The notes beneath the pieces are model-generated. The model did not search any database, was not told the origin of the DNA, and saw only the letters and a list, made by a program, of their open reading frames with translations. Positions 1-49,865 of a stretch of DNA of 49,865 nucleotides are shown here, one piece after another; position 1 is the first letter of the stretch; every line of letters starts with the position of its first letter. A program made the translations under genes and the position numbers. This stretch comes from Oscillospiraceae bacterium (GTDB lineage Bacteria > Bacillota > Clostridia > Oscillospirales > Ruminococcaceae): assembly GCA_024684395.1 (NCBI GenBank), contig JAIKWY010000177.1, forward strand, positions 1 to 49,865, read 5' to 3'.

Positions 1-1095
1 AGAGAAGCGCGTTGCCTTTCCTACGCCTTTTGTGTACAGAAGCAACCCCGGATAGAACATCGTCAGCTCAAGCTCCTGTTCGTCCTGTACCGTGACGCAA
101 TAGCCGCTTTCCGCATCCGGTGCGATGAAGTCCTGATCGGATGCGACCATGCTGCCGAAAACATAGCAAAACTCCTTGATCTCTGCGTCATCCTGCGTGT
201 CATGCCAAGCCTCGTCAAAGCTCGATTTGGTGCAGGAATACTTGCCATTCAGCTTGCCACTTTGCAGCAGCGCCATTGGCGGCTTGTCTGATTGATAGTT
301 GGTACCGGCGATCAGTCCCTTATTGTTCAGATATTCCAGATCAGCGGACACCTGCCCAATCTGTGCATCTTCTTCGGAATACAATTTATATTCCGGAATA
401 CACCAATTGCCGTTCTGTGTATCAAGGTAAAGATAGGCTCTGTCATTATCGTAAGCAAAATTGTTATCGTAGATCTTCACCATGCCATCATAATGCTTTT
501 CATCCCAGGTATAGTCGCCGGATTCGTAATCATAGGCTACAACAGCATGACCGCAAATATTAGGGGTAGCCCCAAAGTGTCCCTGATAACAGAGTAAAGC
601 GGGTGTGTCATCCTTGACAAGTTTTAGCAGCTTTTGCAATCGCTCTTCACTTGTTTCATAATAGGTGATCCATGCAATCTCATTACGTGTTTCATCCATA
701 CATTGCATCTGCTGATAGTAATCCAGTAGAGAGACGGCTTCCTCTGAAACATCAATGTCATGGAGACAAGCAGCATCTGGTGTATACTTTTGAAGATCAA
801 TCATCCCTTCATGTGCCATAAGAGCGGTAACTGCAAATCCATAGCAGCATCCCTGCCACTTTTGTGCCATACATTCTTCAAAAACACGCCGCTCTGTATG
901 GGAGAGCGTTTTCTCCATGATAGCATGATCATCCGGCGTTAATCGGTAAAAGTTACCAATCATGTAAAATGTGTTAGCAAATGCCCAGGCATCTTTATTA
1001 TAAGTGAATGGATGCTCATCAGCATGGGCATTTAGACTAACTGCAGGAAGCATCAGTAATGCTGTCAATGCAGCAATGATTCTCGAGCGTTTCAT
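1..1095 (-). CDS. Secreted papain-like cysteine protease-like protein, partial (runs off left edge)
   Basis: Open for all 365 codons from ATG at 1095 to the window edge, so the C-terminus is missing. It begins with a signal peptide (MKRSRIIAALTALLMLPAVS, cleavage near HADEH). It is a clear paralog of the next gene upstream: both have the mature start T/VYNxDAWxF, a GxCYGFA motif (candidate nucleophile Cys84) and a GHAVVAY motif (candidate His), the usual pattern of papain-like or C39-type cysteine peptidases. A C-terminal dockerin is expected by analogy but lies outside the window. The start overlaps the stop of the upstream gene by ATGA, so the two are translationally coupled. Function as an active peptidase is inferred from motif spacing only. 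Confidence 0.75.
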   Translation of the reverse strand, partial: MKRSRIIAALTALLMLPAVSLNAHADEHPFTYNKDAWAFANTFYMIGNFYRLTPDDHAIMEKTLSHTERRVFEECMAQKWQGCCYGFAVTALMAHEGMIDLQKYTPDAACLHDIDVSEEAVSLLDYYQQMQCMDETRNEIAWITYYETSEERLQKLLKLVKDDTPALLCYQGHFGATPNICGHAVVAYDYESGDYTWDEKHYDGMVKIYDNNFAYDNDRAYLYLDTQNGNWCIPEYKLYSEEDAQIGQVSADLEYLNNKGLIAGTNYQSDKPPMALLQSGKLNGKYSCTKSSFDEAWHDTQDDAEIKEFCYVFGSMVASDQDFIAPDAESGYCVTVQDEQELELTMFYPGLLLYTKGVGKATRFS

Positions 1096-2849
1096 GACTG
1101 ATCCCTCCTCATATATTGCGCAAGCGTCCCTGCATAACTGCCCGCACCGATATCCGCCGCATAGATCAGGATACTCGCACTGTCAGAAGCATTGATCTTA
1201 TAATCGTAATTGACATCTGCTGCAATTTCCTGCCCTTCTGTCAAACCGGATGCATTCCCGGCACCGATCTCCGCCGCAGCGATTAGAAGCAGTGCGGCAT
1301 CAGAGGCATTTACCGTATCATCTCCGTTCAGATCACCGAGCAGTCTGGACTTGGCAAGTTCTGTTTCATAGCTGCCATCGCCGTCAAGGTCTGTACTTGC
1401 AACGAGCAACCCGGATGTGTTCTCGCTGAAAAGAACAGACTTGGCATCGGTGGAGACGGATACAAGTGTCTTTTCGTCAAGATTCTTTGCGGTCAGGCTT
1501 GCCTCATGCAGATCATCCGCAGTCAAAAGATAGCCCTGTTCCGTCTTTTGTAGCGATGCTTGGGAGGCAGTACCGCTTGCCTGTACATCATACCACTGCG
1601 TGGGATAATGATCGTTCAGCACCATAGTCAGAGAATACTCCGCTGCTTCGCCGCTGATGGATACACATCCCGATGGATCATAGTTAATCTGGGAACCAGA
1701 TTGGCTGTCACACTGGAAAGCAAGATCCTTGTAATATACGCCGGAATGAAGCTGCTGGGGACTTTCCAACTTGATCGTATAGCAGGAATTTGCTGTATCA
1801 CTGACGAAATTCTGACGCACCTGCTCATCGCCATCCATATAGAACCACGGATGTTCCTTCAGAGATTTTTCGGAATCTAAAATCGTAACGCTATACGGCA
1901 AGGAAAGCTGATTGGTTGACACGACATCAGTCCAATCAGTTGATTCATAAGAAGAACCCGGAAGAATACCCTTATCATTGATAACATTGATGTCATCAAT
2001 CAGTCCAAGCAGATCACAATGATCCTGCGTTATTCCATAGTATGGTACTGTCCATTTTCCATCTTTTGTATTGTAATATAGATGCGATTCATCATAAAGC
2101 ATCTGATATTGTTCGGGAGTGATCTGCCCCAATGGAATACTGCAGTCGTATACAAGTATCCGTGCGTCATAAGTCTCTCCGTTGAATTCCCATGAACCAG
2201 ATTCAGTGCCATAAGCTACAACGGCATGGCCAAAGTACATATCCTTCACGATACCGTTATAGCACAAAAGGACAGGCTTACGATTTTTTCCATGCTCTGA
2301 TAAAAACGATAATTTTTGCTTTGTTGTCCAATCACAGGTCTTAATGCTCTCCTGGCGAACGGCATCCGTGCTTTGCAGCAACATATAATAGTAGATTATG
2401 GATTGTTCAAAAAGAGGCTCCGTATGTATGTTACCATGAAGCAAACGATCGAGTGAGTATAACCCGGCATTGCCATAATTCTTCCATGTTGAAGGAATAT
2501 TCATCTCTTCAATATGCTCAGCCGGATCCAGAATGTCGAAAGATGCGAGCATTGATGTTGCTGCAAATCCGTAGCATGCACCATGAAACTCATCCCATGA
2601 TAAAACCGGATCGATCAGATGGTATTCTACATGATTCAAGTTTTCCCCAATCGCTCTTTCGTGCTCCGGGAAGAGATTGTCTGTATATGATTCGTGAAAG
2701 TTGTCAGGTGAATTAGAAAATTTCCAGGCATCTCTGTTATATACAAAAGTGCCGTTATTTGCGGCGGAAACTGAAAGCCCCGAAATTTGTGATAGCAATA
2801 AAGTTAAACCAAATAATACCGAAGCAGAAATCCTTATAGTGCTTTTCAT
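1092..2849 (-). CDS. Secreted papain-like cysteine protease-like protein with C-terminal dockerin
   Basis: 585 residues. A signal peptide spans about residues 1-30 (ends SGLSVSAA). The N-terminal half carries a putative Cys-His-Asp triad: Cys92 in GACYGFAATS, His208 in FGHAVVAY and Asp235 in ILVYDCS. The middle region (about 300-500) is unrecognised and rich in beta-type sequence. Residues 505-585 form a two-repeat dockerin (GDLNGDDTVNASDA and ADVNYDYKINASDS, each followed by an ILIYAA-like helix), so the protein should dock onto a cohesin of an extracellular scaffold. The ribosome binding site AGGAGG lies just upstream of ATG 2849. It is coupled by ATGA overlap to a paralog downstream and follows the agrB-dockerin gene. 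Protease activity is inferred; the dockerin call is firm. Confidence 0.85.
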   Translation of the reverse strand: MKSTIRISASVLFGLTLLLSQISGLSVSAANNGTFVYNRDAWKFSNSPDNFHESYTDNLFPEHERAIGENLNHVEYHLIDPVLSWDEFHGACYGFAATSMLASFDILDPAEHIEEMNIPSTWKNYGNAGLYSLDRLLHGNIHTEPLFEQSIIYYYMLLQSTDAVRQESIKTCDWTTKQKLSFLSEHGKNRKPVLLCYNGIVKDMYFGHAVVAYGTESGSWEFNGETYDARILVYDCSIPLGQITPEQYQMLYDESHLYYNTKDGKWTVPYYGITQDHCDLLGLIDDINVINDKGILPGSSYESTDWTDVVSTNQLSLPYSVTILDSEKSLKEHPWFYMDGDEQVRQNFVSDTANSCYTIKLESPQQLHSGVYYKDLAFQCDSQSGSQINYDPSGCVSISGEAAEYSLTMVLNDHYPTQWYDVQASGTASQASLQKTEQGYLLTADDLHEASLTAKNLDEKTLVSVSTDAKSVLFSENTSGLLVASTDLDGDGSYETELAKSRLLGDLNGDDTVNASDAALLLIAAAEIGAGNASGLTEGQEIAADVNYDYKINASDSASILIYAADIGAGSYAGTLAQYMRRDQS

Positions 2850-2882
2850 TTCATTCCCTCCTGTTATTATTAATTAAGATAA

Positions 2883-2923
2883 CAAAGACAGGGTACAACT
2901 ATCATCTAATTGCACCCGTCCTT
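2883..2923 (-). terminator. Imperfect stem-loop between agrB-dockerin and protease genes
   Basis: On the minus strand a stem of about 15 pairs (CAAGGACGGGTGCAA against TTGTACCCTGTCTTTG, with one bulge and G-U pairs) is followed by TTTGTTATCTTAATT. It may partly terminate transcription between the agrB fusion and the dockerin proteases. The U-tract is weak, so read-through is likely. Confidence 0.4.
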
Positions 2924-2991
2924 GGTTAGTAAATTAGCTACCTCAGCGTAAATATATCAAATTACACTTAGTATTATCCCTTGCTTATAGT

Positions 2992-3906
2992 TTAGGAAAT
3001 CTGCATTCCCCTTACTACCTGATGAACACAGCCACTGTATGCAGCTTCGCCGAGTGGGCTGGCATTTACGATAGCGGAATACTCAAGGATCAAAGTTGCA
3101 TCGGTGCTGTTGATCCATCCACTCTGATTAGCATCAGGCTGTCCGTGGAAGGGAGCATTCGGGAAATATGTTGAAAAGTTTGGATCAGATACAGACATCT
3201 CATGACCAGGAACCGAATTACACATGATATTGATTTTAGCAGCATCAGAAGCATTTACTTCATTATCATTAGTAGCATCCCCAGTATAGTAACACAGATA
3301 CCAATGACCATTCTCATACAGGGTGAACGTATTAACGCCTACTGTTTCACCGCCATTCAGGCTACCAGAACCAGAAATCTGTACAGTTTCCTCGTTGACA
3401 TTTGTGATCTCAACGTCTGCACCGGAAGCACCCATGCCACCCTCAAGGAAGAAAGTAATTGCCATAGCAATAGAAATTATCCGATTTTTCTTTTCTTCTT
3501 CCTTTGTCATCGGTGCATTCAAATGTTCTACCGGTGCAAACAAAAGAATGATTATCATATAGAACAATTCTAATGCAACATGAATCTGTATGCAGTAAGA
3601 GTTTTTCAAAAGAATATATGATAGCAGTACTACCAAGAAACAAAGTAATAGTGTCACTTTACATTTGAAGTGGGTCTCTGCATGATAACCGCCTGTATAA
3701 AACCTGATAACGATGAACAAAAAATAGAACAGCACAGCCTCTTTCAAATAGCCTAAGATTAAACCTGCAAGGATGACCAAAGAGACCCCCACTCCTGTAG
3801 AAATGATAATTTCAAATCCATATTGACATACAGGAACCATCTCTTCATCGATTATTTGATCATGATATAAAAAATGAGCTATACGATGACTCAGAAATGA
3901 AATCAT
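2992..3906 (-). CDS. agrB: AgrB-type peptide-processing membrane protease fused to a dockerin region
   Basis: 304 residues from ATG 3906 (an in-frame GTG lies at 3915, but the spacing from CAGGGTG favours ATG). Residues 1-142 are AgrB: the GGYHAETHFKC motif gives the catalytic pair His75 and Cys82 at the family's seven-residue spacing, followed by hydrophobic segments and the conserved PVEHLNAPMTKEEEKKNR segment. AgrB normally continues with further membrane helices. Here, after one segment (IISIAMAITFF), the chain changes near residue 155 into a soluble region with two dockerin-like calcium loops: 209-230 (GDATNDNEVNASDA) and 256-280 (GQPDANQSGWINSTDA). Losing the last helix would place this tail outside the cell, where a dockerin acts. 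No agrD-like precursor gene was found beside it. It is transcribed from its own promoter with paired upstream repeats. The fusion is read directly from one uninterrupted frame; its role is unknown. Confidence 0.85.
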   Translation of the reverse strand: MISFLSHRIAHFLYHDQIIDEEMVPVCQYGFEIIISTGVGVSLVILAGLILGYLKEAVLFYFLFIVIRFYTGGYHAETHFKCKVTLLLCFLVVLLSYILLKNSYCIQIHVALELFYMIIILLFAPVEHLNAPMTKEEEKKNRIISIAMAITFFLEGGMGASGADVEITNVNEETVQISGSGSLNGGETVGVNTFTLYENGHWYLCYYTGDATNDNEVNASDAAKINIMCNSVPGHEMSVSDPNFSTYFPNAPFHGQPDANQSGWINSTDATLILEYSAIVNASPLGEAAYSGCVHQVVRGMQIS

Positions 3907-3923
3907 ATCTTTCACCCTGCTTC

Positions 3924-3992
3924 ATTATAGCTCATTCATTATTCTATTTCAAGATGTTTGGCACAACATGCATATTTTTGGCACGAAATGCA
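3924..3992 (-). promoter_or_regulatory. Promoter of agrB-dockerin with paired LytTR-type direct repeats
   Basis: On the minus strand: repeat 1 (TGCATTTCGTGCCAA, 3978-3992), repeat 2 (TGCATGTTGTGCCAA, 3958-3972) with a 20-bp period, 5 bp, -35 TTGAAA (3947-3952), 17-bp spacer, -10 TATAAT (3924-3929). Two direct repeats about two helical turns apart just upstream of -35 are the layout used by AgrA/LytTR regulators. The same layout recurs at 8997-9065. Confidence 0.75.
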
Positions 3993-3994
3993 CA

Positions 3995-5296
3995 TTAACG
4001 CACGATATCTCCTGTTGCAAGAGAGATATACGCATGAAATGTCTGGTCGATCTGTCTAAAATTAAGGATGCCGTTATACTTATCTACGATCTCACGTACT
4101 GTTCGTAATCCGTAGCCGTGCAGTAATTCTTCTTTTTTCGTGGTTTTCAAATCTGGATTTTCTTTGAGAACATCATTTTCTACTGTGTTACTAAGATCTA
4201 TGCAGTAATAACCCGCTTCCTTCCAGATTCGTAATGAAATTTCGGATTCGGAAGTGTTCTTCCTACACGCTTCTATCGCATTATCAAAAAGATTTGCCAG
4301 CAGAATACATACATCTATATCCTTCAGATTTTCCATTTCGCTAAAAATGACACAATGGACTTTGATTCCCATTTTATCAGCAGTTGTCATTTTAGAGTTG
4401 ATGATTGCCTCTAACGTTGTGTTCTTTGTATGTACAAACGGCGTAATAACGTCAATCTTCTCGGATATCAATGCTGCCAAGTAATCAGCGATCTCATCAC
4501 CTTGCTGCTTCTTCGACATGTGAAGTGCACCCACGAGGTAGTTTCTCATGTCATGGCGCAGATGAATTGTCTCTTCGTATTTTTCTCCAAGAGCGATAAT
4601 GTCATGTTCCTGCATTTCAATTTGCTGTTCCATGAGCGTGATTTTCTGCTTGCGTATATGGTTCTGATTGATTAAAACGATCAAGCTAAAATGAAATACA
4701 TTCAGGACAAGGACGCAGCCCAATATCAGAAGAAACGGTGTAAAATCGCTTCCAGCTTCGTATACCATCGTGCGAAGAATTGTGATAAGGCCAATAGAGA
4801 CCATAAAAGTACCGGACAGAAGCAAATATTCATAGCCCGAAAATTTCAAATGCCGATGCTTTTTTAGGAATGCAATACTGCCCAGTACTGTCGAGTAAAC
4901 AAGTTTTGCAAAAACTACTGTTATGACTCTTTTGATTCCATCTGCATGGACCAGTTCCTGATAACTTAGACCGAACAGTTTGCCTAACAAGCTGATCGTG
5001 CAGACATCTGTCAAGATAATCAACGAGGTTATCATAATAGATATTAGTAGTTGTTCTCCCAAACCGCCGCTATAAAAGATCCGGAGTATCAGGATCAGCA
5101 TAACAATCATAAGCGGAAGCGAGAAAGTTGGTGTAACGCTGAGAATGGTGACCGCTATATCAAAAGCGGCAAACATAACGAATGTACAAACGATTCTCAC
5201 GGCTGCCCTGAATTTTGCGTTTTGCAGAAAGTAGAAGAATAGGAATAGAATGATAATCAAAGACTCCAGCAGGCAGTAGCAGATTTCAGTTATCAT
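3995..5296 (-). CDS. agrC: AgrC-like HPK10 sensor histidine kinase
   Basis: 433 residues. The first about 210 form a hydrophobic sensor with six or so membrane segments. A coiled linker (about 213-245) follows, then an HPK10-type kinase core: H-box LRHDMRNYL with His248, N-box NLFDNAIEAC (Asn335/Asn339) and G-box HGYGLRTV (396-403). This is the GHKL/AgrC layout that senses a peptide pheromone and phosphorylates a LytTR regulator. The start overlaps the end of the regulator gene by 11 bp, so both are one operon. The stop lies next to the operator repeats of the agrB promoter. Family is firm; the ligand is unknown because no AgrD precursor was seen. Confidence 0.9.
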   Translation of the reverse strand: MITEICYCLLESLIIILFLFFYFLQNAKFRAAVRIVCTFVMFAAFDIAVTILSVTPTFSLPLMIVMLILILRIFYSGGLGEQLLISIMITSLIILTDVCTISLLGKLFGLSYQELVHADGIKRVITVVFAKLVYSTVLGSIAFLKKHRHLKFSGYEYLLLSGTFMVSIGLITILRTMVYEAGSDFTPFLLILGCVLVLNVFHFSLIVLINQNHIRKQKITLMEQQIEMQEHDIIALGEKYEETIHLRHDMRNYLVGALHMSKKQQGDEIADYLAALISEKIDVITPFVHTKNTTLEAIINSKMTTADKMGIKVHCVIFSEMENLKDIDVCILLANLFDNAIEACRKNTSESEISLRIWKEAGYYCIDLSNTVENDVLKENPDLKTTKKEELLHGYGLRTVREIVDKYNGILNFRQIDQTFHAYISLATGDIVR

Positions 5297-6014
5297 AAGT
5301 CCCTCCTGACATCAAAAGTTCTTGATATAACTGCTTAATCTCAGTGATTCTTCTTGGATTTATCGGGATTTTCTCCTGATTCTTCAATAAAATATGATTC
5401 CTGTTTATAACCTGTATATGTGTATAGTTTACAAGGAACGATTTGTGCGTTCGAAGGAAACCGCTTTGTGATAACTTGTTCTCATACATCAGTAAACTGG
5501 TGAGATCGCTGCGGTCTAAGGGTAAAATGCTGCCGTCAATCAAGTGAATATAGATAACATGCTTCATGGATTCAAAATATAAGATCTGACTTGCTGAAAT
5601 AGAACGACTGATAGAATTCACCTGAATTGATACTGAGTTCTCTTCATTCATGTACTTGCTTATGTACATTACAACAGCATCATGAATGTCCTGTTCAAGA
5701 CAGCGTTTCCTAACAAACCAAAGTGGAGAGAATGCAAATGAGCGATAAACGAGATGCTCTAACTGGGACATGAAGATGATAGTGATCTTATTATTGACAT
5801 AGACCATCTTTTGCGCTAACGCAAACCCATCAATTGAGGGCATGTCAATATCTAAAAACACTAACGAGATCTGTGATGCATCTTTGCTCTCCAGGAAAGC
5901 ATTGCCATCTTGAAAGTACTTAATTTCAATTGGCTCTTGAAATGCCTGCTTGATGAGAGGGGAAACAGTTTCTAGAACCATTGGCTCATCATCTATCACA
6001 GCTACTTGCATCAT
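5286..6014 (-). CDS. agrA: AgrA-like LytTR response regulator
   Basis: 242 residues. The receiver domain spans about residues 2-120, with the acidic pocket DDE at 8-10 and phospho-acceptor Asp55 in LVFLDIDMP. A LytTR DNA-binding domain spans about 135-235 (FLRTHKSFLVNYTHI, then IPINPRR). It should be phosphorylated by the downstream AgrC-like kinase and bind paired direct repeats. Two candidate targets with identical geometry lie at 3958-3992 and 8997-9030. The start is ATG 6014 (GAGGTG upstream). A strong promoter at 6045-6073 reads into it. The unusual FSPLWFVRKR stretch near the end of the receiver domain replaces the more common YIxKP. Confidence 0.9.
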   Translation of the reverse strand: MMQVAVIDDEPMVLETVSPLIKQAFQEPIEIKYFQDGNAFLESKDASQISLVFLDIDMPSIDGFALAQKMVYVNNKITIIFMSQLEHLVYRSFAFSPLWFVRKRCLEQDIHDAVVMYISKYMNEENSVSIQVNSISRSISASQILYFESMKHVIYIHLIDGSILPLDRSDLTSLLMYENKLSQSGFLRTHKSFLVNYTHIQVINRNHILLKNQEKIPINPRRITEIKQLYQELLMSGGTYDN

Positions 6015-6044
6015 ACGATATCACCTCGCCTGTCTTTTACCCTC

Positions 6045-6073
6045 ATTTTATCATGAAAAATGACAAAAGTCAA
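6045..6073 (-). promoter_or_regulatory. Promoter of the agrAC operon
   Basis: On the minus strand -35 TTGACT (6068-6073), 17-bp spacer, -10 TAAAAT (6045-6050), about 30 bp upstream of the regulator start. No paired repeats like those of the agrB promoter lie upstream, so it looks constitutive or differently controlled. Confidence 0.7.
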
Positions 6074-6089
6074 TATGATATAACTAGCT

Positions 6090-6119
6090 TTGATAATTTA
6101 TCGAAAACTATGATATAAT
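6090..6119 (+). promoter_or_regulatory. Plus-strand sigma-A promoter pointing toward the integrase end of the ICE
   Basis: TTGATA (6090-6095), 18-bp spacer, TATAAT (6114-6119). No plus-strand gene follows. A transcript would run through TTTCGTCAATTTCGCCC (6145-6161) and a small hairpin at 6192-6210, antisense to the end of the integrase gene. It may serve a small RNA or the element junction. Confidence 0.45.
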
Positions 6120-6144
6120 AGAATATGAGATACTGAGAGAATGC

Positions 6145-6161
6145 TTTCGTCAATTTCGCCC
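6145..6161 (+). repeat. 17-bp inverted repeat, left copy
   Basis: TTTCGTCAATTTCGCCC, an exact reverse complement of 7523-7539. The two copies flank the integrase gene. Candidate integrase-binding, attachment or inversion site. Confidence 0.6.
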
Positions 6162-6191
6162 CTAAACGCCTATATCATGCCGTTCTACGCA

Positions 6192-6210
6192 ATTTAGCCA
6201 CAAGCTAAAT
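6192..6210. other. Small perfect hairpin beside the integrase stop
   Basis: ATTTAGC (6192-6198), loop CACAA, GCTAAAT (6204-6210), just downstream of the integrase stop. There is no U-tract on the minus strand, so an intrinsic terminator is doubtful. It may be part of the element end. Confidence 0.35.
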
Positions 6211-6244
6211 GCGGTACTACAAAATTATGACGGCAGAAAACTAT

Positions 6245-7345
6245 TTATGCTGTCAACTGTAGCCGGTCAACATATTCCCGCTTAAGCTGCATGGAAGAAT
6301 GCACATATCTGTTCAGTGCAATGCTGGCATCCGCATGACCAAGCAGCTCGCTCAGCGTCTTGGCATCAAAACCATGCTCGACACAAACCGTCGCATAGGT
6401 GTGCCTGATAATATGAAAATTAACGATTCGCAAACCGCAGTCTTTGAGGATCCTGCGGAAGCGGTTCTGCATCGTTCTCGGCTCGACCGGCTTTGCCGTT
6501 CCGGTTATAAGGTATGTGTCCGAAAGGCCTTTGAGCTTCGAGAGGGTGACTGCAATAAATGATGGTATAGGAATCGTTCTGACGGAGCTTCTGCTTTTCG
6601 GTGAACCGATGATTACCTCCGAGGTACCGGAATGGTTCACTCGCTGTACTGTCCGATTTACTGAAATTATAAGATTTTCAAGATCTATATCCTCCCAGCG
6701 CAGGCCACAAAGCTCCCCGACACGCAATCCCGTGAACATACAAAGCAGAATCGCCGCATTGGTTCTGCTCAGATTTGCGAGTAAAAATCGGATCAGTCTG
6801 CTGCGCTCATCAGCATTCAACACCTCCAAGCGCTTATGCTCTGTTTTGGGCATCGTGAAATGGATCTCCCGAAAGCCGTATTCTCTTGCGGCATACACAG
6901 AGATGCTGCGGAAAACAGTCATAATATCCCGGACAGATTTTGCAGACAAGCCGCCCTTTCCGTTAAGCCGTCCGTTGTTCAGCTTTTGCCAGATGAAATC
7001 ATTGATGCGTGCAGCGGTTAGGTTTGTCATGAGAGCACCGCCCAGCGAGGGGAGCAGATGCTTGTTGACGATATTTTGATAGTTTGCATAGCTGGAAGGC
7101 TTTACACGCAGTTTTGCCATTAGAAGCCATTGCTCTGCAGCCTCCCGAAATGTCATTTTTGAAGCGGGCGCTGACTGCTTCTGTCCAATTGAATAGATAG
7201 CCGTCATCTTTTCCTTGACCTCTGAAAGTGTCCTTGCATAGACAGATTTATATCGGATTTTTCCATTATCATGATAACCGACTGGTACACGCCCTTCATA
7301 ACGGCCATCCTTACGCTTATAAATATTGTTTCCTCTTCTTGCCAT
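6245..7345 (-). CDS. Tyrosine recombinase (ICE integrase)
   Basis: 366 residues. An N-terminal arm-binding domain covers about 1-50 (GNNIYKRKDGRYEGRV), a core-binding SAM-like domain about 65-165, and the catalytic domain about 175-360. Catalytic residues are visible: Arg208 (TGLRVGELCGLRWEDID), Lys250, His311 and Arg314 (FHIIRHTYAT), His337 (LLGHAD) and nucleophile Tyr347 (NRYVH). Length and layout match integrases of Tn916/Tn1549-type elements, which excise and insert the element at att sites. The start is ATG 7345 after GGAGG. The gene lies downstream of the relaxase in the same direction. No small excisionase gene was recognised next to it. Confidence 0.92.
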   Translation of the reverse strand: MARRGNNIYKRKDGRYEGRVPVGYHDNGKIRYKSVYARTLSEVKEKMTAIYSIGQKQSAPASKMTFREAAEQWLLMAKLRVKPSSYANYQNIVNKHLLPSLGGALMTNLTAARINDFIWQKLNNGRLNGKGGLSAKSVRDIMTVFRSISVYAAREYGFREIHFTMPKTEHKRLEVLNADERSRLIRFLLANLSRTNAAILLCMFTGLRVGELCGLRWEDIDLENLIISVNRTVQRVNHSGTSEVIIGSPKSRSSVRTIPIPSFIAVTLSKLKGLSDTYLITGTAKPVEPRTMQNRFRRILKDCGLRIVNFHIIRHTYATVCVEHGFDAKTLSELLGHADASIALNRYVHSSMQLKREYVDRLQLTA

Positions 7346-7378
7346 AATTTTTCCTCCATATGACTGATAATTGACGGC

Positions 7379-7409
7379 TGAAGTGCTTGAATTTTGCTAT
7401 TAAGATGCA
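7379..7409. repeat. 8-bp inverted repeat upstream of integrase
   Basis: TGAAGTGC and its complement GCACTTCA face each other across about 15 bp of AT-rich DNA upstream of the integrase start. Possible operator or integrase arm site. Confidence 0.35.
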
Positions 7410-7522
7410 CTTCAACATATTTTTCTTTTGGATTTTTTGAAAAAACTCTTTACTTTTTGCAGATTTGTGATATAATGAAGATAAATCATCTGCAAAATCC
7501 CGTCAAGCCCCCCTGTATCAAT

Positions 7523-7539
7523 GGGCGAAATTGACGAAA
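7523..7539 (-). repeat. 17-bp inverted repeat, right copy
   Basis: GGGCGAAATTGACGAAA, the exact complement of 6145-6161. Homology does not extend beyond these 17 bp. Confidence 0.6.
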
Positions 7540-7541
7540 CG

Positions 7542-7580
7542 AATGGGCGTATCGCTTCTGTGCTGCGATACGCCCATTTT
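7542..7580. terminator. Strong hairpin at the end of the relaxase gene
   Basis: Perfect 14-bp stem with loop of 8, directly after the relaxase stop (7581-7583). The T-run TTTTTT is on the plus strand, so it best terminates the plus-strand candidate small RNA, and it may act weakly on the minus strand. Confidence 0.65.
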
Positions 7581-8870
7581 TTATTGTGTCTGTGTCTGTT
7601 CCTGTGCTTGCTCCTCTTTGATCCCAAGTTCTCGCATTTTTCTGCGGATGGCTCTGCGGAGCTTGCTGTCTGCATGGGGCTGTATGGAACGTTGATTTCG
7701 GTCATAGCTTGCTTCGATCAGCCTTGCAGTGTCGAATAACAGCGTCATAATGGTTGTATTTGCTGATGCCATCTGCGCACTGACATGCATCGTTATTTCC
7801 GGCGGATCCACGCTATCGGACGTTTCTGCAATCAATTCTGGTTTATCATCCGGTATTGTCTTAGCATTATCCGGTTCTTGCTGTATCGCCGGTGTATCAA
7901 CAGGCTCTGGCTGCTGCGTACTCTGCATATCACCAACTGTCCTGATGATCTGATTCTTCACTGACTTAAACGCCAGATTATCCTGCATTTCAGGAAATTG
8001 CACTTTTGCGGAAGAGTACATATCATGCTTTGCCTGCTCCATTTCGCACCACAGCGAGTACATCTCCCGGATATGCGGCTCCTGTGCAATCTTCGCAAAG
8101 ATGGCATCCACTGTCTGTTTGAACTCCGGTTTGAGATACCCATAGATCTTTTTCCCCTTTGCAGACTGCAACTGTCGGTTTAGCAGCAGGATGAGCTGCA
8201 TCAGTTCTTCATCCTCGATGCTGGTGTATCGAAGCTCCTCCGCAAGCTGCCGCATCAGTTCCCCGGAATCTTTCTTCAGTGTGTCCCGGACATCGGTCTG
8301 CTGCTCGTAAAGATGGTGAAGCTCGTCTGAATAAATATCATTTGCGAATCCGCTCCGGATTTTCTCTATGCCTTGCTCAGTCAGAAACCCCTCCTTCGGA
8401 TCGGTTGAATACACTACAATATGCACATGCGGGTTTTTCTTCTTGTCGTGAAATGCCGCATACCAACGCAAATGAGCGAGGTCTATCTTCATGTGCTTTG
8501 CGATGTTTGGCATCTGTCGCTGAACAAGTTCCTGCCATGCAGAAAGCGTATCATAGCCCATCTGCTGCGCATCTTCACGGCGCAGTGACACAACGTGCGC
8601 CCACACATTACCAGGATGATTGGAAATCTCATTCGCTACTGCGTTCAGGTCGATGGGAGCATCGGTCTGCGAAAACAGACCATGCTGCTCCAGCTTTACC
8701 GCACCGGGACGGGTGGCAATATAGCTGACAAGCTTTTCTCTTGTTAGTTCATTAGGATCCTGCTTCGGCATTACCACTCCCGGGCGTGTGGCGATGTACT
8801 TCACAAAATTGGAGAGTTTTTTCTTAGAGCCGCATTTCAGATAACGGCATGTGACGATAATTTTGGGCAT
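7581..8870 (-). CDS. MobP3-family relaxase
   Basis: 429 residues. The N-terminus holds two copies of the segment KYIATRPGV / SYIATRPGA (Tyr25 and Tyr50); a tyrosine in this segment is a candidate nucleophile. The metal-binding triad is visible in FHDKKKNPHVHIVVYS (His141, His148, His150). This pattern is typical of MobP3 relaxases of clostridial ICEs, which nick oriT and pilot the strand into the recipient. The C-terminal third is charged and glutamine-rich and probably contacts the type IV machinery. The ATG at 8870 has GGAGCC-like sequence upstream. In related elements the relaxase sits next to the accessory protein, but here 3.3 kb of opposite-strand dockerin genes separate it from the relaxosome gene at 12135-12530. 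Confidence 0.85.
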   Translation of the reverse strand: MPKIIVTCRYLKCGSKKKLSNFVKYIATRPGVVMPKQDPNELTREKLVSYIATRPGAVKLEQHGLFSQTDAPIDLNAVANEISNHPGNVWAHVVSLRREDAQQMGYDTLSAWQELVQRQMPNIAKHMKIDLAHLRWYAAFHDKKKNPHVHIVVYSTDPKEGFLTEQGIEKIRSGFANDIYSDELHHLYEQQTDVRDTLKKDSGELMRQLAEELRYTSIEDEELMQLILLLNRQLQSAKGKKIYGYLKPEFKQTVDAIFAKIAQEPHIREMYSLWCEMEQAKHDMYSSAKVQFPEMQDNLAFKSVKNQIIRTVGDMQSTQQPEPVDTPAIQQEPDNAKTIPDDKPELIAETSDSVDPPEITMHVSAQMASANTTIMTLLFDTARLIEASYDRNQRSIQPHADSKLRRAIRRKMRELGIKEEQAQEQTQTQ

Positions 8871-8996
8871 AATGGCTCCTTTGTAGCTATATTATTGTTA
8901 TACTTCAATTCGGTAAAGAATAATGATAAGAATAAAAGCTATGGATTTGGATTAAAAGTAGACATCAAGTTTGTGCTGCTTTCTCATGAGAGGAAC

Positions 8997-9065
8997 GTAT
9001 TTTGTGCCAAAAACATGTATTTCGTGCCAAGCCTATTGACAGTCATTATTATAAAGGGGTATAAT
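8997..9065 (+). promoter_or_regulatory. Promoter with paired repeats matching the agrB promoter
   Basis: Repeat 1 GTATTTTGTGCCAA (8997-9010), repeat 2 GTATTTCGTGCCAA (9017-9030), 20-bp period, 5 bp, TTGACA (9036-9041), 18-bp spacer, TATAAT (9060-9065). Repeats, period and distance to -35 are the same as at 3924-3992, so the AgrA-like regulator is the likely activator. It reads toward the decayed gene and the dockerin protease. Confidence 0.75.
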
Positions 9066-9071
9066 ATACTA

Positions 9072-9431
9072 AAATAGAAATGATGATCACATAGCATTCA
9101 ATGTGTTCAGAATAAGTTAGAGAGTTGATAATGTAGTAGTAATTTGTTATTACCAAATCATCCGATCCCAAAGAGGGCAAACGACAGGTATATAATTCAT
9201 TTTCCTACTGACTAATCTCAGGATTACTATTCCTAAGAAAATTTTAATCTGATACAAAATCTCAGCACACTATGGTAAAATTCGTTAAATAGCTTTAAGC
9301 ATGCACTATGAAATCAATGAGCTTGTATTATAACTTATAGAAAGTCTCATCATCAAAAACGGATTTCAATTACTCTGAGTTAATTGAGATTTTATACAAG
9401 GCGAAGGGAGCGTTTATTATGTAATATGTAG
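9072..9431 (+). ncRNA. Long AT-rich leader or RNAIII-like transcript
   Basis: About 360 nt downstream of the putative AgrA-type promoter. Only very short frames occur and none has a good ribosome binding site, until GAAGGGAG precedes an ATG at 9419 that is followed at once by TAA. It may be an untranslated leader of the protease operon, a regulatory RNA in the style of RNAIII, or the remains of deleted genes. Confidence 0.3.
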
Positions 9432-9764
9432 TCTGTCATTCTATTTAGATCCGTAGCTGTTTCAAACAGCAATGGCCGGTTATATGTCCAGGGTGCAACC
9501 GAAAGTTCCGTAAACGCAGATACGATCGGCATCAAGGACATTGTAGTAGAACGCAGCAGCAATGGTTCAACAGGATGGACGGCAGTCGCCTATCCAAGCG
9601 ATTGTCTGAAAACGAACACAGACAGGTGCGAGATGGAAAAGCGGATCACAGTTTCGCACGGCTACTATTACCGCATCACTTGCAACCACTATGCATACAA
9701 ATCAGGATGGAGCCCGAACTCTCAGACCGAACCGAACACGTCTAATTCGGTATATATTAGTTGA
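9432..9764 (+). pseudogene. Decayed small secreted-protein gene (C-terminal part)
   Basis: An open frame of about 110 codons without a start codon. It reads coherently as protein (NGRLYVQGATESSVNADTIG, then VERSSNGSTGWTAVAYPSD, HGYYYRITCNHYAYKSGW, ending SNSVYIS). It resembles short exported beta-sandwich proteins of Firmicutes. Upstream, a ribosome binding site and ATG at 9419 run straight into TAA and then TAG, so the signal peptide region appears deleted or frameshifted. It lies between the quorum-regulated promoter and the dockerin protease. Family assignment (DUF6147-like) is tentative. Confidence 0.5.
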
Positions 9765-9902
9765 TCGAAAAGCTGTACCTGGCTCAGTTTCGGTATCACA
9801 TAGCCAAAAGGGGGATGATCAATATAATCATACATTTTCTCGTTTCTTATAAGCAGTTGTCATTGGATACCCGATTCTAATCAGTTACGTAAGGAGGAAA
9901 AT

Positions 9903-11149
9903 ATGATGAATGTATTAAAAAAGCACTGGGCTGCCTGGTTGCTACTGTGCTTGGGGTGAGCATTAGCATTCCTGCTGCGTTCACAGCAAATGCTGAGGAT
10001 AACAGCAGTGAACTGCGATATCACCCGTGTGATGTTAACCACGATGGGATTGTGAGCATCATAGACGCAATTTGCGTTAATTTCTACCTGAATGGTGATG
10101 AAGGTGCCCTCCACCCGGAATATCTTGATGCAAATGGAAACAACATCGTTGATGTTGCTGATTTTCAGAAGGTTATGGCTGCAATTGTTGAAGACAGCTA
10201 TTCATGGTCGTTTGTAGACATTACAGCTTCCGCAAGTATTTCAGAAGCATCAGATGTTTTTGCAGAAACACAGTCAATTGAAGATAGGACAGAATTATCA
10301 TTTGATCCTGACGATAGTTCAACATCCACAACCAGAGAGTATTACAGATTCCGCTCTACGCCTACCCCAACACTTTCTACATATACATTAACAACCACTC
10401 GGGATAGTAATTCTAAGGATTATTCATTGAACCGTTATGATTATTATACATCTGTTGGTCCAAGCGAAACGGGAATAGTGCGGCTTGTTAGAACATCTGG
10501 TAATATTACTCATAATTGTGGAACAGGGTTTATAATAGACGATCATCGCATTGTCACTAGTGGTCATTGTATATATGAGGATGAAAATGGCGATAAGTTA
10601 GCAACTGCAGATGAATTTTTATCGGATTTACAAATTCAAATGTGTGATTCTAATGGCGTATTAACCAATACAAAATATGATGTAAAGGAAATCCATGTTC
10701 CCAAGCTTTTTGTAACCAGCTATTGTTTTGATAAATATGATTATGCCTTACTAACAGTATCCACAACACTGCCTTCAAGTACTTATACACATTACTCTCT
10801 CGGAACACCTGTTAACATCACGAGTTATGGTTTTAAGGGGACTGATTTGTTTATATCCGGATTTCCAGGAGATGCCACGTCTTTGAATCGAGTGAATACG
10901 TCAAAGGGACATGGCACCAATTCGTCCACAAGCAAAATATTAAGCTATAACCACCATACTTCCGGTGGCTTTAGTGGATCGCCCGTATACGTTGCGACAA
11001 AATACAAAATCGGAAGTGATCCATGGGTCAATATTTACACGGCAATCGCTGTGAATCAGCGCGGAAATACAAATAGCGGATCAGGACCGTTAATAGATGA
11101 TAACGCTTTAACTTTCTTTAAGCAGGATTCCACAAATGTAGGCTATTAA
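9903..11149 (+). CDS. Secreted V8/trypsin-like serine protease with dockerin repeats; signal peptide split by -1 frameshift
   Basis: AAGGAGG (9891-9897) precedes ATG 9903, but that frame stops at 9957. The slippery heptamer A AAA AAG (9917-9923) would move ribosomes into the -1 frame, giving MMNVLKK joined to ALGCLVATVLGVSISIPAA, a normal signal peptide, and then the 400-codon main frame. Numbering from GTG 9947, residues 27-50 (CDVNHDGIVSIIDA) and 60-82 (DANGNNIVDVADF) form a dockerin. The protease domain (about 172-395) has His207 (VTSGHC), Asp265 (KYDYALL) and Ser343 (GGFSGSPV), as in glutamyl endopeptidases. The next gene overlaps its stop. Either frameshifting, homopolymer phase variation, or a sequencing error must explain the start. 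Confidence 0.8.
9917..9923 (+). promoter_or_regulatory. Candidate -1 frameshift site A AAA AAG
   Basis: Zero-frame codons AAA AAG preceded by A form the heptamer used in E. coli dnaX frameshifting. Slippage here restores the frame of the protease signal peptide. One extra A in this run of six would equally fuse the frames, so a phase-variable tract or a sequencing error are alternatives. Confidence 0.45.
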
Positions 11150-11187
11150 TGATATTCGATGATCTAATTCTAATGGGAGATGTTATT

Positions 11188-12063
11188 ATGAAACGTTTTA
11201 AAACGATACTTTTGTCCCTTGTGCTGTCCATCAGCATGCTGCCCTGCGGTATGCTGGTATCTGCTGAGGACGAGTTGCCGGTTTACCGGTATGTTGTACT
11301 GAAAAAGATCAATGAAGACATCGAGGACAGGGATATTGTCGTTACACTACTTAAGATCGGCGAGAACACCACCCGTTCCTTTTATAAGGGTGAGCAAGGA
11401 ATTATGTTCGATACTTACAAGATTTTAGAATCTGGTGGTTCTGATGCATTGATCGACAGCTTGTGTCAGTCAGCAGAATATGGTGATATTCTGGAATATC
11501 ATGGAAGAAACCTTACGTGGACAACCGGAACTCAATATAACGACTTGAGGAGAATGGACAGTGACGGGACGGATTCCTTTGAAAAGGTAGGCTCGCTCTT
11601 TGATGCTCCGACCGAGGATGCAAAGATCAGGAACGTAGACGGTGAATCTGTGATCGAGGTAACTTCCGCAGAGGGCGACACATATCTGATCTATTCTGGC
11701 GAGCCAGGAATTTTCTTGGTTGATGTGAAACTATATGAGAGCTCACCTGAGACTGGAGATCCCCCGGAGGTGTTTGGCGATTTCAATGAAGACAACGTTG
11801 TTAATGCAAGTGATGCAACAATTATTTTGATCTATGCTGCAGAACAGGGTGCAAAAAACCAGACAGACAATTCGAGAACGGATAGTATGCTTACTCCAAT
11901 TGCTCAGGCTGAAGAATCTCAGACAAAAACCGTAGAGGTCAATGGTGACTTTAACAAGGACGGTGTCGTCAATGCCAGTGATGCAGCGACCATCCTAATT
12001 TACTCCGCACAATATGGTAGCGGAACGTTCTCCGGTACTTTTGAAGAATACGTTAACAGATAA
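11188..12063 (+). CDS. Secreted dockerin protein with two dockerin half-repeats
   Basis: 291 residues from ATG 11188 (GGGAG eight bp upstream). An in-frame ATG at 11149 would put 13 polar residues before the signal peptide (MKRFKTILLSLVLSISMLPC, cleavage after VSA), so the later start is preferred. The central region (about 30-190) is unrecognised. Calcium-binding repeats lie at about 203-225 (GDFNEDNVVNASDATIILIY) and about 255-275 (GDFNKDGVVNASDAATILIY), separated by a 25-residue linker and ending SGTFEEYVNR, very like the tail of the papain-like protein at 1092-2849. It is co-transcribed with the serine protease. It could be an inhibitor, propeptide-like partner or substrate-binding protein; no enzyme motif is visible. 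Confidence 0.8.
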   Translation: MKRFKTILLSLVLSISMLPCGMLVSAEDELPVYRYVVLKKINEDIEDRDIVVTLLKIGENTTRSFYKGEQGIMFDTYKILESGGSDALIDSLCQSAEYGDILEYHGRNLTWTTGTQYNDLRRMDSDGTDSFEKVGSLFDAPTEDAKIRNVDGESVIEVTSAEGDTYLIYSGEPGIFLVDVKLYESSPETGDPPEVFGDFNEDNVVNASDATIILIYAAEQGAKNQTDNSRTDSMLTPIAQAEESQTKTVEVNGDFNKDGVVNASDAATILIYSAQYGSGTFSGTFEEYVNR

Positions 12064-12090
12064 TCATAGTTTTATCATTGGTAATTCACA

Positions 12091-12128
12091 TATGCCCTCC
12101 GGTATTAAAAAAACCGGAGGGCATTTTG
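12091..12128. terminator. Bidirectional terminator between dockerin gene and relaxosome gene
   Basis: ATGCCCTCCGG (12092-12102) pairs with CCGGAGGGCAT (12114-12124), with A-run in the loop and TTTTG on the plus side. It separates the convergent genes ending at 12063 and 12135. Confidence 0.8.
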
Positions 12129-12134
12129 TATCCG

Positions 12135-12530
12135 CTATTCCTTCTGATACTCCACCGCATCCTCATACGCAATGATCCCGTTGATCTTCCGCACCTCCGT
12201 CACGCACATCCGATGCAGCTCGGCCAGTGTTTCCTCATCCACATCATTTGCAGCAGCCAGCATATGCGACAGCTTCCCGAGTTCCACAGCGACCTTGAAC
12301 AGAATCCGTGTGATATGCTGCTCAGATCCTTTGATCGTAGCAGCGACCGTTTCCGTGATAAGCGGCGACAGATAATTCACATGCTTTTCTTCATCAAGAT
12401 ACGCAGTATAGAACTTGATCGACTTCTCTATGAACTCACTCTGTGACTTACAGTTGTCCTCTTTGTAATGCTGTTCCACCAGCCGCATTGTCTGCGGCAG
12501 TGTCCAGAATTGAAAACGTATTTTTTCCAT
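12135..12530 (-). CDS. Relaxosome accessory protein (MobC-like)
   Basis: 131 residues. The N-terminal segment (about 3-45) resembles a ribbon-helix-helix fold, with SQSEFIEKSIKFYTAYL as the helical part. The C-terminal helices (about 65-125) are amphipathic. Proteins of this size and pattern sit beside oriT in Tn1549/CTn-type elements and help the relaxase at the nick site. Start ATG 12530 follows GGAGGAGG. It lies directly downstream of the hairpin-rich non-coding region proposed as oriT. Assignment rests on context and the helical pattern. Confidence 0.65.
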   Translation of the reverse strand: MEKIRFQFWTLPQTMRLVEQHYKEDNCKSQSEFIEKSIKFYTAYLDEEKHVNYLSPLITETVAATIKGSEQHITRILFKVAVELGKLSHMLAAANDVDEETLAELHRMCVTEVRKINGIIAYEDAVEYQKE

Positions 12531-12534
12531 AAAC

Positions 12535-12870
12535 CTCCTCCGAGCGCCTGTCTTTTTCCCAACAGACCGTGCGTTTTTTCACAAATGCGCCGTCCGAAAA
12601 CCTAAACCGCATTTTTAGCGCCTATGTAAAAATGCTTCAAAACGTCTATTCTGCGGTCGGCTTTGCCGGCCGCTGTGATCGGCCCGCGCCGGGCCTTTAA
12701 CTTGCATAATACCCCCCTGGTGTCAAAGTCGCCCCCACAGCCAGCCCAGACCGTGGGGGTACCAACCTGCACCGGCTCAAAAATCGCCCACACGGGCTCC
12801 GGTGTTCCGGGGTTGCAGTTTCCCGGCCTAACCCTCTGAGGGGCCACACAGCGCAACCTCGTGCGAACCA
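12535..12870. other. Putative origin of transfer (oriT) region
   Basis: About 340 bp without a convincing gene, GC-rich and full of inverted repeats: GCGGTCGGC/GCCGGCCGC (12652-12672), GGCCCG/CGGGCC (12681-12695) and CCCCCAC/GTGGGGG (around 12735-12757). It sits between a DUF6103 gene and the relaxosome accessory gene, the usual place of oriT in this element type. The nick site was not identified. Confidence 0.4.
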
Positions 12871-12876
12871 CGGGGC

Positions 12877-13107
12877 TCACAGCTCGTCCGGCGGCTCAGG
12901 CTTTGACTTCGGCATAGTTCTCGGTTTTCTCGGGGGCTTTCGCTCACCGACCATCCCGATGAAGTCCCGGACGTTCTGCGGCACAGTTCTGGCGTAGAGC
13001 TGCTCTGTGTATTTCGTCAGCTCGGCTTCGAGTGAGGTACCCTTTTGCACCAGATACATCTCCAGCGCCGAGCGTTTTTCATCTGACAGTTCAATTGTGA
13101 TTTTCAT
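12877..13107 (-). CDS. DUF6103 family ICE protein
   Basis: 76 residues. KITIELSDEKRSALEMYLVQ, then LEAELTKYTEQLYARTVPQNVRDFI, matches the small DUF6103 proteins found near oriT in clostridial conjugative elements. A beta strand followed by helices suggests a ribbon-helix-helix-like DNA binder. The tail is basic and proline-rich (ERKPPRKPRTMPKSKPEPP). It overlaps the ArdA-like gene by 4 bp. The molecular role is not established. Confidence 0.75.
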   Translation of the reverse strand: MKITIELSDEKRSALEMYLVQKGTSLEAELTKYTEQLYARTVPQNVRDFIGMVGERKPPRKPRTMPKSKPEPPDEL

Positions 13108-14252
13108 ACCATCCCTCCCATCTGCGGCATTTCGTCAAGCTCCGGCTCCATCACGGGCAGGGCATAGAGATCCTCGCACCGGGCTACTGCACCATATGCC
13201 GTGACCTGCCCATGCACCCGGCGCAGCAGATTTGCACCGAGCTCCTGCATCTCGACACCCGCCAGCATGTCTGCATCAAACTGCTCCGGCAGATTCCGTG
13301 TCAGAAATTCCTGCGCATAGTCGCTGTTGTCGTTGACTGCCGGGTCGAACTGGTACGCCGGAAGCCGCCCGACGGCATCCAGCGCATCCTGCAAGGTCGA
13401 GAGCTCCTCAAGCTCCATTACCGCCTTGAGCTTGCGGCGCTCCAGCGGTTCGAGCCCTGCAAGCTGCTTCGCAAGATCATTCAGCAGATGGAAATCCCGC
13501 ATTCCGCTCAGTGATGCCCGCCCGATCTCCGGAATACAGGAATCGAGCCTGTAGCAGTACATCGACCCAATCACGAGCCCCTGTGACACCTCGATTTCAT
13601 GGATCTGTTCCTCGGTGCAGGGCAGACTCAGCCACTGCGCATCTCGGTCGTCCCGTTCCATGCGCCCGATCAGGAGGCGGAAGAATACGTCCTCCGGCTT
13701 CTGGATTTCGATCCGGATGTCCGGCATCTCATAATGCTCCGGCTCGCAGTAATAGCCATCAATGAGAACACCGCCGTTTCTTGCCAGCATAGCCTTGCCG
13801 ACCTCCGCTCTTCCGAGCAGCGGCAGCATCTCCTCCGGGCAGCGTTCGATCTCCGGCAGCATCGCATTTTCGATGGAGAAACGTCCGAGCTCCTCATCAT
13901 CCCTTGCGCAGATGCACGGCACCTGTTCCAGTTCATAGGTCAGTCGGAGTACCTGCTCGAAGTCGGTCGGCTCGAACCGGCTGAGCAGTGCCTGGTAGAT
14001 GATCCGATCGGGCTTTTTCATCATCTCATACCGGTGCGCAAACAAATTCAGCTTGAAAATGTCCGCCCGGAACACCTGCCCGTAAAGCACATCCAGTGGA
14101 GCATATGCGCTGTCACAGTCCACAAGCTCGAAATCCACAGCCGTATTTCCCGGCGCAGAATGCATCTGATCGAGCACATCCAGCAGTTCCATCGTCGGCA
14201 TCGGGAAGTCAAACTCCTGTGTGGGGCCGTCCCACATCAGACAGATTCTCAT
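13104..14252 (-). CDS. ArdA-like antirestriction-related protein
   Basis: 382 residues. The C-terminal half has the pattern of ICE proteins annotated as antirestriction ArdA-like: LLNDLAKQLAGLEPLERRKL, then LSTLQDALDAVGRLPAYQFDP and an acidic DYAQEFL segment. The N-terminal half (RICLMWDGPTQEFDFPMPT, MELLDVLDQMH) resembles the start of the broken frame at 27936-28064. ArdA mimics DNA and inhibits type I restriction enzymes, which would help the element enter new hosts; that function is inferred here. Strongly acidic overall. Overlaps the upstream gene by ATGA. Confidence 0.6.
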   Translation of the reverse strand: MRICLMWDGPTQEFDFPMPTMELLDVLDQMHSAPGNTAVDFELVDCDSAYAPLDVLYGQVFRADIFKLNLFAHRYEMMKKPDRIIYQALLSRFEPTDFEQVLRLTYELEQVPCICARDDEELGRFSIENAMLPEIERCPEEMLPLLGRAEVGKAMLARNGGVLIDGYYCEPEHYEMPDIRIEIQKPEDVFFRLLIGRMERDDRDAQWLSLPCTEEQIHEIEVSQGLVIGSMYCYRLDSCIPEIGRASLSGMRDFHLLNDLAKQLAGLEPLERRKLKAVMELEELSTLQDALDAVGRLPAYQFDPAVNDNSDYAQEFLTRNLPEQFDADMLAGVEMQELGANLLRRVHGQVTAYGAVARCEDLYALPVMEPELDEMPQMGGMV

Positions 14253-14716
14253 TGCATCACCCCCATCTCCATATCCGGCTCCTGTGCCTGCTCCTCCGCA
14301 AGCACCTCCTCAAACAGTGCCTTGTCATAGCAATAGCAGTAGCAGTCGTAGTCTCCACGCAGCGGCGTACAGCGCAGAAAGTAGACATGCTGCTCTGTTT
14401 CCACCCGGTAGCCATTGCCCCGTGCCAAGTCAAAATCCACGTTCAGCCCCTCATGCTCCCGGTTGAACTGCGCCATCCCTCGCCGGTCAGACAGCAGATC
14501 CTGCCGGAGCGTGTTGATCACAGCATCAAACTCCTTTCGGAATTCCGGCGTGTTCAGCGGCTGATTCTTTGGAAACCAGTTGTGATAAAAGCCGGAGCCG
14601 CCCCTGTCAAAATCAATCCGCAGATAGCCAACACACGCCCTTGCAAACGGTGTTGTGCTGTCCGTATAGAAGAACCGGCGCTCCGATTCCTCCGGTACCA
14701 CAAATTTCAGTTTCAT
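14249..14716 (-). CDS. Hypothetical ICE protein
   Basis: 155 residues from ATG 14716 (MKLKFVVPEESERRFFYTD); the longer in-frame start would add basic residues within the upstream gene. Not recognised. It has mixed alpha/beta character, a conserved-looking GGSGFYHNWFPKNQPLNTPEF stretch and a tyrosine/cysteine-rich DYDCYCYCYD segment. The acidic C-terminus (EEVLAEEQAQEPDMEMG) resembles tails of several neighbours. Lies between the CD1108-like and ArdA-like genes, with overlaps on the downstream side. Confidence 0.6.
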   Translation of the reverse strand: MKLKFVVPEESERRFFYTDSTTPFARACVGYLRIDFDRGGSGFYHNWFPKNQPLNTPEFRKEFDAVINTLRQDLLSDRRGMAQFNREHEGLNVDFDLARGNGYRVETEQHVYFLRCTPLRGDYDCYCYCYDKALFEEVLAEEQAQEPDMEMGVMQ

Positions 14717-14720
14717 TCTA

Positions 14721-15668
14721 TCACTCTTCCTCCTGCTCCGGTTCCTTCGGAGCATTCATTTTATTGATATATTCCCACATTTCCTGCGGATAAAGGATAT
14801 CCTCAAACGTCACCCAGCATGTCCAGCGGGGATCCGTAACCGGCACCATCTGCACCGGAGAGCAGTCATCACAGGCAAAGACGACCTGCCCGTCCCCGAC
14901 ATACACCCCGAACGCCGAGCCGGAGTACACCCCGACACCCGGCACATCCGGCAGCGAATCCATCCCGCCCTGCACGGAATAGACGAGCAGATTGTACCCG
15001 TCCCGGAACGCCAGGCTGCCCGGATCGTAGGACTTGTAGCCGAGGATCAGTCCGAGGTTATCAGCCGTCCGGCGCTGTAGCTCTGCATTCAGCTCTCCGT
15101 GGCCGCCCTGCGAGATCCATTCTGCTTCGTAGGCATTCCGGCACCATGCCGCAAGATCTGCAGCGATCTTCGACTTTGGGCTCTCCAACAGATACGGATC
15201 AATGCTGACATGCTGCACCATTTTGTACGTCCGCTCAAATTCTGTGTAGTCGATTTCCAGCCCATAGATCTCGTTCAGCCGGTCGATCAGCGCCGCATCA
15301 TCCGCAGTTGCAAAGCAGTCTGCATAGGCATCCATGTTCTCCACACCGTCCGGGAAGCATGACAAATACAAAAGCTGCGCCTTCATGATCTGACGGCGCA
15401 GCCCTTTTGCTATGAGCGATTCCGCAAGTATATCTCCATCCTGTTCGAGTTCAGCCATGCGCTCCGTGTCGATCTGTTCCATGAAAGCGGACTCGTCAAA
15501 GCCAAGCTCCGGCGGCTCCATCTGGCTCATGATATGAAGCGCAACCACCGGCAGGAGCAGCATTCCCAGCGCCCCGACAAGGATGCTGGCAATTGCGATC
15601 AGCAGCTTCCGCCGGGTTTTCTCGTCCGTCAGAAGCTGGATGATCAGTTTGATGATGGCTGTTTTCAT
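14721..15668 (-). CDS. CD1108-like membrane-anchored transfer protein
   Basis: 315 residues. One N-terminal membrane segment (about 22-46) is followed by a long extracytoplasmic part. The C-terminal pattern YSGSAFGVYVGDGQVVFACDD, then PVTDPRWTCWVTFEDILYP resembles the proteins that follow VirB4 in Tn1549/CTn elements (CD1108 family), which are linked to cell-wall processing by the transfer apparatus. The full lysozyme plus NlpC/P60 organisation seen in other elements is not obvious, and no catalytic cysteine could be assigned. Overlaps the VirB4 stop, so translation is coupled. Confidence 0.6.
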   Translation of the reverse strand: MKTAIIKLIIQLLTDEKTRRKLLIAIASILVGALGMLLLPVVALHIMSQMEPPELGFDESAFMEQIDTERMAELEQDGDILAESLIAKGLRRQIMKAQLLYLSCFPDGVENMDAYADCFATADDAALIDRLNEIYGLEIDYTEFERTYKMVQHVSIDPYLLESPKSKIAADLAAWCRNAYEAEWISQGGHGELNAELQRRTADNLGLILGYKSYDPGSLAFRDGYNLLVYSVQGGMDSLPDVPGVGVYSGSAFGVYVGDGQVVFACDDCSPVQMVPVTDPRWTCWVTFEDILYPQEMWEYINKMNAPKEPEQEEE

Positions 15669-17488
15669 CTTCCCCCAGCCTTCCCGAACAGCGCCGCCTT
15701 ATGCTCCGGTGCATGGACCTGCAACAGATACCGCTCATTGCCGCACCGGAACAGGCACGTTCCTCGCTCCGACCGCCCGATGAGCCGGTGCTCCGGTGCC
15801 GTGATCTGGAGCGCATCCATGAACTCCTCCGGTGAAATGTTGCCCGGATGAAAGAAGAAGCTGTAGCATGGGATGCTGAACAGCGGCTTTGTAAACTCCC
15901 GGATTTCCGGTAGGAGGAAGTCCTCCACGTTCTGGCTTGCCAGCACAAAGGCTGATTCCTTCTTCCGCACACGCTTCATGCCAGTGCGGATATATTCAAT
16001 CGCTGTCATGTTGGTGAGGAAGAGGTAGAGCTCGTCAATCGCCGCCACCGTGTTCCCACGGAACAAAAGCTGGTTGCTCATGTACGACAGAATATTGAAA
16101 AGCAGCGTATCCTTGAGCTTTTTGTTGGTGTCCATCAGTCCCTTCACGCCGAAACAGATGAAGTCGGCATCTCGGATGATGGTGTGACCGTTGAAGTATT
16201 TCGCCTCCGCACCCCTGCACATCGAATGCAGCCCAAGGCAGACATTTTGCAGCATTTTCTCGGTGTACAGCGCTTTCTGCGCCGGATCAAATGCCATAAA
16301 CTCCTTTTCTGTCAGCTCATAGAGATCGGACATCGTGGGATAATCCTGCGCAGTCAGTTTGCAGAAATCCGTGGTATCCGTGATGCCGAACCGGGCATAC
16401 AGCTTGATGAGCATGATCTCGATGGTGTCGATCTCCTGATCGGAAAAGTCCTTGTAGCTGCGGAAGAAGTCCTTCAGATAGGATATATGCTGGCTCAGGC
16501 GGGTGACCTTGCGGAAGGTCTCCGGCTCCTCAGCACTCCGTTCTCCGTCGCCCCACGACTTCGGCTCGAGCGGATTGATCATGAATTCACCCGACATCAG
16601 GTCAATGTAGGTGCCGCCGAGCTGCCCGCAGAGATCACGGTATTCGTCCTCCGGGTCAAGGCAGACGATCGATTTACCGGATTCCCGCAGATTGCAGAGC
16701 AGCAGCTTCATGAGGTAGCTCTTGCCCTGTCCGCTGTTGCCGAGAATCAGGATATTGCTGTTGGTTTTGTCATCCGTGCGCTTGCCGAAATCGACTACCA
16801 GACTACTGCCGTATTTGTCACGCCCGAGGTAAAAGCCCTGCGAATCGGTCTTGCCGGAGTAGTTCAGCGGGTAGAGATTCGCCGCCGAGGATGCCGGGAT
16901 AATGCGCTCGTACTCCGTGGTGAAGCAGTTTTTTCCGGTTGGCAGGACGGACAGAAACGCATCCTGCTGCCGAAGCAGAAGTCGATCCACATTGATGCGG
17001 CTGCGGGTGAGCTCCATCTGGATGTCGTCCTGCAATTCCCGCAGCTTATCCGGGTCGGATGCTTTCAGCTCAATGAACACCGCCGTGTGCAGCAGCGGTT
17101 CCTTGTTCCGCCGCAGCTCGGTCATGAGTGCAACTGTGTCGTTGATATTTTCTTCCGCTTTAACGCTCTCGGTGACATCATTTGTGCTCGTCATCATACG
17201 GTTTTTGCGCATGGCCTGCTGCAAAATCATGCGCTGCTCCGTGCTTGTGACGAGCCGGTTGTAGACGTGCAGTGTTACGTTGTTCCGGTCGGCAAGGTGT
17301 GCTAAGATTGCCTGTTCCTCCGTGGTCGGCGGGTATTCCGTCACTGCCCAGCAGCAGCGGTAGGAATTGCCGCAGACATAGTGATCGGCGCAGAAATTGA
17401 TCTCATGCGGAATTGCACGGTCAAAGAAATCCTTCGCTTTCCGTATGGCGATCTGTTCTTCTGTCGGTTGCTTGCGTTTAAACAGCAT
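15665..17488 (-). CDS. virB4: VirB4-family conjugative ATPase
   Basis: 607 residues from ATG 17488 (MLFKRKQPTEEQ); upstream in-frame codons lie inside the previous gene. Walker A GNSGQGKSY is at about 250-258, a CLDPEDEY motif at about 277-284, and Walker B VAAIDELYLF at about 481-490, followed by SQNVEDFL and the arginine-rich KRVRKKESAF segment. It powers pilus assembly and DNA transfer at the inner membrane. Family members usually have a longer N-terminal domain; here much of that domain seems to be encoded separately by the gene immediately upstream. Overlaps that gene by about 11 bp. Confidence 0.92.
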   Translation of the reverse strand: MLFKRKQPTEEQIAIRKAKDFFDRAIPHEINFCADHYVCGNSYRCCWAVTEYPPTTEEQAILAHLADRNNVTLHVYNRLVTSTEQRMILQQAMRKNRMMTSTNDVTESVKAEENINDTVALMTELRRNKEPLLHTAVFIELKASDPDKLRELQDDIQMELTRSRINVDRLLLRQQDAFLSVLPTGKNCFTTEYERIIPASSAANLYPLNYSGKTDSQGFYLGRDKYGSSLVVDFGKRTDDKTNSNILILGNSGQGKSYLMKLLLCNLRESGKSIVCLDPEDEYRDLCGQLGGTYIDLMSGEFMINPLEPKSWGDGERSAEEPETFRKVTRLSQHISYLKDFFRSYKDFSDQEIDTIEIMLIKLYARFGITDTTDFCKLTAQDYPTMSDLYELTEKEFMAFDPAQKALYTEKMLQNVCLGLHSMCRGAEAKYFNGHTIIRDADFICFGVKGLMDTNKKLKDTLLFNILSYMSNQLLFRGNTVAAIDELYLFLTNMTAIEYIRTGMKRVRKKESAFVLASQNVEDFLLPEIREFTKPLFSIPCYSFFFHPGNISPEEFMDALQITAPEHRLIGRSERGTCLFRCGNERYLLQVHAPEHKAALFGKAGGR

Positions 17489-18056
17489 CCAATTCCTCCT
17501 TTGCAAAATACTCGGCGCCCTCCACATCCGGGATAAGGTCGCCTGTAATACTCGTCCCGAAGTACAGCGCCAACATTCGTTTCAGCTCGGATTTATCGAG
17601 CAGATGCGCTGTAAATCCGTAATCGGAGATGCTCTTGCTCACCCGGTTCAGCGCTGTGAAGATCTGCTCCTCGTTCTCCTTGTGGAACCGGAGTGCGAAT
17701 AAGAATTGCCGTGCCGAGGTCATCTCCGTCTGAATCTCGTCCAGAAAAGCGCTGTCGGCTTCCAGCAGCTTTCGCACCGCCGGGTTCTGCTCCTGTTCCA
17801 GCCGCCGACAGATGTAGGTCTTGTTCGCATCGAAGCACTCACAGTCATCCTGTGCGATGAGTTCCAGATCCGGTACCGTGCTCAGCAACTGCATGAGATG
17901 CTGCACCTTTGCGGCGACATGCTCCTGCGACAGCACCGAAATGTTGACCGGCTCGACCTGGAAGAAGGCATACTCGAACTGATCTGTTTTTATGCCGTAT
18001 TTCGTGAATGACTCCAGCCCGAGCAGCTTCTGCACACTCGTTTTTCTTCTTGCCAT
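17478..18056 (-). CDS. Separate VirB4 N-terminal-domain-like protein
   Basis: 192 residues from ATG 18056 (MARRKTSVQKLLGLESFTKY), whose ATG overlaps the stop of the PrgI gene. It resembles the N-terminal part of TraE/VirB4 proteins: SVLSQEHVAAKVQHLMQLLS, LELIAQDDCECFDANKTYI, then SARQFLFALRF and VSKSISDYGFTAHLLDKSEL. A longer reading frame begins at 18275 but its first 73 residues lack protein-like character and overlap PrgI. Split VirB4 proteins are known in clostridial elements. Confidence 0.7.
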   Translation of the reverse strand: MARRKTSVQKLLGLESFTKYGIKTDQFEYAFFQVEPVNISVLSQEHVAAKVQHLMQLLSTVPDLELIAQDDCECFDANKTYICRRLEQEQNPAVRKLLEADSAFLDEIQTEMTSARQFLFALRFHKENEEQIFTALNRVSKSISDYGFTAHLLDKSELKRMLALYFGTSITGDLIPDVEGAEYFAKEELDAV

Positions 18057-18322
18057 TAGTCCTCCTCCCATCGGTATTCCTGCTGAGACAGCAGAAAATA
18101 GTAACAGGCGTGGATGATGTAATCCACGACCGCCGTGTCGTCTGTGCGGAAGGTAAGAAAGGCGTAGCAGACCACCGCAGCCGCCGGGACAAATGTCCAG
18201 AGCTTTGCCAGCAGTGTCACGGCTACGATCACGCCGCCGCACAGAATGCAAAAATCCCGGACATTCCAGAACCACAGCTTGACTGTGGAACGGAGATTGT
18301 CCGGGTAGATGTATGTTTTCAA
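18056..18322 (-). CDS. PrgI-family (VirB3-like) membrane protein, TTG start
   Basis: 88 residues from TTG 18322 (LKTYIYPDNLRSTVKLWFWN), seven bp after AGGAGG. Upstream residues of the longer frame fall on the terminator at 18346-18371. Two membrane segments (about 22-55) are followed by a polar tail. PrgI-family proteins sit just before VirB4 in Gram-positive ICEs and correspond to VirB3 in the type IV secretion channel. Overlaps the next gene by one base. Confidence 0.8.
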   Translation of the reverse strand: MKTYIYPDNLRSTVKLWFWNVRDFCILCGGVIVAVTLLAKLWTFVPAAAVVCYAFLTFRTDDTAVVDYIIHACYYFLLSQQEYRWEED

Positions 18323-18345
18323 TTGTAAGCCTCCTGTCGATAAAA

Positions 18346-18371
18346 ACAGCCGGAGCAATTGCCCCGGCTGT
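18346..18371 (-). terminator. Intrinsic terminator after the relE-like toxin gene, inside the transfer operon
   Basis: ACAGCCGG and CCGGCTGT pair around a GCAATTGC core (nearly perfect 12-bp stem). On the minus strand TTTTTAT follows. Transfer genes PrgI and VirB4 lie directly downstream, so read-through, antitermination or another promoter is needed. Confidence 0.75.
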
Positions 18372-18373
18372 TC

Positions 18374-18667
18374 TCAGTCATTCAGATATCGTTTCAATGC
18401 CTCATAGAAATTCTCACGGGTTCCGGCCATGATCACAACAATGATCTTGTCACCCTCGTACTCCACCCGATACGCAAGCTCATAATTCGTCTTGTTGTAG
18501 TAAATGTCATAGCCGTAGATTCCGCTCAGATCGCCGGTTTTCGCTTCACCGACCGTATGATCCTCCCGGATCCTGTCAACCGCCTGCTGATACAGCAGCT
18601 TCAGCTTTTTGTCCTTCAGCTTCTTGATGAATTTCGCCGCCGGAGGAAGGAACCGCACCTCTGTCAT
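18374..18667 (-). CDS. RelE/ParE-family toxin
   Basis: 97 residues. EVRFLPPAAKFIKKLKDKKL at the start, GDLSGIYGYDIYYNKTNYELAYRVEYEGDKIIVVIMAGTREN in the middle and the C-terminal FYEALKRYL match the RelE/ParE toxin fold. Such toxins cleave mRNA on ribosomes or poison gyrase. Overlaps the AbrB-type antitoxin gene by 4 bp, the typical arrangement. Followed by its own terminator. It probably stabilises the element in its host. Which target it hits cannot be told from sequence. Confidence 0.8.
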   Translation of the reverse strand: MTEVRFLPPAAKFIKKLKDKKLKLLYQQAVDRIREDHTVGEAKTGDLSGIYGYDIYYNKTNYELAYRVEYEGDKIIVVIMAGTRENFYEALKRYLND

Positions 18668-19038
18668 TCGTCTTCCTCCGTTCCGAACACATCCTCGTAG
18701 CTCTCATACTCGCCGGTTCCGGCAGCAGCGGCTTCAGCATCTGCGATCATCGCTTCGACAGCAGGGCGGATCTTTGCCTGACGAGCCTTGAATTCGGTCA
18801 GGAGTTCTTCACCGGACAGTCCCTCAGCGATCAGTTCTGCAAGAATCTGCTCAGCAAATTCGCCGCCGGATTCCGACCTGACCGGACGGATCACAAGCTC
18901 ATTGCCACGCACAACGCACTCGGCAGTGTCGGTAAACCCGAGCATGGTGTAGAATTTCTGCGGAATGGTGATTTGCCGCTTGGACGAGATACTCAGCCGT
19001 TTCCGATCCGAACCCGGTGTACTGTTTGTTGTCAGCAT
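18664..19038 (-). CDS. AbrB/MazE-type antitoxin
   Basis: 124 residues. The swapped-hairpin AbrB domain is at about 13-55 (RLSISSKRQITIPQKFYTML). A C-terminal acidic helical part (about 60-124, ending GTEEDE) probably wraps the toxin. Pairing an AbrB-type antitoxin with a RelE-type toxin is seen in some Firmicutes but is less usual than AbrB with MazF. An AT-rich gap of about 70 bp separates it from the VirB6-like gene upstream, which could hold its own promoter. Confidence 0.8.
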   Translation of the reverse strand: MLTTNSTPGSDRKRLSISSKRQITIPQKFYTMLGFTDTAECVVRGNELVIRPVRSESGGEFAEQILAELIAEGLSGEELLTEFKARQAKIRPAVEAMIADAEAAAAGTGEYESYEDVFGTEEDE

Positions 19039-19110
19039 AGTATTACCTCCTTTGCTTGGCGCTTGGTTTCTTTGCTTCTATCTCTATTATACACCATTCC
19101 GCCGGATTTG

Positions 19111-20031
19111 TCAATGCTTCGCCAGCAATTTTACCGCCCTTGATCCCATGCTCGCCGCACTGGAAACCGAGGTCATATTCAGATGCACAGACGTATCCAG
19201 CCCGAACATCTGTGCCACCCTCGGGATCTCGTTGGCTGACAGACAAATGCCAAGCGCCAGGATCGGATGCGTGTCGAATGTCATCAGTCCGAGGTACAGG
19301 ATGGTCGTCTGCAAAAATGCGGTTAAGCATGTTGCAATGACCTGTTTGCACCAGCCTATGAAGCCATCCGTGAAACCTCTCGGCACGCTGAACAGATACA
19401 TGCTCCCGACTGCGATCTGGCAGAGCAGAATGCCGCCCCGCTTGATGTTGGCGAGTACCACCTTGACCGTGCAGTAGCCAAACAAAATCATCAGCAGCAG
19501 ATTGCTCAGGGATTGATTTTCGTTAAACTGCTCTGCGACATATTTCGCCGCTTCTGCCACCGAGGACGGCGCTGTGCTGACGTAGGTTCGCATCAGATCA
19601 CCTGCAAACCGCCCCTGCAAGGTCGTGCAGAACGTATACAGCCGCTGCGGTACCTGTGTCACCAGATTGGCCGCAAAATAGCCCTTGAGTACATTCAGCG
19701 CACAGCTCTTGATATTGTTCTGCCCATTTTCGTAGGCAATTGCCGTATCGAACACCGACACCACGAAGCCGCATACAAACAGCATCCAAGCTAAATGCCC
19801 GAACAGCGACACAAATGCCTGCACCCACGGCAGATTGAAAATGTTGATAGCCGTGCTGTTGATGAGCATGAACAGGTCTCCGATGCACTCGTAGATCAGC
19901 CCGAATGTCCAGCGGAACATCGCCTCGAACACAGCATCCGTGATGTCATTCGCCGTGTTGACCGTTGCTGTCCACGCCGCCGAGATCGCCTCGCTCATGT
20001 AGCTCATGGCGTCATTTACCCATTGAAACAT
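19111..20031 (-). CDS. VirB6/TrbL-like conjugation membrane protein
   Basis: 306 residues with about six membrane segments. It starts MFQWVNDAMSYMSEAISAAW; hydrophobic stretches lie around residues 42-60, 72-95, 180-205 and 215-265. The pattern matches the polytopic VirB6-like proteins (DUF6045 group) between the coupling protein and PrgI in Tn1549-type elements, forming part of the membrane channel. ATG 20031 has AGGTGAGAAG upstream. It lies a few bases after the small HTH gene. Confidence 0.75.
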   Translation of the reverse strand: MFQWVNDAMSYMSEAISAAWTATVNTANDITDAVFEAMFRWTFGLIYECIGDLFMLINSTAINIFNLPWVQAFVSLFGHLAWMLFVCGFVVSVFDTAIAYENGQNNIKSCALNVLKGYFAANLVTQVPQRLYTFCTTLQGRFAGDLMRTYVSTAPSSVAEAAKYVAEQFNENQSLSNLLLMILFGYCTVKVVLANIKRGGILLCQIAVGSMYLFSVPRGFTDGFIGWCKQVIATCLTAFLQTTILYLGLMTFDTHPILALGICLSANEIPRVAQMFGLDTSVHLNMTSVSSAASMGSRAVKLLAKH

Positions 20032-20035
20032 CTTC

Positions 20036-20293
20036 TCACCTCCGGATTTTGTATTGATTGGAGCTATATCCGCCTGCCGTCCTGTGTCGGTGCTTTCTCA
20101 CCAGAAGATCGGCATCTTCCAGATCCTGTAATGCCCGGAATACTGTCCTTCTGCTGATGTGCAGATCGGCAGCAATTCGTTTGGTGGACGGGTAGCACTC
20201 GCCGTTCTTGTTCGCCCGGTCACACAGGTAGCAGTACACGGCGATCGCCCTGTGCGAGAGATTCCGGTCATACACGATACTTGGCACGATCAT
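20036..20293 (-). CDS. Small winged-helix DNA-binding protein
   Basis: 85 residues from ATG 20293 (MIVPSIVYDRNLSHRAIAVY), overlapping the stop of the coupling protein gene by ATGA. The winged helix is readable: CYPSTKRIAADLHISRRTVF, then RALQDLEDADLLV, then the basic wing RKHRHRTAGGYSSNQY. It belongs to the helix-turn-helix group (HTH_36 type) found in replication initiators and ICE regulators. It may control the transfer operon or vegetative replication of the element. The longer frame from 20482 lies inside the coupling protein gene and is rejected. Confidence 0.75.
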   Translation of the reverse strand: MIVPSIVYDRNLSHRAIAVYCYLCDRANKNGECYPSTKRIAADLHISRRTVFRALQDLEDADLLVRKHRHRTAGGYSSNQYKIRR

Positions 20294-22050
20294 GGCATCG
20301 CCCCCGTTTTCACCCGGAACCGTCTGCCAGGAGGAGGCGGCGCATCGAAATCGAGATGAAGAAACGTGTTCGCTCCGTACTTCTCCTCCACGCTCCGGAA
20401 CAGTGCATCCCGCTCCATGTACGTCACTTGTCTTGCACCATGATCCTCCAGCCGGTACGGCTCCCCGAACGTGATGCCCCATTTGAAGTACAGCTTCAAC
20501 GGCGAGATCATCGGATGCGTGCCGGTTTTCATGATGATGAACTGTCCCTTCGGCATAGATTTCAGTTCGTCCACGGTCATCAGCGGCCTGCCGATCATCT
20601 GCAGCGAGGACGAGCTTTCCTTGCCGTGCGACACGCTGCCGGACAGCACGGTTTGCTCACCAAGGGCTTTGGACAGCACCTCGGCAGACTGCGAGTTCGG
20701 CGCAAATCCGCCGAAAACCGTGAGCTGTGTGTTGTCCGTGATGATCTCCTGTCCCTCCTTGCCATAGGTCTGCTCGAGCTGCGCAAAGCTCTGGATGATT
20801 GCTACAATGCTGATCTTTCGGGAGCGTCCTGCGGAGAACATTGCTTCCAGTCCCTCGATCTTTGGGAAGGTGCCCAGCTCATCGCAGTAGAACATGACAC
20901 GGTTCGGCAGCGCACCGCCGTGCTCATCGGCAATGACCAGGATCTCCCGGTAGAGCTGCTGAATGAAGAGCGAGACCATGAAGTTTTTGGAGGCATCCTC
21001 CTCCGGCATGACGATGAACACGGCAGACTTCTCGGAGCAGAATTTCTCGGCATCTACGCCGCTTTCAAAGCACAGTACCTGCTCCATTTCGGAATCCAGA
21101 AAGCTGTTCAAACGGGACAGCGCCGTGCTCAGAACCGACAGCATCGCCTGATCGGAGGTGTTCAGTGCCGCACCCGACAGCCACCGTGCCTTGTGGTCAG
21201 TCGGCAGCATTTCCATGAGCTTTGCAAAGTACATCTGCGGCTTGCCTTTGGCATCCGGCGGCTTTGCGATCAGGTCTTGTATCAGCTTGAACACCGACAC
21301 AATATGCCGCTCATTCGGCGCGCCGAACTCCGCAAGGAGCAGAATGACACTTGCCAGCAAGCCCTCTGCACAGTCATAGAAAAATGCATTTTGACCATAA
21401 CTGGAAGAATCACCGCCACCGATATTGATGATCGTTTTCGCTGTGATCTTGGCATATTTCTCTGCTTTGGCCTTTGCCGACAAATTCTGCGGATCCGCAA
21501 GATACATGTCCATGTACTTGTTGACCAGGTGCAGAATGTTGTTTGCATCCGAGTGCGTCGGGTTCCGCAGGTCGATCACAGACACATGATAGCCGTAGTT
21601 GTTTTTGGCGATGTTCCCATAATTCCGGGCAACGTCTCCTTTGGTGTCTGTTGAGATGAATGACATTCCGGATGCACATGCAAATTCAATATTCGGATAC
21701 AGGAAGTACGCCGTCTTGCCGACACCGGCTGCACCGATCATCATCGTGTGGACATCGCCGGTGTCGATCAAAGCCGTGGTGTGCTGCTTTCCCCGGCACC
21801 CGACCACCGTACCCTGTACTGTGGGCAAATGCTCACCCCTGCGCCATTTCTCAGGCTCGAAAGACAGAGAGACAAAGGTCTTTCTGATCTCCTTTGCAGT
21901 AGCCCATCTGGCCGTTCCATGCTGTCCGTTGCCGACTGTTTTCGCCTTGATGCTGTTCAGACTCTTGCCGTCAAGCATGTGCATGACCGCCAGGAATGCG
22001 AAGAACAGCGCAGTCAGAACGCCAATGATCAGTACTTGTTTTTCATTCAA
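20290..22050 (-). CDS. VirD4/TraG-family coupling protein, TTG start
   Basis: 586 residues from TTG 22050 (LNEKQVLIIGVLTA), placed well behind AAGGGAGAGG; another TTG at 22068 would add six residues and lacks a binding site. One N-terminal membrane segment (about 6-26) is followed by Walker A GAAGVGKT (about 106-113). Walker B-like VMFYCDELGTFPKIEGLE and the sensor IVAIIQSFAQLEQTYG follow. It links the relaxosome to the secretion channel. It is shorter than E. coli TraD but typical for Tn1549-type elements. Confidence 0.92.
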   Translation of the reverse strand: MNEKQVLIIGVLTALFFAFLAVMHMLDGKSLNSIKAKTVGNGQHGTARWATAKEIRKTFVSLSFEPEKWRRGEHLPTVQGTVVGCRGKQHTTALIDTGDVHTMMIGAAGVGKTAYFLYPNIEFACASGMSFISTDTKGDVARNYGNIAKNNYGYHVSVIDLRNPTHSDANNILHLVNKYMDMYLADPQNLSAKAKAEKYAKITAKTIINIGGGDSSSYGQNAFFYDCAEGLLASVILLLAEFGAPNERHIVSVFKLIQDLIAKPPDAKGKPQMYFAKLMEMLPTDHKARWLSGAALNTSDQAMLSVLSTALSRLNSFLDSEMEQVLCFESGVDAEKFCSEKSAVFIVMPEEDASKNFMVSLFIQQLYREILVIADEHGGALPNRVMFYCDELGTFPKIEGLEAMFSAGRSRKISIVAIIQSFAQLEQTYGKEGQEIITDNTQLTVFGGFAPNSQSAEVLSKALGEQTVLSGSVSHGKESSSSLQMIGRPLMTVDELKSMPKGQFIIMKTGTHPMISPLKLYFKWGITFGEPYRLEDHGARQVTYMERDALFRSVEEKYGANTFLHLDFDAPPPPGRRFRVKTGAMP

Positions 22051-22155
22051 AGCATCCTCTCCCTTCAAAATCTGTCACACAGATATTCTTCTCTTTGTCC
22101 TATCCCATCTTCATTGTGGGATTCTTCCTGTGACATGATGACACAGGCCATGTGA

Positions 22156-23535
22156 CTATACACAGCCAAGCTCCGGTAGTTCGACCGGCTCCTCCGTCTG
22201 TTCCTGCGCAAGGGATTCTTCCGCCTGCAGCTTCAGCGCACAGTCCGCCACCTCGTAAAGCGCCTTTGCCGTCTGCACGGTCTCGTCCTGCGTCCGTGCA
22301 GGCATCCGGAGCAGCTTTTCAGCATGTGATAAAGCCTTCTGCAAATTCCGGCGCTTAGTGATCGCATCCCCCTTATCCGCATATGGCTTGTATGACTCCC
22401 GGAGCTTCTGCCTAAGATGTGCAAATCCCACAGAATGTCCGGATTTGCGCAGGAAATATGCCGACCCGGAGAGCGCATATTCCGCCATTCTTTGCTCATT
22501 TTCGGACTGCATTTCCTGCCGGAGCAGCCATGTGGCTCGTTCTGGCGTGAAGCGAAATTCCTGCAAAAGCTGCACAGATGCCTGATAGAAATTCAGCCGC
22601 CGGTGCGGAACTGCGGGCTCTGCATCTGCGCTGTTTGCAGCTTTCAAGACTTCGTTCCAGTCCTTCATCCCGGGTGCCAGCCGCTTCACGTCCGCATAGC
22701 CATGCTCCCGCAGAATATCCCGGAACCGGAACGCTGCATCAATGCCGCCCTCATCGTTGTCCGTGCAGAGTACGATCTCCTGCAAATTTGGATGCGTTTC
22801 AAGTGCCTGCAAGACGGCTTTCTCGTACACACCGTTTGCGGCAATGTAGCTATGCTGCTGCCAGCCCTTCGGGAACAGCGTCAGGAAGCTGAGCATGTCA
22901 ATGGGTGCTTCAAAGACGTACAGCCGCCCCGATGTGCCAAAGTGCGCAAAGCTGTACCGGGTATCCGAACCGCCGCAGGTAAGCCGGAATCCTGCTCCCT
23001 GCGAATTGGTCGAGCGCTTGTGTGCCTGCCGGGGGATGCCATTTTCATCGAGCCCGACAAAGACGGCATTGTGGTGCTGCGCATCCTCATAGAGCGTGTG
23101 CAGCTTGGCAAAATGCGTGATGATCTCCGGCGAAATATATCTCTGCTTGATGAGATAGGCATACACCCGGTGCATGTCCGAATTTGGCTCAGGCAGTTCA
23201 AAAATGGGCTTCGGTTTGGGCTTAGGTTCACCCGGAGGTGAGCGTTGCACGGGCTCCACATGATACCCAAGCAGCATCTGCACTGCCTCCTGATAGGTCA
23301 GGTGGTAGAAGCGCTGCACAAACTTCACCGCACCGCCGCCGATCTGATTCTTGTGATCGAACCATGTGCTACCGTACACTGTGATGCTGTCATGCTGGCC
23401 GGAACCGTCCGTGTAGATGAGCTTGTATTCCCGTCCGACCTTCTTGAGTTTCTCGCCACGAGATTGCAGAAATGACGCAAGATCAGTGTTGTTGGCCTGC
23501 TGCTTTTGTGCTTCCGTGAATGGAATGTATTGCAG
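22156..23535 (-). CDS. Primase-like protein (DUF3991 and TOPRIM domains)
   Basis: The coherent protein starts LQYIPFTEAQKQQANNTDLA and runs 459 residues. An in-frame TGA lies upstream and no ATG/GTG/TTG occurs before GTG 23379, which would remove the conserved N-terminal part. CTG 23535 behind GGGGGTGAT is therefore the best start. The N-terminal part (about 10-75, ending SITVYGSTWFDH) and DUF3991 are followed by a TOPRIM domain (RLYVFEAPIDMLSFLTLFP, then IVLCTDNDEGGIDAA), as in ICE primases that start complementary-strand synthesis after transfer. The helical C-terminus ends in an acidic tail. Confidence 0.85.
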   Translation of the reverse strand: MQYIPFTEAQKQQANNTDLASFLQSRGEKLKKVGREYKLIYTDGSGQHDSITVYGSTWFDHKNQIGGGAVKFVQRFYHLTYQEAVQMLLGYHVEPVQRSPPGEPKPKPKPIFELPEPNSDMHRVYAYLIKQRYISPEIITHFAKLHTLYEDAQHHNAVFVGLDENGIPRQAHKRSTNSQGAGFRLTCGGSDTRYSFAHFGTSGRLYVFEAPIDMLSFLTLFPKGWQQHSYIAANGVYEKAVLQALETHPNLQEIVLCTDNDEGGIDAAFRFRDILREHGYADVKRLAPGMKDWNEVLKAANSADAEPAVPHRRLNFYQASVQLLQEFRFTPERATWLLRQEMQSENEQRMAEYALSGSAYFLRKSGHSVGFAHLRQKLRESYKPYADKGDAITKRRNLQKALSHAEKLLRMPARTQDETVQTAKALYEVADCALKLQAEESLAQEQTEEPVELPELGCV

Positions 23536-23550
23536 ATTATCACCCCCGAA

Positions 23551-23847
23551 TCAAATAAAGTCCTGTGAAAGCCCCGGTTCTTCATCGACCTGATGCTTGA
23601 CCCGCTCCGATTCCTCCGCTCTCTTTGCATCGTTGAACCGATCCAGTGAGCCGACCAGATAGCCAGTAATGCGCCGGATTCGCTCAAACGGGGCAGTCTC
23701 GTACTGGTATGAAATATCCACGAATTCGCCGTTGATTCTGATGTGCAGCTCGGTCGGATTTCGCTCCGGGTGCAGCCGCCGAAGCTCGTGCAGATATGCC
23801 TGCACCTCGGCCTCGCTCATCTCACCGCCCTCGACTGTGTATTGCAT
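23551..23847 (-). CDS. Small ICE protein with NrdD-tail-like motif
   Basis: 98 residues. MQYTVEGGEMSEAEVQAYLH opens the protein and the second half reads FERIRRITGYLVGSLDRFND, then AKRAEESERVKHQV. The segment resembles the C-terminal glycyl-radical region of anaerobic ribonucleotide reductase (RVTGYLxxxxRFNxxKxxExxxRVKH), which explains why such ICE proteins are often named after that enzyme. The enzyme itself is absent and no CxxC zinc site is present. Start ATG 23847 follows AGGAGG. It is the first gene after a hairpin-rich leader. True function unknown. Confidence 0.65.
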   Translation of the reverse strand: MQYTVEGGEMSEAEVQAYLHELRRLHPERNPTELHIRINGEFVDISYQYETAPFERIRRITGYLVGSLDRFNDAKRAEESERVKHQVDEEPGLSQDFI

Positions 23848-23872
23848 GCTACCACCTCCTTTCAGGCATGAA

Positions 23873-23898
23873 AAATGCAGCCCGATTGAGCTGCATTT
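23873..23898 (-). terminator. Hairpin with U-tract just upstream of the 98-residue gene
   Basis: AAATGCAGC (23873-23881) pairs with GCTGCATTT (23890-23898). On the minus strand TTTTT follows, 25 bases before the start at 23847. It behaves like a leader terminator (attenuator). Confidence 0.6.
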
Positions 23899-23975
23899 CT
23901 ATAAATATGTGGTTGAATATTTCCGTTCGATGTGATATATAGGAGATATCGTCTCGTCAAGCGAATAAGTACCAA

Positions 23976-24027
23976 AGAGCCGACTTTACTGGCCTCTCGA
24001 TGGGGAGAGACCACTAAAATCGGCTCT
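23976..24027 (-). promoter_or_regulatory. Leader hairpin, copy 1 (attenuator-like)
   Basis: AGAGCCGACTTTACTGGCC.. (23976-23998) pairs with ..GACCACTAAAATCGGCTCT (24005-24027), a stem of about 20 pairs with a few mismatches. A near-identical hairpin at 46020-46070 also lies just upstream of the first gene of a minus-strand run. On the minus strand it ends in TTTGG. Confidence 0.6.
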
Positions 24028-24038
24028 GATACTGTCTT

Positions 24039-24068
24039 ACTTCCATGTTTATCACGAAACATGGAAGT
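24039..24068. terminator. Perfect 12-bp hairpin in the leader region
   Basis: ACTTCCATGTTT (24039-24050), loop ATCACG, AAACATGGAAGT (24057-24068), followed on the plus strand by TTTATAT. It sits directly upstream of leader hairpin copy 1 as seen on the minus strand. Confidence 0.45.
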
Positions 24069-24271
24069 TTTATATCGGACAAAAGCTCCAGTTTTGATAC
24101 ACCGCCCCTATGAACGGTCAGTGGGTACATTTTGTTTGTCTAAAGCTTTCGTTTTTGTTAATGCTCTGAAACCAGCGAGTGTGCATGTGGGGGATACCGA
24201 GTATGTAAATAATGAAAAATGATAGGTACTACTATGATTATTGACTTTTATAACACAATTGCCGTTTACAG

Positions 24272-25093
24272 TTAAGAATTCGATAGATACGATTGCGCAG
24301 CTTGCAGTAAATCACTATAGAATTCAGAAAAGCTAGGGCATTTTTGCTTATATCTATCTAGATTTGCATTCTCAGCAATTACAAGGCATTTGTCGACATG
24401 GCTTTGATTTCCACATTTACATTTTTTAAGTTCTTTGGCAAGAAGTATTTTGGGGTGATTCGTTCCTGGTTCTTCTTTTCCCCACAATGTTTCTGGATGT
24501 GGATAATCTGTGATATGGGGCGTTGATCCTTTTTGGTTTACGGCCGCTATCGCTGCTGAGTCACTTAAAAGCCAATTTTCAAGTATTCTAATGGGAATAG
24601 CGACAAAACACTTTTCAAGCGGGACTTCTTCAAATTCAAATCCATTTAAAATTTCTTGCTTTGTTGAATCATGCTTTTTTTGCGCCTCATGCGGTGTGTT
24701 TGAAGCACCAGTTTCTCTATCTGTATCTTTAAACATCCCAACAATGTCGAATGCTTTACCGTCAGATTTGGCTCTTCTGATTAAGCCGGCTGCGACGTCT
24801 GTGTGTCCTTCGTGATGTTTGTTTGCTGAATTTTCTATTTTTTTACCATTAGCAAATCTTTTCCTTTGACCTGCGCTGTGCTTGGGACGCATTTCTCGAG
24901 CTATATCAGCGACGGTGTAACAGATAAAATGAATATTACCGGTACTATTTTCGGTTGCTGCATGTTCTTGTAAAATACGACGTATTATAACCGGGATTGA
25001 ACCTTCATTCCAAATATAATCCCCGAGCTTAACGTCGTATTCTCCTCTTTCACCAACATCTGTTACGCCTTCACCGCACAGTAATATATTCAT
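24272..25093 (-). CDS. TOPRIM-like (DUF4276/RloB-like) partner of an ATPase, putative antiphage effector
   Basis: 273 residues. Residues 1-14 (MNILLCGEGVTDVG) give a beta strand ending in Glu8 and Asp12, the signature of TOPRIM-like DUF4276/RloB proteins. A later DIVGMFKDTDRETG segment supplies further acidic residues, and AIPIRILENWLLSD is the conserved segment of this group. It lies 15 bp downstream of an ABC-type ATPase gene in the same direction. ATPase plus TOPRIM nuclease pairs include PARIS, AbiL and related abortive systems. The exact family is not certain. It may cleave nucleic acid or tRNA once released by the ATPase; that is inference. Confidence 0.65.
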   Translation of the reverse strand: MNILLCGEGVTDVGERGEYDVKLGDYIWNEGSIPVIIRRILQEHAATENSTGNIHFICYTVADIAREMRPKHSAGQRKRFANGKKIENSANKHHEGHTDVAAGLIRRAKSDGKAFDIVGMFKDTDRETGASNTPHEAQKKHDSTKQEILNGFEFEEVPLEKCFVAIPIRILENWLLSDSAAIAAVNQKGSTPHITDYPHPETLWGKEEPGTNHPKILLAKELKKCKCGNQSHVDKCLVIAENANLDRYKQKCPSFSEFYSDLLQAAQSYLSNS

Positions 25094-25108
25094 GATTCAA
25101 AGACCTCT

Positions 25109-26269
25109 CTATTTATTGTTCATAATATAATGAAACAATGAATCCCTGATTGTTTTATCATTCGTGCTTAATATAGCCTCACCTGGATACAATTCTGTTA
25201 AGCGTTCTGCAATATCTGAAATATGCTTAATAGAAACAGATGCCAGATAACCTTTTTCATTTCTCGCAGCGTACCATATTTCATTTGGACTCGCATAATC
25301 CAATAATACTGTACTGTGGGTCGTTATAACAACCTGAACGCCAGAATCCGCCATTTCTTTAAGCATATAATATAATCCTTCTAAATTCTCTGTATTGATT
25401 CCATCCTCAATTTCATCAAGAATAAGAAGACCACTATCATTTTGTTCAGAAAAACGAAGGGAAAAAAGTGCTGTTAAACGCAACAATCCATCACTTATTT
25501 GTGTGGCTGGAATTGTAATTACACTATCTCCAAATGTTTCCTCAGCAGCAGTTCGAACCCATGCTGGCCCATTGGATTCTGTTTTAATATTGCTCATTGG
25601 TAGAAAATAATTCTGGATCTTTTGAATAAGTTGTTTTTTTTGTTCTGGCTTCATTGCCTTTATAAATCCAGAGAGTGAACTACCTTTTCTGCCAATTGTG
25701 CTTGCAGCACTTCGATTGGGTTTTCTCATTTCATCCGGTGAAAGAAGATCATAAAATCGGCTTGAGGCAAAGAAACTTCTTATCTGGTACAAGATGGGGT
25801 ATTTTTTATTATCATCATAATAACGAATATACGACGAGCTTAATGCTAGTTTGTTAAATATCTGATATTCTTTTTCTCCACTTGCACGAACCGCAACATA
25901 ACCAGTACGTGTTTCGAGGATTTTATCCTTATTTACGGATACACTTTCCTGCGTGAGAACAAATCTACCGCTTTTATTAACAAAGGATACTTCCCAAACA
26001 ATAACGTCCTCATGGTTTTCAAACGTGACTTTAGCACTGATAGTTCTTCGACTTGTCAACTTTGAGAGAATATCATTTGCTCGAAAATTGTGATCTGAAA
26101 GGTATCTATCAATATCATATATACAGGCATAGCGTAAAAAATCAAGTGCTTGGAGAATCGTTGTTTTTCCAGCAGAATTATTACCGGCAATTATGGTGAT
26201 TTGACCAAAGTCCATTTTAAAATCAACCATTGCTTTAAAGCAATCCATGCTTAACTGTTTAATTATCAT
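25109..26269 (-). CDS. ABC/OLD-like AAA ATPase, putative antiphage sensor
   Basis: 386 residues. Walker A GNNSAGKTT at about 29-37, signature-like QISDGLLRLTALFSL at about 272-286, Walker B GLLILDEIEDGINTE at about 296-310, and H-loop VVITTHSTVLLDYA at about 328-341. The insertion between Walker A and signature is long, as in AAA_15/AAA_21 and OLD-type defence ATPases. Start ATG 26269 follows CGGAGGG. A strong promoter at 26438-26466 and a leader of about 160 nt precede it. Co-transcribed with the TOPRIM-like gene. Confidence 0.8.
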   Translation of the reverse strand: MIIKQLSMDCFKAMVDFKMDFGQITIIAGNNSAGKTTILQALDFLRYACIYDIDRYLSDHNFRANDILSKLTSRRTISAKVTFENHEDVIVWEVSFVNKSGRFVLTQESVSVNKDKILETRTGYVAVRASGEKEYQIFNKLALSSSYIRYYDDNKKYPILYQIRSFFASSRFYDLLSPDEMRKPNRSAASTIGRKGSSLSGFIKAMKPEQKKQLIQKIQNYFLPMSNIKTESNGPAWVRTAAEETFGDSVITIPATQISDGLLRLTALFSLRFSEQNDSGLLILDEIEDGINTENLEGLYYMLKEMADSGVQVVITTHSTVLLDYASPNEIWYAARNEKGYLASVSIKHISDIAERLTELYPGEAILSTNDKTIRDSLFHYIMNNK

Positions 26270-26437
26270 TATATTACCCTCCGAAAGCAGTTCAATTAAA
26301 ACTATACTGTGTTATCATTATTATAACTTCAAATTTATAGGCGAACTATTTGAACACTATGTTTTTATGTTAAACTACTTTTAGAATATAAATACTGAGT
26401 ATTATTCACATATATATTTTGCGCTATCTTCACTATG

Positions 26438-26466
26438 ATTATAACACAGGCCTTCAAAAAAGTCAA
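26438..26466 (-). promoter_or_regulatory. Promoter of the ATPase/TOPRIM pair
   Basis: On the minus strand TTGACT (26461-26466), 17-bp spacer, TATAAT (26438-26443). The leader between it and ATG 26269 is AT-rich and shows no clear small gene. Confidence 0.75.
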
Positions 26467-26565
26467 TGCGTTGAACGCAAAATGCCTCCAAATCAACGTA
26501 TATCTTTCGCTTTTACTGTAAAAAACATGTACTGATCATATTGTCCCTGTAGATGGGGATTATCT

Positions 26566-26631
26566 TTATGTATGGCGAGGCTTACGCCAGCGCTTGTTTT
26601 CATTGCTCTTTTTCGGAGGTTTATTCGACAT
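26566..26631 (-). pseudogene. Truncated rloB-like gene (21 codons left)
   Basis: GGAGG followed by ATG 26631 encodes MSNKPPKKSNENKRWRKPRH and one more residue before TAA 26566. A short, basic, RWRKPR-type start is typical of RloB/AbiLii proteins, which pair with COG1106 ATPases. The start lies 5 bp after the ATPase stop, the normal operon spacing. The TOPRIM body is absent and the following 300 bp are AT-rich and non-coding. So the partner gene looks cut off, probably by insertion of the neighbouring ATPase/TOPRIM module. Confidence 0.55.
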
Positions 26632-26635
26632 CTCA

Positions 26636-27835
26636 TTACCTCCACTCCATCATGTTGCGGAAGTACGGGTCAGCACCGTAGCGTCCTTCCAGATACTGCT
26701 TATCATATGCGGTATTCGGACCGATACGGTTTCCGTTCTCATCACGCAATTCATATAGCGAATAGAGGTCACTTGCCTCGTCGTCCTTCTTATAGGCAAA
26801 CCATATCTCATCAGTACGGAACACAGAACTCTTCATGGTGGAAATATCGTGTGATGTGAAGATGAGCTGTGCCTTATGCTGATTGATCTCCGGATTTTTG
26901 AAAAGCATGATCAGGAATCTGAGCAGCTTCGGATGCAGCTTTGCATCCAGCTCATCAAGTACAAGCAGCCTTCCTTCTGTCAATGCAATTATGACAAGTG
27001 GCAGCACATTGAACAGCTTCTGTGTTCCATCGGACTCTTCTGCAAGATGTAGCTGATATGTGCGATTATTCACTGTGTGTTCAAATAAAATGTCAACATG
27101 ATCATCATCATTTTCAAACTGAATCCCGCTGATTGTGATTCCGACATCCATCAGCAGATCCAAAAGTTGCTGCTTGGAAGCCTCATCGGCTCTCATCACA
27201 AGCTTCATCTCTTCGTAAGGATTTGCATAATTCTTTATAATACACATCTCAAACCACTTTGTGGCAATGTTGATAGGCTCGATCTTATAGTTAATCGCAA
27301 GGAATGACAGATATGGCATCTGTTCATTGACTTCGGTATTTATAGACTGCTTGCGGATGCTTGCTCCGAGCTTAATTTCTCCATCACTTCTCTCAAAAAG
27401 TGTGCTGATACGACTGTTCGGTGCAAGCTTTCTGCGGTAAAGGTTCTCTTCTACGATTTTTCCATTTTGAACAGTAATCTGATAACGATACTCAAACTCA
27501 GCGTCGGGGATAAAGAAAACCTCAAACTCTGTAGGTTCCTCCGGTGTCTTCTCGTCAAACAGGAACGGAACACAGTTTACAGCCTGTACGGTTGTCTGAC
27601 CTCTGAACAGAAGGATCGGGAATACCACAAGACTGTGCAGACACTTCAAGGCATCCAGAACATTGGACTTTCCTCCGGCGTTGGGACCATAGATAGCAGC
27701 GACCGGCAGGAGTTCCTGCTTGTTTCCGTCAGGAAGTAGCGAATGCTCAAATCCCTGATTGCTCACAGCCTGCATATCCAGAATCGTCTCATCCCTATAA
27801 GACTTATAGTTCTTAAATATAAACTGACATAGCAT
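26636..27835 (-). CDS. COG1106 (RloA/AbiLi-like) AAA ATPase
   Basis: 399 residues. FIFKNYKSYRDETILDMQAV is the standard start of COG1106 ATPases. Walker A is AIYGPNAGGKSNVLDAL (about 48-64). ESDGTQKLF (about 270) is the signature, Walker B is LLVLDELDAKLHPKLLRFLI (about 292-311), and the H-loop is QLIFTSHDIS (about 325-334). This family forms the ATPase half of AbiL/RloAB-type systems. Strong promoter TTGACA-17-TATAAT at 27857-27885 and GGAGG before ATG 27835. Its RloB partner is reduced to a stub, so the system is probably inactive or the ATPase acts alone. Confidence 0.85.
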   Translation of the reverse strand: MLCQFIFKNYKSYRDETILDMQAVSNQGFEHSLLPDGNKQELLPVAAIYGPNAGGKSNVLDALKCLHSLVVFPILLFRGQTTVQAVNCVPFLFDEKTPEEPTEFEVFFIPDAEFEYRYQITVQNGKIVEENLYRRKLAPNSRISTLFERSDGEIKLGASIRKQSINTEVNEQMPYLSFLAINYKIEPINIATKWFEMCIIKNYANPYEEMKLVMRADEASKQQLLDLLMDVGITISGIQFENDDDHVDILFEHTVNNRTYQLHLAEESDGTQKLFNVLPLVIIALTEGRLLVLDELDAKLHPKLLRFLIMLFKNPEINQHKAQLIFTSHDISTMKSSVFRTDEIWFAYKKDDEASDLYSLYELRDENGNRIGPNTAYDKQYLEGRYGADPYFRNMMEWR

Positions 27836-27856
27836 AGCTTACACCTCCTCCACTCT

Positions 27857-27885
27857 ATTATAAGTTATTATGTACCGTTTGTCAA
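27857..27885 (-). promoter_or_regulatory. Promoter of the COG1106 ATPase
   Basis: On the minus strand TTGACA (27880-27885), 17-bp spacer, TATAAT (27857-27862): a consensus sigma-A promoter 22 bp before ATG 27835. Confidence 0.85.
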
Positions 27886-27935
27886 GATATATTCGCTGAT
27901 CTCAGAAAATAATTCTGAAACCATCAAAATGAAAT

Positions 27936-28064
27936 CTAGAAATTGAGCTGTGATGGTGCACGATCCAGTACAGCGAAGTTTATTCTGTCAACCAAGTCAT
28001 ATACTGTTCTCGGCAGGTCGGTAATTAGCTATTTTTCGCCGTAATAGACTACGACTGTAAACAT
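27936..28064 (-). pseudogene. N-terminal fragment of an ArdA-like gene
   Basis: From ATG 28064: MFTVVVYYGEK, an in-frame TAG, then LITDLPRTVYDLVDRINFAV, and on to a second TAG. The order (short beta strand, proline, helix DLVDRINF) parallels the start of the ArdA-like protein at 13104-14252 (RICLMWDGP..., PTMELLDVLDQMH). The fragment stops where the AT-rich upstream region of the COG1106 ATPase begins, so the ATPase module probably landed in this gene. Confidence 0.5.
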
Positions 28065-28092
28065 TGTATCACCCCATTCAACTATAAAAATA

Positions 28093-28117
28093 GCGCCTGC
28101 TCACGATGAACAGGCGC
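28093..28117 (-). terminator. Hairpin with U-tract upstream of the ArdA-like fragment
   Basis: GCGCCTG (28093-28099) pairs with CAGGCGC (28111-28117). On the minus strand TATTTTTATAG follows. A further intrinsic terminator between ICE genes. Confidence 0.6.
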
Positions 28118-28263
28118 ATTTCCTTTCGCTTCCTTATCATTGTCAACAATTCATATTGTGAATATTCTAATAAAAACCTATTAAACATTTCATGGAAGCA
28201 TCAAAATGCTGCACCCGTAATTGTATAAACCGCAGAAAATAGAAGTCAATTTTCGTCCGCATA

Positions 28264-28292
28264 TTGCCAAACTGCTTTCTCTGTGCTATGAT
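28264..28292 (+). promoter_or_regulatory. Promoter of the plus-strand lipoprotein gene
   Basis: TTGCCA (28264-28269), 17-bp spacer, TATGAT (28287-28292). It overlaps the upstream in-frame ATG, which supports a start for the lipoprotein at 28357 or 28366. Confidence 0.6.
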
Positions 28293-28356
28293 AGAAGCAG
28301 GAAACACCGATCGCTTTTCTATCCGTGTTTCTATATCACATATACAAAGAAAGAAG

Positions 28357-29040
28357 ATGAGCAGAATGAAACAAACGATGATGACGCCCATTTCGCTGGC
28401 AGTCATGCTGGCTGCGCTCCTTACCGGATGCAGTATGCAGACTCAGGATGAAGCCACATCTGCGCTACCTGACTCCATTTCGGAGAAGAGCATCGCAGAA
28501 GCTGTCCTCCCGGAAACTGATCTGCCTACAGAAGCGGAACGCCCCGCCGTACATAACCCAATCTATAAGGATTACTACGCCGACATCCTCTCTGCAACGG
28601 AATTTCAAATGCCTAACGGAGAAACCGTCAACGAGGGAATGATCGACGAGTATGCTCTTGTGGACATGAATCAGGATGGCCTGAAAGAGCTGCTGACCGT
28701 GTATAATGGAGGACACGGACAAGTCTCGCTTGTTTATCTGGTTTATAAAATTGACGGGGAGCATGCGGTTTTTGATGGCGGCTTTTCCGGGCATTACACA
28801 ACGGGTGTCGGCAGAGCAGATAATGGAAATGGCGTTGTTTTCAACACCTTTGCAACAGGAATGTATACGGTTGAACGCTACACACTTGGCAATCAGGTTG
28901 AAACGATCATGACATATCAGGACGGTGATGACGACTTTGAAATAAAAGACAGAGCGTCTAATACATATGCAATCTATGATCTTGAATGGTTCAATGCGGA
29001 CGATCTATCTGCTCTGGATGAGACACTTGCCAAGGGCTAA
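28357..29040 (+). CDS. Exported lipoprotein with calcium-loop-like motif
   Basis: 227 residues from ATG 28357 (MSRMKQTMMTPISLAVML); ATG 28366 is equally possible. A lipobox LAALLTGC gives a lipid-anchored cysteine. A threonine/glutamate-rich spacer leads to a domain starting near YKDYYADILS. It contains ALVDMNQDGLKELLTVYNGG, a DxNxDGxxEL calcium-loop-like motif common in surface lipoproteins of clostridia. No catalytic residues can be assigned. It is the only plus-strand gene in this part of the ICE and has its own promoter, so it looks like inserted cargo. Possibly a substrate-binding or surface-exclusion protein. Confidence 0.75.
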   Translation: MSRMKQTMMTPISLAVMLAALLTGCSMQTQDEATSALPDSISEKSIAEAVLPETDLPTEAERPAVHNPIYKDYYADILSATEFQMPNGETVNEGMIDEYALVDMNQDGLKELLTVYNGGHGQVSLVYLVYKIDGEHAVFDGGFSGHYTTGVGRADNGNGVVFNTFATGMYTVERYTLGNQVETIMTYQDGDDDFEIKDRASNTYAIYDLEWFNADDLSALDETLAKG

Positions 29041-29050
29041 ATACAGCCAT

Positions 29051-29383
29051 TCAGATAATACTCCAAATATACAACGGCGCCGTCAGACTAAACAGCAGTC
29101 CTCCAAAAATAATCGCCAGCGGAGTCCATTCAAGCTGCCCATGCTTCCGGTAATCGAGATACATTCCTGCGATCTTCACAAACAGCAAAACTACCAGAAC
29201 TACGTCCAAAACCGGGAACACCACGTTGTTTACAATGGTCTGCACCTGCCCCCGGACGGCGTTCCACGTATTCGTAATGACCGAAGCCACATCCCCGGCG
29301 GCACAGGCATGCACTGCCGCAAGATTTGCCATCATCGCTGCGCTCGCAAGGAACGCAGCGATTTTCTTTTTCGCCTTATTCAT
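29051..29383 (-). CDS. DUF3852-family VirB2-like pilin candidate
   Basis: 110 residues from ATG 29383 (MNKAKKKIAAFLASAAMMAN); an ATG 15 bp earlier is less likely. A signal peptide (cleavage near HACAA) is followed by two membrane segments (about 45-62 and 80-105) around a short basic loop KIAGMYLDYRKHGQ. This layout is shared by DUF3852 proteins and VirB2-type pilins of Gram-positive ICEs. The gene overlaps the sortase stop. It could form the transfer pilus or channel subunit. Confidence 0.7.
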   Translation of the reverse strand: MNKAKKKIAAFLASAAMMANLAAVHACAAGDVASVITNTWNAVRGQVQTIVNNVVFPVLDVVLVVLLFVKIAGMYLDYRKHGQLEWTPLAIIFGGLLFSLTAPLYIWSII

Positions 29384-30206
29384 CCATATCACCCCCACAG
29401 ATCGCGACCAGATGCCCGGTCAGAACCGTTCTCTCCCTGCCTGTCGAATGGCTGCATGTAGACAGCGAAATGAAGCGATCTGTCTCGCTGTAGCATCCCG
29501 GGTTACTGATTGAGGAAAGTGAAAGCAGCCGGTTCAGCCAATCGTTTACAGGCTTTCCGCCGTCATAGATCGCATCGTCACAATCCGCATGGGCAAGCGA
29601 AAAGAAGTCGATCCGGTACACCCGATCCGCCATCGCAAGCCAGCCGATTTTGTGGGCATCGAAAAACGCAGCTTCATCAAACTTCACCACATCCGAAAGC
29701 ATCGTTCCGTTCTTCATGTGATGCCCATAGCACACATTGATCGGATTCTGGAAATGCTTCTCACAGCGCCAGTCCAGAAATACCGACCCCGCCATCAGCT
29801 TTGTCCCGTCATAGGCATGGTGCAGATAGAACTCATTGTCACTGCCCTGCATCAGCGGATAGTCGATCTTAGTCCCCGGCACATACAGCCAACCGATGGC
29901 ATCCGGATAGGCGCTGGTAAGGCGTTTTGCCGTCTCGCACAGCTCGTCCGTGGTCTTGACCGGCAGCGTTTCCTGCACAGGCTCCTCCGGCTCGGATACA
30001 TCCTGCTCCGGCTCAACCGGATCAGTTTCCTGCACAAGCTCCACAGTGATCTGATCGAGCTCCTGCTTCACATCGACTGCCATCGTATACGGCTGTAAAT
30101 CAGCAGTTTTGATCTCTTGCTTCACCGAATCGTCGACCAGAAAATACGCACCTCCGAGGAGGAGGGCGGCGGAAACCGCCGTCATGAGAATTGTCCTCGT
30201 TTTCAT
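29376..30206 (-). CDS. srtB: Class B sortase
   Basis: 276 residues. N-terminal membrane anchor (about 5-25), then a proline/glutamate-rich stalk (about 55-85), then the sortase barrel. Catalytic residues: His in VCYGHHMKNGTMLSD (about 161), Cys in SLSTCSHS (about 250) and Arg in GRERTVLTGHL (about 257). The extended region between them matches SrtB. The gene overlaps the end of the adhesin gene, so the adhesin with its TPPTG sorting signal is the obvious substrate. Clostridial SrtB enzymes are known to accept PxTG-type motifs. Confidence 0.9.
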   Translation of the reverse strand: MKTRTILMTAVSAALLLGGAYFLVDDSVKQEIKTADLQPYTMAVDVKQELDQITVELVQETDPVEPEQDVSEPEEPVQETLPVKTTDELCETAKRLTSAYPDAIGWLYVPGTKIDYPLMQGSDNEFYLHHAYDGTKLMAGSVFLDWRCEKHFQNPINVCYGHHMKNGTMLSDVVKFDEAAFFDAHKIGWLAMADRVYRIDFFSLAHADCDDAIYDGGKPVNDWLNRLLSLSSISNPGCYSETDRFISLSTCSHSTGRERTVLTGHLVAICGGDMDE

Positions 30207-33200
30207 TATTCACCCTTCCTTCGATTTGTCAGAATTGTCACGATCAGCCCCGCAATGCCAAGCACCAAAAGCACATAGGCAAGCGGATTTGTGCGGTCGC
30301 CGGTCGGCGGTGTTGCAGGCATTTCGGGCGCAGGCTTCTTTACATCCTGCATGGTTACCTCGGTCACGCTGCCGTCATCCTTGACCGTAAACGTGATGTC
30401 AGCCGCAAGGTCATAGCCCTCCGGCGCCTCCGCTTCATGCAGCGTGTACGTCTGACCGGCAATGAGCTTTCCCTTGATGACATGCACATCATTCTCGGAA
30501 GCCCATTCCTCAACGACAACGCCGTCCTTGTCCAGAATCTGCAGCATTGCGCCGGAAAGCATCTCGCCGGATGCCGCATCGGTTTTGCAGATGCGAACCT
30601 CTGTCACAGCATCCTGCATATTTACTTCCGTTACCGTTCCGTCAGCGTTCACCGTGAAGGTCACATCCTCCGCAACGACATAGCCGTCCGGTGCCGAAAC
30701 CTCACGCAGCGTGTAGGTCTTGTCAGCAACCAGTACCGCCTCGATCAGATGCGGCTCATTTGTGGAGATCCACTCCTCAATGACCGCACCGTTCTCATCA
30801 ATGATGCACAGCGATGCGCCCGGAAGCTCCTCGCCGGTCGTCAGATCGGTCTTTGAAATGCAGACTTTGGTCGTATCATCGACCATTTCCACCTCGGTCA
30901 CACTACCGTCCGGGTTCACAGTAAACTGCACATCCGTTGCAACCACAAAGCCATCCGGTGCAATCTCCTCGTGCAGTGTATACATCTTACCCGCAATCAG
31001 CTTACCCTCAATGAAATGCGGTTCCGTCGTCGAAATCCACGCATCTACGGCATTTCCGGCTTCGTCTACAATCTGTAACGAAGCACCCGCAAGCTCCTCG
31101 CCGGTCGTAATGTCAGTCTTGCTGATCTTAACCTTTGTGGTATCATCGACCATCTCGACCGCCGTCACACTGCCGTCCGAATTGACCGTAAACTGCACAT
31201 CACTTGCAACCACATAGCCATCCGGTGCACTTTCCTCATGCAGTGTATACGTCTTACCTGCAATCAGCTTACCCTCAATGAAGTGCGACGTATCGCCGGA
31301 AATCCACGTATCTACGATCTTACCTGTTTCATCTGTGATCTGCATGGAAGCACCCGGAAGCTCCTTGCTGTTGGTAATGTCAATTTTGGAAATGCGGACT
31401 TTGGTCGTATCATCGGCCATTTCTACCTCGGTCACAGTGCCGTCTGCATTGACCGTAAACGTGATATCAGTCGTCAGCACATAGCCGTCCGGAGCGATAG
31501 TTTCTCGCAGTGTGTAGGTCTTTCCGGCAGCCAGCACTGCTTCAATCAGATGCGGCTCCGACCCAGAAATCCACTCCTCAATGACATCGCCATCCACATC
31601 AATGATGCACAGCGAAGCCCCTGCAAGCTCCTCGCCGGTCGTAATATCCGTCTTGCTGATCTTCACAATTGTGGTATCATCTACCATCGTAATGAGCGGA
31701 GTACCGTCCATTGTCTGCGCCAGTGCTTCCACATGTTTTACCGTCACATTGCCCTTTTCGTCAATGACAAATGTGATGTCCGTTGCCACCAGATAGCCGT
31801 CCGGAGCAGCCGCCTCATGCAGGATATACGAGCCTGCCGGGATTTCCGCAACCACATGCTCTGTGTCGTCAGATACCCATTCATCAACAATTTTACCCTT
31901 CGCATTCAGGACCTGCATCTTCGCTCCGACAAGCTCATCGCCGTAGATGGTTTTCTTGCTGAATGCGACCTTGATGGAATCATTCTCGGCTCCAATGCGT
32001 ACAATTTGCTTGTCCTCGCTGATCTTCACCGGGAAAATTTCATCGCTCAGCACATAGCCGCCCGGCGCCTTGATCTCACGGATTACATACTCACCATACG
32101 GGATTTCTATAAAACTGAACTGGCCGTTCTCGTCCGAAACATCAGTCAGAATCGCTGTTTTCTCAGTAAACTCCTCCTCACCAGTCTTGAACAGCCCGAA
32201 CAGCGCACCCGGAAGTGGATCGCCGTGCTCATTCACCTTAATACCCTCAACAGCACCACGTTTGAGCGTATTCTCAAACATTCCACAGTCAATCTGCACG
32301 GTCGTCATCTCCTGCCCCATATACTCGAAGTTCACAAGGTACTTCTCGCCGTTGAGAACATAGTGCTCATCGGTCGCAATCTCCTGCACATAGTAGCGCC
32401 CGAACGGGATCTGCTCCGCAATCGTTGCAGTCATATCCTTACCCAGCGAAACCTCCGCAAGGAAGCCGTTCTCCGGGATTGCAGTGCCGTCCGCAGCGAT
32501 GATCCTTTCGGCAGCAAACAGCCCGAAACGCACCGAACGCCACTCGTCGTTCATGCCGATGTCGAACACTTCGTCCTGCTCCATGAACTTCGCAAACGTG
32601 ATTTCCACACTCTGGTGTGCATTGTGGAATCCAGTCTCCACCGCATCCCGTACAGTGATGTTCTGCCCTGCATACGTTAGCTCGACCGTCAGCGCTTCAT
32701 CGTTCCTGACATACCCCTCCGGTGCCTTCTTCTCGGTCACGGTATACTTGCCGAGGTACAGCAGATCACTCGCTGCATAGCCATCCTTATCGGTCACAAG
32801 CGTAGCAACAATCTCGCCCTGATGTGCACGAACCGTGCCGTCAGCGGTCACAATATCCTCAGCAGCCGTGATCTCAAACTCCGCACCAGACAGACCGCCG
32901 TCCTCAAAGATCGGGTGGTAGGTCGTGGGGTAATCCGGCACAACACTCTTGCCATCCTCATCCTTCCAGATGGGCGGTGCAATTGCCTTTACACTCTGGA
33001 ACACATCACCATGCTTGTACACGGAAATCCGGCCTTTCTGCGCCGTATCCGACTTGCTGACACGCACGATATTGACTGCATTTTCCTCGCTCGCATTCGA
33101 CGCCGTCACGCTGAACGGTACGGGCGTTGCATCCAGCACATAGCCGATCGGCGCCTGTACCTCAACCAGCGTGTAATCACCATAATGCAGCGTTTCCGGC

Positions 33201-35587
33201 GTAATGAGATAGCCCTCGGAATTGGTGTAAAATGTGTCCACACCCATTGTCACCAGATTGCCCGAGGCATCGTAAATCTGGAACCCAGCGCCCTCATAGG
33301 CGATGCTTTTGCCAGTTTCTGCATCGAGCTTCGTCACATGCAGAAAGCTACGGAACGGCGCATTATTGAGTACATACTCGTAGATTTTGTGATGCTCCGT
33401 AATCTGCACATCGAAATCTGCTACAAATGCCGCATCATTTACCGTCTTGGTCTGATGTACAGTATAGATGCCATAGGGCATTTCTTTTGTAGCAGCATAG
33501 CCATTTTCATCCGTTGTCAGATAGTCACGCACACTCTCATCTGCTGCATCATAGTTGCCTGCGGATTTCAGATAAATCTCAAACTCCGCACCCTGCTCCA
33601 TATTCTGCACTTCATCCTCGTTATCATCGCTGTGCTTAATGATCGACACCGAGCCCTTGACAACCTCCTCGGTCACGCCCATCGGAATGCTGTTGTTCTC
33701 CACAGAATAATGCTCCGGCTCAGCACCCACAGGATAGGCTGTTTCATCGAGCAGATATCCCGCAGATGGCGAAATTTCCTGCAGCGTATAACTGCCGCAG
33801 GGGAACGCATCTGTCATGAAACTACCATTTTCATCAGTCGTATACGATGCCACAAGCTCATCGCCCTGATACAGCCCATAGACCGCACCGGCCAATGTCG
33901 CATCACCCTGCGCATGATTTTTCTCCGCATCTGTCTTTGTTACTTCAGCAGTGAACTTCTTCAGCTTGTTTTCAAAGGTCACATCCGTGGTCGCATCGGC
34001 GGTCAGCGTGACCTCCTCATCTGCCGGAATCACATACCGGATCGGCACGTCCTTCTCAGAGATCGTGTAAACGATTTTCGCATCATTGCAGTCAAATACA
34101 GGAATACCAGTCAGCATTGCAATACCATCCGAACCGGTGATAATATCGTAGGAATTACCACCGCCGGTCACGACAAAATGCCGGTCGCCGTTCTGGAAAT
34201 CCTCCGACTGCTTGTTGATGCGGATAGCGCCCTTTTTCAGCGCATTCTCGAAATCCGCCGTCACGGTCAGGTCGGCATCACCCTCCGTCAGCACAAGCTC
34301 CTGCGCCTTCGGAGTTACATAGCGCTCCGCCACATTGACCTCGGAAACTGTGTAGGTGATGGCATTCTGCGCTGTCAGATCATACACCGGCAGGCTGTCA
34401 AACACCGCAACGCCGTTCTCATCGGTCTTTTGGGTGATCCGATGCTCATTGCCCGCATCCGTCCACGAAACCTGAAACTCCCGGCCGCTAATCATGCCAT
34501 CCTCGGCGGTCTTGTTGATTCTGATGCTGCCGGAAGTGATGTCCTCCGGCACATTCACATTGGCATTCGCACGCAGCTCATACACCTGCGGATTCAGGTC
34601 GTAGCCGGTCGGCGCACTAACTTCCTTGACATAGTAAACCTTGTTCGGCAGCGTGATCGAACCCGTGCCGTCCTCACCGATCAGAATCTCCCCGACCTTG
34701 TTTTCACAAGCAGGATCGGCATAAACGCCGTACACCGCCTGTGTCCCGTCAATCGGAGAAATGCCGGAGATCCGCACATTGTTGTCCGTGGACAGCACCT
34801 TTGTGATCGTAAATGTCACGTCACTCTGCGTCACACGGAAGGCGTACATGCTCAGTGCCGACGCCTTCTTGCCGATCGTTTTGTTGTTGACGACCACGCC
34901 CTCCTGCCCGTTTGACTCAATACGCCAGTGTGTGCCGCCGTCGCCGCTGCCGTCACCGACCGTCTTGTTGTTAATCAGGCTATCAGAAACACCGATATTT
35001 CGCAGATAGCTCACCACCGCATCACGGTTTTCAAACTCGCCGAGGTAGATCCACGAGTGGTTGATCTCATTCGGAATTTCCGCCACTACAACAGATCCAG
35101 GCGCAATGGTCGAGCCGTCCGCACACTCCCAATAGGGGCGTTCCGTGGTTTTGATGCGATCCTTCTCAATGTCGATTTTGCTCGTAACATCGCCGTAAGT
35201 GATCGTGCAGTTGTCGTTGACTGTCAGCCAGTGCTCCGTATCGACCGGAACCGGATTGTTCCAGTCGAAGCCGCTCGTGCTGTATCCAAGATGTGTCAGG
35301 CTGTAGTAGATCAGGCCGGAGCAGTCGATGCCCTGGCTGCGGATCATGCTCTCATCGAGAGGCTTGTACCCGCCCTGATAGTAGATGCCGGAATAGCCCT
35401 TTTTGCCGAAGCCGTACTTCGTGCCGAGCAGCGTTGCCGCCTGTGCGATCAGCTCGTCCGAGGAAGGGAACGCTGGGTTTTCGGTCGTTTCGGCAGCCTG
35501 TGCGGGCATCATCGGCAGATAGCCGAGCATAGAAAATGCGCAGAGTCCTGCAAGGAGCCCTGCGCCGATCTTGTTCTTTTTCATCAT
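30206..35587 (-). CDS. Giant surface adhesin: NlpC/P60 domain plus SpaA/Cna-B isopeptide repeats, cell-wall anchored
   Basis: 1793 residues. Signal peptide about 1-31 (ends MMPAQA). NlpC/P60-type domain about 36-220, with Cys in QGIDCSGLIYYSL, His in NHSWIYLGEF and THWRIES. Then a long chain of SpaA/Cna-B domains with ISKTD-type lysines and TLxExxAPDGY-type glutamates that form isopeptide bonds. Two similar domains of about 105 residues lie near 360-560, and five near-identical 89-residue repeats near 1302-1747. C-terminal sorting signal TPPTG (1759-1763), hydrophobic helix and basic tail. The wall-hydrolase domain at the tip of an adhesin stalk could help mating cells contact or open the wall. 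The neighbouring SrtB should anchor it. Confidence 0.9.
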   Translation of the reverse strand: MMKKNKIGAGLLAGLCAFSMLGYLPMMPAQAAETTENPAFPSSDELIAQAATLLGTKYGFGKKGYSGIYYQGGYKPLDESMIRSQGIDCSGLIYYSLTHLGYSTSGFDWNNPVPVDTEHWLTVNDNCTITYGDVTSKIDIEKDRIKTTERPYWECADGSTIAPGSVVVAEIPNEINHSWIYLGEFENRDAVVSYLRNIGVSDSLINNKTVGDGSGDGGTHWRIESNGQEGVVVNNKTIGKKASALSMYAFRVTQSDVTFTITKVLSTDNNVRISGISPIDGTQAVYGVYADPACENKVGEILIGEDGTGSITLPNKVYYVKEVSAPTGYDLNPQVYELRANANVNVPEDITSGSIRINKTAEDGMISGREFQVSWTDAGNEHRITQKTDENGVAVFDSLPVYDLTAQNAITYTVSEVNVAERYVTPKAQELVLTEGDADLTVTADFENALKKGAIRINKQSEDFQNGDRHFVVTGGGNSYDIITGSDGIAMLTGIPVFDCNDAKIVYTISEKDVPIRYVIPADEEVTLTADATTDVTFENKLKKFTAEVTKTDAEKNHAQGDATLAGAVYGLYQGDELVASYTTDENGSFMTDAFPCGSYTLQEISPSAGYLLDETAYPVGAEPEHYSVENNSIPMGVTEEVVKGSVSIIKHSDDNEDEVQNMEQGAEFEIYLKSAGNYDAADESVRDYLTTDENGYAATKEMPYGIYTVHQTKTVNDAAFVADFDVQITEHHKIYEYVLNNAPFRSFLHVTKLDAETGKSIAYEGAGFQIYDASGNLVTMGVDTFYTNSEGYLITPETLHYGDYTLVEVQAPIGYVLDATPVPFSVTASNASEENAVNIVRVSKSDTAQKGRISVYKHGDVFQSVKAIAPPIWKDEDGKSVVPDYPTTYHPIFEDGGLSGAEFEITAAEDIVTADGTVRAHQGEIVATLVTDKDGYAASDLLYLGKYTVTEKKAPEGYVRNDEALTVELTYAGQNITVRDAVETGFHNAHQSVEITFAKFMEQDEVFDIGMNDEWRSVRFGLFAAERIIAADGTAIPENGFLAEVSLGKDMTATIAEQIPFGRYYVQEIATDEHYVLNGEKYLVNFEYMGQEMTTVQIDCGMFENTLKRGAVEGIKVNEHGDPLPGALFGLFKTGEEEFTEKTAILTDVSDENGQFSFIEIPYGEYVIREIKAPGGYVLSDEIFPVKISEDKQIVRIGAENDSIKVAFSKKTIYGDELVGAKMQVLNAKGKIVDEWVSDDTEHVVAEIPAGSYILHEAAAPDGYLVATDITFVIDEKGNVTVKHVEALAQTMDGTPLITMVDDTTIVKISKTDITTGEELAGASLCIIDVDGDVIEEWISGSEPHLIEAVLAAGKTYTLRETIAPDGYVLTTDITFTVNADGTVTEVEMADDTTKVRISKIDITNSKELPGASMQITDETGKIVDTWISGDTSHFIEGKLIAGKTYTLHEESAPDGYVVASDVQFTVNSDGSVTAVEMVDDTTKVKISKTDITTGEELAGASLQIVDEAGNAVDAWISTTEPHFIEGKLIAGKMYTLHEEIAPDGFVVATDVQFTVNPDGSVTEVEMVDDTTKVCISKTDLTTGEELPGASLCIIDENGAVIEEWISTNEPHLIEAVLVADKTYTLREVSAPDGYVVAEDVTFTVNADGTVTEVNMQDAVTEVRICKTDAASGEMLSGAMLQILDKDGVVVEEWASENDVHVIKGKLIAGQTYTLHEAEAPEGYDLAADITFTVKDDGSVTEVTMQDVKKPAPEMPATPPTGDRTNPLAYVLLVLGIAGLIVTILTNRRKGE
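30347..31684 (-). repeat. Five tandem 267-bp repeats in the adhesin gene
   Basis: Each unit encodes about 89 residues with ISKTDITTGEEL, then a variable strand, EEWIS or DAWIS, YTLHE or YTLRE, APDGY and FTVNADGTVTEV. Similarity is high enough at DNA level for recombination to change copy number. Alternation of LIEAVL and FIEGKLIAG types suggests exchange between units. Confidence 0.8.
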
Positions 35588-35610
35588 ATTTCATTTCCTT
35601 TCTTAGATGC

Positions 35611-35638
35611 AAAAAGACCGGAACCCCGGCCTTTTTGC
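35611..35638 (-). terminator. Terminator between transglutaminase-like lipoprotein and adhesin genes
   Basis: AAAAAGACCGG and CCGGCCTTTTTGC form a stem of 10-11 pairs with loop AACC, running into T-rich sequence on both strands. It lies 23 bp upstream of the adhesin start, so the adhesin needs read-through or its own promoter. Confidence 0.7.
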
Positions 35639-35647
35639 TTACTTTTG

Positions 35648-36397
35648 TTATCCGAACAGTTCGTCATACCGTCTATTACTGAGCATGGAAGCGTCCCCGA
35701 TGTGGTTCATCTCCATGTCAATGACCTCGGTGAACCCATAGTTATATGTCAGGAAGTACCCGCCCTGCGTGTCGAGAATGAACCAGATTCCATCCACCTG
35801 AACAGCATTTGCCACATGCCCTCCGAGCTCCGCATCCGTCCAGACGATATAGCAGGGAAGTCCGATTTCAAGGCAGTTCTCATACGTCTGGCAAGCGTAG
35901 TTCACGCAGGTGCCATGCCCGTTTTCAAGCATGTGCTCGTAGACTTCAACCGCTTTGTCGTAGTCGGATTGCTCAGTAGTTAGCTCTATCGCTTGTTCTG
36001 TAACCGGTTCATTTTCCGATTCTGCTACCGATTCAGTCGGCTCAGTGACCTGTTCGGTTTCGGTTGATTCTGTCTCAGCCATTGATTCTTCTTCTGTCAT
36101 TTTCGTGACTGTTTCAGCCGTTGTTTCCTCAGTTTGCTCAGTCGGTTCTGTCTCGCAGATCAGCTCTGTTTCGTTGCTTTCGGCATCCATCACCGCCACC
36201 ATAGGCACTGGATCCGAGCAAGTTTCTGTGGCTTCGGCCGTGCCTTTGGTCGGAATGAATTCCGTGGCCTGCGTGGTCTCCGCTATTGTTGTAAGGCTAA
36301 CCGCCGAGGGCTCGGAGTCCACAAAGTCATCATCGTAAAAGCAGCCTGTCAGCGTGTATGCGCATAGGAGAATTGTAGGAAGTATGGCCTTTTTCAT
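35648..36397 (-). CDS. Lipoprotein with transglutaminase-like domain
   Basis: 249 residues from ATG 36397, well placed after AAAGGAG; an upstream in-frame ATG at 36430 is less likely. Lipobox LTGC follows MKKAILPTILLCAY. A long Thr/Glu/Ser-rich stalk covers about 30-140. The C-terminal domain has GTCVNYACQTYENCLE (Cys), GGHVANAVQVDGIWFIL (His) and DTQGG (Asp), the triad of transglutaminase/protease-like folds. On the surface it might cross-link or process wall proteins such as the adjacent adhesin. Activity is inferred. Confidence 0.75.
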   Translation of the reverse strand: MKKAILPTILLCAYTLTGCFYDDDFVDSEPSAVSLTTIAETTQATEFIPTKGTAEATETCSDPVPMVAVMDAESNETELICETEPTEQTEETTAETVTKMTEEESMAETESTETEQVTEPTESVAESENEPVTEQAIELTTEQSDYDKAVEVYEHMLENGHGTCVNYACQTYENCLEIGLPCYIVWTDAELGGHVANAVQVDGIWFILDTQGGYFLTYNYGFTEVIDMEMNHIGDASMLSNRRYDELFG

Positions 36398-36511
36398 GAG
36401 GATCGCTCCTTTCGTTATTTTCCTCATCATACCACACTTTTCCCGATTTATCTATGATTTTCGCTGCAATTCTACCTAACCGACAAGAGCCGCCCCGGAA
36501 ACCTCAGCAGA

Positions 36512-36829
36512 TTAGCCGAAGGTCTGCTGTTCTGCCTCAGGCTCCGGCTCCTGCATCTGCGTCAGCGCATTCTCATACGCCGAGACAACCGCCTGCTGGA
36601 TCAGATCACGGGCCTGTGCTGTGACCGGATGGAACATCTCGCTGTAGCGCTTTTCGCCCTTGCGGCTGGTGTACGCCTGTGACGGCATTGACGCAAATAT
36701 GCCCTTTTCACCCTCTAAGACCCGGACACCATGCACTGCAAATGCGCCGTCAATGGTCACGGTCGCAAACGCCCTGATCTTCGCATCGCTGCCGTCAAAC
36801 AGCTTGTCGATCTTTGCTAACACTGTCAT
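36512..36829 (-). CDS. spoVG: SpoVG-family protein
   Basis: 105 residues. KIRAFATVTIDGAFAVHGVR, then GEKGIFASMPSQAYTSRKGE and KRYSEMFHPVTAQARDLI are the hallmarks of SpoVG. The C-terminus is extended and acidic (PEPEAEQQTFG). SpoVG proteins bind nucleic acid and modulate gene expression; ICE copies occur widely in Firmicutes. It is the first of a run of regulatory or accessory ICE genes. The chromosomal copy is not in the window. Confidence 0.9.
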   Translation of the reverse strand: MTVLAKIDKLFDGSDAKIRAFATVTIDGAFAVHGVRVLEGEKGIFASMPSQAYTSRKGEKRYSEMFHPVTAQARDLIQQAVVSAYENALTQMQEPEPEAEQQTFG

Positions 36830-36841
36830 TCAATCACCCCC

Positions 36842-37873
36842 TTACACCTGAGATATACCCATATCCTGTGATTCTTCCTGCACAATTTCATTGTCCGAAA
36901 TATCTACCAGCGGATACCGGAATCTATCCATGAGCATCTGAATCTGCGCATCATTCAGCGAAACACTGACCTTTTCGCCCTCATCGTCATAGCCGTCGCC
37001 GCAGATGAAGAACGTTCCCTGAATCAGCACCTCGCCCAGCTGCCGGTTCGGCGCATAGTCCTTGAACAGGAACTCCTCATCACAAAACGCCAGCATTTTA
37101 CCGTTTTCATCGAAGTACACCGGCTCGATCAGACCGCCGACTACCGACTGCATCGCCCGGAGATCATCCCGGATCTCTGCCGGATACGGCTCCTTGTTCG
37201 GCTCGCAGATCAGCACCCGAAGCATCTGCGCATGGTCGGTGCGGTCAATAGCAAACTCGATTTTCTGGAAGCCCGCACGGTCGCAGAAATAAAAGCCCTT
37301 CTGCCGGCCGTACTGCACCTCGATGACATTGCCCACGCTCATCGACTCGCCCGTAAATCCCGGCGGCGGAGCCTCATTACAAAGCCGGAACACCTCCTCA
37401 AGGCTGCTGCCATTCACTCTGCCGCCGTATACCTGACGATACATCGAAGCATTGACTGTCCCGTTCGGCAGATCCCGCAAAGGCTCGTAGGCAAGCCGAT
37501 CCGGATCCTTGTCATGATCGACCTGAAAGATGCGAATCTCCATTTTCGGAGACTGAATCTCCGCCAGCCGGTCAGCCGCCCATTTCGGAAGCTTCTTCGG
37601 ATCGGCAGCGCCGAGAAAATCGCTCCGCCGCATCTCGGTTCGTTCACCATCGGCAAGGAACGAGCCGATCACCTTTCTGCCCCTCGCCTTCGGATCACAG
37701 CCAAAGCCGCCCAAAGCGTAGAAATACTGAAACGGCGCATACCGGCATTCCGGTGTCAGCAGTTCAGAGCGAAGGATCAGCAGCTTATTCTGAAACTGCT
37801 CCTGTGCCGGGTCGCAGTCCTCTTTCGTCAGCAGCGGCAGATTTTTCAGAACATGCCTGGAATCCATTATCAT
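36842..37873 (-). CDS. YodL plus DUF3846 ICE accessory protein
   Basis: 343 residues. Three parts are visible. About 75-110 has MRRSDFLGAADPKKLPKWAA, a motif also in the 233-residue protein at 38283-38984. About 113-225 is YodL-like (EIRIFQVDHDKD, YEPLRDLPNGTVNASMYRQV, GESMSVGNVIEV, GFYFCDRAGFQKIEF). About 235-325 is DUF3846 (LRVLICEPNKEPYPAEIRDD, LRAMQSVVGGLIEPVYFDEN, NRQLGEVLIQGTFFICGDG). Both domains are frequent in clostridial ICEs and phages with unknown function. Start 37873 (second ATG 37867). Confidence 0.75.
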   Translation of the reverse strand: MIMDSRHVLKNLPLLTKEDCDPAQEQFQNKLLILRSELLTPECRYAPFQYFYALGGFGCDPKARGRKVIGSFLADGERTEMRRSDFLGAADPKKLPKWAADRLAEIQSPKMEIRIFQVDHDKDPDRLAYEPLRDLPNGTVNASMYRQVYGGRVNGSSLEEVFRLCNEAPPPGFTGESMSVGNVIEVQYGRQKGFYFCDRAGFQKIEFAIDRTDHAQMLRVLICEPNKEPYPAEIRDDLRAMQSVVGGLIEPVYFDENGKMLAFCDEEFLFKDYAPNRQLGEVLIQGTFFICGDGYDDEGEKVSVSLNDAQIQMLMDRFRYPLVDISDNEIVQEESQDMGISQV

Positions 37874-38283
37874 GATAATCCCTCCATTTCTTTGATTTCT
37901 GGTTCTTGTGCCGGAACATACTCACGCAGCATCCTGATGTAGCCCTCCAGGAGCGCCGGATGTGCCTGGCAGATATATCCCTCAAATTCCTCACGGGATA
38001 GCTCCGGCGGTAGGATCGTTTTCGCCCATTCACGGCTGCTGCGGGAAAAGCGCCCGTCATAGTCCTTGTAGGCAACCGTCGCCGCCAGCACCCACGCTGT
38101 GCGCTCATAGCTGAAGGCAGAAACGACCTCGGAGAGGCATTCCTCCCCGAGGTACATCCCGTCAAAGTGCCGGCCAATTGCATCCTTGATCGCCGCAGCA
38201 CACTCGGCATTCTGCTTCCGGCTTTCACGCCAGAGAGCCATCTCATCTGATGTCCTCGCCGCTTCTCTGGATTTCACATACAT
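37870..38283 (-). CDS. DUF3849-like ICE protein
   Basis: 137 residues from ATG 38283, which overlaps the previous stop as TGATG. AAAIKDAIGRHFDGMYLGEE, ERTAWVLAATVAYKDYDGRF and SRSSREWAKTI match the DUF3849 pattern (FDG, ERV.YVLA, DGRFS..N..WA). Upstream codons back to 38376 lack protein character. Function unknown; such proteins are confined to conjugative elements and phages of Firmicutes. Confidence 0.7.
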   Translation of the reverse strand: MYVKSREAARTSDEMALWRESRKQNAECAAAIKDAIGRHFDGMYLGEECLSEVVSAFSYERTAWVLAATVAYKDYDGRFSRSSREWAKTILPPELSREEFEGYICQAHPALLEGYIRMLREYVPAQEPEIKEMEGLS

Positions 38284-38984
38284 CAGCTTGCGATCACCTC
38301 GATGCTTTCCGTTTCCTCCGGCTGCATCTGCTGTAGCGTGCCGTTCCGTGCCTGTTCCAGCCGGTCTGCTGCCCATTCCGGGAGCATGGCCTCGTTTCCG
38401 ATGCCAAGGAAGCTCGAGCGTTTCATTTCGATCTCCTGCCCATCTGCAAGAGAAATGCCCTTGATGAAATACGAATCCGCCGGTGCCTGCGTTGCATAGA
38501 AAAGCTCGAAATGCGGTGCTTTCACGCTATCCTCCAGCACTCGGGGATTCACGATCAGGAGCCGCCCGGAAGCATCCTCCTGCCCGAGCTCTCCGGTGCA
38601 GTATTCCGCCCCGATCAGCCCAAGCTCTGCATGCTTCTGCGAGAGCTGCTCCGCAAAACCTGTCAGCCCCGATGCATCCGAAAGCGTCCATTCCTGCGCT
38701 TCTCTCACCGGATATCCAGCCGGAATGACTGCCCTCGTGAAATCATTTTCACCAGCCTGCGCCATCGTACACGCCGTCACCCACATGAGCCGGTCAATCC
38801 CGAAATTCCGCAGCAATTCCTGTCCCTGCTCTGTGTTCAGATCAGGCTCCGGAATCTGCTCCAGCGCTTCCTTGCACTGCAAATTCGCCATGCGGCTGTA
38901 GAGCCAGAATTCCAGCTCACTCTTCTGCTTGGCTTCTTCCAGCGAGAATGCACAAACGCCGATCTTTGGCACAAATTCGTTCAT
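38283..38984 (-). CDS. Hypothetical ICE protein sharing a motif with the YodL/DUF3846 protein
   Basis: 233 residues, not recognised. Residues about 190-215 read EIEMKRSSFLGIGNEAMLPE, then WAADRLEQA, closely like TEMRRSDFLGAADPKKLPK, WAADRLAEI in the gene at 36842-37873. That points to a shared module that includes the preceding beta region. The N-terminal half is helical (LEFWLYSRMANLQCKEALEQ). Start ATG 38984 follows AGGTGAATG. The next gene overlaps its stop. Confidence 0.6.
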   Translation of the reverse strand: MNEFVPKIGVCAFSLEEAKQKSELEFWLYSRMANLQCKEALEQIPEPDLNTEQGQELLRNFGIDRLMWVTACTMAQAGENDFTRAVIPAGYPVREAQEWTLSDASGLTGFAEQLSQKHAELGLIGAEYCTGELGQEDASGRLLIVNPRVLEDSVKAPHFELFYATQAPADSYFIKGISLADGQEIEMKRSSFLGIGNEAMLPEWAADRLEQARNGTLQQMQPEETESIEVIAS

Positions 38985-39244
38985 CCCGCATTCACCTCAC
39001 ATGCTTCATTCCAATCCTCACAGAGCCGGCGCTCAGGGCAGTCCTCGCACATATGCCGGGCGCAGATCCGGTCAAGATACTGCCCCGTCTGCTCCAAATC
39101 CATCTGCTTGCGCTCCTCTGCCTGATACACATTCCCGATCTTGCGCACTGTGACCTGCACGGCCGCACCGGCAGCCAGCAAGTCCTCATTGATCTCCACC
39201 GTCACGCCGCCGGGCGTGCGGTACATCGTGTTAATTACCTGCAT
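38981..39244 (-). CDS. Small cysteine-rich ICE protein
   Basis: 87 residues from ATG 39244 (MQVINTMYRTPGGVTVEIN), 7 bp after GAGAAGG; it overlaps the methylase stop. The N-terminal beta part is followed by ICARHMCEDCPERRLCEDWN and a further Cys. Five cysteines in about 25 residues suggest a zinc site or disulfides. Not recognised. Its place right after the adenine methylase suggests a linked DNA-related role, but nothing more can be said. Confidence 0.6.
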   Translation of the reverse strand: MQVINTMYRTPGGVTVEINEDLLAAGAAVQVTVRKIGNVYQAEERKQMDLEQTGQYLDRICARHMCEDCPERRLCEDWNEACEVNAG

Positions 39245-40076
39245 TTTCATCCTTCTCCCAATCGTCCCAGAGCGAAAGCTGGCCGCTCCGGGAGCGCTCT
39301 GCTGTGTCATAATTCGAGATCAGCACCTCGTCATACAGCTCTCCCGGCTTTACCTTCTGCGCCATGTTATTAAGCCTACTGATGCTCTCGATGCTGATAC
39401 CTGGCTCATTCCAGATTTCCCGAATCTCCGGGCAATCGTTGTAGCTGACAAGGAACTGGCTGCCGCTCCGGAGCAGCGTATCCCGCAGCCGGATGTGGTC
39501 AGCCGGGTAAAATTCCACATCCTTGTAGTAGCCCTCCGTGCTGAAATATGGCGGATCGCAGTAGAAGAACGTGTCCCGCCCCGCATAGTGCCGGATGAGC
39601 ACCTCGAAGTCCTGATTTTCGATCACAACCGTCTGCAGCCGCTGCGTCGCTAAGTCAATGGCAGGGAAGTCCTTCCACATCGAATGCGGCATGGCACCGT
39701 AGCTCCCGAGGTTGCTGGCGTAGCTTTGCCGGATCATCTGGTAGAACTTCGCCGCCCGGTCATAGTTGCGGAACCGCGGGAAAATACCCTTTCTGTGCAG
39801 GGCGGTCAGCCACTCAAAATCCTCCCGGGAATTGAGGACATACGTCAGCTTTTTCTTGAGCTTGCCCGAATTTCCCCGCACACAGCGGTACAGGTTCACG
39901 AGGTTGGAATTGTAGTCGTTGTAGATCTCCTTATCCCGCCCCGGCTCCTTGTGAAACAGCACCCATCCGGCGCCGCCGAAGACCTCAACGTAGGTCGAAT
40001 ACTCCACCGGGAACCGCTTCAAAATCTCATCCCGAAGCGCTTTTTTGCCGCCGACCCATGACATGAAGCTATTCAA
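39231..40076 (-). CDS. DNA adenine N6-methyltransferase (Dam/D12 class), probable TTG start
   Basis: 281 residues from TTG 40076 (then NSFMSWVGGKKALRDEILKR), 8 bp after GGAGG; ATG 40064 is an alternative. The frame open to 40151 overlaps the gene upstream and lacks protein character. Motif I is YVEVFGGAGWVLFHK, and the catalytic motif IV is FFYCDPPYF (D12 class DPPY). Such solitary methylases protect mobile DNA from restriction or regulate transcription. No restriction endonuclease lies beside it. Confidence 0.88.
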   Translation of the reverse strand: MNSFMSWVGGKKALRDEILKRFPVEYSTYVEVFGGAGWVLFHKEPGRDKEIYNDYNSNLVNLYRCVRGNSGKLKKKLTYVLNSREDFEWLTALHRKGIFPRFRNYDRAAKFYQMIRQSYASNLGSYGAMPHSMWKDFPAIDLATQRLQTVVIENQDFEVLIRHYAGRDTFFYCDPPYFSTEGYYKDVEFYPADHIRLRDTLLRSGSQFLVSYNDCPEIREIWNEPGISIESISRLNNMAQKVKPGELYDEVLISNYDTAERSRSGQLSLWDDWEKDENAGN

Positions 40077-40278
40077 GGCATCCCTCCTTTTTCTTTTGAT
40101 GAATTGCCGCAAGAATACGCCGTTTCTTCTCGGCATAACCGACTGCGTCATTAACAGAAGCTGTCAGTTCCTTGTACTGCCGCACGGAAAGAACGATCTT
40201 TGCAGCATGAAGTAGCTCCGGGATAGATTCACCTGAAATCGGCGCATTTATCCGGTTCTGATTTCGTTTCCTATGCAT
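40069..40278 (-). CDS. Small hypothetical ICE protein
   Basis: 69 residues, MHRKRNQNRINAPISGESIP, then LLHAAKIVLSVRQYKELTAS and AEKKRRILAAIHQKKKEG. Basic and mostly helical; it may bind DNA. The stop overlaps the TTG start of the methylase, and its 3' end supplies the methylase ribosome binding site (AAGGAGGG), so translation of the two is probably coupled. Not recognised. Confidence 0.55.
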   Translation of the reverse strand: MHRKRNQNRINAPISGESIPELLHAAKIVLSVRQYKELTASVNDAVGYAEKKRRILAAIHQKKKEGCLE

Positions 40279-40293
40279 GAAATTCCTCCCATT

Positions 40294-40911
40294 CTACGAG
40301 ATTTCCACACTATTGTCAGGCATCACCTCCTCTAACGGGGAGCCCCCGCTGGCAGACGCACGCCAAGTTTCTTCTTCGCTGTTATCGCAGTTCATGCGCT
40401 GTGCAACCAGTTCATCTGGAGAGACTTTCCATACCTCACAGGCAAGCGCCAGCGCTTCCTCCTGCGATTCCGGCGGTGTGATGGCTATGATCTCGCCGCC
40501 GAGATACGTCCTCCTGCCGCAGCTCAGACCAAGCTGCTCCTCCGCCCATGCATGATGGATCTCCACCTCCGGAAATATCGCAGACAGCTTTTGTACGACT
40601 GGATGCGGCGCACTCCATGCCGTTGAGAAATATATTGGATTGCCGGTTTTGTAGGGCACTTCGCTGAAATCATAAGCATTCCACTTCGTTCCCCAATGCT
40701 TTACCGACCAGTCATACCAGTTGTGCTCCCCGTAAAGCAAGCGCTCTTCCCGCCCAAGATTTCCCCGGTAGATATGCGGCGGCATCGGGATGATCTTCTG
40801 AAAATCAATCGACCCGACGCCATATTTCTCGTTCTGGATTGCTGCTAAAAGCGCTGCGACCTGCTTCGGTTCACCCTCAAACATCAGCCGGTTCCGCACA
40901 TGGTTCGGCAT
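40294..40911 (-). CDS. Api92/YubB-like ferredoxin-fold protein (DUF1281-like)
   Basis: 205 residues. MPNHVRNRLMFEGEPKQVAA, IDFQKIIPMPPHIY, WYDWSVKHWGTKWNAYDF and FSTAWSAPHPVVQKLSAIFP are the classic segments of the Api92/YubB family. These proteins are spread by phages and plasmids. Function is unknown, although an antirestriction or nucleic-acid role has been suggested from context. The C-terminal extension is acidic. Its ATG overlaps the preceding stop. Confidence 0.8.
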   Translation of the reverse strand: MPNHVRNRLMFEGEPKQVAALLAAIQNEKYGVGSIDFQKIIPMPPHIYRGNLGREERLLYGEHNWYDWSVKHWGTKWNAYDFSEVPYKTGNPIYFSTAWSAPHPVVQKLSAIFPEVEIHHAWAEEQLGLSCGRRTYLGGEIIAITPPESQEEALALACEVWKVSPDELVAQRMNCDNSEEETWRASASGGSPLEEVMPDNSVEIS

Positions 40912-41492
40912 CAGAATCCCTCCATTTCAAGCCCTTCGTCCTGCTCCGCATATTCCTCAGCAGTCACCGGCTCGACATACTCGGTGATGATCGCAAGCGC
41001 CTCGCTGTAGCTTCCGGACGAGGTGGCACGAGCTTGCATCTCCTTCGCCGCATCGCCCATGCCAGCACGTTTCAGTGTTTTTGCGGCGATACCCATGATG
41101 TTGAAGATATTGCCGTCCGCCCCGATGATCGGACTCATGGGCTTTTGCTGCTTTTGCGGAACAAAGCCGCCAAGCTTGTTCTCCACGAAATCACTCAGCC
41201 ACATCGCCCCGAATGTCTCATACGTCCTCAGCCGCCACATGGCAAGCTTCCCGACATCAAGATCCTCACCCGGATCCTCAAACGGGAACAGCAGACAGGT
41301 GCAGTTCGGCATCTCAAATACCGTGATATGCTCAAATTTTGCGCCGTTTCGCAGGATCTCCGCCTCAGTCAGCAGCGCATTGACCCCATCGACCCACTCC
41401 TGCAGATCACCGCCGCAGCCCTGAAAGACAAGCCCCTCCTTGCCCTCCATCTTGCAAAGTTCCATCGCATTTTCGAGCTTTGTTACAGGCAT
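40911..41492 (-). CDS. Hypothetical ICE protein
   Basis: 193 residues, not recognised. N-terminal helix (VTKLENAMELCKMEGKEGLV), a middle beta region (FEHITVFEMPNCTCLLFPFE), then YETFGAMWLSDFVENKLGGF and an alanine-rich helical part (FNIMGIAAKTLKRAGMGDAA). The acidic tail ends DEGLEMEGF, similar in style to tails of several neighbours. ATG 41492 is preceded by GGAGG and overlaps the antirepressor gene. Confidence 0.55.
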   Translation of the reverse strand: MPVTKLENAMELCKMEGKEGLVFQGCGGDLQEWVDGVNALLTEAEILRNGAKFEHITVFEMPNCTCLLFPFEDPGEDLDVGKLAMWRLRTYETFGAMWLSDFVENKLGGFVPQKQQKPMSPIIGADGNIFNIMGIAAKTLKRAGMGDAAKEMQARATSSGSYSEALAIITEYVEPVTAEEYAEQDEGLEMEGF

Positions 41493-42253
41493 ACACCCGC
41501 CTCCTCTCTCAGCTTTCTCAGAATAAACTCCTGCCCCTTGCCGGTGACAAGCGTCTGCCGGTAGGTGCGGATCTCACCGCAGAGCTGCCAGGTTTTCTCC
41601 CGGATGGAGAAGTACCCCCGCTCAATATATCTCTGATACGGTAGATTGTTGCTCATCAGAATCCGCTTCTCCCGCAGCCAGCGGAACAGCCGCACACGCC
41701 CTATCGGAATCCCATTATTCGCCGCCAGCTTCGCCATGCTGTTCATGTCGATAGCATTGCTGCTGCCCATGACATGCCCAGCGAACTCGACCAACGGCTT
41801 GTCTGCGTCGATCTTCCGGCACAGGCCACGGGCAATTTCCATCTGCGCCCGGATGAACGCCATTGTCGGCTCGTCCGCCGTCGGCGCATAGAACCGTAGG
41901 AACTGCTCATCGTCAGCAATGTACCCACCCGTGCGCCGGATGGTCGGCAGCACCTCGGAGGTAATCCAGTGCTTGAACGCCTTCGCCCCCGGCAGCTTGC
42001 TCGACAGGATCAGGCTGTACAGACCGCTTTCGTTGATAACATAGCACTTTCCGACCGAATTCCCAAAATGGGAATTCGGTAACATCAGAATCCGCTTATC
42101 CTCTTCATCAACGTGAACCATTACCGCCTTACTTGCATTACTGTAACCCAGAGCCGCTGCCACATCCTTCCCGACAAACCAAGGCTCCCCCTCAATCATG
42201 ACCGTGCGGATGGAACCAAATGCCTCATGCTGAAATACCCTTACTTCATTCAT
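41483..42253 (-). CDS. Phage-type antirepressor (BRO-N plus KilA-C)
   Basis: 256 residues. The BRO-N domain (about 1-110) is evident from VRVFQHEAFGSIRTVMIEGE, PWFVGKDVAAALGY, INESGLYSLILSSKLPGAKA and FKHWITSEVLPTIRRTGGYI. The KilA-C/ANT-like part (about 150-256) has NSMAKLAANNGIPIGRVRLF, RWLREKRILM and a basic C-terminus. Such proteins counteract repressors in phages and conjugative elements and could control the switch to transfer. Start ATG 42253 overlaps the cytosine methylase end. Confidence 0.9.
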   Translation of the reverse strand: MNEVRVFQHEAFGSIRTVMIEGEPWFVGKDVAAALGYSNASKAVMVHVDEEDKRILMLPNSHFGNSVGKCYVINESGLYSLILSSKLPGAKAFKHWITSEVLPTIRRTGGYIADDEQFLRFYAPTADEPTMAFIRAQMEIARGLCRKIDADKPLVEFAGHVMGSSNAIDMNSMAKLAANNGIPIGRVRLFRWLREKRILMSNNLPYQRYIERGYFSIREKTWQLCGEIRTYRQTLVTGKGQEFILRKLREEAGVCL

Positions 42254-43281
42254 GCTCTCAACTCCTCATTAAATTTCTTCAGATTTCTGCCGATTGCCTC
42301 AACCACATTCACGGTCACGGCATTCCCGGCCTGCTTGTAGAGCTGCGTATCGGACATGCCCGTAGCAGCGACCTTCCGGAACTGCTCATCCGTAAAGCCC
42401 TGCAGCCGCCAGCATTCAATCGGCATCAGACGGCGGATCCTGCCGTGATGCACCACGCCGTGCCGGTCGGTCACGGTGAGCGTGAACATCGGCTCACCGG
42501 GCTCCTTCATTCTTCTGCCGTTGCAGCGGATAGTCGCTTTATCCGGGCACATGATCGCCCTCGGCGCATCCTCGCTTAGAACCGGCGGATTCATGTCGAT
42601 GAAGTACAGCCCCGTCCGACCACCGCCGCCCCCGCTTCCGGCACACTGTGTTATGGCAAGCCCGTCTGTTTCATAGACACGATCCCCCTGACAACCGCCG
42701 ATGAGCTGCTTCACTTTCCGGCTATTTTCCGCATCTTCTCCTCCGAAAGCCAGTATTTTTCCGGAACAGTCTCTTCCAAGACATCCTGCAAGGTACACTC
42801 GCTTTCGCACCTGCGGCACTCCGAAACCGGCGCTGTTATGCACCAGCCATTCCACGCAATACCCCAGTTCGGAAAGCGTTGTAAGGATTTCTGAGAAAGT
42901 TCGCCCTTTTTCAATCCCAAGCAGTCCGGGTACATTCTCAAATACAAAATACTGAGGTCGCTTGTCTTTAAGGATGCGGGCAAGCTCAAAGAAGAGATCA
43001 CCTCGCTCATCGGCGGATCCAAGACGGCGCCCGGCCACTGAGAATGGCTGGCACGGAAATCCACCAACGAGGAGGTCAAAATCCGCAAGCGCTTCTGTGC
43101 TGATCGTTCGGATGTTTTCATAAAAAGCCTCACCCCCTGTGTCATACAGGGCTCGGTAGGCCTGCTGCGCATACTTGTCGATCTCACACCAGCCGACAAA
43201 TTCGTAGCCGCCAACCCGTTCCAGCCCGGAACGAAAGCCCCCGATCCCCGCAAATGCATCAAATACTCTGATAATGCTCAT
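42250..43281 (-). CDS. DNA cytosine-5 methyltransferase
   Basis: 343 residues from ATG 43281 (MSIIRVFDAFAGIGGFRSGL) after AAAGGAG; an in-frame upstream ATG would start inside the terminator stem. Motif I FAGIGGFRSGLE, motif IV GGFPCQPFSVAG with the catalytic Cys, motif VI FVFENVPGLLG and C-terminal motifs (LTVTDRHGV, RLMPIECWRLQGF, QAGNAVTVNVVEAIG) are all present, so it should be active. With the adenine methylase it may protect the ICE from host restriction. No cognate nuclease is nearby. Confidence 0.93.
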   Translation of the reverse strand: MSIIRVFDAFAGIGGFRSGLERVGGYEFVGWCEIDKYAQQAYRALYDTGGEAFYENIRTISTEALADFDLLVGGFPCQPFSVAGRRLGSADERGDLFFELARILKDKRPQYFVFENVPGLLGIEKGRTFSEILTTLSELGYCVEWLVHNSAGFGVPQVRKRVYLAGCLGRDCSGKILAFGGEDAENSRKVKQLIGGCQGDRVYETDGLAITQCAGSGGGGGRTGLYFIDMNPPVLSEDAPRAIMCPDKATIRCNGRRMKEPGEPMFTLTVTDRHGVVHHGRIRRLMPIECWRLQGFTDEQFRKVAATGMSDTQLYKQAGNAVTVNVVEAIGRNLKKFNEELRA

Positions 43282-43296
43282 CACTCCTTTCGATAG

Positions 43297-43324
43297 GAAA
43301 AGCCCTCCGGTCACCCGGAAGGCT
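43297..43324 (-). terminator. Terminator between DUF4314/3848 and cytosine methylase genes
   Basis: AGCCcTCCGG (43301-43310) pairs with CCGGAaGGCT (43315-43324), with TTTTC on the minus-strand side. It overlaps the stop region of the upstream gene and lies 16 bp before the methylase start. Confidence 0.6.
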
Positions 43325-43892
43325 ACATCCCCATATCCTGCTCCATCGGATAGCAGACCGCAAGATCGTCCTCCTCCATGAGCGTTTCTGTCAGTTCAGA
43401 AAAATTGCTGCCCAGCGCATAATCATCCATCGCCCGGGTACGCCATTCCTCGCTGATGACCTCAAGAGGATCCTGAAACCGGAGCAGGAACGCCGCCTGT
43501 TCCTCGCTGATACTCCTTGCAAGCGTCTCTGAAGCAATCTGCACCGCAAAAATCTGATCCGCCATTGCCATAAGCTCCTGCGGCGATTTGTCAAGCCAAT
43601 CCTTCTGATACCTCGCAAGGCTGGCAGTAATCTTCTCTTTCAGCCGTTCCCGGGCAGTCTGTTCCTTTGGTGCTGCGTGGAACCTGTCCACGCCCGGAAT
43701 CAGCGACAGGCTGCGACCATTCTGCCATTTCATCAGAAGCTGACCAGCGTCATCCACGCCGACCACCTCGCCCATCGTCCCCGGTGGCACCGGAAACGGA
43801 TCCTCCGGCATCTCGTCCAGAATGAGCCTGCACCCGGCAGGATACTGCTGCCGGATGCGCTCGACCTGCTCTTTGGTCGGGAATCCTCTCAT
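43323..43892 (-). CDS. DUF4314 plus DUF3848 ICE protein
   Basis: 189 residues. The DUF4314 part (about 1-70) reads RGFPTKEQVERIRQQYPAGC, PPGTMGEVVGVDDAGQLLMK and WQNGRSLSLIPGVDRF, a small beta domain. The DUF3848 part (about 85-170) reads LARYQKDWLDKSPQELMAMA, DQIFAVQIASETLARSISEE and QAAFLLRFQDPLEVISEEW. Both are common in clostridial ICEs, usually as separate genes, so this is a fusion. Overlaps the preceding gene by 4 bp. Confidence 0.75.
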   Translation of the reverse strand: MRGFPTKEQVERIRQQYPAGCRLILDEMPEDPFPVPPGTMGEVVGVDDAGQLLMKWQNGRSLSLIPGVDRFHAAPKEQTARERLKEKITASLARYQKDWLDKSPQELMAMADQIFAVQIASETLARSISEEQAAFLLRFQDPLEVISEEWRTRAMDDYALGSNFSELTETLMEEDDLAVCYPMEQDMGM

Positions 43893-44347
43893 ACCTTCAC
43901 CTCCATTTCACAAGAAAATGCGTGACTTTCGCAATGCTCAGACATTCTGACCGCCACGCTGCCAATGCCCCTGACTCGAATGCTGCTGCGCAGAAGCCGC
44001 TTGCCAAAGCCATATCTGCATTCACGCTCCCACCAGTCGGACAGCGCATCGAGCTCCTCCGGCATCAGCTCACGCTCACAGGCACAGACCAACACCGCCG
44101 TCAGCCCCTCCTCATCTGCCTCCGCAATTGGATAGGCTCGCTCGATGCCGTCTATGCCCACAGCCAAGCCGTTTTCCTTCTCCTCGGCAGTCAGGCAGCG
44201 CTGCATCACTTCGCAGACTGCATCACAACACTGCTGCACCTCGTCAGAAGTCAGCTCTCGCTCATCTTCGCCCGTATCCGTCCACGGCGGCTCATAGGGC
44301 AGCTTCTCATACAGCCGGATCGGGGAATACACACGCAGTTCTGTCAT
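43889..44347 (-). CDS. ICE protein related to the C-terminal part of the DUF6329-like protein
   Basis: 152 residues. CCDAVCEVMQRCLTAEEKEN, IERAYPIAEADEEGLTAVLV and ALSDWWERECRYGFGKRLLR parallel the C-terminal region of the gene at 44924-45982 (CCRDAINRFMQDYLEEDERD, FPSVEVVDGRLMGVLTCQFL, CRWWCGQRSDGYGEGLEQHP). So the two arose from one domain. Function unknown. It lies in a tightly packed run with 3-4 bp gaps or overlaps. Confidence 0.6.
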   Translation of the reverse strand: MTELRVYSPIRLYEKLPYEPPWTDTGEDERELTSDEVQQCCDAVCEVMQRCLTAEEKENGLAVGIDGIERAYPIAEADEEGLTAVLVCACERELMPEELDALSDWWERECRYGFGKRLLRSSIRVRGIGSVAVRMSEHCESHAFSCEMEVKV

Positions 44348-44350
44348 ATC

Positions 44351-44782
44351 TCACATCCCCATTTCCGGCGAGAGATCCTCGTCCTCATCAAAGTCCTGTT
44401 CTTCATCCTCATAGTCCTGCGCCTCTGATTCTTCCTCGTCCTCGGTTTCCTCTTCATCCTCGCAGTCCTGTCCCTCAGAAACCTCCTCAGTAATCTCCTG
44501 CTCCAGCGCATCTTCGATCAGCCCGATCATGAACTCCTTCTGCGTCAGATGATTCGTCGTCAGATAGTCCTTGATCCGCCGGTAAAGCTCCTCTGACACC
44601 TGAAATGCGATTGTTCTGTTATTCTCCATCGTTCCTCCCATCTGCTGCTTCGGATGCAGCATCTCCTCGAGCGCCTGCGACACGAAATCACTCATTGTCA
44701 TGCCGTGCGTTTCGATATATTCCTTAACCTGCCGGTGCAGTTCATCCTCTACCTTGACGGTGATCCCTCGCTTTTCAGCCAT
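44351..44782 (-). CDS. Double ribbon-helix-helix DNA-binding protein with acidic tail
   Basis: 143 residues from ATG 44782, overlapping the upstream 45-residue gene (ATGGCTGA). Two RHH units are visible: about 4-45 (GITVKVEDELHRQVKEYIET, MTMSDFVSQALEEML) and about 53-92 (TIAFQVSEELYRRIKDYLTT, LTQKEFMIGLIEDALEQ). They are followed by a very acidic tail rich in EDEEE. Two RHH units in one chain form a pseudo-dimer. Probable autoregulator of the ICE operon. Confidence 0.75.
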   Translation of the reverse strand: MAEKRGITVKVEDELHRQVKEYIETHGMTMSDFVSQALEEMLHPKQQMGGTMENNRTIAFQVSEELYRRIKDYLTTNHLTQKEFMIGLIEDALEQEITEEVSEGQDCEDEEETEDEEESEAQDYEDEEQDFDEDEDLSPEMGM

Positions 44783-44912
44783 TTTCCACACCTCTCAGTT
44801 TATGCCAGAGCAGCCATTCAAGCAGCTCGTCCACCGTCACTGTTTTTTCGGCAGCGACCTCGGCGAGACGTTCGGCAAGCACCTCCGGCAGCTCGATCTC
44901 GATTGTTCTCAT
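44775..44912 (-). CDS. 45-residue ribbon-helix-helix-like protein
   Basis: Short gene: ATG 44912 (GGGAGG upstream) encodes MRTIEIELPEVLAERLAEVA, then AEKTVTVDELLEWLLWHKLR and GVENG, with stop at 44775. A beta strand plus two helices fits a minimal RHH fold. It shares style with the first RHH unit of the next gene, which it overlaps. Good binding site, dense packing and protein-like composition support it as real. Confidence 0.6.
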   Translation of the reverse strand: MRTIEIELPEVLAERLAEVAAEKTVTVDELLEWLLWHKLRGVENG

Positions 44913-44923
44913 AAAACCTCCCC

Positions 44924-45982
44924 TCAAAGCGAAATGCCGCCGATCTCAGGGGCTTCCTCCCCGAAATCAGCGGCATTTAATTCCATCCGGCAGTCGTCTG
45001 TGCCATCCCACAAGCTGACATAGATCTCGCCAAAATCCTCCGTATTAATCGGATGCTGCTCGAGCCCCTCACCGTAGCCATCTGACCTCTGGCCACACCA
45101 CCAGCGGCAAAATTCAGCGCTTTCCGGCTCACTCAGCGGCTCCAAGAACTGACACGTCAGCACACCCATCAACCGACCATCCACGACCTCCACGGAAGGG
45201 AACGCCGACCAGATCTTCTCACCGATGGGCGACCTACTGTCGTAGTACTGCATCAGCCCACGATCACGCTCGTCCTCCTCGAGGTAGTCCTGCATGAAGC
45301 GGTTGATGGCATCCCGGCAGCAGTTCGCTTCCTTCGGATCAATGCTGTAGGATTCGGCTTCATCTTCATCCGGTACAGTCGCGATCTGCAGCGGTGTGAT
45401 GAGCCGCATTGTGTACAGCTCCTTCGGCTTGACCCGGAGATCCGGCTGATAGTCGATCCCGAGCGGCGCATATTCGGCAGATTCGACATCCGCACGCTCT
45501 TGCAGCCGTTCCGCCAGCGCCTGCCCGAGTACATCCTCCAAGTCATGGAATGTGACCTCCTCGGCAAGCTCCCTGAATGAGAAGCTCTCCTCGCCCCGGT
45601 GCATCTGCTTGGCAGCCTCCTCCGCCATATCCGCCAGATATCCGTGGATCCGCTGCTCCGCCGTTGTCATTTCCGCCGCATACACGAGATTCTTGGCGCC
45701 CGGAATGAACTGCGACCGCCGAGCATAGCTGTACCCCTCCGACTGCACGAGGAACCCGTCCTCGCCCTCGCAGTCCAGAAACAGCACGCAATGCTCCGAC
45801 TTCGCATCGCACCACATGAACCGCTTGTTCTCAGCGATGTACGGGCTGTCCCGCAAGGGATTCGTCCGCATCTCCTCGAACGCCTGATGCCGCAGCAGGA
45901 CGACCTTTTCCACCACGCAGATTTCCGGCGAAAAGCGTTCCACCTTATGCTGCAGCGGTACTTTCAGTACCATTTTCTTCAT
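44924..45982 (-). CDS. DUF6329-like ICE protein, first gene of the operon
   Basis: 352 residues from ATG 45982 after GGAGGTG. An N-terminal beta-rich part (KKMVLKVPLQHKVERF, then YIAENKRFMWCDAKSEHCVL and FLDCEGEDGFLVQSEGYSYA) and helical SFRELAEEVTFHDLEDVLGQ are followed by a C-terminal domain with EFCRWWCGQRSDGYGEGLEQ and FGEIYVSLWDG, also found in the 152-residue gene downstream. Similar proteins open the accessory region of Tn1549-type elements. Function unknown. The leader contains hairpin copy 2 with a U-tract 38 bp before the start. Confidence 0.65.
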   Translation of the reverse strand: MKKMVLKVPLQHKVERFSPEICVVEKVVLLRHQAFEEMRTNPLRDSPYIAENKRFMWCDAKSEHCVLFLDCEGEDGFLVQSEGYSYARRSQFIPGAKNLVYAAEMTTAEQRIHGYLADMAEEAAKQMHRGEESFSFRELAEEVTFHDLEDVLGQALAERLQERADVESAEYAPLGIDYQPDLRVKPKELYTMRLITPLQIATVPDEDEAESYSIDPKEANCCRDAINRFMQDYLEEDERDRGLMQYYDSRSPIGEKIWSAFPSVEVVDGRLMGVLTCQFLEPLSEPESAEFCRWWCGQRSDGYGEGLEQHPINTEDFGEIYVSLWDGTDDCRMELNAADFGEEAPEIGGISL

Positions 45983-46019
45983 GGCATCACCTCCAATTGA
46001 TTTTTATCGGCAACAAAAA

Positions 46020-46070
46020 AGAGCCGACTTTACTGGCCTCCCGAGAGGGAAGACCACTAAAATCGGTTCT
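46020..46070 (-). terminator. Leader hairpin, copy 2, with U-tract (attenuator)
   Basis: AGAGCCGACTTTACTGGCC.. pairs with ..GACCACTAAAATCGGTTCT, closely matching 23976-24027. On the minus strand the stem ends in TTTTTTG, a full intrinsic terminator located between the presumed promoter and the first ICE gene at 45982. Confidence 0.7.
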
Positions 46071-46162
46071 GGTATTACAGGCTATGTTTTCTATTATATT
46101 GTATGATTAGAAATGGGCGTTATCGTTTTCACGGAAAGCATGTGCTTTGTTACTGTTAGCAC

Positions 46163-46191
46163 TTGCAAAGTGAGGAAAAATATGTTATAAT
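46163..46191 (+). promoter_or_regulatory. Promoter of the DUF4062-like / Hachiman genes
   Basis: TTGCAA (46163-46168), 17-bp spacer, TATAAT (46186-46191). About 140 bp of leader precede ATG 46338. A minus-strand TATAAT for the ICE operon lies near 46092-46097 but its -35 is poor. Confidence 0.6.
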
Positions 46192-46337
46192 ATAACAAAT
46201 AGATCTTAACTATTGTTTTTTCTACCTACAGCTTTATATCATTATAATTAACAGAGGTGAATCCAAAGGGAATTTATTCTAATACTCAGAAATACTGTGT
46301 AAGAGTCTACTAACGGCAATCATTAAGGAGAATGACA

Positions 46338-47828
46338 ATGGCCAAAAATGTAATTCAGTACGATTTGCTTATTTCCTGTCCTGGTGACGTTAAAGAGGAA
46401 ATCGAATGTATAAAAAGTGCGGTGGAACAATTTAATTCTACTTTTGCAGATTCACTTGGAATCTCAATTAGAATTAAGCATTGGAGTAAAAACTCATATC
46501 CTCAATCTGGTGGTAAACCACAAGCACTTCTCAATGAGCAATTTGTAAATGATTGTGACGCAGCCGTTGCTATCATGTGGACAAGGTTTGGAACACCAAC
46601 AGATGAATACGGTTCTGGTACTGAGGAAGAAATAGAGATAATGCTTCATGATGGGAAACAAGTCTTTATGTATTTTTGCGACAAACCACTTAATCCGTCA
46701 CAAATGGATTCAGAAGAATACAAACGTGTTAAAGCATTTAAGGATAAATATAAGGATAGGGGGATTTATTCTACATACACCTCGATTGATGACTTTAAAC
46801 GAGATTTCTTTGCACATCTGTCACAATACTTTTTGAGTTTAAAAACTGTTGGAAGTATGAATAACGAAAGACATTCATCACTATTTATAAAGGGTCTCGA
46901 CCGAGATAATCATATCTCTGATGTTGCAGTAATACGTGAATTCAAACTTACAAACGCATATGACAAAAATGGATATATTGCTAAGATTAGAGAATACTAT
47001 TCCGAAATCGACTCAATTAAGACTGCCAAAGTTACAGGAAATTCTATTCTATCCGATCATTTTTCTTTTATGCCCCCAGTAGCAATAAGTGATAGTGTTA
47101 AGACATACATTACAGAAATTGCTCAACACCTTAACATAGAATTAAATGAGAATTTCTTTGATCTTGGAAATCTACATGAATCATTAGATGCATTACCAAT
47201 ATATTCTTCTGTTAGTGGTTCTGAGCAAGAAAAAAGAAAATATCATTTAATATTCGAGCTACGTGACACGATACAAGATTTCTTAAAATGGATTTCGGCT
47301 GACAAGGCATTAACAGGAATGAAATCTATCGGACTAGTTTTAGCAAATGCCGGAACAGACTATGATGAAGATGTCGAAGTTTCGTTATCTTTTCCCAAAG
47401 ACTCTCTTGTTACCGTTGATACGTTTCCTAAGTTGAGTGTAGATGATAAGAATTATCTGATGAATGATAGAGACTTGGACGAAATATTCCATATTTCTGC
47501 TACGGCTGAATTTTTGGACTATGCCAATTCGGTTAATTCTCCTAGACAAATGTCTATACCTGTTAATCCAACTCAAGGTATATTTGGATCAACATATGAT
47601 AATTCCGACGGATTTATAGATCGTTTATCAGATGCTTGGGGATTTGAGGTTTATTCCACTGATAAATACTATGTAGTAAAAATAAAGTTTGATTATATCA
47701 AGCACAATACTTCTGTTGCATTTCCTTCAATAATACTGTTGTTTAATGATATTACAGATATTCCATATACCATCACTTCTAAACGAAATGCAGCTATTAT
47801 TAATGGAACAATTACCGTAATATTATAA
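46338..47828 (+). CDS. DUF4062/TIR-like defence-associated protein
   Basis: 496 residues from ATG 46338, 7 bp after AAGGAG (ATG 46332 is too close). The N-terminal domain (about 1-170) reads YDLLISCPGDVKEEIECIKS, then DAAVAIMWTRFGTPTDEYGS, GTEEEIEIML and VFMYFCDKPL, the flavodoxin/TIR-like pattern of DUF4062 proteins linked to immune and STAND systems. The remainder (about 190-496) is unrecognised, with a beta-sandwich-like end (IGLVLANAGTDYDEDVEVSL). It lies 81 bp upstream of hamA in the same direction. It may be an extra sensor or effector for the Hachiman genes. Confidence 0.65.
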   Translation: MAKNVIQYDLLISCPGDVKEEIECIKSAVEQFNSTFADSLGISIRIKHWSKNSYPQSGGKPQALLNEQFVNDCDAAVAIMWTRFGTPTDEYGSGTEEEIEIMLHDGKQVFMYFCDKPLNPSQMDSEEYKRVKAFKDKYKDRGIYSTYTSIDDFKRDFFAHLSQYFLSLKTVGSMNNERHSSLFIKGLDRDNHISDVAVIREFKLTNAYDKNGYIAKIREYYSEIDSIKTAKVTGNSILSDHFSFMPPVAISDSVKTYITEIAQHLNIELNENFFDLGNLHESLDALPIYSSVSGSEQEKRKYHLIFELRDTIQDFLKWISADKALTGMKSIGLVLANAGTDYDEDVEVSLSFPKDSLVTVDTFPKLSVDDKNYLMNDRDLDEIFHISATAEFLDYANSVNSPRQMSIPVNPTQGIFGSTYDNSDGFIDRLSDAWGFEVYSTDKYYVVKIKFDYIKHNTSVAFPSIILLFNDITDIPYTITSKRNAAIINGTITVIL

Positions 47829-47909
47829 CGGCTGCACCAGAAAGTATAGACATAGATATCGCGCCTTAAGAGATAAGATAAATTTTAATGATTAATAAGG
47901 GATAACTAT

Positions 47910-48857
47910 ATGACGAACATAAGAAACACTTCATACGCAGATGGATTTGGTATATTTAATAAAGTAGCAGAAGAAATACTGGACTTAGGACAAGACAATA
48001 CCTTAAGACTATTTATGCTCAATACGTCGAACAAGTTGTTTAATTATGATGAACTTTATGAATATATCCTTCCAAATGTGACAAAATATGTCTTTTCAAG
48101 GAAAAGGCTAGCCGACATAGAACATGATCCAAAAAAACAGCAAACAATCATCTTAGACGCATTAAGCCACTTGCGACCAATCGAAAATGATAATGATAAG
48201 GGAGCAGGTGGAGAATTAGGCGAAATCTTACTTTACCTTTTTCTAGAACAAGATTTAAAAGCTCCTAAACTTTTTAGCAAAGTAGAATTAAAAACTAATG
48301 CGCAGGATTATGTAAAAGGCAGCGACGGTATACACTTTAAGTTTAGAAAAAACGCCCAGGGCGAACAGATAATGCAGCTAATTATTGGAGAGGCGAAAAT
48401 AAGGAATGATCTAAAAGACGGTATAGAAGAGGCATTTAAATCCATTGATGCTTTCTTGACCTCCAATATACAGGATAGAAACCTTCTGGATACGCATCTT
48501 ATGAATCAAATAGTTAACGAGAAGGAAGCCGTAGAGATTAAGGAATATATCACAGCTATTCCGCGCAAGAAAAAAGAAACAGTATTTGGAATTTTTATTG
48601 GGTATAGCGTTAATTATGATGGATCAACAGATAGTAATGATGAGTATGATCAAAACATCATTGCAGAAAATATTAAGCAAGTTCTAAATATGCGTTCAAA
48701 AATCATTGACCTGATATGCAATTATTCTGTAAGTAATTATGAGTTTAATTTCTATTTTCTCCCTTTTCATGATGCTAAGAGAGATAGAAAAACTATAATG
48801 AAACAACTAACTAAGGGAAAACCACATTTTTCTTGGGAGGACATTAGAAATGGATAA
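47910..48857 (+). CDS. hamA: Hachiman protein HamA (DUF1837 nuclease)
   Basis: 315 residues. The DUF1837 core is clear: DKGAGGELGEILLYLFLEQD (about 91-110), then KTNAQDYVKGSDGIHFKFRK, then QLIIGEAKIRNDLKDGIEEA. The acidic residues and the ExK of GEAK form a PD-(D/E)xK nuclease site. In Hachiman, HamA cleaves DNA when released by the HamB helicase, ending phage infection. ATG 47910 follows AAGGGA. The end overlaps the start of hamB by 8 bp, as expected for the pair. Confidence 0.85.
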   Translation: MTNIRNTSYADGFGIFNKVAEEILDLGQDNTLRLFMLNTSNKLFNYDELYEYILPNVTKYVFSRKRLADIEHDPKKQQTIILDALSHLRPIENDNDKGAGGELGEILLYLFLEQDLKAPKLFSKVELKTNAQDYVKGSDGIHFKFRKNAQGEQIMQLIIGEAKIRNDLKDGIEEAFKSIDAFLTSNIQDRNLLDTHLMNQIVNEKEAVEIKEYITAIPRKKKETVFGIFIGYSVNYDGSTDSNDEYDQNIIAENIKQVLNMRSKIIDLICNYSVSNYEFNFYFLPFHDAKRDRKTIMKQLTKGKPHFSWEDIRNG

Positions 48858-49800
48858 AACATTAGCTGATTATTTATATACCGACATCGAAAACGATCAA
48901 TTTCTATGCAAACAGTTTGAAATACTGCTACTTGACTATTCTAAATCAATAGTTTGTGGTAAGAGCGCTTCTTACACCAACGAATACAGATCTCTGTTAC
49001 GATATGCCGATATGCTTTCATTATCCAATGAGGAAAAGCATCATAATATCGCAGAACAAATCGTCATCTTGCTTTCACATCTATTTCCAACCGAGGACGA
49101 AGTGCTCTTTTTCAAACAGAATATATATAATAACGTATCTAATTTTGCTTCAGCAAATATACTTGAAAATAGAAATGCTTCATCTGAGCAACTTGATTTT
49201 TTTAGACAGTTAGAAATAGAGTCACATAAAATAGGTAACATTGTTCCTGGCACAGATAAACATTTTTTTGACACTCAGAGAATAGCACTGGAAAATCTTG
49301 AAAAGAATCAGTATTATAGTTTTTCTGCTCCTACATCAATGGGAAAGACTTTTATTTTAACTAACTATATACGGAAAAAAATAGCTGAGGGAAGCCAAGA
49401 CAATTTTGTTATTATTGTTCCAACCAGGGCCCTCCTTTCAGAAATCGCTAATGGTATTATCAAAGATTTTTCAACCTTATTAGGTGAGGGATGCCATAAA
49501 GTTGTTACAACAATGGCTTCTGTTCAAAGTGAAGAAAAATGCATTGCGATATTAACACCTGAAAGATTTTATTATAGTCTTCTAAAACGGCCTGACTATA
49601 GTTTTAAATATGTCTTTATTGACGAAGCGCATAAAATATCTGATACAGATAAGAGAAGTATAATCTATTATAAGATTTTAGACATGCTTAAATCGCATGA
49701 GGATATTAATATCTATTTTTCATCTCCAGTAATTCCGAATCCAGATATTTACCTCGAGTTGACAAACTACTATTCGCAACCTGAAAGCTCAGCTAAGTAA
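48850..49800 (+). pseudogene. hamB: Hachiman helicase HamB, cut off after motif III
   Basis: 316 residues remain; HamB proteins are usually two to three times longer. The helicase begins normally: SAPTSMGKT (Walker A, 159-167), IIVPTRALLSEI (Ia), LTPERFYY, FIDEAH (DEAH, 258-261) and FSSPVIPNP (III). The second RecA domain is missing. The frame ends at TAA 49798-49800, and the sequence from GTAA at 49797 onward has a different character. The stop is probably supplied by an inserted element. Without its helicase half HamB should be non-functional unless a downstream piece is still made. Confidence 0.75.
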
Positions 49801-49865
49801 CCGTCAAATCCCCCGCGTCTTCCCCTGAAGAGTCTAAAGAAGTATAATGGACACTGAACTACTCT
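49797..49865. mobile_element. Probable end of an IS66-family element inserted in hamB
   Basis: The sequence switches at GTAACCGTCAAATCCCCC. IS66-family terminal repeats typically start with GTAA. Only 69 bp are in the window, so transposase genes, the other end and the 8-bp target duplication cannot be seen. Confidence 0.4.

Follow-up and report, generated by a model that had tools for sequence, protein, structure and literature searches.

The agr-type locus and its mobile-element setting

The window analysed here, that is, the whole stretch of 49,865 nucleotides, belongs, as contig C84, to a genome of 4.2 Mb in 225 contigs (G000) and carries an agr-type system together with several genes for secreted dockerin proteins. 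On the minus strand lie a response regulator with receiver and LytTR domains (5286-6014; Pfam Response_reg and LytTR, 53.9 bits), which is AgrA-like and is proposed below as the operator binder, an AgrC-like GHKL sensor kinase (3995-5296; Pfam HATPase_c_5) and an agrB gene (2992-3915, likely start ATG at 3906) that runs in frame into dockerin-like sequence. The locus thus does encode a LytTR regulator, as an earlier note on this DNA had stated; at the position of the conserved LytTR motif, given as FhRhHRS in PMC4227749, the regulator reads FLRTHKS. Downstream of agrB, also on the minus strand, are the gene of a secreted dockerin protein (1092-2849) and a second member of the same family (1-1095), which is cut by the end of the window and goes on in contig C142. 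In the product of 1092-2849 Pfam recognizes Dockerin_1 only, and conserved Cys, His and Asp residues are present; these three are invariant in 8 sequences of the family (as aligned in summary view). A structural model of such a protein is weak (mean pLDDT 64), and its best PDB matches include papain-like enzymes, none of them significant (E 0.19 and above). Since Pfam shows no protease domain in these proteins and the fold comparison is weak, they are named only cysteine-protease-like.

The plus-strand genes begin further to the right. A trypsin-like protease with a dockerin (9903-11149; Pfam Trypsin_2 and Dockerin_1) is followed by another secreted dockerin protein (11149-12063; Pfam Dockerin_1). 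The likely start of the protease gene, ATG at 9903, probably opens a signal peptide and is in a different frame from the protease itself, which is open from 9947; the change of frame falls close to a run of A and may be due to mutation, slippage or an assembly error, which look alike here. Upstream of this gene lies a remnant open frame without a start codon (9435-9764, plus strand), which has no Pfam match. An Rfam search of positions 8900-10000 was empty, and therefore an RNAIII-like RNA is not claimed here.

The agr locus is surrounded by conjugation genes. A tyrosine integrase (6245-7345, minus strand; Pfam Phage_integrase) and a MobL relaxase (7581-8870, minus strand; Pfam MobL) are accompanied, within 6245-40151, by a TraG-type ATPase, TrbL, a coupling protein, a Toprim protein and a 1793-residue SpaA-type protein, so that integrase, relaxase and type IV secretion genes are all found on the window's contig; judged by gene content, this region is a probable integrative and conjugative element. 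The G+C content of the agr genes is 39%, versus 52% in 12064-46000. A relative, L078, whose AgrB is 60% identical to that of the window, has its genes in the same order (MobL-like relaxase, integrase, regulator, kinase and agrB, followed by agrD), and the order regulator, kinase, agrB, agrD occurs in L079 and L080.

The agrB gene of the window differs from those of its relatives. In the full agrB-dockerin open frame, the AgrB match ends at about residue 157, and it covers profile positions 2-153 of 185, whereas the 10 other AgrB matches over the cut-off (in 4 genomes) end at positions 175-184. The motif GGYHAETHFKC, with its His and Cys, is retained. The dockerin match of the fusion (21.4 bits) falls just below the Pfam cut-off of 22.9, and the tail resembles the C-terminal part of dockerin proteins encoded after agrB in L043 (34% identity over 107 residues) and after agrD in L080 (31% over 91 residues). 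No AgrD-like open frame was found by eye at 2780-4010, and the AgrD profile TIGR04223 has no match on the window's contig; a search of the window's own genome with the AgrD of L078, which had no positive control, also returned no match. Elsewhere in the genome TIGR04223 yields one match over the cut-off, on contig C29, and three below it. The AgrD-like frame (C29:7294-7488; L188) lies at a contig end beside ABC-transporter genes, on a contig without an AgrB match, and the agrB-dockerin fusion is the sole AgrB match in the genome. The simplest history suggested by these sequences is that a deletion probably fused agrB to a downstream dockerin gene with the loss of agrD, and that the signal gene of the window is probably damaged. 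Because agrB is a truncated fusion and agrD is not beside it, quorum sensing may not be intact here; the regulator and its targets may persist while the self-made signal has been lost or altered.

Paired repeats at three promoters

Two promoters of the window are preceded by closely similar pairs of direct repeats. At the first (3958-3992, minus strand), the core GTGCCAA occurs at 3984-3978 and 3964-3958, with a period of 20 bp, and a 5-bp gap (3957-3953) separates the pair from the agrB-dockerin promoter (3924-3952), which by reading consists of the -35 element TTGAAA (3952-3947), a 17-bp spacer and the -10 element TATAAT (3929-3924). At the second (8997-9030, plus strand), the core occurs at 9004-9010 and 9024-9030 with the same period, and is followed, after a 5-bp gap (9031-9035), by promoter 2 (9036-9065), comprising TTGACA (9036-9041), an 18-bp spacer and TATAAT (9060-9065), a perfect consensus except for the spacer length. 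The geometry reported in the earlier note, namely paired GTGCCAA repeats with a 20-bp period ending 5 bp from -35 and followed by -35 and -10 elements, is therefore borne out at both promoters. The second was described there as a dockerin protease promoter, but the protease gene begins only about 0.84 kb downstream of the -10 element, with the remnant open frame between them. Likewise, the scan pattern proposed in that note, GTATTTYGTGCCAA-N6-GTATTTYGTGCCAA, matches the second site but not the first, which reads GCATTTCGTGCCAA-N6-GCATGTTGTGCCAA; this literal consensus was dropped because the second site alone matches it. No repeat pair is present in the 286 bp upstream of the regulator gene. 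The broad LytTR consensus is [TA][AC][CA]GTTN[AG][TG]. Compared by eye with this consensus, in the register of the repeat ACCGTTCAG of L100, the GTT is kept in the proximal half of the first site and is absent from the other halves.

The pair is rare. Six matches at no more than three mismatches are found in the window, two of them exact and the remaining four with three mismatches each, and shuffled sequence averages 4.6 matches at that level. A pattern search of the whole genome at no more than two mismatches returned 10 pairs: three are exact, the other seven have two mismatches each, and one-mismatch pairs are absent. Reversing the pattern as a control gave 11 matches in the same genome, none of them exact, and 0.026 exact pairs are expected in 4.2 Mb from base composition. 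The exact pair is absent from the 37 other genomes of the genus that were searched. Random occurrence across coding DNA, which the earlier note had named as an outcome that would speak against its proposal, is thus not what is observed: the genome holds three exact pairs, and the control pattern has no exact match.

The third exact pair (C142:1108-1134) lies within TACATTTCGTGCCAAAAATATGCATGTTGTGCCAA and continues with 5 bp, TTGCAG, 17 bp and TATAAT, so that the 20-bp period and the 5-bp gap to -35 are common to all three sites. The first 113 bases of C142 are the reverse complement of the first bases of the window, an overlap at the window's left end; contigs C84 and C142 therefore probably adjoin, and the third site is probably part of the same locus. 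The gene that follows it (C142:1364-3142) encodes a secreted-looking, cysteine-protease-like dockerin protein that is 34% identical over 534 residues to the product of 1092-2849. A core of 27 bases is identical in sites 1 and 3, and the stretch from -35 to -10 varies among the three sites while the repeat halves are alike. The candidate regulon that had been read from the sequence survives in that pairs of the same layout recur, but it comprises three genomic sites rather than two and its consensus is broader.

Elsewhere in the same genome, contig C55 (L173) encodes a LytTR regulator 33% identical to that of the window and a kinase, followed by two genes of the dockerin family whose identity to those of the window is 75% and 52%; agrB is absent there.

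Repeat pairs in related agr loci

An AgrB alignment led to 114 relatives, of which the best 80 loci of named genomes were used; one locus with too little upstream DNA was dropped, and the resulting 80 sequences comprised the window and 79 loci. In each, the best 12-base direct repeat with a period of 19-22 in the 160 bp upstream of agrB was compared with dinucleotide shuffles. A significant pair was found at p<=0.01 in 29 of the 80 sequences and at p<=0.05 in 37, and 43 missed the latter threshold; the 80 sequences are not all independent, because some of the genomes are close kin. Where a LytTR regulator is encoded upstream on the same strand, an anchored pair with at least 10/12 identity was present in 29 of 51 sequences (window included), against a shuffle expectation of 0.60 on average and 3 at most (200 rounds), which supports the reading of the pair as a LytTR operator. 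Such a pair was still present in 9 of the 29 sequences without a same-strand upstream regulator.

In these relatives the operator lies between the kinase gene and the agrB of the same locus. The letters of the repeats vary widely between species and the spacing varies little, and sorting by eye gave several operator alphabets at one geometry: GTGCCA(A/C), GGGGGA/C, AGGAAAA, TTTCCC and ACCAAACACG. The operators of L078, L079 and L080 belong to the same class as those of the window. Within a pair the halves are alike while the pair itself changes from species to species, as a protein that binds both halves would impose. Twelve promoters from 5 genomes align with no internal gap from the repeats to -35, two rows from the genome G214 being incomplete at the distal half. 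The layout at agrB is also found in L083 and L099, where neither relaxase nor integrase was seen in the fetched stretch.

Co-variation was considered as proof of LytTR binding and set aside. In Mantel tests on 42 sequences, operator similarity correlated positively with the similarity of the LytTR domain (r 0.38), the receiver domain (0.39) and AgrB (0.38); with such nearly equal values the DNA-binding domain is not singled out from the receiver or from AgrB. Also discarded was a search of 8 relatives for a pattern with AGGAA halves, which gave 36 sites versus 14 for the control and recovered only one agrB site, its distance to -35 having been mis-set.

Further copies of the operators were sought in the genomes of the relatives. 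In that of L079 (G101), a TGMCACA pair was found at 8 sites with at most one mismatch, 4 of them exact, versus 5 for the control. Five of the 8 have the full layout, and the sites on contigs C69, C155 and C327 were set aside on sequence alone. One G101 operator precedes agrB, a second the radical-SAM and Nif11 cluster of L168 (below), and a third a dockerin gene, after which comes a gene whose product is homologous to the cysteine-protease-like proteins of the window (24% identity, E 1.5e-14). A small open frame after the G101 operator on C91 has no detectable relationship to the remnant frame of the window that ends at 9764. The remaining two operators precede DNA in which no clear gene is seen, close to a tyrosine recombinase. 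The genomes of L078 (G100) and L080 (G102) contain the agrB site only, one each, the controls giving 0 and 3.

A related pattern, applied to 396 genomes of the family, returned 14 sites in 11 genomes (control 3), of which the four in G000 and G214 were inspected. In G214 agrB-agrD and the gene of a long secreted-looking protein are separated by two divergent operators. For a second operator subclass, searched in 6 genomes, 9 sites were found in 5 genomes (control 2): five at agrB, three with a promoter-like context elsewhere, and one, on contig C55 of G473, that lacks a promoter-like context and was put down to chance. Within the fetched loci, additional occurrences of the operator belonging to each locus came to 7, versus 0.9 expected; those of L079 and L114 coincide with the agrB operator, read from the opposite strand, and should probably not be counted separately.

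At L168 (G101 C187) the distance from the operator to the genes that follow, namely a radical-SAM/SPASM gene, one for a Nif11-type precursor-like product and a dockerin gene, is about 0.5 kb, and agr control of a RiPP-like cluster is possible there. At L169 and L170 (G101 C233 and C274) several hundred bases with no clear gene follow the operator; their leaders resemble each other and also that of L168, and could possibly be untranslated RNA or decayed genes. The divergent arrangement of G214 (L192, C1:235500-243500) has a layout like agr P2/P3 and is found near plasmid- or mobilisation-like genes; a regulator or kinase gene was not seen in this stretch.

Proposed regulation and alternative explanations

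Taken as a candidate operator of the window's agr-type system, the repeat pair would very probably serve its LytTR regulator in turning on agrB and the secreted dockerin genes. This LytTR-operator reading is preferred because exact pairs are rare, because a LytTR regulator and a GHKL kinase adjoin site 1, and because the layout recurs in relatives. The sensor kinase would activate the response regulator, two LytTR domains of which would bind the two half-sites, spaced by two turns of the helix on the same side of the DNA and just upstream of -35, and the bound regulator would help RNA polymerase to start. Switching on agrB would amount to self-amplification, as in agr and Fsr, and the same signal would switch on secreted dockerin proteins, including the trypsin-like protease and the cysteine-protease-like proteins. 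From the LytTR-type layout and the parallel with Fsr we infer positive control, and not repression, of agrB and of the dockerin proteins; binding by this regulator and the nature of the inducing signal are inferred too.

Several observations count against this reading. The near-perfect promoter 2 might need no activator, and the LytTR regulator of C55 could compete for the operators. To these are added the 43 of 80 sequences that miss p<=0.05, the 9 of 29 sequences that have a pair but no same-strand upstream regulator, the co-variation that did not single out the LytTR domain, and the restriction of the operator to agrB in G100 and G102. The C55 locus also raises the question of whether the sites, while being LytTR operators, are served mainly by another regulator, such as this paralogue, the window system being degenerate. 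That C55 combines a LytTR regulator and kinase with dockerin-family genes like those of the window, and that in the window agrB is truncated and agrD is missing from its side, would fit such a scheme; C55, however, has no exact or one-mismatch copy of the operator, and the relatives have theirs between kinase and agrB within a single locus, so we regard this arrangement as improbable.

Since the element has transfer genes of its own and the sites touch promoters, the pair could in principle be the repressor site of a mobile element, or belong to another transcription factor family unrelated to LytTR. The operator layout, however, follows agrB across species, also where no relaxase or integrase is seen (L083 and L099), which makes this a very unlikely explanation. 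Least credible, by a little, is that the likeness of the sites reflects a recent duplication of promoters without regulatory meaning: the shared 27-base core of sites 1 and 3 is what such an event would leave, yet the three sites vary from -35 to -10 but keep similar halves, and other species have the same layout with other letters in both halves.

Known systems offer partial models for the LytTR-operator reading, the nearest functional parallel being Fsr of Enterococcus faecalis. According to PMC5454873, FsrA sites lie before fsrB, gelE-sprE and ef1097, and fsrA is constitutive. The likeness is thus in LytTR regulator sites before an AgrB-family gene and secreted protease genes, and in a regulator gene without a repeat pair; unlike in Fsr, the targets of the window bear dockerins, the operator letters are different, agrB is a truncated fusion, and conjugation genes lie around it. 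In agr of Staphylococcus aureus two direct repeats bound by AgrA are likewise found immediately upstream of the promoters P2 and P3 (PMC4227749), whereas in the window the repeats end 5 bp before -35, the effector genes carry the operator themselves, and the Rfam search for an RNAIII-like RNA at 8900-10000 was empty. For LytTR systems such as HdrRM, BrsRM and their kin, PMC6193735 gives 9-bp repeats 11-13 bp apart and 4-11 bp upstream of -35, diverse letters with conserved spacing, autoregulation, and operon repeats that often diverge from the consensus. The repeat period and the distance to -35 match those of the window, but these are one-component regulators with a membrane inhibitor, unlike the kinase and response regulator found here. 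Carriage of agr genes on or near mobile elements has a precedent in phage phiCDHM1, which, according to PMC3901668, has agrD, agrB and agrC and no response regulator; in the window, by contrast, regulator and kinase genes adjoin those of the relaxase and integrase, and the operator is present at effector promoters.

On a wider scale, a tentative and rather doubtful generalization would be that many agr systems travel on mobile elements of gut Clostridia, with private operator alphabets at one geometry, each gathering a regulon of secreted effectors by the acquisition of operators, and that the window represents a late stage in which the signal gene has been cut while the regulator, operators and protease targets have been kept. 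If this were true, the cell could respond to a peptide from a neighbour while producing none itself, or the agr membrane protein would now bear a dockerin.

An agr/LytTR-type operator layout is known; unusual here are the dockerin cargo and the probably damaged signal gene. No agr regulon with dockerin targets in Ruminococcaceae was described in the titles and abstracts among the matches listed from the open-licence literature, and in PMC2721979 the string "agr" occurs nowhere but in the reference list and, in the acknowledgements, as part of the word "Agriculture". The repeat pair at agrB suggests a rule readable from sequence for agr regulons of mostly uncultured gut and rumen Clostridia, whereby copies of that pair are sought in the rest of the genome. 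The rule predicts signalling control of dockerin-bearing, possibly cellulosome-attached proteases and, in a relative, of a RiPP-like cluster. The diverse operator letters at near-constant spacing would also make these loci a natural set for following changes of LytTR specificity.
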